A stretch of DNA of 64,000 nt from Tetradesmus obliquus (lineage: Eukaryota > Chlorophyta > Chlorophyceae > Sphaeropleales > Scenedesmaceae): the NCBI GenBank assembly GCA_030272155.1, contig CP126191.1:6532501-6596500 (forward strand). Reading direction: 5' to 3'. Of this stretch, positions 1-64,000 are shown piece by piece (the stretch's first letter is position 1; every line of letters begins with the position of its first letter). Both the position numbers and the translations under genes were made by a program. Below the pieces are notes generated by a model. It did not search any database. It was not told where the DNA came from and saw nothing but the letters and a program-made list of their open reading frames with translations.

Positions 1-277
1 CCAGCAAGATGTTGCTGCTTCAAAGCATTTGTTACAAATGTCGGCTCATCTACTCACTACTCACTACTCATCTGCTCAAACTCTGATGTGGTGATAACGA
101 GGAGGAGGGAAAGAGGAAGATGCCAATTGTCCACTGGAAGCCTGCTGTGTCTGCGCTCTCTGGGCCCTGCACCGCATTGTGCCGCGTTTTTGTCCACAAT
201 TCTTATGCTCACGCGTCTGCCTGTGTGTGTGTGTCGCTTGCTGCTGTGCTGCAGCAGCAGCCCCCAAGCGTCGCGTG
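1..277. other. 5' flank of the DnaJ/DUF3752 gene
   Basis: No complete gene is visible. The stretch just before position 278 ends in a CTGCAGCAGCAG segment that could be a 3' splice site, so a 5' UTR intron or an upstream exon outside the window is possible. An ATG at 120 opens a frame that stops just before the main ATG and does not join it. Confidence 0.4.
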
Positions 278-1924
278 ATGGGCCCCGCAGCACCCCCAGC
301 AGAGCTGCTGGCAGCAGCAGCAGCGTACCACGCAGACGTGGAGGCAGCAGGCGGCTACCAGCAGGATGCAGAGCCCCTGGTGGGCCCTCCCCCGCCCGAT
401 TTTGTGGATGAGGCAGATGCAGCACCAGCAGATGCACGCGAGGCGCAGGTGCTGCGCGTGCTGCGCGTGCTGCGCGAAGCTGCTGCCGCCGCTGCAAACG
501 GCCCCGCTGCTGCAGGTACAGGTACAGCAGCGGGTGCGCCGGACATGGATCCTTATGCTGTGCTTGGTGTGGAGGCTACTGCTGATGCAGCAAGCATCCG
601 GAAGAGCTACTGGCGGGTGTCGCTGCTGGTGCATCCAGATAAGTGCAGCCACCCCGCAGCACAGGAGGCTTTCCAGGCAGTGAGCAAAGCAGCGCAGCTG
701 CTGCAGGACACGCAGCAGCGCGCCGCGCATGACGCTGCGCAAGCAGACGCAGCGCTGCGGCAGCAGGCGGTTGCAGCAGCAGCAGCAGCGGAGCGGGAGG
801 TGGCGTGGCGCAAGGCCAGGGGTGAGGCTGTGCCTGCAGAGCTGGCTGCTGTGCTGGCTGCTGCGCAGGCTGCACAGCCGGCTGCGCGAGACACCTGGAT
901 GACGGACCTGCCCACGCAGCAGGACCGCAGCGCAGCGTCTGTGCTGGCGGCTGGGCTGTCTCAGGTGCGTTGTGGCTGCTGACAGGCCAGTTTAGGCGTT
1001 GCCATAGGGTCTGTGTACTGTACTGTGGCAGGTAACTGGCAACAGCGTCATCACGCAATCTTGCTGCCTGTCGGTTGCAGCGCAAGTTGAGTGCGCTCAA
1101 GACTCTGCGCGTGCTGCTGCTGCTGCTGCTGCTGCCGTCTGCTGCTGCGCAGGTGAGCCAGACGTCCTTCAACCGCTTCGGCTCCAAAAAGCCAGGCGAC
1201 AGCAGCGGCTGGACAGACACGCCGCAGCAGGCCGCGCAGCGCGCAGCAGGCCTGCTGCCGGCTGCTGGCCTGGCAGTGTATGCGCTGGCTGGGCCGTCTG
1301 CGAGTGCTGCTGCGATTGAGGGTGCGCCTGTGTCTGCTGAGCTGCTTGCTGCCATGGCCAAGTACAATGCGAGCCACAGGCAGAAGAGCTTGCTGGAGCA
1401 GCACGCTGAGCAGGCGCCGCCTGGCAGGAAGAAGGACAAGGGCAGCAAGGAGAGAGATAAGGAGAAAGAAAAGGAGAAAGAGAAGGAGGAGAAGAGAGAG
1501 AAGAAGGAGAAGAGCCGGGACAAGGACAAGAGCAGCAGGAAGGAGAAGGAGCAGGGCAGCAAGGGCCAGAAGCGCAAAGCAGCAGGTGGGCAGGGTGGTG
1601 GGCTGGGTTGGCCATGGCGTGCTGTGGTGCTGCAAATGCTGGTGTGCGCTGCCTGCTGGCCGCATCCCTCCGCCATGTGCGAAGCTGGCCGCCTCGGCTG
1701 TTGGCTGGTGATTGCCGTGTCGCGTGGACAGCATCATCCGGCTGTGCACGTAGTTGTATAGAATTCTGCCGTATCGGCTGCTGCCAGCTGCTGCTTGACC
1801 ACAGCGCCTACAAAACAGTCAGTGTCTCGCCGGAGTCAGCGCTTCGCTTCTGGTGTCGGTTACCTGCCTGTGCAGCTGCCTGCCAAACAGCCTGCCTGAC
1901 GATAAGCTGCCTGTCTACTGCTGA

Positions 1925-1957
<33 letters not shown>

Positions 1958-2117
1958 AGACGCGCCTGAGGCGGAGTCGTGGCAGGGCAAGCACCCCTGG
2001 CAGCCGTGGGACAGGGATAAGGACCTGGAGGTGCAGCTGACGCGGCCCAAGGCTGCGGGAGACCTGCTCAAGGCAGCAGGGAACCTCTCCAGCCGATTCA
2101 GCAGCGGGGGACGATAA
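278..2117 (+). CDS. J-domain protein with C-terminal DUF3752 (GPALPP1-like) region
   Basis: Exons 278-964, 1153-1585 and 1960-2117 join in frame to about 425 residues. The protein starts MGPAAPP and repeats LVGPPPP near residue 48, echoing the GPALPP motifs of human GPALPP1. A J domain follows (about residues 90-150) with an intact HPD at 119-121, so it should stimulate an Hsp70 ATPase. After it come DTWMTDLPTQ, FNRFGSKKPGDSSGWTDTP, a Lys/Glu-rich coiled stretch and a C-terminal PWDRDKDLEV...SSRFSSG block. This is the signature order of DUF3752. The family is nuclear and poorly understood. The start is the first ATG in frame. Exon 2 could instead begin at 1081, adding 24 residues with a Leu run; I prefer 1153 because CTG-rich sequence before AG is the usual acceptor here. 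Confidence 0.8.
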
Positions 2118-2607
2118 GTAATGCGTCTGATGCTGCTGCTGTTGAGATATGTTGTGAAATTTCTTGCTCCAGTGCAAGCATCATCAAGTTGTTCCTTGTC
2201 AGGCCTGCCAGGCTGTGGCCAGGTGTTGTGTAGGCGAGAGCTGCGAACCTGTAACGATGTGGAACCGGCTTCATCTTTGGGAAACTTTTAATGGCGGTTT
2301 CATTGCTACTGCTGCGCGTCTGAGCACAGCAGAAGAACTCAGCTTTTGCTTGGAACAGGGGAAGAGGGAACGGCGAGGCAGGACATGGCACTGACAGCCA
2401 GGCTGTGCAGAATTGCAGCATTTGTCAGCAATTTGCATCCGTAGTCACTGCAATTGCTGGTTCTCAAGCTGCAGGTTCGGCGCTTTTCGCTGTTTTTGGC
2501 TTCGGTGCCTCCCCCAACTCTGTGCTGCGATCGTGTGGTGTGAGGTAAACGCATTGGCCAGCAAGACGAAGATACTTCGACTTGGCACCTCGGTGTTGCA
2601 GGGGGCG
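2118..2607. other. intergenic: 3' UTR and upstream region of the CysRS gene
   Basis: It holds the TGTAA poly(A) signal of the upstream gene at 2250-2254 and then the presumed promoter and 5' UTR of the tRNA synthetase gene. The frame of CysRS stays open upstream to about 2413 but contains no ATG before 2608. No other gene is seen. Confidence 0.5.
2250..2254 (+). terminator. poly(A) signal TGTAA
   Basis: TGTAA lies 133 bases after the stop codon of the J-domain gene. TGTAA is the standard polyadenylation signal of volvocine and related green algae. Confidence 0.5.
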
Positions 2608-4444
2608 ATGCAGCACGCTTGCAATGCCATGCACAACCCCTGCGCAATGACTGGCCGGCATCTGCTGCAGCACAAGAGCAGCATGCACCTAGCAGCAGGC
2701 AGGCTACAACGTGGCAGGAGCCTCTTAGCCCACTGCAGCAGCAACTGGGAAGCACAGCTGTCCTCAGCACACAACTTGCGGCCGCAGCAGCGTTTGTGTC
2801 CAAGCTTACTCAGCTGGACCTCCAGCAGCTGTCGTCATCATGTAGTAGCAGCAGCAGCAGCGGACGCCTCCGCCACCACCACGCAGCCTCAGCAGAAGCA
2901 GAAACAAAAGCAGAAGCAGAAGCAGGCCGCACCACCAGCAGCAGCAGCACTGCCTGATGTCAGCCAGCTGCGTGGCCAGCTGCAGCTGTACAATACCATG
3001 TCACGCCGCAAGGAGCACTTTACACCCCGGCCAGGCATGGGAGACAAGGTGCAGATGTACGTGTGCGGTGTGACCGTGTACGACTACAGCCACATAGGTG
3101 AGCGTGCATTTTGATATTGAGCCGAGTTCAAGTTTGTCAGCAGCTGTGCTGACGCGGAAGCAGCTTGTGCAGCACTTGACAGCAGTCAGCATATACAGCA
3201 AGCCCATGGCACAACAACGCCAAGTCATACATAAGCAGATGCAGCTCACAGCTGTAGCAGCGATGCAGCTTCGGCACAGGTTAGGCTGCATGGGCAGTCT
3301 GGCGATGCACATGCCGTTTCTCAGCAATTGCAGGTTGGCAGGTGCTGTGTAGGCACCAGGGGCACACCTGGGTGTGCTGGCACTGCAGCATGTCAGCATA
3401 GCTACTGAAGCAGCATGTTTCACACGCCTAGCTCTGTAATGACAGGCAGGTGCAGGTGTATTCTGGCAACTGACTGCTAGCCTGTAGCTGAAGCATTACC
3501 CGGCCCTAACGTTGCTTTCAGGAGCTGCCTCAGGACAAGCTGTTGTCGCTCCTGATCGTGTCATTGCCATTATTTCCGCCACCATGCCTTCTTGCCCTTT
3601 GTGCTTATTGTGCTGCAGGCCACGCGCGCGTGTACGTCGCGTTCGATGTGCTGTACCGCCTGCTGCGGCACCTGCATTACAATGTGCAGTACGTGCGCAA
3701 CTTCACGGACGTGGACGACAAGATCATCGCGCGCGCAGCAGCGACAGGCGAGGACCCGCTGGCCCTGTCGGCGCGCTTCATCACTGAGTTCCACACAGAC
3801 ATGCAGCAGCTGGGCTGCCTGGCGCCTACGGTGCGTGGGTGCGAGTGACAGAGATTCAGGCAGTTGCATCAGCTGCGCTATCATTCTGCATCTGGTGGCC
3901 CAGTTCGTGTTGTGCTGTGAAGGTTCACGATGTGCAGAGGAGCGACTAGGCTGCAGTGTGCCGCCATCAGCGGGGGCCAGATTGCCTGTGCGTGTGCAGG
4001 CAGTCTATGCCTGCCACTCGGGGCACGCCAGCAGTGTGTGGCATTGCCAGCGCTTGACACTGCGTGTTGCACAGTGGGACGTGGCTGTGTGCTGGGAGAT
4101 GCTTCTAGTTCCTTTCGCCAACCACCAGCCTACCACCTTGAGCCCAACACCTTTTCTGCATGCGCCCTCACTTGGCATGATGTTGCTGCCCACCTTATTA
4201 ACCTCCAATACCCTTTCTTGCCCCTTGTCGACCCCTTGCATGACGCCTGCTGATGTCTTTCTCTCCCTGCTGCTGTCCTTGCCATGCAGGCTGAGCCCAA
4301 GGCCACGGACTTCATTCCAGCCATGGTGGCGACCATCAACAAGATCATCGACAATGGCCACGCCTACGCACTGCCTGACGGCGATGTGTACTTTGACGTG
4401 GCATCACTGCCAGGCTACGGCAGGCTGTCAGGCCGCTCACAGGT

Positions 4445-4498
<54 letters not shown>

Positions 4499-6708
4499 GC
4501 AGCAGCAGCCATTTTTCCTGCCTGTCCCTGCCCTAGACTTCATTGGCATGCTTTGCAGCTAGCTGTTCAGAATAAACTGCCGCACGCTTCTGCAGCAGCA
4601 GAAACATCTTGTCCTTAGGTCAGGTCGAATCTGTTGTGCTGTCAGCCTTTGTCTCTGTCATGTTTCAAGCGCAAACGTATAGCAAGCACCTTGACCAAGC
4701 AAGAGGCGTGAGCTCACGTGTGGACAGTGCAGCATCCTTACAAGACCTGCCACTGACACACGCCGCCCCTTCTTCCTTGCAGGAAGACAACCGCGCCGGG
4801 GAGCGCGTGGCGGTTGACTCCCGCAAGCGCAGCCCCGCTGACTTTGCGCTGTGGAAGGCAGCCAAGCCCGGGGAGCCCGCCTGGGCCAGCCCCTGGGGCC
4901 AGGGCCGGCCCGGCTGGCACATCGAGTGCAGCAGCATGATCGCGGAGCTGATGGGTGACGTTATTGACATCCACGGCGGCGGCAGGGACCTGGTGTTCCC
5001 CCACCACGAGAATGAGCTCGCGCAGTCGCAGGTGGGGCTGCGGCAAGCGGGCTGGGTTGAGTTGGTTGGATGGCTGCACTGCTGACTGTAGCGAATAACT
5101 ATGCCGTTGTCTGGTTGAAGGGAGATGATGACATGCCGGCAGCTAGCATGGTCGGCTGCGCGAGCCGCACAAGCGTATGTGCGCATGTGTTGTCAGCAGC
5201 TCAGCAGAAGCAGTGCAGATGGATGTTGGGTCGGTGAGCTTCACCACAGCAGGTGTACTGGTACCTGCACGCTTTGCTGAATGGCTAATGTTCCTGCTTG
5301 CATCTGTTGACCCCTAACGCACAGGCTGCCGCCGGCCCATGCAGCTGCGGGCACAACCACCAGCACAGCGAAGCAGCTGCAGCCGCAGCAGCTGGCAGCA
5401 GCCCAGACGACAGCAGCAGCAGCCCCGCAGACTTTGTGCGCTTCTGGCTGCACAACGGCTTTGTCAACGTGGATAGCGAGAAGATGTCCAAGTCCCTGGG
5501 CAACTTCTTCACCATCCGTGATGTGCTGAAGCTGTATCACCCCTCAGCGCTGCGCTGGTTCCTGCTCAGCAGCCAATACCGTGCCCCGGTCAACTACACA
5601 CAAAAAGCACTCGAGGACGCCAGCGCACGGCTGTACTACGTGCTGCAGACGCTGGCAGATGTGGATGCAGCTCTGCAGAACTCTGGCGAGGCCGGCGCTG
5701 CTGCGGTGGCTGCCGCTAGCATTGCAGCAGCACCGAGCAGCAGTGCTAGTGACTCTGCTGCTGCTGATGCTGCGGATGTGGTGCCTGCTGGTGTGGGTGG
5801 TGAGCTGCTGGGCAGTGTGGTGGCTGCACTGCTGGATGATTTGAACAGCCCTGCTGCTGTGAGCGCCATGTCAGCGCCGCTCAAGGCCATCAACGACCTG
5901 CTGTCAACCAAGGCCGGCCGCAAGAACCCCAAGCGGTGAGACAGCACACACAGTTGTACTGTAGGTTAGAATAGAAAGTAATTCAAAGGATGCTTAGCCG
6001 CACACAATGAGTGCCTAACGGTGTATCTCTGGCTGCGTGATGCTGCGCTGTGCTGTGCAGGGCAGCATCGGAGGATTGCTGCAGCGAACGCAGTTTGCAG
6101 GCGGTTTAGTGTTGCTGTCATTGGCTGTAGCTGGGTGCCTGTCGCGCCGACAGGCAGTGCTGTGTTGGTGCTGTGCTGTGCAGGCTGCAGCTGCTGGCGG
6201 AGTACCAGGCTGGGCTGCTTGCCTCGCTGCAGCTGCTGGGCCTGGCCGTGCCTGACCTGGCTGCCTGCCTGGACGCGCTCAAGAGCCTGGCACTGGCACG
6301 TGCAGGGCTGACCCAGCAGGAGGTGCGTGGCCTTGTGTGGATGTGTGTGCTCATGCACATGGGGGCGGGGGAGTGCAGAGGCATGCAAGCTCATTAGCAG
6401 GGTGTGCCAACATTTGCAGGGTGTGTTGCACATTGTTGTGTCGTCATTTGCACAGTGATGATACGTTATGCCGCGCTTGTGGTGCTGAAAGGCGGTGTTA
6501 CCTCGCCCCACTGCCGTGCTCTGCTGCTGCCGCTGCATGGTGCTGCTGCTAGGTTGAGGAGCGTATTGCTGCGCGCGCTGCTGCGCGTGCCGCCAAGGAC
6601 TTTGCTGCTGCGGACGCTGTGCGCGTGGAGCTGTCTGCCAAGGGCATCATGCTCATGGACAGCCCTGAGGGCACCAGCTGGAGGCCAGGGCTGCAGGACG
6701 CAGAGTGA
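2608..6708 (+). CDS. CARS: cysteinyl-tRNA synthetase, predicted organelle-targeted
   Basis: Seven exons (2608-3097, 3619-3830, 4290-4442, 4783-5031, 5325-5935, 6184-6322, 6553-6708) give about 669 residues. The enzyme charges tRNA-Cys with cysteine. Class I signatures are complete: [10 protein letters not shown] with the first zinc Cys, HIGH split by intron 1 at residues 162-165, [17 protein letters not shown] and HHENELAQS with the other zinc ligands, and KMSKS at 421-425. The C-terminal [12 protein letters not shown]...DAVRVEL anticodon-side helices are typical. The first 130 residues are Ser/Arg/Gln-rich and non-conserved, like an organelle transit peptide. A Cys/His-rich insert of about 30 residues (CSCGHNHQH) precedes the KMSKS domain. 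The first ATG in frame is 2608. Confidence 0.95.
4446..4497 (+). repeat. (CAG)n tract at the 5' end of CysRS intron 3
   Basis: About 17 nearly perfect CAG units begin three bases after the GT of the splice donor at 4443. If intron 3 were retained the tract would add a polyglutamine run. Similar runs sit in several introns of this window. Confidence 0.9.
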
Positions 6709-7221
6709 CGCTTGCATGCATATACATGCATGCATGTTGCATACGGAGCGGGTGGTGCCAGCATGCTAACCAGTCTGCGCAAGGAACCGGCTGGCGAGGT
6801 TCAACCGCACAACACTGTTAAAGCACGCTTGCCTGTGACCCAGGACCACCAGATGTCTGTAGTATGGATGACGCTGCTGTGCACATATTGCCTGTCAGCA
6901 GTCGTGGCAGTGAAAGTTTGAAGGCACCATGGCTGCCTGGTCAGCAGGGTGAAGAGTGTGGGAGTGGTTGGGGAACCCCGTCTGCAAACCCCTGTAACAC
7001 ATGCTTGCCTTCAGGGTCCCGAGGCAACCAGGTGTGAAGTCCAGTTTGCAGTGTATTGTTTGTGAGTACAGTCACAGCATTTCAGCTCATGTCGTTCGTC
7101 CTTGCCTGATACTTGCAACAGCACACCGGCAGCCAGGCAGCAGAGTGAAGTACTGCTCTGGTGACCACCGTGCACCATGTGCTGAGCACTTATATACCGA
7201 TATATACTAGTGGACACAGCG
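6709..7221. other. intergenic: CysRS 3' UTR and HPt promoter
   Basis: TGTAA at 6993-6997 is the likely CysRS poly(A) signal. A TGCATGCA-rich stretch lies at about 6714-6745. A TATATACCGATATATAC element at about 7191-7207 lies just upstream of the HPt ATG at 7222 and may be its TATA region. No gene is seen. Confidence 0.5.
6993..6997 (+). terminator. poly(A) signal TGTAA
   Basis: TGTAA 285 bases after the CysRS stop codon, on the coding strand. Confidence 0.45.
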
Positions 7222-7644
7222 ATGGCGCTGCTGGAGCAGCAGCTAGAGCTGGTTAAATGCATGCAGGCAGAGGGTATCCTAGACGACCAGTTTAGCCAAC
7301 TAATACAGCTACAAGACGAGAGCAACCCGGATTTTGTGAAAGAAGTTGTGGAGCTATACTTTGATGACTCAGTGGGCAAGATCGAGAAAGTGTACCAGCT
7401 GCTCAGCTCGCCCGCGCCCGACTACGATGAGCTAGACCAAATAGTGCACCAGTTCAAGGGCAGCAGTGCTAGTTTAGGAGCCACGTACATCGCGCAGCTG
7501 TGCATCAAGCTCCGGGAGGGCTGCCAGCAGCAGAATGCAGCAGCCTGCCAGCAGCTGGTGTTGCAAATCAGGGAGGCCTTTGTGCAGCTCAAAGGCAGGC
7601 TGGATGTATACCTGCAGCTAGACAAGCAGCGTACTGGAGGCTGA
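7222..7644 (+). CDS. histidine-containing phosphotransfer (HPt) protein
   Basis: A single exon of 140 residues, close to the size of plant AHP proteins. The motif HQFKGSSASLGA places the phospho-accepting His at residue 76, followed by the conserved Lys and Gly. Upstream are helices with FVKEVVELYFDD, as in AHP and yeast Ypd1 proteins. HPt proteins pass phosphate between hybrid histidine kinases and response regulators in the cytoplasm and nucleus. ATG 7222 is used because the in-frame codon at 7210 is GTG, which is not a normal nuclear start. No neighbouring kinase or regulator is present in the window. Confidence 0.93.
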   Translation: MALLEQQLELVKCMQAEGILDDQFSQLIQLQDESNPDFVKEVVELYFDDSVGKIEKVYQLLSSPAPDYDELDQIVHQFKGSSASLGATYIAQLCIKLREGCQQQNAAACQQLVLQIREAFVQLKGRLDVYLQLDKQRTGG

Positions 7645-8147
7645 CGCTGCAGCGCAGCAGTGCCAGATCTGCTGAGGTGCTTGGGTGAGCAGCAGCAGTA
7701 GCAGCAGCAAGCTGCTAGGGTCTGTCTGCTGCTGTTGCAGACGGCACTTGTGAGCATTGGTGGTTGCTAGCAATCATGCTGCGTGCCCATCATTCAGCAG
7801 CATGACTGGAGCTGGTTTTACATGTAGCTGCTTTCTGTGCAGCTGCACACATACGCTGAGGGATATCCCTGTGTCAGCATGCATGTGCGGAGCTGTGCAG
7901 TCCGCGTTGTACAACACGTTTACTGCTGATTGCAGCAGCCATGCATGTGTAGGTGAAGCAGCAACGGGCCGATGCGCTCTGGGCACGCCCTCCTGCATCA
8001 GTCTCAAACGGCAGTAACCATGTTGCTGTGCTTCCAATATTATTTCGTTCTTTTGCTCATGCACCGCACTGCTGTGCTTGTTTTAAGGAGTGTGTTGAGC
8101 TGGGGAGGTTGTTGCAGCTGTGGCACAGGGTATAGAATGTTTGCAGG

Positions 8148-8240
8148 CAAGCAAGTGTGCTGGCTTGCAGGGCAGCAAGTGTGCTGGCTTGCAGCCAAGC
8201 AAGTGTGCTGGCTGCACCTCTCCTGTCAAGGAGGTGCAGC
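8148..8240. repeat. three 23-base tandem units followed by a hairpin
   Basis: The core AGCAAGTGTGCTGGCT occurs three times between 8148 and 8216. It runs directly into a perfect 10-base inverted repeat, GCTGCACCTC (8211-8220) and GAGGTGCAGC (8231-8240), with a 10-base loop. It lies 500 bases after the HPt stop codon. Confidence 0.8.
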
Positions 8241-11200
8241 TGTCTGCAGCTGCGGATTGCAAATTGGCCCCGTTGTCAGTGCGCGCGCAACAGGGATGGC
8301 GTGCATTCATCATATGCATGCATCAGATATGTCATCCAATCTCATGCAGACAGAGCGTGGCGTACATAGGGTGGCGCATCAGCAGTTTGGTTGGTGTGCC
8401 AGAGAACGGTTCTGGCTGGTGCTGCTTAGCGCTGGCTGTTGAGCAATGGGTGCCCTGCTGTCGCCGTGTGTGTATGTGTCGTGTCGTTTGGTTGCCACGT
8501 AGGTTGTGGTTTGTGTGAGTGCTTGCATCACAGCTCATCGCAATGCTTGTGGAAGCTGAATGTTGCGCCGAATCAGCGTTGTGTTGCTGGCGCCAGGCTG
8601 GTGCAGTCACAGCTGCTGCTAGCATGGATGATGTGGCTGCTTGGCATGCCACGTGCTGTCAGGAACTAGTTGCAGTTTAGCATGCTGTTGTCGGGGCGTG
8701 TTGAAGGAGCATCAGTGCCTCCTATGTCCCTGAAGCATGCCTGAACAGCGCTAGCGCTCTTTTTAAGTTCCCATGTGCACGCCCGTGGTGGGGTGCTCCC
8801 TCAGTGTCACGGACAAAGACAGCTGGTGGTTTGGGATCTGCAGTTGGCCTATGCGGTGGTGAACTGGGCGCTGGGTGGCTTCCAGTGACATGAGCCACCG
8901 TGCTTCAAGACTGCTATTGGAGGGGAAGTGTTGCGATATGAAGGGCACAAGGGTAAACATGTGAAGACTGTCTGCAATACAAGTATGCAGTACAAGCATG
9001 GGCTTGCCTGCAATACAAGTAAAACTGCCTTTTCACACGTATGCACTTGACCAAGTTCAGGTGCCAGCTGCAGGTTCAACTAGCCACATGCTCGGTCAGC
9101 TCAGTCGCAGACACTCCTGGACGGCAGACAGTTTAAGCAGCCATAGTGGCGGGGGCGCCTTCTTTATATTGGAGTGAGCGATAGTAACACAGTGTTATCG
9201 CAAGGTGCAACGGTTGCATTCAACTATTGCAAAATGCATTTCCTGCAACTCTTGGTACAGTCTGCAGCGACCAACACATCAGGCCAGGATATTGCCAGCA
9301 GCAGTGGCTATGGTCCTTGCTAGCACAGCACACTTGAGTGACCCGGTCTCTGGTAGTTACGGCACCGCTTGGGAGGTTGATAGTGCAGTACTATAGTGCA
9401 GTACTGTTTGCAAGGGACAGCTCAGCTCGGGTGCAGCACTATGTTACAACGTTTGATGACATACGTAAACATCGCATGCATACGTATGTGTCGCCCTTTC
9501 GTGATGCTCTGCCCACCGCCAGCCACACAGCAGCTCAACGGGTTCAGCTTCAAACACTGTACCCTTCACATGACAGCATGTATAGCTCATGCATGGCACA
9601 ATACACTGCAGCAGGACCATCACACGCACGACCGGTGTGCCCAACTGTGCTGCGCCAAGTGCCTCAACACAGCAGCTGAGCTCCCATGCAAAAGAAACCC
9701 ATTTGCGTGGCACACAACCGGCCACCACATCCATCCTTGAAAGAGCTGTCTTCCACGCTGCAATGAGGCTGCCAGCACCAGCACTGCTCCGTCATCACAG
9801 CATACACGTGGCCGGCACAAGCTGCAGGCCAACAGCGTGTTGCACCACCAACACGTCAACGCGCACAGAGATTGGTTGTGACAACTGCTGGTGCGGGCTG
9901 GCGGCACCTGCTGTGCATTGTGTTCATTGCTTGCTGGATGCAGCAGCTGCCGCTCAACGGCCTGGCTGAGATAAATAAAGAGCTCAAGAGAACCAACAGT
10001 GCAAAAGCCGACGGGATAATGTGTAGATGCACGTGTAACCAAGCACCAGCGTACATAGTATGCTCATATGACCAAGTATTAGCCTAAGTAGTATGGTACT
10101 CCTCAACATGAACAGTGCTGGCTGCTGGCCTACACCACAGCAGTCTTTGCTCACCGCTGCAAACGGATGCAGTAACCAAGTGAGGCAGCAGCCCTTGCAT
10201 TCGTGTAGATATTACTATGGCAACAAGCTGACCATCAACTAGGCAACCAATTCATACAAGCATGTCTTCTCAGGTGGAACTACTACAACAAGTGTGACAG
10301 AGAGCCGCTGCGCTGCGCACCGCATGACAGTAAAGCCACACAACCGCCGCGCAGTTTGATTCGGCCTATCGCGCAGGTGATACACAAGACGTACAACACT
10401 CTTGCATTCTCCATGGCCCGAGAAAGAGTGATCGGCCAGTACACAGCACAACAGTACACCTCACAACAACAGCAAGCCCATCAGCCCGGGCTAACAGATG
10501 AGAAACACACACACCCACCTGACGCAAACAGGCAGCTGCAGACGCAGCATGGCGAGTATGTGCTACACAAAGGATGCGGCATTGCAGGCTTTGAAGCAAG
10601 CCCTACTGCGGGTCAACCTGCACGTCTTGTTGTGTGCGATTGCCCGTCATAAATGCTCAGCAAGCACAGCATAGCCAGCCTCCAAGCTGCACCTGCGGCC
10701 AGGCTTACCCGCGAAGCATTGTACTGCTTCACGCAGCCACACGCATACTAGTGTGTGTTTTACTGCACACCACACAAGCCCACACGCCCTCTGCCCTGCA
10801 CAGACACGCCCGCACACATGCATGTGCGGTGCCACGAAACAGCAACAAGTACAAACTGCAACTGTTTTGAACACTCAACGAAATAATCGTAGCGCTGCTG
10901 GCCCGCCGTAACATACAAGTCCCGCCCTATGCCCCAAAACTGGAAGCGAAAGCACTGCACTTTGCGCTTCTGTGCCTTTTTGAGATTGCGCTGCTGCTGA
11001 GCGGACACACACCGCAGCATCTGCAAGCTGCACTGTACCAACCCAACGGCTGGGTACTCTGCAAGACCGATCAACTCGCCAGGTGTGAGCGAAAGATGGC
11101 ATACAACTGCCACACAAAATCAGCCTTAGAGCCAAAAGAAAAAGCATGCATAAAAGAAAAGCAGCGCACATGCACGCAGCGGCTGTCTGCATGTCAGCGC

Positions 11201-11676
11201 CAGTGAGCTCTCCCTGCCAGCATGCATGGTGTGTCATGCATGCAATGTACAACGTGCTCGGTCCACGTAGGTTGCAAATGAAAGCTGCCGGCTGCGCCCA
11301 AGACCCTCTGACACTCTGCTGCAGTCAAGAGTGGTGCGCAGCGCGTGACGGATAGACGCCAAGAGAAGTAAACAGCGCTGCGCCACAGACATTGTGAGCA
11401 GCTGTGACAAAACCTCCTGACCAACAATCGCCTGTCAGCCCAATGATACTCCTTGGTGCCCCAAAACTGTAGGCGTGGCTGCAAGCTGCAGCGAGACACA
11501 CACCAGGTGCAAGAGCACACAAGACTCAGCTCTCCTACACCAACTCGACCATTATGCGCGCGAGAGACAGAAGGTGACGCAAACTCGGCAAAAAGTAGAG
11601 GTAGCGTAATAGTATCAAGACGCGACGGCTCAGTCAACAACAGCGCAGATGGTGATAAGCCAGCATATCCTCGCGT

Positions 11677-11742
11677 CCGCGCACAACTGGAAATCGCCCC
11701 TGCGGAAAAGACTGCAAATCAACCCCGCGCACAACTGGAAAT
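11677..11742. repeat. 18-base direct repeat
   Basis: CCGCGCACAACTGGAAAT occurs exactly at 11677-11694 and again at 11725-11742. Its origin is unknown. Confidence 0.8.
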
Positions 11743-14112
11743 AAACCAAAACCAGCCAACTATGTAGCCCTGGAGGCCAACCTCAGGCAGGGCCCGCTGC
11801 CAACCACATGCATGCAATGACATGCGTGCGGCGTGTCAAGTGTGAACGCCCTACTATGCGCTGCTGCTGCGCAGTGAAAGCCCATCTCAGAGCGCAGCAG
11901 CAGCTGTTCATTGGTGGCGTGACAAGGGGCGCGCTGGCGGGTGACGCCTGCTGCGCCCCACAAGATAGGAACTCGGCCCAGTCCCAAGCGATGACGAGTC
12001 ACTCTCTCGCAGGCCCTCTCTCATGACAACACAAGACACACACACCGCAGCCACCTGCAGCACAATTGCGCACAGCAGGCTTCAAATCAAGCTAACACAG
12101 ACAGCACCGCACATCTACTGGTTTTGTGGGTGCAAGAGCAGTCGCACAGCCCAGCCATCCAGCCCAGACATACAACCAAGCAGCAAGCACAGCCAGCGAC
12201 GCACTCCTTTCTGACTATGCTCCTACACACGCAGTAGTGGCCTGTGCAGAAGGCGGGATCCAAACAAAAGACAAAGAAGTGGTCGGTTTGAGTGGCTCAG
12301 TAGAGCCCCAGCCAGCTAGCCGCCAAGCTGGCTGACAGGCCCAGCCATCATGCCAATAGTAGTAGCGGGCCTGCCAGCCAGCAAAGGCGCGCATGCAAAG
12401 CACTCAACACGCTATGCAAACCTATGCATGTTTCAGGTTTCAGAACCACACGCCGCCAGCACCCTAGAACCCTCACAACTAGCAGCGCAGATGGGCCCTA
12501 ACACGGGCCGTTTAATTTTGAGTGCGCTGGCGCCAACTCAGCAGGCACCACGCGGGCCTAAACAACAGCAACAAAACAGCGGCACCGTATATGTGCGTGT
12601 CAGGCGGCATGCATAGTCTACTCCAACCCACCAAACAACCAACAGCCTCCATCTGCTGCTGCCGTTGCAGCCAGGCTGCTGGCTCTCTGTCGCTACTAGA
12701 GCACGGAACAAGCACATACAGCATATCAAGCTGCTGATCGCCACGCGGGCAACAAGAACACACCGGCCATCACATGAGAGCGGTACACGCGCACAAGACT
12801 CAGGCAGCATACGCCTGCCGGTGTGTGTGTGGTTGAAGCCAGGCAGCTTGCATGCATGGCGCTGCAGGCTCGCCGTGGCACTACACACATTGCACACACA
12901 CAAAGAACAAGGCTCGCAGCAACAATGCACGCTACAAAACTGCACTCAGAGGCGCACCCCAAGGGGAGCTCTCTCAACAAGATGATCGTAATAACGCTGT
13001 ACACACATGATAAATGAGCTGACACACAACCAGCCTCTCTGGATTGCTTGCAGGTTGGGGCGCAATCTTCACCTCCTGCCTGCACTACCCTGCCAGCCGC
13101 CCGGGCCCCACCCCACCAGCACACAGCCCAACCAGGAGCCGCACCGCCACCACAACACCGCCCATGACGCAGCAGTGTTGCGATGTACGGCAACAACATC
13201 CGAAGCCTACTCTGCACCACGGGGCGCCCCTGCCCTGCCCTGCCCTGCCCGCCAACCCTCATCCAGTGCACCCAGTGCTCAGCTCTTCTCCCATGTCCAG
13301 CCATCCACCCCACCCAGGCCGCGCCTCTCCGGCCCCAAAACGCGCTTGCAGGCGCAGCGCAGGTGTAATACACACCTGCGCCGGCACTGCAGGCACAGGC
13401 GCCGCGGCTCTCCCAGCCCTTCCCTGCCTCCTCCACAGTCCCGCACTCCTGCAACTGTGCCAAATGCGTACCACATTGCCCCATCCATCGCCGATGTGGC
13501 TATTGCCTCCATCACACCTAATCCATCACACCTGTCAGATTGTCAAGCTGCTGCTACTGCTGCTGTTTGCAGCGCCAGCACATCAGCATAACAATCGGTT
13601 GGTTTGAAAGTACCCTGCTCGCAGACATGCATGCGTTCATCGCAGTGACAGCCTGCAGGCAGCTGCATGCCGCGTTTCTGCGTGCCCTCAAACACCGCGA
13701 GCGTGCCAAGCCAGTGCCCGCAATTTCACTGCAAGTTCTTGATCATGCACACCGCTGCATGCCTGCAGTTTGATTCAGAGCAATGCCAGCTGAAGGCCAT
13801 CCAACTGCCGCACCCTGCCCGTGCTCAATCCAAGAGCAGCAACCAGCCACCCCGCGGCACTGGCATCACTCACGCCTCCCCTACTGCCACCTGAGCCAAT
13901 CAAAGCGCAAGCAGCTGCGCAGCAACCAGGCAAGCATGCAAAGCAAACCTAGCCACACACGCAGCAACCTGGGAAGAGAGAACTATAACTGGCTGTTGCA
14001 CTCTCAACAGCCGGCTAGCAGTTGTATTCAACTGCTGGCTAACAATAACCTAGCCGTGGTGCACGCAGGCCTCCAAAGCTGCCCAGTGGTCATCAGGAGC
14101 AGCAGCAACAGG

Positions 14113-14113
<1 letters not shown>

Positions 14114-14161
<48 letters not shown>
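14114..14161. repeat. (CA)n microsatellite
   Basis: An uninterrupted run of about 24 CA dinucleotides, 205 bases downstream of the PLATZ stop codon on the other strand. Confidence 0.95.
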
Positions 14162-14162
<1 letters not shown>

Positions 14163-14365
14163 CTACAAAATTGCAATCTCACACTGGAGACATTCCACAT
14201 GCAGGGCCCGCTAAGTCCCAGGCCCCGCACACACCGCCATCTACGCATAGTTTAAACTCGCCAGCAAGCCGCAATGCCCAGGCACTGTATGCGACCGGCC
14301 CGCGACAACAAATTCATCAGGTCAGTAGGCTGAGCTCACAACCTGCACCAGGGCCAGTTAGCACA

Positions 14366-16147
14366 TCAGTGCAGCATCAGCGCCGCCCCAGACAGACTCT
14401 CAGCAGCCATCAAGCTCATCACCATGTCGCAGCACTCGTAGCCGCTGCCGCTGCCGCTGCCAGGCAGCAGCAGCACAGCATCATCTTCTGCATCGCCCAG
14501 CAGCCCACCATCACCGCCATCAGCCCCGCCCACCACAAGCGCACCCATGCCAGCCTCCGCAAACGGCCCGGCAGCCGGCAGCCACCACTCGCCGGCGCTG
14601 CTGCTCGCGCTGCCAAACGCGCTGCGCGGCGCGTTGATCAGGGCCGGCGACATGCAGCAGCCGTCATCCTCCGCGCCGCTGCTGGCCCAGGCCTCAAGGT
14701 CCTCAAGGTCTTCGAGTCCTGCAAGCTGAGATGGGCTGCTCAGTGCCGAGTCGAGTGCCGAGTCCCAGCTGCCGCTGAGGCTGAACATGTCCTCGTTGCA
14801 GCAGGGCAGCAGGCAGTCCTTGCCGCACACCATGCCAGCTGGCACGCCCGCAGCAGCTGCAGCAGCAGCAGGCTGCAGCAGGGGATCAGCAAGTGCAGCC
14901 TCCAGTGAGAACGCACTGGGTGCAGACTGCTGGCGCGGCTGGCCTGCCAGGCTGATGCGCACGCGCCTGAGCCCTGACGGAGCAGCAGCAGTGCTGCTGC
15001 CTGGCAGGCAGGCTGATGCTGCGCGCTGCATGCCTGGCATCGTCTGCTGCTGCTGAGCCTGGTGTGGTGTCTGCATGTAACTGCCTGCGCCAGGCGGCGC
15101 CACCATCACCCTGCTGCCCATGCCCATGCTCATGCACGGAGCTCCATAGCCAGGCATGTCCATGGTGACTGCTGCAGGAATGGCGGCAGCCGCCACCGCT
15201 GCAGCAGCCTCGGCGCTGCTCACGCTGCCGCTCGCTGCACGTGCTGGCTTCTTGGCGGGCCGGCTGCCGCTGCTGGCGGCGCTGCCGGGCGCGTCTGTTG
15301 CTGCACTGGCGTTCTCGCTGCTGCAGGCGCTGCTGCAGGGGTTGGCGCGCTTGCAGGCAGCAGTGGGCCTTGGCGGCGCATCTGCTGCCGCCTGCGCCAG
15401 GATGCGCACGGAGGGGTCCTGGGTGTCCAGCCAGGTGTTGAAGCTTGGGTCCTCTGCGTGCATCTTGCACTTAAGCGAGCAGTACTGGCTGGACTTGTCC
15501 ATCATGGCGCGGCCGTCCACGCTGCACTGCGCGGGCGCGCTGCTGGCGCCGCTGCCCTTGCGCTCGGGGGCCTGCTCGCGGTTGAGGTAGATGACCTTGG
15601 AGCCGTTGAGGGTGTACTGCTGCACGCCCGCCACGCAGCAGCCGAAGCGTGCGATGTCTGTGGCCTTGACCACGTCCTTGAAGGCGGAGCGGCGCACCTG
15701 CAGGAGGGTGCCCTCAGGGCGGCCCTTGACCTCAGGGCAGTGGCTGCAGTACACCTGGTACGGGCTGCACGTGTCGAACAGCGTCATGAGCTGCTCGCGC
15801 TTGGGCGCGCGGCTGCCGCCGCAGCAGCCGACGCAGGGCGTGAAGTAGGCTGGGAAGGTGACCAGGCGGTACAGCCACTCGCGGCCGCCAGCAAAGTGGC
15901 CGGCTGCAGCCAGCATGCCCATGTCCTGCTGCTGCCCGCAGGCGGCAGTTGTAACCTCTGGGCTGCAGTGGGGGCTTGACAGCAGCGTGCCGCTGGAGCT
16001 GCAGCTGTTGCCAGGCGAGGTGAGGCTGCCGCCTGGTGAAAAGCCAAGCTCAGGCTTTGGGATGCTCAGGGCTGGGCAGCTCAACTGCTGCTGCATGCTG
16101 TTGTTGATAGCACACATGGTGTGCTGCTGCTGCGCCATAGACATCAT
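14366..16147 (-). CDS. PLATZ-type zinc-binding transcription regulator
   Basis: A single exon of 593 residues. Residues about 85-225 form a PLATZ domain: YFTPCVGCCG, VYCSHCPEVKGRP, LLQVRRSAFKDVV, VQQYTLNGSKVIYL and QYCSLKCKM match the plant family block by block. Plant PLATZ proteins bind A/T-rich DNA and repress or modulate transcription; several associate with RNA polymerase III. The C-terminal 350 residues are Ala/Ser/Gln-rich with short acidic patches and no known domain, so the protein is more than twice the usual plant length. Asp211 stands where plant proteins have the second Cys of the last CxxC pair. The start is the first in-frame ATG (16147); the frame is open further upstream only through a TTG. 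Confidence 0.92.
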   Translation of the reverse strand: MMSMAQQQHTMCAINNSMQQQLSCPALSIPKPELGFSPGGSLTSPGNSCSSSGTLLSSPHCSPEVTTAACGQQQDMGMLAAAGHFAGGREWLYRLVTFPAYFTPCVGCCGGSRAPKREQLMTLFDTCSPYQVYCSHCPEVKGRPEGTLLQVRRSAFKDVVKATDIARFGCCVAGVQQYTLNGSKVIYLNREQAPERKGSGASSAPAQCSVDGRAMMDKSSQYCSLKCKMHAEDPSFNTWLDTQDPSVRILAQAAADAPPRPTAACKRANPCSSACSSENASAATDAPGSAASSGSRPAKKPARAASGSVSSAEAAAAVAAAAIPAAVTMDMPGYGAPCMSMGMGSRVMVAPPGAGSYMQTPHQAQQQQTMPGMQRAASACLPGSSTAAAPSGLRRVRISLAGQPRQQSAPSAFSLEAALADPLLQPAAAAAAAGVPAGMVCGKDCLLPCCNEDMFSLSGSWDSALDSALSSPSQLAGLEDLEDLEAWASSGAEDDGCCMSPALINAPRSAFGSASSSAGEWWLPAAGPFAEAGMGALVVGGADGGDGGLLGDAEDDAVLLLPGSGSGSGYECCDMVMSLMAAESLSGAALMLH

Positions 16148-16439
16148 AGTGAAAGTGATCCTGCATCCGGAACGAAGAAGGAAATCCCCATCGACACAGC
16201 GTGCGGGGTGCCGTAAGACGTTGCGCCAAAAGTTGTGGGCGTTGTTTGTAAAGCGGTCGCGCAAGCTCTAAAACAGCCTTACGTGACTACCCAATAGGGT
16301 GCTGATCATTAGACTAATAAAGCACGCAAGCCGCGCATGAACGACGACATGCCAGAGCAGCTCGCTTTGTTTGAGCACCCAGGCTGAAAATGGCCTGCTC
16401 CCTGGCTGTCGCTGCCAAGGAACGTATAAGTCACAGATC
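16148..16439. promoter_or_regulatory. putative divergent promoter, PLATZ and small basic ORF
   Basis: These 292 bases separate the PLATZ ATG (minus strand) from the ATG of a small plus-strand ORF. They would carry both 5' UTRs if the small ORF is a gene. No defined core element was recognised. Confidence 0.3.
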
Positions 16440-16634
16440 ATGATGCATAGCCCAGCAAGGACAGCCTCGCGACCGCAACTCTGGCGCAAGCAAGGAGGAG
16501 CTGCGCACCCCTACCTACCTCGTTTGCTTGGTGGCAAGTGGAGGAAGAGAGCAGATATCTCAAAAGCGCGTTACTCTGATTTGATGACGGAATTTGTGCG
16601 TTTGCTAAGTGCGAAGCAGCGCAAGAAGAGTTGA
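16440..16634 (+). CDS. small basic protein, unidentified
   Basis: An intronless ORF of 64 residues starting with two ATGs at 16440 and 16443. The C-terminal half contains GGKWRKRADISKARYSDL and ends in QRKKS, giving a strongly basic protein. The pattern K-W-R-(K/P)...S-x-R...L recalls short tails of mitochondrial ribosomal proteins such as mL59, but I cannot assign it with confidence. An AATAAA-like string follows near 16694. It could also be a chance ORF in the PLATZ upstream region; its even codon use and compact size make it worth keeping. Confidence 0.35.
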   Translation: MMHSPARTASRPQLWRKQGGAAHPYLPRLLGGKWRKRADISKARYSDLMTEFVRLLSAKQRKKS

Positions 16635-18915
16635 GCTACGTCGTTGCTGTGGTGTCCCCAAGAAACAAACAGAGATCTACCCTTGCTTTCTACAATAAAA
16701 CGTTTCCCCAGTCTGCACGGAAGGCGGGTGGCTGGGGGAGTAATCAAGGACCTGCACACCGCTATCGGATATGGCGCAAGAACCCTTGTCGCACCGGTGC
16801 GACACCTGATCGCCTCGCATAGGTACCTCTGGCAACTTTCAGGTGCTTCTGGTGTCGAGGTGAGCTGCACTGAAGCCACGCGAGTGCTGAATGCTGCCAC
16901 GTCAGCGTCAGCAGCAGCACAAGCAGCGCTGCCTTTCGGGGCTCATACGGCCAAAGCAGTCCTATGAGATATGTGATATGCGCAGGAACAGGACTGGATT
17001 CGGCTGGGCCACAAGGCACCAAAGCGCTTGCAAGCACGCCACCACACACAGTGTGGCACACTGTGATAGGCTGCCCGGCGGTTGGCAAGTTACCACGCGC
17101 TGCCTGCAGATCCCGAAGCTTAGCCGCGGCTCTGCAGCACTGCAACTTGCAAATGAAAATATAGTGCAGCGCACGCTGATCCAACATACTATGTTCCCTT
17201 GCGCCAATCACCAATTCAGCCTGAAGGGTTCACCAAAGGCTCAGGCCCATCAGGCTCAGCCTGAGCCCAACAAGGTACCTTGCATAAACGTGATAAACAA
17301 CCTGGCAGCACTGGCTGTACTGCACCTTAAATGTGAAGAATGAGGGGAGGCAAAAATAACACAACGCTGGCCCGTATAGGCCAGTATGCTTTTTAGTGAT
17401 GCGCAACAGCACTACAACTTGTTGTGACAGCATACAAAGGAAGGAAGAGAAGCAGCCACAACTCATGTGCCATCATTCACATCCAGAGGGCCTGCCATGC
17501 AGCATGGCAGGCGTGCATGCAGCCAGCTGCTGGCATAACGCTCATTGTATGGCGCCTGCAGTAGGTAAGCTGCTGTGCATGCACACATTGATTTCGACCG
17601 TAACATCGCCTTGCCATCGGTGCCTTGGGTACGCATGCTCGCTATTGACAGAAACAGCAATCACTGTGCCTATCCAGGCATGCTAGGTGCAATGCATAGT
17701 GGCAGCCGGTCCGGTGCCGGGCTCCAGTACCAGACAGTGCTGCACCATCACAGAACACCCACCCCGCTTTACTGCAGTGGGGCGTCACTTGGCCAAACAC
17801 AGGCCACCCTCAGCATGCCACCAGCTGCATATCAGCATGCACATCAGCTAGCTGTGCAGTTCGGCCAGACTTGAGCGTACAGGAAGCGCCCACCAGGCTC
17901 GCTCGCCTGGCTGCCCACCTGCAACGGCAACCACCCTGACACAAGGCCATGCATTGCAAACATGAAGCGTTGCAGCTGCATAGCCGCTTCATATGAATGG
18001 AAAATTCTGATCTGCATCAAATGCATGCTGACACGGCTTCAAAACGCTGGGGTTCGCTTCAATGCAGCCGCTACCACCACACACAAGAAGCAGTTGAACG
18101 TCGATGCTGATCCTTCGACAAGCGCACAGATCCACAATACCAGCTTGTAGCGGTACAATCATACGTGTGACCAAAGCTGCTTGCGCAGCACATGATTGCA
18201 ATGCTCAAGTGGCGTCTACTGCTGCACCACTGCTGCATAGCTGAGGCAAGCTATGCCACAACGTTCCGTAAGCAGATACAGTGCAGTGCCTGTACTGTTC
18301 ATATGGCTGTACTGATCACCTGAAACCTGCAAAGCAACACACCTTGACGCAGGTCATCCTCAGACGTCTGAAGCATCGCCACACACAGCGCACAGTTTTG
18401 AAAGTGACAGAACAGCACAAGCATTCAACTGCTGACATCGCACCACGCACATTGCCAATACAAGGCCTGCAAGCACCCAAAGCACGTCACTCAGCTGACA
18501 GGCTGACACCCACAACAAGCCTGAACATTCCACCCTGGCCGTACACAAGCACGGCACTCATGCCAGGCCTGGGGATGCAAGTGCAGGCGCCACCCCGGCT
18601 GCTTCAGGCGCTGGCATGTCCTCCACCCTGCGCAGGTGCACACAGCATGCAGCGCAAGCGGCAGTGGTCAGCACTACGCAGCTTGCCGGTCCGCTACGCC
18701 ACCATAGTGAACATTTGCATTCAACATCCACTGTAATCGCATTGCTCGCTCTGCGTTGCCGACGCCAGCACTTAGGCAGTGTGCAGCGCTGCGTAAGCTA
18801 GGCACCTGGGATGACCTCAGCACACAGCCAGCGTTGCCAGGGCAGCTGCTGACGCACACCATGCAGTGGCCGCACACAGCAGCAGCTTGCAAGGCACAGC
18901 TGCGGCCCGCACCGC
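16635..18915. other. intergenic, 3' flank of the PP2C gene
   Basis: No conserved coding sequence was found. From about 17.5 kb the plus strand is C+A-rich, in line with the 3' UTR of the minus-strand phosphatase gene. A perfect 16-base palindrome sits at 16788-16803. A 9-base inverted repeat, GGCTCAGGC and GCCTGAGCC, lies at about 17238-17267. Confidence 0.4.
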
Positions 18916-21900
18916 TCACCTGTTGCTGCTGCTGCTGGCCAGCGCCGCCGCGTCCATGCTGTTCACGCTGAGGCTGCCCTCCTCGCCCCAGTCAAACTCC
19001 ACCACCAGCACCGTGATGTTGTCCGCGCTCATGCGTTCCTCCCACTCATACAGCGCAGCGTCCAGCACACGCCTGGCACAGCAGGCCAGCACCACCACAA
19101 CATCACCATGTGTGAGAAGCCAGTGCATGCGTTGTGAGCTTGAATGCGGCGCTTCACAGTGAGCCATGCTGCCAAATGGATGCAAATGCTGCAACTGTTA
19201 CATGCACAGCCGAACCTCAGCGCACTCTTGACCCTGCAACCTGACGCACGTTGCTGCCGCCGCTGCTGCTACGCTCCCGCAATCTTTGCTGTATCTATCC
19301 GTGGTGTGGCACGCCCCGCCACAGCCTGCATCATGCTGCTGCCGCCGCCGCCGCTGTGCAGCCCCACGCACCTGCACGCGATGTGTGGGTCGGGGCTCTC
19401 CACCACGATGTCGCAGACCTGCTCGTTGGTGAGCACGTCCCACACGCCGTCGCTGGCCATGACCAGCACGTGGTCCACGCCCGGGCGCAGTGTGGTGAAG
19501 GACACCTCGGGGTCGCTGGTGCAGCCCACAGTGGCGGCGGTCAGGTCGCCCAGGGACCTGGCGCACGGCACAGGCAGTGATGAGGGGCAGCAGAGCAGGC
19601 AGGCAGGCATGATTGAAGCATGTGACGCCAGCAGCCACACGTGATGAATGCACAGCAGCAGCTGACAGCATATGCAACTGGCAACGAGCTTGGTGTAGGA
19701 GCATGCCGCCGACGCCAGATGGCTAGCCCTGCACGCTGCTGCAGCTGCAGGGGCAGTTCTGCTGGCATCCAGTCTGTACTGCTCCTGCACAAGCCATCAT
19801 CAGCCACTGTGCGCACCTTGACAGCAGCAGGCCAGGCCCGTGCGCGTTCTGCAGCCACAGGCGTGGCTCGCCTACTGTGCGGCCCGATGGCAGCCGCTTG
19901 GGTGCAACGCGAGCCCCGGCCGCCTTGATGCTGCACACATGACAGGGCAGCAGCAAGAATCATGGCAGTGACATTACAAGTACAAGACGCTGCGGTTGGG
20001 TGATACCGCAGTGGTTTTGTAAACACAGTGTTTCCAACCGTCTGCTCAGGACACAGTGGCACATCACCAGCAGATCACAGCTACTCAACAGCCAGGCATA
20101 CTTCTGCAGTTTGGCTGCTACTGCGCAGATGCCACTGCTGCTGCTGCTCATCTCCTGCAGTGCCTGCCGCAGCCAGCCGCCTCACCGCTCGCGCTCGCTG
20201 TCCCTGCGTGGCCGGTGGTCGATGGTGAGCGGCAATGCACGCCACTGGTCGCGCACTCTGCTGCACATGATGGCCCGAGAGTCGCCTGCTGACGCCACCC
20301 ACAGCCTGTTGCCCTGCTGGTAGGCCACTGAGGCTGTGGTGCCACTGCTGGCCAGGTTCACACCAAACTAGCCAAAAGAAGCGACAGAGGCAGCAGTGCC
20401 CACAGAGCAGAATCAGCAGCAGTTGCGTGCTCGAGCGATGCATAGTCGGCATGCTGTCATGTCACTGGTCACATAACACATAATCAGAGCGCCCTGCATT
20501 GTTACAGCTGACATGCTTGCAGCAGGGTGAGAACAGCACAGCGACGGCAGTGCACCTCAACTGCTGCTGGCTGCAGCCTGCGCACCTGTGACAGGCTGCG
20601 CTCCGTCTCCCCGAAGACCTCTGTGATGAGCACCTCCACTGCGCCCTTCAGCCCATCATCGCTGTCGGTGTTCACGCGCTGCGCACGCAGCACCCGACGC
20701 AGGCAGCAACCACACAGCAGCAACAGCAGGCAGCAACAAACATCCTGAGACTGTTCAAGCATGAGTTGCAACAGCGCAGCAAGAAGTGCAGTGGCTGGTA
20801 AGGCACGTTGCCCAACATGCGCAGCTGCATGGCAGATCATCTCCCAGCTCCGGCAGCTGCCGCACAGCCAGCTGCATGCTGCAGTAGCGTCAGGTGAGGT
20901 TGCCCTGCTGCTGTCGCAATAGGAACTCAAGCAGCAGCCAGCCATCTCTCACACTCTCCCACACAGCCGCGCGCACCTGGAAGTACTTGGTCATCTCCAC
21001 ATCCAGCAGCCGCGGCAGCAGCTGCCGGCTGTACAGCGCCGCGTCCTTGCCGTACGTGCCGTGGCCGTCAAACACGCAGAACAGGTTGCTGCTGTGCAGC
21101 CCGCCGAACTCGCCGACCTGGATGAAGAACTCGTCCTGGTTCTCGCGCTTAAAGGGCCCGAAGCCAATGTGCTTCAGGCCAGCAGCCTGCGGATGACAGT
21201 GCACGTGTGATTCAACATATTTCAGGGCGCAAGCAAACACCAGCAGCGCAGAAACCACAGCAACCATGTGTCATACACCTCGCACCTCGCACATCCAGCA
21301 ACTGCAGCAGTATACACATGCCAGGCAGCACCCAAGGTAGGCAGCACCTGCGTCACAAGGCGGCTGTAGCCCCGCACTGCACAAGCCAGCCGCCGCGCCA
21401 GCTCACCCGCGTGTTGACGTGCGCCAGCGACTTCTCGCCCGTGGCCAGCGCCTCCTGCATAGCTGCGAAGCTGCTGTCCAGCCCGCCACGCCGCTGCCGC
21501 AGCTTGCCCATCTTGTTGGCGCGCAGGATGTCTGCCTGCTTGGCCAGCACCGCCTCGCTCATCTGCCCGCCGTCAGACCGCGCACGAGGGTTGAGGCTGC
21601 TCTGGCTGCGCCCAGGGATGCGGCCGCGCGGCCGGGGCGGCTGGTCCAGACCCCCACTGGCGCCATTGCTGCTGCTGCTGCCGCCCCAGGAGACCCGCCC
21701 TGGCTGCGGCGCAGGGGCCGCTGCTGCGTCTGCGCTGCTGCCTGGCTGTTGCTCTGCGAATTTGACTGAGCGCGGCGGCAGCGAGGCCTTATTGCTCACG
21801 CCTGACGCGAGCGCACTTTGCACAGTTTGGCTGCCCTGTATGTTGCACGTCCCTGCTCCTGCTCCTGGAGCCTGTGTTGTGCATGGGAGGCTGGTGTCCA

Positions 21901-22585
21901 CAGCGCCTGCTGCGGGCTGCTGGAGCGCCGGCACGGCTTCAGCAGCTGTTACTGGCATGTGCGCTGCTGCCGCTGCTGCTGCAGCGTCCGCTCCTGAGCC
22001 TGCCGTTGCTGCTGCTGCAGGTGCTTGTGGCGATGATGCAGCTGCCGCGCTGCTGTCGCCTGGCAGCACCTGCGCTGGAACGGCAGACGGTGCCGACTTT
22101 GCCCGCTGCACCAGCTCGTCATCATCACCCGCACCAGTGGAAACCTGCGCCCGTCCTGCTGCTGCTGCTGCTGCTCCTGTTGCTGTTGCAACTGCTGCTG
22201 CTTCGGCTGCGGTGATGCTTGCTGCTCCACCTCGCTCTGGCACAAAACTGGCGATACTGCTGCCTGCTGATGCTTCAGCTGCGGGTGCTGGTGTGGACAG
22301 AAGTGCAGTGCTGCCATTTGGCTGGCTGGCAGCATGTTCTACTGCCTGATTGCTGACGTTGACCTTGACATCTGTAGCTGACACACCCTTGACGTGCCCG
22401 TCAAAGGCTGACACGGAAGGCTCTTGGGCTGCAGCCTGTGCCAGTTCAGCAGCACTCTCTACCTGGGGCTTCTGCGGGACAGACAGACAGAGCTCAGCAT
22501 GCTAACTTCTCATAAACATCACCATTGCATCGCTGAAGAGTGCAAAGTGCTGAACCAGGGTACGCACGCTTGCACAGATGCCCAT
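18916..22585 (-). CDS. PP2C-type Ser/Thr protein phosphatase, predicted N-myristoylated
   Basis: Eight exons (22568-22585, 21407-22471, 20977-21186, 20586-20678, 20186-20367, 19817-19930, 19372-19557, 18916-19072) give 674 residues. The PP2C domain fills residues 362 to about 650 with all key motifs: ENQDEFF, VFDGHGTYG, SSGTTASVAY, ASAGDSRAI, GEPRLW, SLGD, VMASDGVWDVLT and ADNITVLVVEF. These carry the metal-binding Asp and Gly residues. The first exon encodes only MGICAS, a textbook myristoylation plus palmitoylation start. It is inferred from splice phase, because the second exon has no ATG before its first block. Residues 7-361 are Ala/Pro-rich and probably disordered. The layout resembles the PP2C part of the plant PP2C/cyclic-nucleotide/kinase proteins, but no kinase follows. 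Confidence 0.9.
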
Positions 22586-23077
22586 TTCGCCCAAACAAGT
22601 CCCCGGTGGTGATTAGCAGCACGCAGCAAGTCACCGCCGCACTCAACCAGTCATCGCTTTCATGACCCCTTCGTGCGTTCAGCAAAGCAAGCGACGCTGG
22701 GCGAGGTTCCCGGAGATTGAGCACAGTGAGAAAAGTAGAGCGGTAAGGATCAACATCAGCCCGCTATATCACGTCCAGATATGACATATTGAACCGATGC
22801 GATGGTCGATGGGCAGTGTAGCACCACCCTCGGAGGTAGACCTACGGGGTGACATCGTGGGGTCTATGTTTAACATGCTGCTGTTTGTTTCGTCCCTTTA
22901 TTTCACATGTTCCTGAATCCCTTACAGATTACATACCATGCAATTTGAGTCTGTCGATACCTTGCTCTGTGCTGACTAACTGGAACTCCCGCTTGTCTAG
23001 CTGCTTGTTTAGTCCAGTGAACTCCAGCACATTTGTTTTAAAACTCTGTGATCTTACTGTTGAGAAAAGCAGCCAGG
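22586..23077. promoter_or_regulatory. putative bidirectional promoter, PP2C and ERD2
   Basis: These 492 bases separate two divergently oriented start codons (PP2C minus, ERD2 plus). They must contain both promoters and 5' UTRs. No core element was recognised with confidence. Confidence 0.45.
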
Positions 23078-25103
23078 ATGAACGTCTTCAGGCTGGCAGG
23101 GGACATGATGCACTTGCTGTCCATCGTAGTCCTGCTGCTAAAGATTACGGGGATCAAATCATGTAGAGGTATTTGAGTATACGCTCGTTCAAGCAATACA
23201 AGCAGGCAGCAGGTTCACACAGACTGGATCCTCGGGCCAATCCACTCTGCTGCTGCTTTGTACTGGCACAGGCATATCCCTCAAAACGCAGGAGCTCTAC
23301 CTGCTGGTGTTCATCACACGCTACCTGGACATATTCACCAACTTCGTGAGCCTGTAAGTCAGGCTTGGAGGCCAGCAGACGCAAGGATGCAGCAGTGCAG
23401 CTGCCAACTGACAACTGCCTCCTTGCTGTCTACTGCAGATACAACACGGTCATGAAGCTGGTGTTCCTGGGCACCTCCTCAGCGATTGTGTACTACATGC
23501 GATACGACCGCATCATCAAGCTCACTTACGACAAGGAGCAGGATACGTTCAAGTACCTGCTGCTGGTGGCACCATCAGCCGTGCTTGCGCTGGCGACGTC
23601 ACATGTATACACAGTACTGGAGGTATGGTGCATCCCTTGTTGGCAAGAGGAAGCTGCAGGAGTGTCGGTTTTGCTGCCATGGTCAGAAGCGTCAGCACTG
23701 AATGGCTAGCCATTGGGCCTGCAACAGCAGCAGGGGGGCTGCAGCAGCAGCAGCAGCAGTAGCAGCAGTATAGGCCGGATGCAGCAGTGCAGCTTTCAGC
23801 ACAAGGCCTGCACACATAGATGTTCAGCACACTCTCAAGCGCTTTCACGACTGTGCACCGATTAGGCTAGCTGTCCGTTGCTGCATTGTCATTTGTGTGT
23901 AAAAGATAGTGTGATTTGCTTGCAGGTGCTGTGGACGTTCTCCATCTACCTGGAGGCCGTGGCCATCATGCCGCAGCTGGTGCTGCTGCAGCGGACGCAG
24001 AACATCGACAACCTGACAGGCAACTACGTGTTCCTGCTCGGGTGCGCAGCACAGCAAACCACAGCAGCACAGCAGAGATGAGCACCACACAGAGCAGCAT
24101 GCTGGCCGCAGCCCCAGCAGCTGTAACATGACATCCAAGGAGCCGTGCTGTACTGCAGCAACCCAACCACAGCAACTGGCAGGAGTTATGTCTGATGCAG
24201 GCAGTGCATGCCCATGCACCGTACAGCAGAAGCGACATAGGCCATCAGTGCTTCCTGCAGCATTGCACTTGAGGGCATCTGAAGCTGCTTAGCTCTTCTG
24301 TTTGCTCAGCGCTGCCGTCATGTTTATGATGCTGCCAGGTCTTACCGCGGGCTGTACATCCTGAACTGGATCTACCGCTTCTTCACGGAGAAGCACTACC
24401 GACAATGGCTGGGTGAGCGCACTGCACCAGCCAGCTGCAGGGGCAAGCTGCCCGCATGCTTGCATGCAAAGCATGCGCAGCTACGTTGCTGTGGTAGCAC
24501 TTATGACGGCTGCTGGGGCATGTTGGGTGCTGAACTGTTGGGTGCTTCAGGCAGTTTTATGACGGTGCAAGGAGCTTGCTTCATGCTGTGGTGCAACTGT
24601 GGCGTGGTTCTGCTGAGCACTGCTGAGCACAGTCGACATGCATGGTTACGCTATGTAAGTAGCACCCTTGAAGTCTTGATCCAGCAGCAGTAACCTCCTT
24701 TCCCGTACATTACTCACTCAGCTGCGTCTGCGTATCTGTGTGCTGCAGTGTGGACGTGTGGCGTGGTGCAGACCATCATCTACTGCGACTTCTTCTACTA
24801 CTACTTCCTGGTGCGTGCAGCAGCGGTGTAGCTCCTGGCAGGAAGACAATTTTTACTCACAGCTGCTTGTGAACATGTGCACCGCGTGGTGACACGGCAG
24901 TGTCAGCTGATTTGGTATGCTGATGGTGTGAACAGTTTGCTTGCAGCAGAGTATTTGCGGACGCCGCGCTGCATGACGCTGACAATCAAGCAGCATGTTG
25001 CTGTGTGGCGGTATTTCACTCATGCGTCTTGCTGCTGCTGCTGCTGCTGCTTTGTCGCGTGCAGAGCTGGCAGAACAATGAGAAGCTGGCGCTGCCAGCT
25101 TGA
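23078..25103 (+). CDS. ERD2: ER lumen protein retaining receptor (KDEL/HDEL receptor)
   Basis: Seven exons (23078-23168, 23272-23353, 23439-23622, 23926-24041, 24339-24412, 24749-24810, 25065-25103) give 215 residues, the normal size. The protein matches ERD2 from end to end: MNVFRLAGDMMHLLSIVVLL, RYLDIFTNFVSLYN, DTFKYLLLV, LEVLWTFSIYLEAVAIMPQL, YILNWIYRFF, VVQTIIYCDFFYYYF and a C-terminal KLALPA. Seven membrane segments are expected. In the Golgi it binds escaped ER proteins by their C-terminal K/HDEL and returns them in COPI vesicles. Splice phases are all consistent. Confidence 0.97.
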
Positions 25104-25812
25104 CGGGGCACTTGGGCTTATCAGCTACTGTAGTCGGGTGCTGGCTGTAGCAGCCAGCAACAAGGGCTGAACATGCGGGCTAGTGTTGCTAGATCAGTGT
25201 GCTGCTTGAGGGGCCTGAGGGCATTCAGGCTAGGTGGGGCATGCTGGAGAGACAGGGGAAGAGTGTGCTTTGGATAGTGAGTTGCACACGATGTGTGAAG
25301 GCAGCATGTGCAATCTTTTAGCATGACATTGGCGTGCCCGCTGGGTCTGGTGCAGATGAAAGAGGGCACAGCAATGTGCGGCTTGCTTTTCAGAGCGGGC
25401 TAGATCAAGTATGCGACAATGAGGTGCTGGCATGACTGCGAGCTGGCTGGGGCAGCTTTCAGTGCTGTCTGCCAGCACGAATTGATCTGGTGTCAAGGTA
25501 TGCCAGGAGCGGTTGATGGTGCATTTTGCGTGATCTGCACTTCATGGTTGTGTTGTTTGCAATGCGTGCCATGTTCCTGCACGTCCTGCAAATGTTTGTG
25601 CAAGCACAGTCGTGCTGCAGCTGCACTCAGTGCAGCAGTGACTGTTGCTCGCCTGCTGCTGGTGGCATGACGTCGCACCTTGGCGGCACAGGTAACACGC
25701 TGACCGAATATCAATCTGCGTTCAGTATAATCGACGAAAGGACGTCTCATTTTCATATTCGGCGTGCGACCTCGCAAGCTCACGAACGCAAACCACGGAC
25801 AGGCCTGTCACC
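25104..25812. other. intergenic: ERD2 3' UTR and next promoter
   Basis: The first half is T+G-rich as expected of the ERD2 3' UTR. No gene, RNA gene or clear poly(A) signal was seen. Confidence 0.4.
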
Positions 25813-28278
25813 ATGCTGCGAACTTCGCGTATGCTACTGGCATGCGTGTCTTCTGCACACAAAGCAGCTGCCTCGCAGATCATCTACTCTTCTACAGCTG
25901 CAGCGGCACGGAGTCCTCTGGTGCGCTGTTGGCAGCATGCAGCTGCTGGTCACCACCACAATGACTGCCAACATTTGAGGCAGACATGGCGCTGCTTCTG
26001 GCATTTTCAAGGCCAACGTGACTCAACCCTGGTTTGAATACTTTCATCAAGCTGCAAACATTGCATGGTTAGGAGACCAGGCACGGCTGTGCATGTGTTG
26101 TGATGGCGCTGCTTGTTGCAATGCATGCACAGGCTGCTGACGCCAGGTTGGAGCCGACCAGCCAGATCTGCTGGGACATAGGCGGCCCCAGCCGGCTATG
26201 GAGCTCCAATGCTGGAGCCTCTTCAAGCCAGTCAGCCAACAGCTTCACCAAGCAACTTGAGGAGGTAGGCAGCACTGGCAACCATGTGGTGGCCGCACTC
26301 TAGCCAAGCAACCAGTGTGCCGGTCTAATGTAGCAGAAGTGTGTGTTAGATCAACCTGCTGGCCTGCTGCCTGTGCTTGTCGTGGCATCGTTTCACCTGC
26401 AACATCAGAACACTAACTGTGCCTATGTAGCATAGTAATGCAGACACACAGATTCAAACAAGTTGTCGTCACAACAGCTGCTGCACAGTGACAAGGTACC
26501 GCCACAACAGCTGCTGCACATGCATGCACTGGCACGCTGCTGTCCTGCAGGCAGGGCAGCGTGGCGACCTGTCAGCTGTGCTGGGTGTAGTGGAGTCTGC
26601 CGGCAAGGACTTTAACACACCAGCCGTTGAGGCTGCACTGGCGCAGGTGAGCTGCACACTGGCGTCGTTGATAGGTCTGCCGCACGAGCTCGCCGTTTGA
26701 TCTGCCAGCAGCGCGATGTGCTGCTGGCAAACATAACCTCAGCTCCATGCTAGCAGCACACCGTGTGACCTGCTGCCTGCTGCTGCTGGTCGCTGCATCA
26801 TCTGAGCCGACAGAGCATGCTGCAGCAGCTGCCACGATGCATCCTGCACTGCTTCATGGGCATTGCGCCTGCCTCACGCTGATTGCCAAGTCGCTGAGTT
26901 ATGGTTCCTGTAAAGGACGATGTATACAACAAATGCACATTTATGCACCTTCAAGCAATGCTGGACCCTGCTGCCTCAGGTTGAGCGCTGCGTGCAGGGC
27001 ATGAGCAAGGAGGAGTTGCACAAGGTGCACGGCTCGCCCACCTTCCAGATGCTGGCAGGTGAGACACACGCCCTCAGGCACCAGCTAGCAGCAGAGCACG
27101 GCGATGCACCTTGCTTTCATGATGTCCAGCTGCCAGCCTGCGGGAGAGGGGGGATGGGGGTGCAGTGCAACAACTTGTGGCCCTTTTGCTGCGAGTGCGC
27201 CGTTCACAGAGCTGTCTAGAGGCCCTTGCAGAGAGACTGCAAGTTTGCAACAAGCTGCAGCTCCCTGTGCACCAGATGCACCGCCTGTGCAGGCTGTCCT
27301 CCCCTGTCAGCGCACCGTGCGGCGCAGAGGATTGCTACAAGTGCTGCTTCAAGCGAAGCCCCTGGCAGCTGCTGTGCACACTGACACTTGGTTGCTCGCT
27401 GCTGCCTGTGCGCAGACATGGCGGTGGGCATCGCTGGCAGTGCCCCGCCTGAGGTGCTGGCGCGCACCATCGGCGTGCTGGGCCGGCTGCAGTTTGCTGA
27501 CCAGCTGGTGCTGGATGAGCTGGCTCGGGGGCTCATGCCGGGCGTGGGGCAGCTGCAGCCGCAGCAGCTGCAGGAGCTGGTGAGGCCAGTTTGTGATAGC
27601 AGCTGCGCAGGAGACGCAGGCTGGCCAGCACATGCCGCATGCACATGCGGCATGCGTTTGCTGGGTCCCAACAAACACAAAGCTGTGTATGCCTGCTTTA
27701 GCCGTGCAAACTACAGCCAGGAAACTGTGGCGGCGCTTGCAATGCATTCATTGTCTCAGTATAACATACCTTCACTAGCAGTAGGCTACTCTGCTGAGCT
27801 GCACGCGCCAAAACCATGCTTGAGCAGCGTGGGTGCATCTACCCTCAAATAATTGCACCTGCATTGCTGCCGGTGCTGCGCCAGGTGGAGGGCCTGCGCC
27901 ACGCTGACCACAGCCCTGGTGTGCTGCTGCTGGATGCCATCAATGAGAGGCTGGCAGGTGAGGGCCAGAACAGCTAGACTTGAAGAAATGGGTTTTCACA
28001 GGGTACATAAGGGCACTCTGTTTTGGAACAATCGTGTCCATTGCACTGCTGCAGAGGTTGCAGGACACAATGTAAATGGACAAAGTCAGGCACTGTGCTC
28101 CAGTGCGCTTGAATTTGCCATGCTGCTGCTCACTGCAGGCCTGGGGTCTGACATGCACCAGCAGCACGTGGAGAGCGTGAAGCAGGGCCTGCAGGAGCTT
28201 GGTCACACAGGTGACAACACCATCAGCGGAGACGCACATCCCCCAGAGGGCCAGCCAGACCGCATCAAGTACACCTGA
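25813..28278 (+). CDS. predicted organelle-targeted helical-repeat protein, uncharacterised
   Basis: Seven exons (25813-25920, 26133-26264, 26551-26646, 26980-27058, 27416-27579, 27885-27957, 28139-28278) join in frame to about 263 residues. The start MLRTSRMLLACVSSAHKAAA is basic, Ser/Ala-rich and lacks acidic residues, like a mitochondrial or plastid presequence. The middle contains helical segments such as LSAVLGVVESAGKDFNTP and LARTIGVLGRLQFADQLVL. Their spacing recalls the FASTK/RAP and octotricopeptide-type repeat proteins that act on organelle RNA in green algae. No RAP domain is present and the C-terminus is short and hydrophilic. The family link is an inference; the exon chain itself is consistent in phase, with the first exon least certain. 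Confidence 0.55.
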
Positions 28279-29183
28279 AGCCTGTGAGGATGGCACTGCC
28301 AGTGCAAGAAGCACGATGAGTTGTTAAGGTCGCAGCAGCTGCGATGGCAGACATGGCATGTCCAGCGGCACATGTGCTGCTGTATGGAGTATGGGCCCTT
28401 GTGTGAATGCAAATGCTGTGATGCCAGGGGCATTGCCAATTTTAGTGCTCTGTGCTGCAACCAAGACATGCTTTTGAAGTGGCAAAGGCTTCAGCTGAAG
28501 TTGCATTGTCCATTATGACAAGATGTGAATGTGTAGTGATCGATGCATTGTAGCGTGCCCCGACCTGCTTTCCAGCTCCTTGAGGTTGTGCACGCTTGCT
28601 AAACATAGTATATTGTGACACGGTTGCAAGGAGTGAGCGATTGCTGTTGCAGCAGGAGTGTCCTGCAAGAAGCAGAATGTCCTTGCATACAAGGGTGGAG
28701 CTAGTGGGTCCGGGGTGCTTTGATACAGATTATATCAACCTGCCTTTGCCCCTGGCATAGCACCCTGTATCAGACCCTGCCTTTCCGTTGGGGTTGCACC
28801 TCAAGGAGCAGATGTTCCCAAGGTCCTCTCGTATATGTATAGCAACAGGGCATCACACAGACAATCCTCGGTTATTTGGCTGAATCCGCATGTTTCTGCA
28901 CAAACTCATGGCAGGTTCGCCAGGGTCACCACACCACCTCCGGCTGAGCTTCCACACTGCCGTAGGTTTTAGCATTCAAAACCGAACCCTTGTCACACCA
29001 GTGCGACCCACGGAAACTGTATGTCTAGGCTTCCAATCTGCTATACAGCTTTGTTCAGGCCTCTAGTGTGTACAGGGAGACGCGTTGTGATGAGCAGCAC
29101 TGAGGTCACTCTGCTCGTTGTCGCGAAAGAGTGTGATACAACGTAATGGGAATTATTGATTGTCGTTGATCACTCGTCAAGCC
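28279..29183. other. intergenic between the helical-repeat gene and PDS5
   Basis: No coding sequence was recognised. About 28990-29008 carries a degenerate copy of the palindromic string found at 16788-16803 (CCCTTGTC.CACC.GTGCGAC). The last 100 bases are the presumed PDS5 5' UTR. Confidence 0.4.
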
Positions 29184-32100
29184 ATGGCGGATGCCTATGA
29201 CTTCGCTGAGCATGACGGGGAGGACCTAGCTCGTGCAGTGTCGAAGCTGCGCAGCAATCTTAAGAGCAGAGATGTTGTTCTCAAGCATCTAAAGCTGGCT
29301 GCCGGCGTGCTGGAGAAGGCGCCACAGGATGTTGCAGCACTGGGCTCTGCAGCAGCAGGACTGGCAGCCCTGCTCATCGACAAGCACATCCTCGGCAGCA
29401 AGCATAAGGACGTTAGAATGTATGCAGCAGTGTGTCTGGCCCACATGCTGCGTGTCTATGCGCCTGACACACCATACGAGGACAAGGAGCTAGAGGTGAG
29501 CACCTGACAGCAGGCAGCTGTCATGCACACCGTGCATGATTCATGTGCAGTGAGCTTGCAACATGTCTGCTACGCCGGCTCCGTCTGTGTGGCATTAAAC
29601 CCAACCACCTTGTGTTGCTGTTGCTGCAGCCCGTGTTCGACTTGCTGCTGTGGAGCGTGCAGCTGGTGCAGGAGTATCAGGCTCCAATGTTTGAACTTGC
29701 AGTGTCAGTGCTGCAGACCATCAGCCAGGCAAGTTGCTGATGAACCTTGGAATATGTTATAGATGCAGAATACGAGCTTGCAGTGGCTGAAGGTCACACA
29801 TGGCCGGATCCCATTTCAAGAACAGCAGCAATGGCAGCATGTCAGTCAGGCTTCTGCAGCACGACTTACTTGCAGTTTATTGCAGTACACCAAACTCACT
29901 GATCTAGCATATAGGGGAGAAGCACGCGCAACACATGCAACTGCTGTTGTTATGAATCCCGTGTGCAGACTAAGAGCTACTACCTGCTGCTGGACATGGG
30001 CAGAGAAGATATGGTGCTGGACTGGGCCCGTGGACTGCTGCAGTGCATCAAGTGAGCAGCAGCAGCAGACAGTACTGCACACAGCTCAAGCAACGCTCAT
30101 AGCTGTTGACAGCAAGCTCATCACAGTTGTGCCTGCGTGCACCATCAGGCTCTGCCAGATGCTTGTGCTGTTGCAGCTGCGTAACAACAAGACATGCAGC
30201 AGCAGCTGCCTACCTTGGACGGTTCGAATTAACGTGGACCGCGCTTTGACTCACCATACTGCGCCTCTTTTCCTTGTTTGCAGTGCTGGCAGCCAGCCTC
30301 ACGCAGGACCACAGGTTTTGGAGGTGAGCAGCTCGAACATACATGCAACTGTGCAGCTGCGTTTTTGGCGGGAAACAGCAGCAGCAGCAGCAGCGGCAGC
30401 ATGATGGCAGAGCATGGCAGATTCTGCCATCACCCAGCAGGCGGACAAGAAACCATATGATTATTTAGTCATGCATGTGCAACCACAAGGGGTAGCCTGA
30501 TGGCGCTGGCGACTGAGCACGTGAGGAGCTGTGTGGCAGAGCACTTGCAGCTGCTGCGTCATCATGTGGCAGCAGGCAGCAGTGCTGCTAGCAGGCATCC
30601 ACAAGCGTCGTTTTAATTTTTGTTCAACAGCACAGGTTCACATGGTCCATTCGGCAGCCATGCATCATCTTTTTGAACTGCTGTTGCCGCCGCTGCCGCT
30701 GCTGCTGCCGCCAGGTGCTGAATGGGTTGATTGGTGATGAGTCTGGTGCTACAGACGCGCAGCTGGAGGTGCTGCTGTCGCACCTGGTGCCACCAAAGAG
30801 CCAGGAGAACCCTGCAGCATGCCAGTGAGTTGTATGGCCTGCTCTTTGCACAATGTGGTACAAGCAGAGCCTGCAAAGCTACACAGCTCCTCATTGCTGG
30901 CTGCTGCATGCATCTGCCTGTGCGCTGTGCAGCGTGCTGTGTTGTGCCAGAGCAGCCAGGGGCAGGCAGCGAGTAACACGCAGCAGGACAGCATGCATAA
31001 TGTGGTGTACAGTGCATGCACCTAGTCGTCCAGCGAGCGCTGCACTTGCTCGCGCTGCTGTGCTGCTTGCAGGATGGCGCTGGCTTTGCTGCGCAGCTGC
31101 GAGGCTGCTGTAAAGCCGCAGCTGCAGAAGTTCCTCACCACGCTCATCCTCAGCCCCATCTCCAGCAACTCAGACCTGCACCAGCACTGCTACACACTCA
31201 TCTACCAGGTGACCAGCCTGCACCTGACCAGCCTGCACCTGACCAGCCTGCACCTGACCAGCCTGCACCTGACCAGCCTGCACCTGACCAGCCTGCACCT
31301 GACCAGCCTGCACCTGACCAGCCTGCGCCTCCGGCACCACCGGCACCAGCTCCCACCAGCAGTACACGCGGCGGCATTGCACTGTTGATCATGAACTGCT
31401 GCTCCCAGCATCACATAACTTGCGCTCACTGTTTGCAGCACGCGCCTGCAGCTGTGCGCTGCTAGCAACCTCTGTGCCGCTCGGCGCTCTGCATTAACTT
31501 GCTGTCGCTGCCGCTCGCTGCACCGCGTGCTGCTGCCGCTTGTCGCTGCTGCAGCTGTACCAGGCCGTGCCGCAGGTGCTGCTGCCTGTCATCCCGCACA
31601 TGACCAGTGAGATGCTGGCTGAGGACCCCGGCAAGCGAGCTGAGGCCACGCAGCTGGTGTGCCAGCTGTTCAGCGTGCCGGGCAACAGGCTGGTGGCTGA
31701 GTACGGCGACGTGTTTGATGAGCTGCTGCACCGCTTCAAGGATGCCGAGGTGGGGTGCGGTGGTGTGCAAACTTTTGCCTGTGGTCCCTTGCACAGGAGC
31801 TCGGCAGAGACACAGATACAGACGGTGTCTTGCTTTCAAAGGGCACGTGTGCCGGAATTGCATGTGAGTGGTGCAGTCACAATCACACTGAACATTCCCT
31901 GTTGCGGCTTGCAGGATCCCATCAAAGCGTTGTCTCTCCTGCTCCTGCTGCTGTGCTCTGCAGGTGGGCATTCGGCTGCACCTTGTGGAGTTTGCGCCCA
32001 CGCTGGTTGCAGCTGCTGGCAGCTCTGAGCGGCAAGAGAAGGTGAGCAGTGATGTGCAGCACTGCCCTTGCACAGTCAAGCATCACCAGCCGTGTGAGCA

Positions 32101-35100
32101 TGCGTTGCAACCTCTGATGCGCTTGCTCAGTTTGCTGTGTGCCCACTGCGCCTGCTGCTACCTTGTTGCGCTGCAGGTTGTGCGCGAAGCTGCTGTGCGC
32201 TTGCAGGACTATGACGACAAAGTGCGCATCGCTGCAGTCAAGTCGGTCTGCCAGTGCGCACGACAGCTGCTGGCCGGCCCTGCAGGAGCAGCAAGCGGCG
32301 GCACGGCTGCCACTGCCGGCCGCCCTCAATCAGCTGTTGGAACGCTGCTAGACAGCCAGGAGGAGGATGAAGCAGCAGCAGCAGAGCTAGGGGTGGCGTA
32401 TACGCCGCCCGAGAAGGAGCTTGATCTGGGCTTTGGTGCTGCAGATGCTGCTGCTGGCGTTGCTGCTGGCACGCGGGACGTGGCGTGGCTGCAGGAGGTG
32501 CTGAAGGGCATGTGCATGCGGCTGCGCGACACCAAGGTCAGCGTGCGCAAGCAGACAGCCAGCAGCCTGATGGCAGTGTTCAGGACCGTGGCTGCTGCAG
32601 GTGAGGTTCACAGCGCGTGCGCACTGTGCTGCTTTGGCTGGAGGTGGCTGGAGGTGGCTGGACTGTGGTGGAACTGGTGGAAATGGTTGCGCGCACTGCT
32701 GGATGCGATGGTAGCTGCATCGTGGCATTTGGTGGTCGCTGCACGCGTGGGATTCTGCTCAAATACTGTTTCTGCAAAGAAGCAAAGAATCTTCTTCGGA
32801 GTTCAGCCTTGTTCCTGCAAGTAGCATCTGTGCTGCCTGTGCAGCTGCTGACCCTTCCTCTGAACCAACACCTCTGCCTGCAGGCACTGGCGAGCAGCTG
32901 GCCAAGTACTGCTGGCTGCCTGCGCGCATGCTGCTGTGCTGCAAGAGCGACGTGGAGCTGCGCGCGCACCTCATCGAGGGCGTCATGCGGGACGGCTTGC
33001 TGGGCCCGCAGGCGCTGCCAGCGCAGGCTGCAGCAGCCTGGGTGCAGCTGTGGCTGGCTGCCAACCCCATGGACAGGGAGACGCTGATGGTGATGCTGGC
33101 CATGCGCGCACGGCTGCAGGTGCGCGCCGCACGGCACGTGGGATGCAGGCTGCAGGATAGTGTGTTGCGAAGGCGTGCTCAGCGGCGCCGTCGTTGCTGC
33201 GCCACATCAGCAGACTTGAAGGCTGCATGTTTACAGCTCTTCTGTGGTTTCTCGCTGCTAGGCTTAGGCTTGGTGGTAGTCAGCAGCTCTGACAATCGAG
33301 TCTACTGCTGTCCTGCGCTCACCTCCCTGTATTGTCTGTCTTCATGAACATCCTTAACCAATCCACGTGCAGGGTGACGCGCTGGCATTCCTGGTGCTGC
33401 GGCGCAAGCTGTCAGGCACGACCAAGGACCCGGACGCTGCAGAACCCATCAGGCAGGACCTGGAGCGCGCGTCACGCAACCTTGCAGCATCCATGGCGCC
33501 CTTCTCCCCTAACCCCTCCAAAGCACCAGAGGGGCTGGCGGCCCTGCAGGCGGTGCGCGACAACCATGTGTTTGGCGCGCTGCAGCAGGCGCTGGCGCCG
33601 GGTGCCACGGCGCAGGTGCGGTGCAAGGGTGCTTAGCTCCCAGCTGCATGGCTTGGTGTGAGTTGCCTGTGCTTTGTGCATTCGCAGCACTGCCGGCTGC
33701 AACAAGGTTGATGCAAACAGCCGTGCAAGCGCTTGACATGCCATGTCCCTTCCAGTTCCTCCCTCATATACCTCGTATCCCTGTGCCGCATCGCGCAGGC
33801 GTTCAGCAAGGCGCGTACTGATGCGCTGTCGCGCGTGGGCTCCCGCAGCACCGCAGCAGACTTCATCAGCCAGCTGCTGCTGTGGGCGCGGCCCGCGGCC
33901 TGGTTCCCGCCGCCGCTGCTGGCTGCGCTGCTGCAGCTGGCGGGCGGCGACCTGGAGGGGGAGCAGGCTGACCTGGTGCGCGGCGCGTTCCAGCTGGCGC
34001 AGCGGCTGTCAAAGGTGCGCATGGCGCGGTGGGGTTCTTGGCAGCACCTGCATGGCCAGTCTGGATGGTGTCAAGAGCTGATAGATATGGTTCACAACAT
34101 GTGCGCTGTGTGTAAGCACCTTGATGGTCTGTTGTGGTTGTGCCTGTGCGTTCATGCCGCGGTGTTGGCCACATCCAGTCAAAGTAAGCACACAGCGCTA
34201 ATGCACCATGTGTGTGCTGTTCCTGCCGTGCCTCTTGCAGTATGCGCCGATGCTGTTTGCCGGGCTGCTGCCGCAGCTGCACAGCCTGCTGCGCGGCGCC
34301 GAGCCTGACCTGCAGCAGCTGGCTGCGCAGCTGCTGGCGCTGTGCGCCAAGGAGCAGCGCAAGCGCGGCATGCTGCTGGCAGCCTCGCCAGACGCAGCAG
34401 TGGCCAAGCTGGTGAAGCAGCAGCTGCTGCCGTGCATGCGGCAGCTGGCGCGGGGCAGCAGCTCTGCCGGAGCTGCAGGAGGCAAGCAGAGCAGCAAGCG
34501 CAAGCAGCGAGCAGACACAGAAGATGCGCTAGATGCAATGGAAGAAGATGATGCGGATGCAGATGATGCAGAAGCAGATTACAATGACAGCCAAGCTGCT
34601 GCAGGTGCTGTGTGCAACCCCAGGGCCGCCAAATGGGCCACGTACGCCATTGCGTACTGCCAGGACCACGGCAGTGCACGCGCTGAGCTGTCGCAGCTTG
34701 CGGCTGACCTGGCAGGCAGCCTGGACTCTGGCGAGGCTGAGACTGCTGCCAAGCTGCAGGCACTTGCAACAATCGGCCGGCTGCTACCAGGTAAGGCGTC
34801 TGCCATGTTTGGTGTTTCTGCTGAGGAGAGGTGCACCAGTTGCGATGCTACTACGGCGTCAGCATGTCTGCGCAGGCAGCGCATCTGGCATTATTGGCCA
34901 TGAAAGTGAGCCACAGCTGAAGTGGCTTTGCCTGCTGTAGCGTTGCTGGCGCATATCTGCTCTACAGAGTAGTTGAACTATTGGCTGAGAGTAATTTGGT
35001 TCTGAGCAGGCGCGGAACATTGTAGCTGACGGCACGTTCGTGCCTGTTGCTGATAACTTTGTTCCTTCAAGCCGTTGTCAGCAAACTCTGCTGTGGTTGC

Positions 35101-38100
35101 TGTTTTGTGCTGCTGCAGACGTGTTCAGCCAGCATGCCGAGCAGCTGCTCAGCTTTGTGCTGGACGACTACCTGCTGGCCTACCTTGATGCAGCAGTGAC
35201 AGCACCAGCAGGAGCAGCAGCCGGCAGCAGCGGCCGCTCCCAGCCGTCCCTGTCCACCCCTGCCTCCCTCACATCGCCCAGCAGTAGGGGCAGGGGCAGC
35301 AGCCAGCTGGGCACAGCAGGCGGCAGCAGCCAAGTTGAAGCTGCTGGGGTGTGGCTGAAAGGCGCTGCGCTGAAGGCGCTGGCTGCGGGCTGTGTGCCTG
35401 ACAGCGATGCTGATGATTTGCCTGTGGAGACGCTGCGAGTGGCCACACGCCTGGCGCAGGACTTGGAGGGGTGAGCCGCAAGGGCGTCGCAGATAGCACG
35501 CGGTGCATGCTGGCAGAAAGCTGTTGTTGTTTGAGCAGCACAACGCTTGCACGCCCTGCCGGGCAGTTGTGCTTCAGAGCTGCGTATGGGGTGCTGCGTC
35601 TGCTGCACCTGTTCCTCACACACTACCTTCTGCATTTTCTGCACGTCACCGCTGTTGCCGCTGTAGCCTGCTGGAGCCTAGCGAGGAGGCACGGCCTTCC
35701 TTCCTGGCCGATGTGCCTGATGAGGTGGCGGGGCAGCTGCGCCTGGCAGCGGCAGCCTCGCTGCTGCGACTGGCGCGGCGTCATGACAGCCGGCTGGGTG
35801 CTGGCTGCTACTGCATGCTGGCGCTGGTCATGCAGGACAACCAGACCAGCGTGCGCGGCGTGTTTGCGGCCAAGCTGTACAAGCTGGTCAGCTACTTCAA
35901 CGTGAGTGTGCTTTGACGCGGCTGCGGCTGTGCAGTATTGTCTGTTATTGGCAATGCAGGATGGTACAGGTTCGAAGCTCTTGATGCGTGGCACTGCTCC
36001 TGCGTTGGCCTTGTCTGGCGGCGTGCCAGCTTTGCTGAATTCATACCATGCTGTCAACGCCGCAGTAGGAGTCCCCTTGCGTGCTGTGCATGCTGTGCGC
36101 TTGGCCCTGTGCGCATACGTTTCCTCAACCGAGCTTGGCACTGTCCACCCTGCAGTTGCGGCGCTCCACGCACCAGCTGGCAGCCAAGTATGCGGCCATG
36201 CTTCCCCTAGCCGCTGTGGACCCTGAGCTCGCCAACAAGGAGGCAGCAGCACGCATGCTGCGCGAGTGGGTGCACAGCAGGCGCGCCGCGGTGCAGCAGA
36301 GCATCATGAGCGCAGCTGCTGCGGCGGGCGGCGCCGCGGGCGTGCGTGGCGGTGGCAGCACGCTGCAGGAGCAGCCTGAGATGCTTCTGCCATATGGGCT
36401 GTACATCCTGGCACACCACCCAGATTTCCCTCAGGTGCGCTAGCACGGAGGCCAGACAGGCACACCTTTAACATGCCTAAAACTGTCATATTACTCCTGG
36501 CCTGGGTTGTAGCAGTGCAGGCGCATGGATTTGCTCCTTTCTGTGCACAGTTGCTGTGGATGCACTGTGCTAGCAAAATTCTCACATGCCCAGCCACGAG
36601 CAATACACTAAGGCGCCTGCACTGCTGTGTCATATTGCTGACAGCTGCACGCGTGCCACTGCTGGGCCCAGCTACTGCCCACACCTCCTGCTGACCAAGT
36701 GGCTTTGTGCATGCCTGCTGCTCTGTGCTGTAGCCTGAGGAGGCTGCGGAGGATCCCGGCTGCTGCACGCCCTTCCAGTTCATGCTGCAGTTCATGCTGC
36801 AGCCGCTGCTGGTGGAGTCGGGCAGCACCGCTGCTGGCGCGTTTGTGCCCGCGCTGCGCAAGATGTGCGCGTACATCAAGTACACCGCAGACAGGGCGGT
36901 GAGTGGCGCGGCAGCTGGCCACTGACCTGCTGTTCCGGAGTTTGGTCACTGCCCTGTTGCAATTCGGTGCCGCGCTGCTAGATCCTCTGTCTCTTCGTAC
37001 ACATGTCAGGTCGGGTGACGGATGAAATGGCAGTATATGCCGCTAACGTCCCTGCCTCCCCTCCTTGAATGTCTTCATGCCCGTCCTTGTCTGCAGGAGG
37101 AGCCGGCCACCAGCCAGCTGTACGTGCTGTGTGACATGGCGCTGGCCATGCTGCGGGCGCTGGCGCAGCGCATGGGCCTGGAGCCGGGCCTGCTCACAGC
37201 CAAGCACCCCGGCGGCATCACGCTGCCTGCCAGCTTCTACAGGCCGCTGGACAAGGAGGAGCGCGGTGAGCGCAGCGTGCTGTCTGCTGAGGTGGCAGGG
37301 TGCACCATGCTGGTCGCTCCTTTAGGTATTGCCAACATGCTGCCATTGCGCAATCTCCTCTTCATAACCTGATGTACCAGCAAGCAGCATTGCGTTTTGC
37401 TGTGCAAGCTGCGCAGCTCGGTGTCTGAAAACTGCAATTTGATGCTGGCGGCGGCTCATGACCAACTGTGGCTTTGTGTGTGCCCGCTGCCCTGCTGCTG
37501 CTGGCCTGGCTGCTGCTGGAGCAGGTGCCGCTGGCGTGAGCTATTTGCCGCCTGGCTTTGAGGTGGAGCTGGACCCTGAGCCAGTGGCAGCGCTGGCACA
37601 GCCGCCACACATGCATGGCCAGGCGGCAGCAGCAGCAGCCGCCAGGCACGGAAGAGGCACCAAGCCCCGCAGCACAGCAGCAGCGGCAGCGACGACGTCT
37701 GCAGGCGCTGCAGGCCGCGGCAGCAAGCGCAGGGCGCAAGCAAGTAGGGCTGCAGAGGAGGGGAGTGCAGCGGAGGAGGATGGTGATGATGCGTCAGAGC
37801 AGCGGCCTGCGAAGCGCAGCAAGGGCCGGGGCGGCGCAGCAGCTGGCGCTGGCGGGCGCGGCAGCAAGCCTAGGAGGGCTGCCAAGGCCGACAGCGATGA
37901 TGGCTGGGAGGCGGGCGACGGTGAGTGACCAAAGCTGGTGTTACAACGACTGTGCTTGTCACTTGCAATTGGCAGCAGCCAGTGAGTGCAAGTAGATGTG
38001 ATGAGGTAGCCTGTTTAGGATGCTGCAATCACTTTCACCTTGTGCATAATATAGATGTGCATAATTTATGAAACAGCAAGACACTTGCATGGCAGTTGTT

Positions 38101-39054
38101 CGACACTGCTGCTGAAGCTGTCTGCTTATGCCTGGACTTGTAACTGCTGCAGTCGACGCCCCTCCATCTGCTGCCAAGGCGCAGCCCGACCAGCTGACTA
38201 GCAGGCAGAAGCAGCTGCAGATGCAGAAGCAGCAGGCGGCGCAGCAGCCAAGGCAGGCAAAACACGCAGCTGCGGCTTCTCCAGCCGACTCAGGTGGCAG
38301 CGCTGGCAGCCAGTCAGGGGATGAGGCGCATTCCCCTGCAGCACCTGATATGCAACCGCAGCAGCAGCAGCAGCAGCAGCAGAATGGAGTACGGCGGCCA
38401 TATGCTACTAATGGCCATGCCGCTGCTGGCAATGCAGCTGCAATGCGGCCCAAGCAGCAGCAGCAGCAGCAGCCAGGCAAGCAGCAGCAGGGTGGCCGCC
38501 GTCAGCAGCAGCAGCAGCCTGCCCTGAAGCAGCAGCCGCTGTCATTTACGCCGCCTGTGCATGCAGAGGATGCCTCCAGCCCGGCACCTGCCAGGCCCCG
38601 CAGCAGAATGCCTGCTGCTGCTGCTGCTGCTGCTGCTGAGGATGACGGCAGTGCTGATGAAGCGGAGGCAGCAGCGCCAGCAGCTGCTGCAGCTGTGCGT
38701 CAGAGCAAGCAGGCGGCAGGCAGGGGTGCTGCTGGCAAGGGGCGGGCGGCACCTGCAGGTCAGCAGCGGCGGGGCCGCAGCGCTGGCGCTAAGCCTGCTG
38801 CTGCTGCAGCAGCGGCTGATGTGAGCGAGTCTGATGGCGCTGCAGATGGCCTGCTGCAGGAGGACCAGACCCCTCAGAAGGATGTCAGCCAGAAGCCGGC
38901 GGCAGCCAAGCAGGGCAAGCTAGCAGCTGCTAACGGCAAGGCTGTAGCAGCTGACAAGGCAGGGCTGGTAAAGAAGCGTGGCGTCGCAGCTGGGGTGGTT
39001 GCTGCGGGTGGGGTGGGGCAGGGTGCACGGGTTACGCGGAGGAGGGCAGCTTGA
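29184..39054 (+). CDS. PDS5: sister chromatid cohesion protein PDS5
   Basis: Twenty exons, all phase-consistent, give about 1739 residues: 29184-29495, 29630-29728, 29969-30051, 30284-30323, 30715-30824, 31073-31208, 31555-31749, 31964-32041, 32177-32600, 32884-33119, 33373-33615, 33799-34014, 34241-34790, 35119-35470, 35667-35901, 36156-36434, 36734-36898, 37097-37265, 37525-37920, 38153-39054. HEAT-repeat blocks match PDS5 along the length, for example SYYLLLDMGREDMVLDW, IPHMTSEMLAEDP, QDYDDKVRIAAVKSVCQCA, LRLAAAASLLRLARRH, YGLYILAHHPDFPQ and SQLYVLCDMALAML. PDS5 binds the cohesin kleisin with WAPL and controls cohesin release and maintenance. The last 420 residues are a Gln/Ala/Lys-rich disordered tail with basic patches. 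Intron 2 starts with GC rather than GT. Confidence 0.93.
31211..31330 (+). repeat. 15-base minisatellite, eight units, in PDS5 intron 6
   Basis: GACCAGCCTGCACCT is repeated eight times head to tail; only the last copy differs, by one base. The array begins right after the GT of the splice donor (31209-31210). Confidence 0.97.
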
Positions 39055-39558
39055 GGGGCCTCAACTGTGTGGGCAATGGGCATGCACAACAATAGCATGT
39101 AGACAACGTGGTAGTGAACATCAGATGTGGAGTCATCGACAGCTGCATTTGTACGCGCTGAATAACACTTTGACTGACCGACTTGGCAGAGGGCTTGCGG
39201 CTTGGTGGGTGTTCCTTGATTGCTTCGGTCTCATTGCTTAGGCTGCATGTTTAGCCCCAGGCCGTCTGGAGTGCTGACTTGTGCTGTGGTGTATCTGATC
39301 AACACCATCGCAATGACAGGCAGTGTGTCCTTTGCCTGAGCACTGAGTGGAGCCTGTTTGTCTGGGTATGCCACGCACGCATCACGCTCAAGGGTTTGAT
39401 TTGGCTCCCATTTAGCCTGCTCTGCATCATTGGTAAGGCTTGCAGTATGCCATTGACACACTGGCCAGGGCTGGTGGGGTTTTATGGTCAACCACAAACC
39501 CTGTGTCCCATTGTGACACTCTTCTTGAAACAGGCGGTTAACCCGAATTGAAGTATCG
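39055..39558. other. intergenic between PDS5 and the SET/MYND gene
   Basis: No gene was seen. It holds the 3' UTR of PDS5 and the upstream region of the next plus-strand gene. Confidence 0.4.
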
Positions 39559-40804
39559 ATGGCTATTGACAACGCTGGTCAAGCCATTGCTTGCCCATTT
39601 GGCCAGTGCACAATGGCTTCCGACACCACCAGCAACAACCCTTTGCTGCAGCTTGTGCCGCAAGACACGGCAAATGAGTATTACACAGCCGTTTTTTCTA
39701 GCTTAAAAGCAAATGGGATCGAGATCAGGCCGGATGCCGGCGGTGGACGTGGCAAAGGCGTCTTTGCAACAAAAGGCTTCCAGCAGGGCGACGTGTTGTG
39801 GACAGAACGGCCTTTGGTACCGCAGTTGGTTTAATTGGTTATCCTTTATGAGCTGGTTGAGTATGTCCAGGCATTTGCTGTACGTCTGGCGCAGCTGACT
39901 TCTGCTGCTACTGCTGCTACTGCACAGCCTGAAGTCACATCAAAATGCTGCATCGCATACATGCACTCATCAGATACGACTGTGGGTATCTGAGATACAC
40001 ATCCTTTTCCATTGCAGGCAGCTGTGCAACAGCTTGACAGCAAACTGGAAGCGTCAACCTGCAGCCACTGCTTCAAGGCTGTTGGTGAGCAGGCAGCTGT
40101 CAGCGCTGCACCTGCCGCAAGGTAGCGCATGCATAAGCACTCTGCTAGTGCTTCAATAGATGTCTGCGATCCAGCAGCACCAACTCTATACATTCATGCT
40201 GCAGCTGCAGCCACCACACTCAGCAGCATGCACATGCAGGCATCCGTCAGGGAGTTTCTGCTGTACCTGCTATTCGATGCTGCATGCTTATGCAGCGCTG
40301 CTTTGTGTTACATGGCGTGCCAGCACGGCAAGGGTTGCAGCTGCAGGCATTCCCCCACACAAGCACGGTACCCCACTGGGGCCTGGTTCACCTTAACCCC
40401 AGATTGGCCAGCGCTCCCCATGCGCTGCTGGCGTATGCAGCTTGAGCACACGCTGCTGAGACTGGCGAAGCTGCTGCACAGCCGCAGCTGCACGCTACTA
40501 GGCGGCTACATCGCCACCCGCATTGCTGCCATGCGCTGCTGCTCGCCTGCAGGCACTGTGGAGCAGCACGTGGGCGGCAAGATCTGCTGCCTCATCAACG
40601 AGCTGTCTGATGCCACCGAGGAGGACGACCTGCGGCAGGTGCAGGACAGGGTGGACAAGGTGAGGCGGCGGCAGCAGCAGCAGCAGCAGCAGCTTGCTGC
40701 GGCTCTGCAGGTGCTGGTGCAGGTGCATGGATTTACTGTCACCACGTCCGCGGGGCGCTGAATCGACTGAGCGGGTCCCTCTTCCTGGTTGCGTTCATTG
40801 CATG

Positions 40805-40843
<39 letters not shown>

Positions 40844-43614
40844 AGATCCAAGCTGCCGTGAACAGCCAGTTCCTTGAGGGGCTGCTGCAGGGCAGGGTGG
40901 ACCTGCCGCTCACAGGCGAGGTGGACATGGCGGAGCCGGTGAGGCACAGCGGCTGGCAGGTGCTGCTGTACTGCTGAGTAATCTGCAGAAGCCCCTTGGG
41001 TCGCCGCAGCAGCCTGTGGATGCAGCAGCAGCTGGAGCAGCACAGCTGCAGCTTTGTGTTGCTGCGAAGGCGGTGGTCAGCTGGTGAGCAGCACAGCAGG
41101 CAGCCAGCCGCTGCCACCCAGGGATACGGCTAGAACCAGCACAATACAGCACATGCTGTCTTTCTGACTTGGCTGCGGGTGTCCTGGTGCTGTTGGTGTG
41201 CAGGTCAAGTGCCGTGGTGGGTGCAGTGAGGAGTACTGCTCCTCTGGCTGTGAGGCAGAAGCCTGGGAGCGCTACCACTGCCTGCTGTGCCCTGTGGGTG
41301 CAGCAGAAGGGCCCAGCAGCAGCAGCAGCAGCAGCAGGTACGCCACAAGCCCATGGTCAAATCTGCTTGTTTGGGGGCAGCTTTGTCAGGTTATGCGCGT
41401 TCCGTGCAGCGCTCAGGCAAGCAGTCCTCAGGCTCCTGCTGGTAGACAGGTAGGCAGGTGATGCGTCCCTCCTGTCCTGTGCTGCTCGTGTCCTCGTGTC
41501 CTGTGCTGAAGGACCTTGCAACACAGCAGCCAACCACAGCCTAGGGTTACCTGCCAGCTGTCAATCTGTACTGCCACTGCTGCTACTGCTATTGCTAACC
41601 TTGCAGTGATGACAAAGGCAAAGGCAAGGCTGCTGCAGCTCCGCAGCACTCAGCAAGCTGCAGCCATAGCCCTGCAGGCGGCAGCAGCAGCAGCAGTGGG
41701 GCTGGGGCCGGCAGCAGCAGCAGCAGGCGGGCTCAGAAGCCTGCAGTGCAGCAGCTGCATGGTGTAGCAGTCAACAGGGCGAAGCTGGGTGCGTTCTTTG
41801 AGCATGCAGAGGAGACCAACGACATCTTCAGGGTGGCAGCACAGGTCATAGCCAGCACCATCATCACAGCCGACAAGCTGCTGCAGCAGGCGGCAGCAGA
41901 TACAGCAGAGGGTGCAGAGGCAGGAGCTGCATATGCACGAGCCATTAGTGCTGCTGCTGCAGGCGAGAGGGTAGCAGCTAGAGTCGTCACACCTGCAGAT
42001 GCGGCAGCAGCAGCAGCAGAGGGTGCAGGCAGCACCGCAGCAGCAGGCAGAGATGAGCAGCAGGAAGCTGCAGCTGCGTTTGCACGGGCTGCTGGCGCAG
42101 CGCAGGCAGGCAGTACTGTGCAGCAGGTGCTCGTGGCTGCGGGCAGTGAGCAGCAGCAGCAGCAGCAGCAGTGTCTGCAGGCGTTGCAGGCTGCTTTCCT
42201 GCCGTTCGCTGTAGGCCACAAGGCAGCCTGGTGGGATGTGGTGGCAGAGCAGCAGGAGGAGGCAGAGCAGCAGGAGGGCAGTGAAAGTGACGGCGACAGT
42301 GACAGTGAGGAGGTGGATGCTGCTGAGCTGCGTGCGCAGCTGAAAGAGCTTGCAGCTGACTCGCTGGCGCTGCTACGGGCCGGCCTGCAGGACAGCCGCT
42401 TCCCTCAGCTGTTTGACTTGCAGGTGCGACACAGTGCGCCTGGGGTGTGCTGCCGACGGCGGCGGCGGCGGCTTGGCCTTGCGCAACCTTGCAGCATTGC
42501 ACGCTGAATGCTGCTGCTCTCGCTGGTTGTGTCCGTCTGCTGATGGCTAGAGCTCACTGTGCTGGTGGCTGGGCTTCATTGAAAAACATGCACGGTGTTT
42601 TTGTAAGCTTGCAATCTTGTGCCTTTCCCCGGCGTGCCGATGTGCCATGGCATAGTGTCCTTCCTCCGCACTGCACTACTGCCACCATGCTCTGCCTCAA
42701 CGACAGCAGTACCTACTGTCTGCTCTCCGCTGCCGCTGCCGCTGCCTGCCTGCAGCTGTATGGCAGCCTGGTGGGCATGTTTGAGCTGAACAACCTCGCC
42801 CTGGCAGTGCCTGCACCAGTGGCGCGCTACAAAGACATGCTGCTGCACCCCGCTGAGTATGGCGTGGACATCGACGCAGCAGCAGCAGCCGTGCAGGAGG
42901 TGCAGCCGCTTCTGGAGGCGCTCGGAGACGACGCAGATGCACCGGCAGAGGTGAGCATATGGTCATGCAGGGTGTTTGGGTATGCTTGGGCTCCCTGCGT
43001 TGAACAAGATACATTGCATGGCATACTGACAGTGTATGATGGAGCCGTCTTCTCAAGTGTGGCGCCTCAGTGTCAGCATGCACTGAGAGTGAGAGGGTGG
43101 GCTGCATGCGCATGCAGTGTGCCAGGCGGCATGCAGCGGCAATGCTGCAGGCTAGCGACTGTCTGACAAACTCGCATGCTGCTCAGCGATGCGCAAACCC
43201 GCCCTTATGCCCTACAACACGGCCGTCATCCCTCCTGATCGTGAAGAGGCACACCTGTCGCACCCGCGTGCATGCATTGCCGTGTCCTGTCGCATCGCTC
43301 ATGCGTGCCCTGCCTTGTGCCGTGCCCATGCCCTGCAGGGCACTGGGTTCTATGCGCTACAGAGCTGCGTCAACCACAGCTGCGCCCCCAACGCAGCAGC
43401 CACCTGCCTGCCCAGCGGCCAGATGGTGCTGCGGGCGCTGACAGACATTGCTGCTGGCAGTGAGGTGCTGCTGTCATACATTGAGGAGGAGGGGGCGGGC
43501 CTGCAGGAGCGGCGCGCAATGCTGCGGGACTATGGGTTTGTGTGCAGCTGCGAGCGCTGCAGCGCGGAGGAGCTGGCTGGGGCGCTGCAGGCGCAGCAGC
43601 TGGTGGCGGCGTGA
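39559..43614 (+). CDS. ATXR2: SET-domain protein methyltransferase, ATXR2-like, with MYND-type zinc residues
   Basis: Eight exons (39559-39816, 40018-40084, 40553-40659, 40846-40938, 41204-41337, 41607-42423, 42756-42950, 43339-43614) give about 648 residues. GRGKGVFATKGFQQGDVLW opens the SET fold. CSHC...GGCSEEYCSSGCEAEAWERYHCLLC supplies the MYND-like zinc ligands inserted in it. FYALQSCVNHSCAPNA and LLSYIEEE are the SAM/catalytic core, and YGFVCSCERC is the post-SET zinc motif. The order and the block FFEHAEETNDIFRVAAQVI match Arabidopsis ATXR2, a histone methyltransferase. A long Ala/Gln/Ser insert separates the halves. The end of exon 1 is uncertain: 39828 also works, adding four residues. 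The exon 4 donor at 40938 fits the family better than one at 40959. Confidence 0.9.
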
Positions 43615-43767
43615 AGCTCTGGGCAGGGCTGCGGCAGAGCGGCTGAGTGTCCATGGCTAGCTGTTCGTGCGGAAGTGCTGCACAGCAACATCTCAATGGC
43701 ATGGCTGCTGCGCTGATCACGCGGCAGAGAGGAAGCGCATCAAAGGATGGTGTTGTTGGACGCACAG

Positions 43768-43772
43768 TGTAA
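43768..43772 (+). terminator. poly(A) signal TGTAA
   Basis: TGTAA 154 bases after the stop codon of the SET/MYND gene, on its coding strand. Confidence 0.5.
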
Positions 43773-44380
43773 CACAGAACACAGCCAAATGTGGCATGCA
43801 TAGAGACACCTGCGTAAGGCATAATCCGCAGTTCCTAGATCCATGATATGTGAGATCAGGGAGCCTAAGTCACAGCACAGTTTGGTGATCTTCAACGGTC
43901 AACCTTTCCAGTGAAGTTGCTTGTGTGAAGTAGCTTTTCGGCCACACTCCTGCATTCCACCTTGAGAGGCGCAAGACGGGTGTTCACGTGGCGTATGTGT
44001 GCTGTAGCTGGAGGGAGAAGGCGTTGAATATCAAGGCAATGCAGTGCAGCCGCGACGGCTGCAAGACAGCGCAGCCTGCTGTCTCGGCCCTTGTTGTTTC
44101 ACTTTGTGTCTGTGTCATGTGCTCTCTTCGCAGCTCTACTAGCATCGATGAGAATTGGATTGTTACCAGCTTGCACATGCACCACTGGTGCCAAGTTGGT
44201 CCCCATATGCTTGCATAACTCCAGCTCAGGACAGCGCACATATAACCACGCACTGCAAGGTGATGGCTAACACATGGCACTGTTACAACGCTGCCTGATC
44301 AAATCTCTTCATAAAGACGTGCATTCAAAGGCAGAAGGGTAAGTTCTTGCAAGTTGAGACTATGGCCAATTCTGCAAAAT

Positions 44381-44645
44381 ACCGGGCCGGAAAATTTCGC
44401 CCTTTTCAATGGCTGGGCACCAGGGCACTGTCAGAGCAAGTTTGCTGCCACAATGGACTTTTCAACGCTATAACTACGCCTTAAAGATGTCGGATCTAGC
44501 ATCCCCCACATGCGATTTGAGTGAAAATGCATTAATCCGGCCCGGATTTTTGCGCTGACGATTGGAGCACTGCCAGGGTCAGCAAGGACGCGATTAGGCA
44601 ATTGAAGTGCAACAAAAATGCCTTGGAGCTGTCGGATCTTGCATC
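44381..44645. repeat. diverged tandem duplication, two units of about 110-125 bases
   Basis: Unit 1 (44381-44504) and unit 2 (44535-44645) share, in the same order, CCGGA(A)4TTTCGC against CCGGATTTTTGCGC, GGGCACTGTCAGAGCAAG against ACTGCCAGGGTCAGCAAG, and TGTCGGATCTAGCATC against TGTCGGATCTTGCATC. The sequence is less GC-rich than its surroundings and has no ORF. Confidence 0.55.
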
Positions 44646-46844
44646 GAGCCGACAATTGTGACCACAAGGAGCTGCTGCAGCAGCAGCAGCCACTACATTG
44701 TCTGCTGCGACAGCAGCAACAATATCATCACAACGCTTGAATAGGAGATATAATTCGAAGCGATACAGCGTATGCGTAGATACCCGTTCAAAGTTACCTT
44801 TGGTGGTGCCAACAGCTAGTTACACCCCAAGTGGAGGCGATTCCCCGGACACATACAAGCGTACTGATAGACTCTCTCTTATCGATCACCTTTTTGTTTG
44901 CTGGCCTTGAATTGAACGGCACATGCTGTAAGATGACTGCTCGAAATGCCCCTGCCCTGAAGGACCCTGCAGGAGATAGCACCTGCCCTCAGGCCATCCA
45001 GGGCCTGGCAGAAGGCCTCAGCAGCTGATGCAAAAAAAGTTCAACTTATCGCATGTACAGGCGTTCACAAGGTGCAGCAGCAGCAGCACCAGCAGGCTTG
45101 GAGGGAGCAGCAGCAGTTGCTGTGCTGGAGTTGCTGCGGCAGCAGCAACGTTGCAGCTCAAACACGCACGACACAGCACAACATAACTCACTCAACTTGC
45201 ATTTACATTCTTGATTTGCCACAAGCAGGCACATCGCCTGTTGTCACCATTTGCTGTGGCTCAACTGGAAAATCGATGCTGCTGCTGATGCGGCATCAGA
45301 TGGTCGTCTGAGGAACAATTTCAAGATGCTGGCACCAGCCTCGTCAAAGCGCTAGCCAGCCTGGTCCATCACAAAAAGCCCGTGTGTCAAGTGCTTGCAG
45401 TGCAATTGCAAGTGCATTTGATGAGGCGGATGATCACCTCCAAGCCACAAAGCCTAGGCATGCACGACTTACGGCCCAAGGCTGCAAGGCTTGCGCGGAA
45501 GCAGCAGGAACACTGCAGCCCAACAGCAACAGCTGGATGCTTCTCAGCCGGCAGCAATACAAGCGAAGACATGGCTGCAGCGCGGCACAGCCTGCTGTAA
45601 GTGTCCTCCAAGTCCTGCTTGGCCAATCGCAACATACATGCCGCATCTGCTGCTAGATGCTGTGCATGCAATGCATTATGTCCGAGGTAGAGCAACCTAA
45701 CCCAACACAAAATACATTGTCAACATCTATGGCACACACTCTGGCGGGATGTGTCCACCTGTGGTGGATGCTCGCCTGCTTGGATGCAACCTTCTGCAAT
45801 TGCTGTGTTGACACAAAGACAGCTGCTGCTGTGTGTGAGGCCAGGCACAGGTGCTTGCTAAGGTTGCCTGATCCATGTCAGCTGCCAGCAGCAATGGCAA
45901 TACGCTAGTGTACTCAAGTCACGGTAGACGTACAGCAGTGCAATCCTGGGCGTGCAACATTGTACACACAGCCCACGGTGAGGTCCAACGCAACAATCAA
46001 AACACAAAACCCCACATATGTACAGGGCAGTCCCACCCCACAACAGACAGGCCCACAGCCAAGCACACACCTGCAATGAGGAGCAGCAGCACGCCTGCCC
46101 TATGGAAGCATGCAGTGCAGCAACAGAGCACAGCCACACTGCATGAAAGCGCGCGCCTAATGCCAACTTAGCCCTGCCTCACAACACTGCATCCTGTTGT
46201 TGCTTACGAGCCTCCAACCAACAACCTGCAGCGCGTTGCACAAGCTACAGAAAACATAGCGCTCCAGCAGCGTTGCGGCACCCTTGCAGGCACCCTTGCT
46301 GCCAACCCAATGTTTCCCACAAAACCCAAGATGAACGCCAGATAATGCACACTGTAATGACTTGTTTCATCCTGCTTCCCACCACACTTGCAGCCAGGCC
46401 CCTGCTGTTGCTGCTGCTGCTGCTGCTGCCCCGTACAACAGGGCAAGCTGGCGCATAACTTAAAGAAAAGAGCGCTTGCAGCTCCCTACACCCCTGCTGC
46501 TGTCCCGCTCTGCATGCTGCGTTGCATCCCTGCCAGGCACAGATGTCAAGTGCAGGCAGCGCATGCCCCACCCAATGAAATGCAGGAAACTGTGTGCTGC
46601 ATTGCCAGCACCCTCCCATGTCTGTGGCATACGCCCCTGCCGCTGTGCCAGCACATGAATGTACCAGATTGCAACAGCCCACCAACACTCGCACCAGCAG
46701 CAGCCATCAAAGCATGTGGGACACAACAGCACAAACAGCGGCTCCAAATGCAGTTGATGAAAATGTTAATGTCAAACGCATTGGAAGAGCATCCGCTGCA
46801 CGTCCCATGCGTCACCCTGGCACTACAGCAACACGCCTAGCCCA

Positions 46845-46849
46845 TTACA
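46845..46849 (-). terminator. poly(A) signal TGTAA (reverse strand)
   Basis: TTACA on the plus strand, 190 bases beyond the E2F stop codon. Confidence 0.45.
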
Positions 46850-47039
46850 GCCCACACTGGCTCACGAACAGGCCAGCTTGGACTGTGCTTCAGATGGGCC
46901 AGCACACAATCATTCATGATCACCGCACTAAGTAGCGCCTGTTCACGCTCGTACTGCTGCAGAGCCACTGCACCCCCACCCGCTTCGTGTCATGCCAACC
47001 TGCCATACTACCAAGCGCCCGCCCCAACCCAGCACTCCC

Positions 47040-49795
47040 CTACCAGGCTGCCACAGTGCCGATGTCCTGCTGGTCGCCTGCTGCAGCCTGGTGGAAGATG
47101 GAGGACTCATTCTTGAAAAAGTCGCCCAGCGCGCCCAGCGCGCCGCCGTCGCCCTCAAACCAAACCTCAGGGTCTATGCCCACATCTGCCCACTTGCCAT
47201 TCTGTGCAGGGCTCGCAGCCCCCAGGTTGGGCGAGCTCAGGCCGGCAGGCGGGAACAGCGGGCTATTGAGGCCGGCCATAGCAGCAAAGTTGGGTGTGGC
47301 GCACGCGCCGCCAGCACCAGCAACAGCGCCAGCAGCAGCAGGCGGCGCGTGGTGCTGCTGCTGCTCCTGCTTGATCAGCGCGTTGGCCCCCACAGCGATG
47401 TCAGCTGCTGAGATGCCGCCGCTGCTGATGGCCTTGGCAAGCAGTGTGATGGGCGACGGCTGCGGGGCGGGGCCGCCGGCGCCACCTGCCAGGTGCTGCG
47501 GCTGCAGGGATGGCGGGCGGTTGCTGCTGCGGTTGGCGCTGTCGCTGCAGTGCTGTGCTGCTGCTGCTGCTGCTGCCGCCGCTGCTAGGCCACCTGGCGG
47601 CTCCATGCTGATGTCTGGACCGGCTAGTGCTGCTGCTGCTGCTGCAGAGGCTGCTGCGCCAGCCTGCTGCAGGCTGGTGGGTTGCTGCGGCACCAGCGCA
47701 TCCAGCAGCTGCTGCTGCTCCGTGCGTGCTGCTGCAGCCTGCTGCTGCTGCTGTTGCTGCTGGGGCTCTGCTGCTGGTGCAGCACCTTCCCCAGGCTGCA
47801 CAGGGTGCTGCACCAGGAACACCTCCACTGCATCAGTGCTGCTGTGCAGCAGCACGCTGGGAAGACGACAGCAGCAACAGCAGCGGCGAGGCAGTGTCAG
47901 CGACAAGAGCATCAACATGCAAGAGGCACTGCTCGCAGCTGATGCACTACACACACGTGTTTGAAACGCCAGTGACGATCAAGCAATGCGTCTCAGCATA
48001 TGCTGGCATGCGCACGACACGCAGCACATGCACACAAGGCCGACTGGGCTGCTGCTGTGCCGTGCCGCACCTGAAGCGCTCCGCCAGCTTGCCGTCCTCC
48101 ATGCGGTACTTTTCAGGCTCAGGCACCTCCAGCGTGGTGCCTGCAGGAGCCTTGACAGCAAAGATGGTGTCACCCCTGCAAGCGGCAGCGGCAGTAGGAG
48201 CGTGAGTGATGCGAAGAGTGCCAGCTGTGCGACCAATAAGCCCGCAACAAAAGTGGTCTGCAGGACAGGTTAACAATGGAACCCGCGCAGGCTGTGAGCC
48301 CATCTGCGATGTAGTATGCAGCAGCCGTGTACGAAGCCTCCTGGGCAGCAGCAAGCAGCCCAGCCTCAGGCATGCTGGATGCATGTTGCACAGCTCAGGC
48401 GCCGCTGCCTGCAGCTGTTGAAGTCAGTCGCATGCGCTTGCCCAACACCAAGTTGCTCACTTAAAGCAGGGCAGGTTTGTGATGTCATCGTCTGTGACGT
48501 AGAAGTGCGGCTTGTTGGCTGCCGCCTCTGTCATGGCCTTGATGCAGCTGGTCATCTGGTGGATGTGCGCGTCAAGGCTGGCGTCAGCGTCCTGCACGCG
48601 CAGCAGCAGCATGCTCTCAGCACACTGAAAGCATGCGCATCAACTCTGCAAAGCAGTACTGGCGCACATACAGCGCCCTGACACGCCTCTGCGCAGGGAA
48701 TGCACGTGAGCTGCAGCGGCCATCGCCAGCACGATAAAAGCCAACACTCCGGCTGCAGAAGCTTGCAAGATCAGCAATACTTGTACAATACTAATGGCAC
48801 GCACCCGCAGGCTGGCCATCTGTCCCTGCAGCAGCTCCAGCGCGCGCTCATCCTCCTCGTTCTCTGGGCTGCCGCTGGGCAGCGCAGGCTTCCAGATGAT
48901 GTTGTTCTTGCTCTTCTTCTCAATCAGCCCGACGCCCTCGAGCACGTTGGTGATGTCGTAGATGCGGCGCTTCTGCACCTGCGGGGCAGCACAGACCGGC
49001 AGGCGTGGTGCAGAAGCAGGTGAGGCAGGCGAGCAGCAAGGCAGGCAGCTGCGACGGCAAGGTGCTAGCCTAGTCCGGGACAGCTGGGAGTTGCAGCACC
49101 TGCAGGTGCTCACTACAGCCAGCTGGCATCCATGCATGTCTGCTGGGGGTTGGGCTGAGTCTGCTTGCAATACAGGCAGTGATAGGGGCTGAATTTGATG
49201 GGTGCAAGGCCTGTACCTGTAGCATGTCTGCTGCATGGTTGAGGTCCAGCACGCCATCATCTGCCTTGTTGATGAGGTTGATGAACTTCTTGGTCAGCAT
49301 GCCCAGGGAGCTGTCGTAGCGGCAGCCCACAACATGGCTGTAGCCGCCTGCGCCTGGCGAGCCTGCGAGCCACAAGCAGCACAAGAGTGGGCAGATGCAG
49401 GGGGCTGGGGTGGCAGCAGGTGCTAATGGGCCATGATGCAGCACTGCATGGGGGGTACTCTTGATGAGCTGCTGCTCAGCCTCCAGCTGTCTAAGCAAGC
49501 AGCCGTGCAGGTACTTTGGTCGCTCACCTGCCTTGCCCGTTTGGTCAGGGCTGCGTTGCGTGATGCGACGGCTGGTTTTCCTTTTGGAGGTGCCACGAGC
49601 ACTCCACTGGTCTCCATCCTGCGAGCAAGCCGAGCACCTTGTCAGTGCCACTTATAATATAGATAACAAAGTGTCGAGGCCCTGTTTGGACCCAACACTG
49701 CACGACACCGAGAGCACCGAGCAATGGCGCCCACATAAGCGTGCCTTGCATGTTCCCAAGCGCACCTGATCGGCCTTCCGCCTGCTCGCTTCCAT
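47040..49795 (-). CDS. E2F: E2F transcription factor
   Basis: Seven exons (49766-49795, 49528-49618, 49217-49362, 48805-48978, 48461-48624, 48071-48175, 47040-47856) give about 508 residues. The first exon encodes [10 protein letters not shown] and splices in phase to a basic KRKTSRR stretch. The winged-helix DNA-binding domain follows: [27 protein letters not shown], then [20 protein letters not shown] and NNIIWK. A coiled-coil/marked-box region comes next, with [27 protein letters not shown] and [16 protein letters not shown]2F pairs with DP and is held by retinoblastoma protein to control S-phase genes. A C-terminal acidic-aromatic segment (EVWFEGDGG...LGDFF) looks like an RB-binding motif. 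The acceptor of exon 3 has two later alternatives in the same phase. Confidence 0.93.
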
Positions 49796-50679
49796 GATAT
49801 GCTAAATCTACAGCGAAAGATGGGAGCGATGGTGCCCTATGACTGCCTTTGCACACAGTGGCCCGATGTGGCGGGTCCCCTAGGCTATCTCACACCAGCC
49901 GAACAGATGCCCAGTGCCACACACAATCGACGTAAGGGATTAAGAAGCTTCAGTATGAGTCGCCCCCGGCTCGGCAGCGCATACAGGTCGTGCAGCAGCC
50001 AAAGCCAACAACCACAGCCTTGACACACAGATCGGCGAGAGCAAACGCTGTGAATAGCAGTAGATGGGTACTCGTGGAGTGGATCAGGCGCCTGAGCTGC
50101 GAGCGGGAAAGGGGTGGGCGCCAAGACAAAGGCGCGAGGAGGACCCCAAAACCGAGGCGGGCAGGTATGAAGCTGCCTGACCTCATTCACACACTTTATG
50201 TGATGCTAAAGGTTTACATATTCCTTGCAGCTGGGTACCTTCGCTGGCAAGTATGCTGATCCAATCACGCGCCTCGCAGCACATTGCACCTAGTCGCGGC
50301 ATTCCGCTGCATCACAACGAATATAGCTTTTTCTAGCAGAAAATCAAACAACGGCGTGGTACAAGGCGCCGTGTGTGCCGGCAAATCACTGCTACCCGCC
50401 AGCTGCTGCAGCAGAGGCGAACAGCTGAGTGCGCCCACTAGGCTAGTGCGGGCAACAAAGCACGCTGAGGCGCCCGACATATACGAAAACTTCATGATGA
50501 CTCCAATAACATATTCAAGCCGCATAATGCCCAGAGGCCCAAGGCCAAATGAGCATGCTCAATGGGTGAGCGCACATGCCCCCAGTAGCAGCCATACAGC
50601 ATGCCACATGGTGGGCACCAAGCAGCCGTGAAACACCCCAGCCAAGTCAAGCACCTCAGCACACATGCCCCACATTGTG
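49796..50679. other. intergenic: E2F upstream region and glycosyltransferase 3' UTR
   Basis: A plus-strand TTACA (TGTAA on the minus strand) at 50214-50218 may end the glycosyltransferase transcript. A minus-strand ORF of 86 residues (50265-50525) is listed separately. The rest is the presumed E2F promoter. Confidence 0.4.
50265..50525 (-). CDS. 86-residue ORF, doubtful
   Basis: An ATG-initiated ORF starting MRLEYVIGVIMKFSYMSG, with a hydrophobic N-terminus and several Cys. Its codon use (ATA, GTA, TTT) is less GC-biased than true genes here. It lies within the probable 3' UTR of the glycosyltransferase gene on the same strand. I recognise no family; it may be chance. Confidence 0.15.
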   Translation of the reverse strand: MRLEYVIGVIMKFSYMSGASACFVARTSLVGALSCSPLLQQLAGSSDLPAHTAPCTTPLFDFLLEKAIFVVMQRNAATRCNVLRGA

Positions 50680-51296
50680 CTACCCTTTGCGTGCATTGCT
50701 GCACGCGTCGTACAGCTGCAGCAGCTGCTGGTGGCGCAAGCCCGCTGCCCAGCCCAGCATGATGGCCTGGTGCGAGGCCACGGTGCGCCAGAAGCCCAGC
50801 GCCTGGTACTTGCGGCCGCTGGTGACAACGGTGCGCGGCACAATGGCTGGTGGTGACAGCCGGTTGAGCTGCTGCACGATGCCCACATCCTCGAGCACCC
50901 TCCAGTCAGGGAAGCCCTGCACGCACACACACAATGGGTAGCACAATATGGGAAATTGTGCCGAGGTGCTTGCAGTGCTGCTTGCGTGTTTCACCCCTAT
51001 TTGTGCTGCGCGGACCACAAGCAGACCGCGGCTTGTAACAATTGCAGTGTAGCCAGGGGGTGGTCAGTGCCTGCAGCAGAGGCCAGATACACAAACCTTG
51101 CACCCTCAGCACCAGGCAATATAGCAACTGCAGTGCTGCTTGCGTGTCGCATCCCCGCCTGTGCTGCGCGCACCTGCACTGCTTCTAATGCTTCCCGCCG
51201 CACAAACAGCGCCTGGTCGCCATACGGCATCCTGAGCAGCAGCGTGCGCAGACTCACCGCCACCTCAGTGAGCCACGCCTGCCACCCCGGCACCTG

Positions 51297-51337
<41 letters not shown>

Positions 51338-51625
51338 TTGGCGCAATGCTGCAAGCACAATGCACAGGTGACCCTCAGTGTAACACAATTAGATGTGTCC
51401 CACTGCTGCAATATCTCGCTGAGCTGCAATCATCCACTGTGCGCTATAAGCAGACAGTTATAAAACCATCAAGCAATACAGCAATTAGCGCCTCATCATT
51501 AGTTGCCAGCAGCTGATGGCAGGGCCAGCGCATACACAGCTCGTGCTGCCGCACCTGCGTGAGCCTGATGCTGCGGAAGCAGCCCCAGCAGCTGGCCTGA
51601 TGGCGCGGCTGCAGCAGATGCCAAC

Positions 51626-51660
<35 letters not shown>

Positions 51661-52607
51661 ACCGCATGTGTGATCAGCTGCGGGAAGTCATCCGGCAGTT
51701 GTGTGTCTGCATGCAGGAACAGGCACTGCCAGCAGCACAGGAAGCAGCGAGTGCTCGGGGTGAGTGCAGCTTGCCAGCCACCATGTATGCAGTGCACTGC
51801 CACAGCCTGGAGGCATTGTAAGGAGAAACCGGCCCTGCTCTGCTGCAGTCCCAAGTACAATCAGACTGCTTGCATTGTACTGAGGCGCAAGACAGGCCAG
51901 GCAGCTGCTGCCAGCCATCATGGCTGCATGCTGCATAATGCAGCCGTGCCCTCACCCAGTCTGCCTTGCTGGCGCGCCATCCAGCGTTCAGCTGCGGGCC
52001 TCTCCCACGTGGAGCCTTGATGACCTGGCAGCAGCAGTAGACACAAACGAGCTGCAGCAGTGGGCACAAGCCAAAGCTTGCACACAACGTGATTTTTTGT
52101 GCATGCAGTCGTTCCACGACATGGGCAGCACTGCTACTAGTAGCAAGGTTGCTGAACAGCCAGGCTGCTGCTGTGGCCGCACTTACCTTGGCGCCGTGCG
52201 CCTTTGCTACTTTGACAGTCCTGTCTGAGCTGCCGCCGTCAACCACAAGGACCTCGCAGATACCCTTGCCAGCCACACTGCGGGAGCAGCAGTAGCAGCA
52301 CATGGGTGCGTGAACCAGGCGGTAGGCTGCAGCACTGGCTGTTGTCAAGCATGCTCATTGCTGGACAACACAACCTGTCCTGGCTGGCAGTAGAGTTGTC
52401 ACATAATTAGTGTCACGCAATGCTACTAACCTTTGTAGGGTCTCCTTGATGGTGTGCTCCTCGTTCTGCAGCGGCAGCAGAAGCAGCTGCTCATGTCGTG
52501 CTCACTGGCAGCAGCTGTAACAGGCAAGCACCTGCGCTGCCACGCACCAGGCTGGGAATGATCACTCCGATCTTCAGCACGTCACTGGCCCTATCACTCT
52601 TGCGCAT
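50680..52607 (-). CDS. family-2 glycosyltransferase (TIGR04283-like)
   Basis: Seven exons (52548-52607, 52431-52465, 52187-52277, 51956-52024, 51555-51725, 51174-51293, 50680-50916) give about 260 residues. Motifs follow the GT-A fold in order: IGVIIPSLNEE, CEVLVVDGGSSDRT, GRGPQLNAGWRAS, LFLHADTQLPDD with the metal-binding His-Ala-Asp, YGDQALFVRREAL, and FPDWRVLEDVGI with the catalytic-site Glu-Asp. This is the pattern of the compact bacterial-type transferase 2 family TIGR04283, whose sugar substrates are mostly unknown. No signal peptide is seen. An 11-residue polyglutamine insert follows FPQLITHAV. The start ATG at 52607 is the first in frame. Confidence 0.88.
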
Positions 52608-53079
52608 GAAGGATTGAGACAGCCAGCGGCAGCGTAGTGTCTGCCAGGTACAGCAAGTCAGGCAGCGCAGCAGGACGACCAGCACACTGCTGTGAAAGCA
52701 GGACTAGTGTCATATCCAGGGCTTGAACACGGCCGGGTATGATGAAGTCAACACGAGCACCCCAACCTAGCGTAAGACAGGGGCTCGCAGAGTTCTGCAA
52801 GTGCCAGCAGTACCAAGCAGAGCTGGGCAGGCACATGACACCTGTTAGTGCCACAGCACAGCTGCTGCAGTCCAGCATGATGTGGGCGTCAATGAATCGT
52901 TGCGATACTGCCTGTGATCCAACGAAGATATTGCAGGCACAGTGCACGGATTGATGTGCTGCGACTGACACAGAAGCAACAGCAGCAGACTCGCTAATTT
53001 GCTTGAACGTTTGCTTGCAAGTGATACGATCGGGTTTAATGTGACAATCTTTCGTTGACATCCAGTGCCAGGAGCAGTT

Positions 53080-53113
<34 letters not shown>

Positions 53114-53205
53114 CAGCAGTAGCAGCAGCACGGACCCACCGTGCAACAGTAGCTCGTGCCCGTCAGACGCCGCATTAACTCAGCAGCAGGCAGCAGCCCC
53201 CAGCC
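52608..53205. promoter_or_regulatory. putative bidirectional promoter, glycosyltransferase and bL20m
   Basis: About 600 bases lie between two divergent ATGs. The right part contains an imperfect CAG/TAG run at 53073-53128, probably in the 5' UTR of bL20m. No core promoter element was identified. Confidence 0.4.
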
Positions 53206-54067
53206 ATGGGCTTGCACAGGAGGAGGGTGTGGGAGATCGCCAAGGGCTTCCGTGGCAGGGCCAAGAACTGCATCAAGATAGCACGCCAGCAGGCTGAGAA
53301 GGCGCTGCAGCATGCCTACAAGGGCCGGAAGGACAAGAAGGGCGAGAACCGCTCGCTGTGGATCCAGCGTGTCAACGCAGCAGCACGCGAGCACGGGGTG
53401 AGGCGCAGCAACGTTGAAGATCCCTTGCGCATGCTGCTGCATGCAATGTGGCTGAAGCAGTGTGGGAACATAATGCTGGTTTGGCAGCCTGGCAGCATAA
53501 GCATGGCTGCTGTTGTTTAGTCGTGCTCTGTGCATGCTGAACGAGGATTCAGCAGCAGCAGCAGCAGCAGCAGCAGCCTGGACTATTTGCTGTTTAGCTA
53601 TCGGCGCTGCCCGTCCAGGGCAGATGCAGCAGGGCAAGGCAGTGCAGGGGCCATGACATAAGCGCGGAGGAGGCTGTGCTGGTGGTACAGCTGCTTGCAG
53701 CTGGGCTGTCCACTGATGCTGCTGCTGCTTTGTACGCATGGCATCCCTTGGACGCTCGCCGGGCCTGTGTCAGCAGCACGGTGTGCAGCCATTTAGCAAA
53801 CAGCACCATGCAAGAAGCGGAGCAATTGCAGGTTGTACTTTATGACGATGAACTTTTTATAGCTTGGTCTGCAGCCAGCTGAAGTTGCACGTGCTTGCTG
53901 CTGCCGCCGCGCAGATCAAGTACTCGCTGTTCATGAATGGGCTGCGGCAGGAGAACGTGACGCTCAACCGCAAGATGCTGTCGGAGCTGGCCATCTTTGA
54001 GCCTCACAGCTTCAAGGCGCTAGTGGAGCAAGTGCAGTACATGCGCGGCCTGGGAGGCAGCAGGCCA

Positions 54068-54107
<40 letters not shown>

Positions 54108-54199
54108 TAGCTAAGAGGATAACGGTCGGCAGCTTGGAGGCGGGCAGCAACAGCAGCAGCAGCAAAGCAGCTGGCAGCATAAGCAACAACACCGCTTAG
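53206..54199 (+). CDS. MRPL20: mitochondrial large-subunit ribosomal protein bL20m
   Basis: Two exons (53206-53397, 53915-54199) give 158 residues. AKGFRGRAKNCIKIARQ, RSLWIQRVNAAAREHG, YSLFMNGLRQENVTLNRKML and FEPHSFKALVEQV match plant mitochondrial L20 almost block for block. bL20 is a primary 23S rRNA binder needed for early assembly. As in plants, no separate presequence precedes the conserved start; the basic N-terminus probably directs import. Green algal plastids usually encode their own L20, so the mitochondrial copy is the better match. After the family end a 45-residue tail with about 12 consecutive Ser has been added. Confidence 0.93.
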
Positions 54200-54637
54200 C
54201 CACGTGTAACGAGCTATTTGAGGGCTGCCATCTATTGGTGTCAGGGAGTGTTGCAGTTCTCATACCCAACCCGTAACCTTGCAGCCTTGGACAAGTTGGT
54301 GCCGAGCAGCACCTTTGACACCCCAGTAATTCAGTCGCGCCGTTCCCTTGGGTCCTACGCTTTACATTTTTTGCATGCAACTGCAAACTGTATGTTTGAG
54401 GGGCTTGTGCGTGTTAACTCTTGTGTCAGTGTGTGGGTTCCGAGGTTGTCCGCCCGCTATCCGTGCCAAGTCCCACCCACACGCTGATTCGCGGGCCACA
54501 GCCAACGCAACTCTAACACCACTGCTCTACTCGTGATAACATCCACCAACTCCCAGCAGTGGCAGCGGACCAGACCTTGATCATGCAACACAGCAGCATT
54601 GCGACAGCTGGACTCTGCTGAGTCCACGCAGCCGCAG
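54200..54637. other. intergenic between bL20m and the PAZ/OAS-like gene
   Basis: TGTAA follows the bL20m stop within 10 bases. The remainder is the upstream region of the next plus-strand gene; no other feature was seen. Confidence 0.4.
54205..54209 (+). terminator. poly(A) signal TGTAA
   Basis: TGTAA five bases after the bL20m stop codon; the 3' UTR would be very short. Confidence 0.4.
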
Positions 54638-54937
54638 ATGCCACCTCTAGGAAACATCCTCACGGATTCGCAGTGTGCAGCGCGCCTAGGCGCACCCGAG
54701 GCCCTCATCCTGGCGCTACAGCAGCGACAGCAGCAGCAGCCTGCACCTCAGCCAGCCATTGATGGTGAACCGCAGCATGTGCAGCAGGTGCTCCACAACA
54801 CCAGCTCGTTTCTTGATAGGGTAGCATCCGGCCGTTTTGAAATCAGGCCTGCCATCCAGCAGCGTTCGGCAGAGGGCCACACAGTGCCAGGCAGCCAGCT
54901 GCTGTCACAGAGCTGCACAGAGTCACCCAGCAGTGTC

Positions 54938-54968
<31 letters not shown>

Positions 54969-55868
54969 CACATGAGAAGCTTGCCATTTCCCCCCAGCAG
55001 CAGAGCAGTGATGGTGGGAACAGCAGCAGCAGCAGCCCCAGCTGCACATGCAGCAGCCACCTGTCTGATCTCTCACCGCACAGCTGTGCTGGCCCCTCAC
55101 CTGTGCTGGCGGCTTCTGCCCGCTCAATCACTAGTGACGGCAGCCAGCCCAGTGTGGCAGCAGTGCACAGGAAGCCTCAGGCTGCTGCAGAGCTGGCACC
55201 CAGCAGCACATCAGGCGCAGCAGCCGCCCCTTCAATGTGTGAGGCAGGGGTGCACGTGGCGCGCCCAGTCGGCATGGAGCCTGCTGCAGCAAGTTCTAGC
55301 AGCGCAGCAGCAGCAGCAGCAGCTCCACCTACAGCTGCAGCACTGCCAGTCACTGCCGCAGTCGCTACCACTGTGTCAGCACCGCAGGCAGCAGCGCCAA
55401 CGGCAGCAACAGCAGCAGCTCGTCCAGAACCAACTATTTTGACAGCCACACCAGCCATCCCGCACACCACCCGCAAATGGGCCGTGGACTATGTGGGTGA
55501 GCTGCTGCAAAAATGGCAGCAGCAGCAGCAGCAGCAGCAGAAGCAGGAGGAGCAGCAGCCTGTGGAGGAGCTTGCTGAGGCTGCCAGCCTGAGGCTAAAC
55601 CCGGAGGCCTATGCCTACCTGAATGAGCAGCTGCAGAGCATCAGGGTGAGTCCCACAGCTGCAGGGCTTACCGATTGTGTTGCAGAGCCACGTGCGTGAC
55701 GCCCTGCTGTCAGATGCTGTGCCAATGCACCTGATGCAGTGCAGGTGGTTCAAGAATCTGTGGGTGCAGTCGCTGCTTGTGTGGTGCTTGTGATGTGCGG
55801 CAACCTGTTGCTATTGCGCCATCTGCCTGGAAGTTCTGCAGGCAAGGAAATACCTTGGGTGCTGCTGC

Positions 55869-55920
<52 letters not shown>

Positions 55921-58844
55921 ACAACAATGCAGGTGTACTGCGAGGTTGCCAAGGATGGCCGTGCTTGTTCGAGCTTCAGCAGCGTCATCTCATGCCTGGA
56001 CCCTCGCACTGCAGCAGAGATTAGCCACAGCACACACAACGTCAGCACCAGCGAGCAGTTGGCTGGTGATGCAGCAGCCACCACCAGCTGTGAGCGCTAC
56101 CTGCACAGCAAGCACGGCGTGCAGCTGCAGCTGCCGCGCTGCCCCTGCATAGTGGTGGAGCTCAGGGCGGACGCAGAGCAGCAAACCAACAGCAGAGGCG
56201 AAGATTTGGAGCAGCACAGCAGGCTTGCAGCACAGGAGCTGTACCGGCATTATCCACTGGAGTTCTGCTGGTGGGTGTTGGGCCAGAACAGCAGCTGGCT
56301 TGCAATCACATGTGGCTTGGATCCAAGCAATCACATGTGGCTTGCAATCACATGTGGCTTGCAATCACATGTGGCTTGCAATCACATGTGGCTTGGATCC
56401 AAGCAATCCGGATTGCCTGCTGTGAATGTGTCACTATGCATCACAGCCACTGCGGCACGCTGCTGATCAAAGGGCCATGGCATCGCATGCTTACTTGCGC
56501 AATTGCAATCAATGGCTTTCAATATCAGCCTCAGCATTGACTGGCAAACAGCTTCTCCTTGCATGGTGATGAACGGATGGGTGGCTGCTGCTGCTGCTGC
56601 TGTTGCAGGCTGGAGCAGAAGTCAGCCAAGCACCAGTCAGTGCTCAAGCGCCGCCATCCACACCACACCTGGCCGCCTATCCCTGTCACGCCAAATGCAA
56701 CGGGCCCCACTGCACGCACGCCATCCTGGATTGCAGACGCAATGATCAAGGGGCAGATGGGTGAAGACATCCCAGCGCAGCCAGCGCCAGCAGGAGCAGC
56801 AGTGCCTCGGCAAACCGTCGAAGGCGGCATCCAGCGCCTCATCGATGCACTGCTGCCACCTGAAGCTGAGCGTCGGCGCATGAAGCGCGTGGTTGAGGCT
56901 GTGAGCAACGCCATTGCCAGCGCTGAGCAGTCTGGCGCATGGACGGTGGCGCGGGCCAAGCCTGTGGGCAGCTTCAAGAAGCGCACCAACCTGGCCGGCA
57001 CGTGAGCGAGGCCTGCTCTGCAATGGAGCTGCTGCACAGATGGCAGCGTTGCGCGTTCATGGCAGCAGCATTTCAGACCATACAGCTGTCCTCGTGGACT
57101 GCAGCTCCCCGGCATGCTGTGTTGATGTGGCAGAACACCGCTGCATGGACACGGCGCTGTGCAAGCATGCTGTCTACTGCAATGTGTACATTGACACCCA
57201 AGGGCGCAGAGTCCTGAATGCATGCTAAACACGGGTTTGGCACCTTTGTGTTGTTGCTGCTTGTGTCCTGCTGCTGCAGGAGTGACCTTGACATCATCAT
57301 CCTGCTCAGGTGCCACAACCCCAAGCAGCAGCACTTTGACAAGTGCCGCAAGCAGCTGCTGGGCCAGGTGAAGCAGCAGCTCTGCACAGAACTCGGCCCC
57401 ATCACGCCGCTGCCTGCAGAGAGCACTGCAGAGGACAAGGATCAGCTGCTGATAGCGCTGGCTGCTGGGGGCTGGGAGCCGCTGGGATGCGTGCCTCACT
57501 ACTTCCTGTCGCTGAGGCACCGCGTGCTGTGCATGCAGCTGGACATACAGGTGCGGCCAGTGACGCCAACGTCTGCACTGGCACATACTCAAAATGCATC
57601 CATCACGCACAGTACACATAGCAGTTGTTACAGTTGTGTCTCGAGTTGTCAGTAGGTGACACAAATGAAATTGGCTCCGCGCGCTTGGCAGACTGTTGAT
57701 TGATCACCTGTGCATGTGGCTTGTCTCTCTGCTTGCTCTTGTTATGACAGCATGCCAGACAACAAGCATTTTGCGCCATTGCATGTGCTGCATGCAGGTT
57801 GCGCACTACCGCGGTGAGACACTGGACCAGCAGTGGCAGAATGTGATGCAGAAGCTACAGGACTCGGCAGCTGCAGTAGCAGACTCGGGGCAGCTGCCTG
57901 TGGTTATGCCAGTCAGGCAGCGCACCACAGACCTCAGCGAGCTGTCAGTGCTAGTGGTGCGGCGCACAAAAGAGCTGTATGAGAAGCTGTATGCAGAGCG
58001 GCACCAAGCACTGACAGCAGACGTGACCACAGAGCAGCACAAGAAGCAGCACGCCAAGCACAGCGGACATGGGCGGCTGGCCACTGATGTGATCAGGCTG
58101 TGCAAGGCCTTTGCAAAGTTTGGCCTGCCAGTGGCGTTGAGAGAAGCAGCAGCACGCCGGGCAGAAGCAGCGGCAGCAACAGCAGCGGCCTGCGGAGCCG
58201 GGGCTCTGAAGGTTGCAACGGCTGGCTGCAGTTTAAGTGGTGAGTCGGCAGAGTGCAGCGCAGGCGGTACGGCAGCAGCGCCCTTCAAGGGCCCTCCCGC
58301 CTTCATCTGGGAGATCCTGGTGCTGTTTGTGCTGCAGCAGGATGCAGCGGCTGGTGCCTTTTCCTTCGACCAGCGGCAGCCGCTCAAGCTGTTCATGGCA
58401 GTGCTGTCAGCAGCCTCGCTGCTGTTGCGCACTGGCGAGGCAGAGGAGGCGCTGAAGCGTGCAGTGGTGCTTGACATGAGCCGAGTCTACCCCGGCGGGT
58501 ACACTATGGAGGAGACAATGCAGTTCAGGGACGCCTGGGGCAGCGAGCAGCTGAACACCCCATACATAATCAACCCAGTGGACCCCACGTTCAACTGCAC
58601 AGAATGGCAGGCTTTCAGGGAGTGGGACATCGCGGCTGAAGCTGCAAAGAAGCTGCATGCGCAGCTGGCGGATGCGCTTGCGGGTGGCAGCGCTCTTGCT
58701 GCTGCTGCTGCTGCTGCTGCTGGCCAGGGTGGAGATGGGTGTGACGAATGTGCTGATGACGGTGACATGTGGAAGCGTCTGCTCAGGATCAGCACGCTAG
58801 GCGCAGTGTGGGATGCGTGCTGCCCTGCACGGCAACACGCTTGA
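54638..58844 (+). CDS. PAZ-domain plus OAS-like nucleotidyltransferase protein
   Basis: Five exons (54638-55645, 55933-56270, 56609-57001, 57280-57550, 57798-58844) give 1018 residues. Residues 1-278 are Gln/Ser/Ala-rich. Residues about 280-449 fit a PAZ domain: WAVDYVGELL, LNEQLQSIRVYCEVAKDG, RYLHSKHGVQLQLPRCPCIV and YPLEFCW correspond to the Argonaute PAZ order ending in YF..R...L.YP.LPC and LPLEVC. A helical link then leads to a nucleotidyltransferase core: GSFKKRTNLAG at 569-579, SDLDIIILL with Asp582 and Asp584, and LDIQ with Asp668. The C-terminal half has DVIRLCKAF, PPAFIWEILVLFVLQQ (from 836) and IINPVDPTFN (928-936), as in the OAS1 C-terminal domain. OAS enzymes make 2'-5' oligoadenylates when bound to dsRNA. 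The activating ligand and product here are unknown. The PAZ-to-transferase join rests on one intron. Confidence 0.8.
56299..56408 (+). repeat. 17-base tandem repeat in the intron joining PAZ and transferase exons
   Basis: CTTGCAATCACATGTGG occurs four times exactly (56299-56315 and 56341-56391). A variant block carrying the palindrome CTTGGATCCAAG appears at 56316-56327 and again at 56392-56403. The array starts 28 bases after the splice donor. Confidence 0.95.
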
Positions 58845-59503
58845 GCTGCATCCCAACGGCTGCGCCTGCTCAGGAGTGTAATGTGTCAGCACTGGTGGTT
58901 TTCAGCGGCTGCGCTTGTGCAAGTTGTGTCTGTGCTGGTTTGCCTGGAAGCTGTTTCACAGATCTGTCGAGCTGGCGCGAAGCTTTTCTATGGCTGGCAG
59001 CCGGTGCTGTTGGCTGCTGCATCAACAGCAGATGCGTATGGTACCGCGCAAAATGGTAAGGCATCACCCATGGTAGGGGGTTTGTCACAACATACAGTGA
59101 CGTGAGTCTCGGCTCACGCACCCTCTTCCTGAATAGACGCACGCCAGAGCAAGCCGGGGTCCCCGGCCCCCGGGGATGCTGTAGAACTTGTAGCTTGTAA
59201 CTCACCGTCATGGGTCTGATGACAGGGAGAGGGGACACCAATGCTATCATAGGATAACGCGCGTGTTGTTTCTGCCAGGGGTGAAAGTCAGCCACTGCAG
59301 CTGGCAGAACCCGAGTAGGGTCCTGGAGTCAGCACGTGTCTCTGGCAAGTGCGACCGTGTAATTGTCCGTGCGCCATCAATAACAGCGAATAAAACCGTT
59401 TTGTTGCAAGAACGACATGCACCGTTCACTCTTGTTGCGAAAGCAAGGTCCGTACGCAGCAGTTCCGCTATCAGTTCAGCCGGGCTTGGCAGGCAGAGTC
59501 CGC
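58845..59503. other. intergenic between the PAZ/OAS-like gene and MDP1
   Basis: TGTAA at 58877 is close to the stop codon. An ATGCGTATGGTACCGCGC stretch near 59034 was considered as an MDP1 first exon and put aside in favour of 59504. No other gene was seen. Confidence 0.4.
58877..58881 (+). terminator. poly(A) signal TGTAA
   Basis: TGTAA 32 bases after the stop codon of the PAZ/OAS-like gene, on the coding strand. Confidence 0.5.
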
Positions 59504-61451
59504 ATGGGGCCTCCTGCAGCGCTGCATAAGGTGACAACGACAGTGACTCGATTAAATCTACATTTATGGTCGTCATCGCGAACCGCCCTGTGAACTGTCA
59601 GCTTCCGATCATTTTGCTGCTGCTGCTGTTGCTGCTGGTACCAGCCTACCCCATGCCTGTACCTGCTATTGCGGTGACAAAAAACCAAGGATAGATGCTA
59701 CTGGTTCTACGCTGCTACTATTGTCCTTAACAGCAAGAGGCACTGCACTGCTGCACACCCATTGCACACACTCACTGCACACAACCTGCTGCGTGCTTTC
59801 TGTGTTACATCCTGCCTGCATAGGCCAGGCAGCTGCTTGACAGCTACAGCAGCCTGCCAAAAGTGCTGGTCCTGGATCTGGACTACACAGTGTGGCCGTA
59901 CTGGTGCGCAACAAGTGTCCATCTACAGTTGCGCTGCAAGCGGCCCCAGCATGCCATGCAGATGTCTTGTGTTTCCTTGTCTCCTGGTGTCTGCGTGCTA
60001 CAGCTTGCCCTGTTATGCCGCTATGGGACGCTGATGACTATGACCAGTCAGTGAAACTTTGCATTCAGCTGAAACTCAAAAGTATGTGTTGTGCAGGTGT
60101 GAGATGTACTCTCCAAGCGACAAGCCGCCTGGGCTGTACCCAGAAGCAGGCGCCATCATAGACGCATGCAGGTCAGCTGGCAGGCTCCAAGTGACATAAC
60201 GAACACCATCACCAAACAGAGGTCTGCTAGCATTCTGTTGCAGCTACAGCCACTAGCACAACGCCAGGCTGGCATTAGTCTTGCACCATATCGGTGTGCA
60301 GTTCCTGACAGACGTAGCCGTGCATGTTTTGGTTGAGATGGTGACTACGCCTGAGGTACAAAACCGCCACAGCAAGCTGGCTTGCTGCTGCCATCCTCTG
60401 GTGCAGGGAGAGGCAGATGCTTGTTGCTGCGGCATCCAGAACTCCCACACCAGAGGTAGCTAGGTGAGTGCGCAGCCCTCCCTGGCCAGCACTAGCAGCA
60501 CTGTGAAGCCCGGCATCACAAGCGGGGGTCTCCTGGTCCAGCATTGCTTGCAGGTGCGTTGTTGTGCATTTATGTTACAAATACGTCTTTTCACAAGCTG
60601 CACATGCGCACTCAGCAAGCCTGGCAGGCTCCCCCGGCAGCCGTGCGTCGCCAGGGCCAGCACTATATACTGCCATGCTAGCTCCGTTGCTGCCCTCACC
60701 TGCTCCCTGCCGTTCTGCTGCAGAGCCTTCATGCAAAAGCTAGGTGAGCCTGCTGGGTGGAGCTGTACTTGTGCCGGTGAAGCACGCGGTCTGTGGGTCA
60801 CCAGTTTACTCAGCTGCAGATTCAAGCAAGAACAGCCTTTGTGTTTGCTGTGTGCAAGGCACCACAGTAGAGCCTGTGTCTGCCTCCCTTACAATCCCTG
60901 CAGCAGCTGAGATGATGCTCAAGGGGGGAGATTCCCACCAAAGCCACGCATGTTGCCCATCTGCGGCACAAGTTGCACTGCTGCTACTGTTGTTGCTGCT
61001 GCTGCAGGGCTGGATGCCAGGTTTGACAACATCCAGCTCATCCCCGCAGCCAACGGCTACGACTCACACTCTGCGCAGAAGGACACCTGCCACCTGCCCA
61101 TCATACGCCAGGCCACAGGCTGCGAGTACAGCAGCATGCTCTTCTTCGACGACGAGAGAGGCAATGTAACAAAGGTACATGCCTCAGGTCTCGCATCAGT
61201 TCAAGCTGGACCAGAGCAGCTTAGCTGAACAATGATGTGATGCGGACAGCTGCGTTGCACAGTAGGCACATGAGTGTTTGCTGCTCCCTGTGGCAATTTG
61301 CTCTGTACTGCCTCACACAAATGCTGTGTGCCCGCAGGTGTCGCGGCTAGGTGTGTGCAGCGTGCTGGTGCCTACCAGTGTAGGCCTGTGCCTGAAGACC
61401 TTCAAGGAGGGCCTGGACAAGTTTGCAGCACAGCAGCAGCAGGCATTGTGA
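59504..61451 (+). CDS. MDP1: magnesium-dependent phosphatase 1 (HAD superfamily)
   Basis: Seven short exons (59504-59530, 59824-59903, 60097-60171, 60407-60463, 60724-60743, 61008-61174, 61338-61451) give 179 residues, the family size. LPKVLVLDLDYTVWPYW holds the nucleophile Asp27 and the acid/base Asp29. CEMYSPSDKPPGLYPEA, AAASRTPTPEVARAFM with the motif II Ser, and SSMLFFDDERGN with the metal Asp pair complete the HAD core, followed by VSRLGVCSVLV. MDP-1 enzymes dephosphorylate small or protein substrates; glycation-repair roles have been proposed. Exon 5 is only 20 bases, yet it is needed to keep the frame and encodes the conserved AFMQKL. The first exon (MGPPAALHK) is inferred from phase and fit. 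Confidence 0.88.
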
Positions 61452-61856
61452 TGCAGTTTGCCGCAAGGCGTGCCCGTGCGTGGCTCCCACAGGCAACTTG
61501 CCAAGTGGCTGGGTTCGGGAAGGGCGCTAGCGCTGCTGTACAGGCTGGTGATGTGCATGGTGCCTGCCGCAGCCTGCTTGCGATGTTGGACAGTTGGCGC
61601 TGAAAGACGTGCCACTTGCATCAGCAGCCCTGAACAGCATGCTTTTAAACGTATAATTGCTCAAGTACTCTGGCCGTGCTGAGGCATACTGCATTATGTT
61701 GCTGTTTCATTCTGTGCTGGAGAAATCCGTACTTGTTACTTGCACATGGACCCTAACAGTCTTGCATAATGCTTTTGTTATCAGCTGAATGCTGCTTCAG
61801 TTGTAGTGCTTCGAGCCGCTCGCCTGCGGCAGGTCTGATGCTGAACTGCAAGTACA

Positions 61857-61861
61857 TGTAA
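61857..61861 (+). terminator. poly(A) signal TGTAA
   Basis: TGTAA 406 bases after the MDP1 stop codon. Confidence 0.4.
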
Positions 61862-61947
61862 CAGTACCTGGACACCGTGAACTTCACGGCGTGAAGAAGC
61901 AAGCTGTGCACCTCATAACGGTTGACCAATGCATCGTGCCTTGTGTG

Positions 61948-61952
61948 TTACA
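61948..61952 (-). terminator. poly(A) signal TGTAA (reverse strand)
   Basis: TTACA on the plus strand, 251 bases beyond the stop codon of the PUB-domain gene. Confidence 0.4.
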
Positions 61953-62202
61953 GCCCCAAGCAAGAAGTCCAGACACCCAGAACCAGGCAAACCACAACCA
62001 GGCAGGCCCCGCCAACATGTTCAACATGCTGTACAGCATTGATGGGGATGCAGCAGCTGCAGCAGAGGCTGCAATCCAAGCCGGCTGGCACTCTGCCAGC
62101 AGCACATCCCTCTGCCTACTGCACCACACAGTGGCACACGGCCACGATGTCTGCCGGCAACTGGCAGCACCACAACCAAGCCTAGCTGCCTGGGCTGGCT
62201 GG

Positions 62203-63775
62203 TCACAGCATGCCAAAAAAGGGGTTTGAGAGTGCGTTGTTGATTTCGCCACCTGCTGAATTCAGAATCTCCATGTTGATCTTGTCGCGTGGCAGCACCA
62301 GCACACCATCAGCCTCCTGCGGCAGCAGCAGCAGCAGCAGCAGCAGCAGATCATTAATGCAACTGAACAGAACACAATTGCACAACCGGTCGTGACAGTG
62401 CTGCTTGGTGATGCCAGGTGCACAACTGCAACTTCATGGACCACCCTTGCACCCAACAGAGACACCGATCCCCCAGGCCGCTTAGTACGTACCGTACCGC
62501 TGCCTGGCTCGCTGACAACCACTTGCTTGTTTACAATTGGCTGGTGCTGCCAGAGAGTTTGCATGCACACAGTGTCACGCGCACCTCAAAGCCCACGAGT
62601 TTCAGGAAGTCCACTGACCCAGGCACGGATGCCACACGCGCCTGGAATGCTGCATTGCCCAGGTTGATGCACCTGCGCGCGGCCGAAAGCAGCGGGACAA
62701 CACCTCCTCACAATGCACACAGGATACAACACTACCCATCATCAGTTGATCTGCCGTGTTCAGGCAAGTGCGGTGGGACTTCCAAGATGCAACAAGACCT
62801 TTTATCTCTGCAAAGTCAAAGACATCCCCGATGCTGCACATCCGCACCCACAGCTCCTGCCGCTGCAGCCTTCCCCACCTGAACTTCTCCTCATCGGGTG
62901 CACGTGCGACGTTGCCGATGTACTTGAGCATCGTGCCTGCTGCCGTCTTGAAGGGCTCCTCCCCCCCTGCCTTCTTCATGGACACCAGCTGCCCGCGCAG
63001 CTTCTCGATCACTGCGGCACGCAGCAGCGCATCATTGCCAGCGGGACAATCACCAGCAAGCATGCAGTGACGCTCTGGATTACGACGTCAGAGCAGCCCG
63101 TAAGGCCGCAACCAAGCAGTATGTTTGCTTTGTGCACAGTGCAAGCGTTAGATCTGTCCCCGCTGCTGCCACTCTTCCCAGCCAGCCAGCCGCAAGGCCC
63201 GCCCCTGCTCACCGCTGATGGGCTTCACGTACACGTAGTGCTTGGCCGCCTCCTCCTCCGCCTTCTTGCGTGCCTTCTCAGCCTCGCGCGCCTTTTCTTC
63301 CTCAGTGAGCTCCTCGGGCAGGCCCAGCTTCTTGCGGCGCTCACGCCGGTCCTGCTCCAGCTTGGCGCGCAGCGCCTCGCTGCGGCAGATGAAGGTGGCA
63401 TGCAACAGAAGTTCGAAAGGAGCAAGGGGAGCAAGGCGCGCAAGGGAGTTGTTGGTGTACAGGGGCATGATGCGGTTGTGACCGTCAGCAAAGGACACCC
63501 ATTGTCGCTGCAGCAATCTCATCATATACTGCCGCGTCGTTCTGTGGCCCCAAGCAAACCCCATCCATTAGCTGCACACTGCACGCCATCAGCAGCTTGT
63601 CTGACCCTCCGTCTTCCACCACCACACTCTGACTATAGCTGCTACAGCAGCGGCGACCGCACCGTGCGCGCGCCTCCTCGGCCTTCTCTCGCTTGCGCTC
63701 CTCTATCATGCGCCGCATCGCGCCCTCCTCCTCCTTGCGCTTGGCCTCCTGCAGCTCCTTGCCATGGCGGATGCG
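62203..63775 (-). CDS. PUB-domain protein of the UBA/UBX ubiquitin-adaptor type, 5' end missing
   Basis: Five 3' exons are visible (63663-63775, 63213-63379, 62879-63011, 62585-62672, 62203-62316), coding for 204 residues; the N-terminus lies beyond the window. The first part is a charged coiled coil: RIRHGKELQEAKRKEEEG, then RRERRKKLGLPEELTEEEKA and HYVYVKPIS. A PUB/PUG domain follows: FKTAAGTMLKYIGNVARAPD, EEKFRCINLGNAAFQARV and GSVDFLKLVGFE. The end is NNALSNPFFGML. Plant homologues combine an N-terminal UBA domain with this coiled coil and PUB domain. PUB domains dock on the C-terminal tail of p97/CDC48, so a ubiquitin-proteasome adaptor role is likely. All splice phases agree. Confidence 0.85.
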
Positions 63776-64000
63776 CTGCGTGGCAGGAACATGGGCAGGC
63801 AGCGGCGTGTTGCATCCAACAAACAGCGTAAACATGCTACACGTGCAAAACGTGCAGTGCCGTGCACGCTTTGCACTTGTATTCCGGCTCTAACCAACCA
63901 GGCACACCTTGTCTCAAACAGCGCATAACCCAGCAGCTGCAGTACAACAGTTGCTGGTCGACCTGCACTTGCACCACCAGCTCAACCTTCCCCCGACACC
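63776..64000. other. right edge: intron upstream of the PUB-domain exons
   Basis: By splice phase this is the intron before the exon at 63775. A minus-strand segment ending LLGYALFETR at about 63888-63916 has a donor-like end, but its phase does not match the next exon, so it was not added to the model. Confidence 0.35.

Follow-up and report, generated by a model that had tools for sequence, protein, structure and literature searches.

The locus described here raises the question of whether a single gene of the green alga Tetradesmus obliquus (Scenedesmaceae, Chlorophyta) encodes both a PAZ domain and a nucleotidyltransferase (NTase) of the oligoadenylate synthetase (OAS) type and, if so, what such a protein might do. 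The stretch of DNA that was analysed, hereafter the window, comprises 64,000 nucleotides (C1:6532501-6596500), and genome-wide searches covered 104.66 Mb on 17 contigs. Here we propose, at roughly even odds, that the gene belongs to a green-algal (Scenedesmaceae-type) family whose members carry the L1-PAZ part of an Argonaute and, in the place of MID and PIWI, an OAS-superfamily NTase, and that its product would act as an RNA-triggered alarm synthase. The literature searched, outside the scope of which most subscription papers and all bioRxiv preprints lay, held no paper on a PAZ domain together with an oligoadenylate synthetase in an alga, on a PAZ-OAS1 fusion, or on an Argonaute of T. obliquus. 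OAS-like proteins are the commonest CD-NTases across eukaryotes, occurring in 8 of 12 supergroups, according to the main text of the survey of eukaryotic CD-NTases by Culbertson and Levin (2023; PMC10732462), a text in which the word PAZ is absent.

The spliced frame lies on the forward strand (+) and consists of five exons separated by GT-AG introns, encoding 1018 residues with one terminal stop; in the window copy it is open throughout. Exon 1 (54638..55645), which ends in ...LNEQLQSIR, carries the ATG and a low-complexity N-terminus, followed by a helix whose counterpart in the paralogues precedes PAZ; it was assigned by alignment with the paralogues and with Argonaute exons. Exon 2 (55933..56270) starts in phase 0, ends in phase 2 and encodes the body of the PAZ domain (VYCEV...YPLEFC), assigned from Pfam, hhalign and the fold of a relative; its boundaries match those of the genome's Argonaute PAZ exons. 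Intron 2 (56271..56608), which contains an array of 17-base units at 56296-56395, separates PAZ from the linker. Exon 3 (56609..57001) encodes a short post-PAZ stretch and the linker, after which the NTase begins at about 56814 with its N-terminal helices, including GSFKKRTN. The NTase palm, with SDLD (D582 and D584) and MQLD (D668), is encoded by exon 4 (57280..57550), and the OAS1_C-like helical domain, with NPVDPTFNC at 58572-58598, by exon 5 (57798..58844), which ends in the stop codon. The exon junctions are predictions from sequence comparison with the relatives P0001 and P0006-P0009, the latter being four metagenome exon proteins that share the end point of exon 3. The PAZ-NTase junction claimed in the preliminary description (56270/56609) is a phase-2 GT-AG intron.

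A similar frame could arise artificially, if the gene model had arbitrarily spliced a PAZ-like exon of one gene onto a neighbouring NTase gene. The length and low complexity of exon 1 would fit such an artefact, as would two predicted proteins that end before the NTase (P0010 from T. obliquus and P0011 from Scenedesmus). Against it stand four genomic copies with the same exon order and the same PAZ-exon phases, as well as P0001 of Scenedesmus sp. NREL 46B-D3, a single predicted protein that begins within PAZ, covers its C-terminal half, extends through the NTase and is 55% identical to the window protein over the queried residues 500-960. In three metagenome cases, PAZ exon proteins and NTase exon proteins lie on contigs of equal length, each pair of which we take to be one contig, so that PAZ and NTase would be linked there too. 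The fusion is moreover flanked on the same strand by the gene for ribosomal protein L20 directly upstream (53179-54199 of the window; two pieces of it match in Pfam at 1.5e-20 and 1.1e-11) and by an exon lying about 1 kb downstream, of which a 25-residue piece matches Acid_PPase (1.7e-4, below the Pfam cut-off). The two-gene artefact is disfavoured, and we hold it to be very improbable. The proposal that one gene encodes both PAZ and an OAS-like NTase was confirmed, on a signal that is thin in the single sequence and becomes firm once relatives are added.

The three further PAZ-NTase copies form a cluster at C3 5713568-5727162 (L016:3568-10000 and L017:1-7162), one of them on the strand opposite to the other two. 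In the simplest gene model, three of the four genomic copies are interrupted, which was counted against the preferred explanation: copy a by an in-frame TAA, copy b by a frame-breaking insert of low complexity, and copy c by a frame slip. These may be decaying genes, or the interruptions may reflect unrecognised introns or assembly errors. The PAZ region of a C3 paralogue is 86% identical to P0010 (157/182 columns, gaps counted). Three homologue searches over 5.8 billion proteins yielded 1, 9 and 12 proteins; in the first two, scoring was confined to the 8000 candidates with the most words in common, and distant members may therefore have been missed. All named members of the family come from Scenedesmus or Tetradesmus, and the remaining ones carry no taxon. 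Since Scenedesmus has P0001 as well as P0011, which is of the tandem type, both the window-type and the tandem-type lineage look older than the split between the two genera. A viral or prokaryotic source was also looked for: pattern scans of IMG/VR and GTDB with A3 gave 159 and 93 matches and no confirmed relative, and tblastn with exon 5 of the window gave no match among 50,697 phage records.

Pfam places the PAZ domain of the window protein at residues 377-462, with E 0.0096 for the whole protein and 4.5e-4 for residues 279-473, both below the cut-off. Pfam PAZ matches were obtained in all five window-type members (2.6e-4 to 0.047, all below the cut-off) and in none of the 12 tandem-type members; both results were counted against the explanation preferred here, as was the absence of all four fusion copies from the genome-wide PF02170 matches at E<=0.001, among which were three Argonaute exons. 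Used as a single-sequence genome query, the window PAZ exon gave no match but itself below E 0.06. Searching the PDB by sequence with PAZ brought up no PAZ chain, which, like the preceding result, was counted against that explanation, and the matches obtained (a tRNA synthetase, DNA polymerase gamma, mTOR, a toxin subunit and a viral polymerase) were taken as chance. When the window-type PAZ profile was compared by hhalign with three Argonaute PAZ exons, probabilities of 97.2 and 96.6% were obtained (0/300 shuffles); with only two Argonaute exons the values were 57.4 and 51.0%, the rise having come on adding the third. In a plain hmmsearch with the same profile, one Argonaute exon ranked third among 20,002 sequences, below two shuffles, and the other was absent among the matches listed. 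The predicted fold of a relative resembles PAZ, and Foldseek with this model also listed the Plus3 domain of Rtf1, beginning at row 35 and at a probability of at most 0.44. The preliminary description had made its PAZ assignment dependent on a structural match of this region; the predicted fold of the relative and the hhalign value of 97.2% bear it out.

Two tyrosines of human AGO, Y309 and Y314, are those which we take to hold the 3' terminal phosphate. By alignment to these positions, the first is tyrosine in all five window-type members (Y392 in the window protein), and the second is tyrosine in three and histidine in two (the window protein and P0017); one Argonaute-like gene of this genome also has histidine there. 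A Dicer origin of the domain was rejected, because both the exon boundaries and the structural rows match Argonaute. Two Argonaute-like PAZ genes (L002 and L001) are found on opposite strands at C10:5602682-5613231, separated by about 10 kb, and the L002 gene has a longer loop before YPLE, like the PAZ of the fusion. Nine further PAZ-like places were noted on C4, C8, C12 and C16 (E 0.06 to 1.3); two of them, on C4 and C8 respectively, did not look like PAZ genes on visual inspection. Four weak PAZ-like matches at C8:247074-301128 have identical scores, the last three being 10,568 bases apart, and probably stem from a repeat that has nothing to do with PAZ.

The NTase core begins near residue 518 and carries GS at 569-570, DxD at 582/584 and a third aspartate at 668, followed by the OAS1_C-type motif NPVDPTFNC at residues 929-937. 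In PDB profile searches OAS1, OASL and OAS3 lead; ILF2, bacterial cyclase-type NTases and ribosomal-protein matches are also listed. The OAS1_C model (PF10421) matches paralogue c above its cut-off (25.7 bits). It matches pieces of the window copy below the cut-off (E 0.039-0.11) and is unlisted for the whole protein; at E<=1 it is found in four of five members and in three of four metagenome exon-5 proteins, none above the cut-off. Genome-wide, PF10421 found two C3 copies (0.025, above the cut-off, and 0.306), and the absence of the window copy was counted against the preferred explanation, as was an archaeal CCA enzyme HMM that matched the NTase core at 8.8e-8 in two of five members. CCA and CBASS models of NCBIfam match the NTase, with no OAS among the NCBIfam matches listed, as do PADLOC cyclase HMMs, and an MTPAP-like palm was matched at 0.0039 in one of five members. 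Structure prediction, which the preliminary description had put forward as a check on both domains, upheld the PAZ part through the fold of the relative and gave no confident model for the NTase (mean pLDDT 48.1). On this poor model, OAS, Trf4-type polymerases and CdnC are not separated, the TRAMP core being the top structural row with CdnC tied; this too was counted against the preferred explanation. By sequence, OAS is the nearest of the NTases in the PDB profile searches. The description of the enzyme as OAS-like is upheld by the lead of the OAS family in the PDB profile searches, by the three invariant aspartates and by PF10421 in paralogue c.

The same data bear on two other readings of the fusion. 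The protein might be a small-RNA tailing enzyme, in which PAZ offers an RNA 3' end to the NTase and the nucleotides added destine small RNAs either for decay or for protection. That a domain which holds 3' ends should stand next to such an enzyme makes sense and favours this, as does the precedent of MUT68 in Chlamydomonas, which together with its relatives in small-RNA decay acts on RNA 3' ends according to PMC13030794. The PDB profile searches argue against it, since the NTase matched OAS, ILF2 and cyclase-type NTases and no poly(A) polymerase, TUTase or CCA enzyme; the C-terminal motif is moreover of the OAS1_C type, and no PAP-associated domain was listed by Pfam at E<=1. We regard tailing as unlikely, though worth keeping in mind. 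Alternatively, PAZ might sit on an OAS-like scaffold that binds small RNAs or partners and makes no product, comparable to OASL or NF45/NF90. OASL and ILF2 are indeed among the PDB matches and DZF_N was matched in two of five members; however, the DxD pair and the third aspartate (D582, D584 and D668) are invariant in 5/5 aligned rows from two genera, so a dead enzyme is not expected, and we consider a non-catalytic role distinctly improbable.

The sensor reading is favoured because the NTase sequence is of the OAS type. PAZ, as its fold and the largely kept pocket tyrosines suggest, would capture a short or double-stranded RNA by its 3' end, and this capture would turn on the OAS-like domain. 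As its family and catalytic residues suggest, that domain would link units of ATP, or of another NTP, without a template into an oligonucleotide, which would serve as an alarm signal and might act through an effector. Animal OAS relatives make alarm signals in antiviral immunity, and the enzyme relatives of the fusion make linear or cyclic oligonucleotide signals. We know of no activator of OAS-like proteins outside animals; an OAS-like enzyme with a built-in receptor for small-RNA ends would offer a directly testable ligand. It is conceivable, and we suggest it tentatively, that the protein is an Argonaute with its slicing half swapped for an OAS-type synthase, in which capturing the 3' end of a small RNA would directly set off a nucleotide second messenger. 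The PAZ-NTase family suggests that green algae may convert captured small RNA straight into a chemical signal; if so, RNA interference and nucleotide-signal immunity, an alarm like those of OAS and CBASS, would meet in one green-algal polypeptide. The interpretation in the preliminary description, which tied PAZ to an OAS-like NTase in one algal gene, is supported.

Among known systems, MUT68 and the non-canonical poly(A)/poly(U) polymerases share a similar helical domain with the fusion, on the poor model, but gave no match to it in PDB profile searches, and to our knowledge they carry no PAZ. Bacterial CD-NTases (CBASS cyclases) share the PADLOC matches and, again on the poor model, the tied top structural row of CdnC; the fusion differs in being an intron-bearing eukaryotic gene, and their PDB profile match is weaker than that of OAS. 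With the OAS superfamily (OAS1/OASL; PF10421), the fusion shares the LLP, GS...DxD, PPxYxxEL and P-x-DPT-x-N blocks in the order of porcine OAS1; it differs in having PAZ in front and in an identity of 16-18% in structural rows of the poor model. The fusion protein is not an Argonaute, because Pfam at E<=1 lists neither MID nor PIWI over all 1018 residues, and the next recognised same-strand exon, about 1 kb downstream, is phosphatase-like. With Argonaute it nevertheless shares the PAZ fold, as predicted in the relative, the boundaries and phases of the PAZ exon, and a preceding exon with a similar end, ...L(K/R)GVK before the boundary and V after it.
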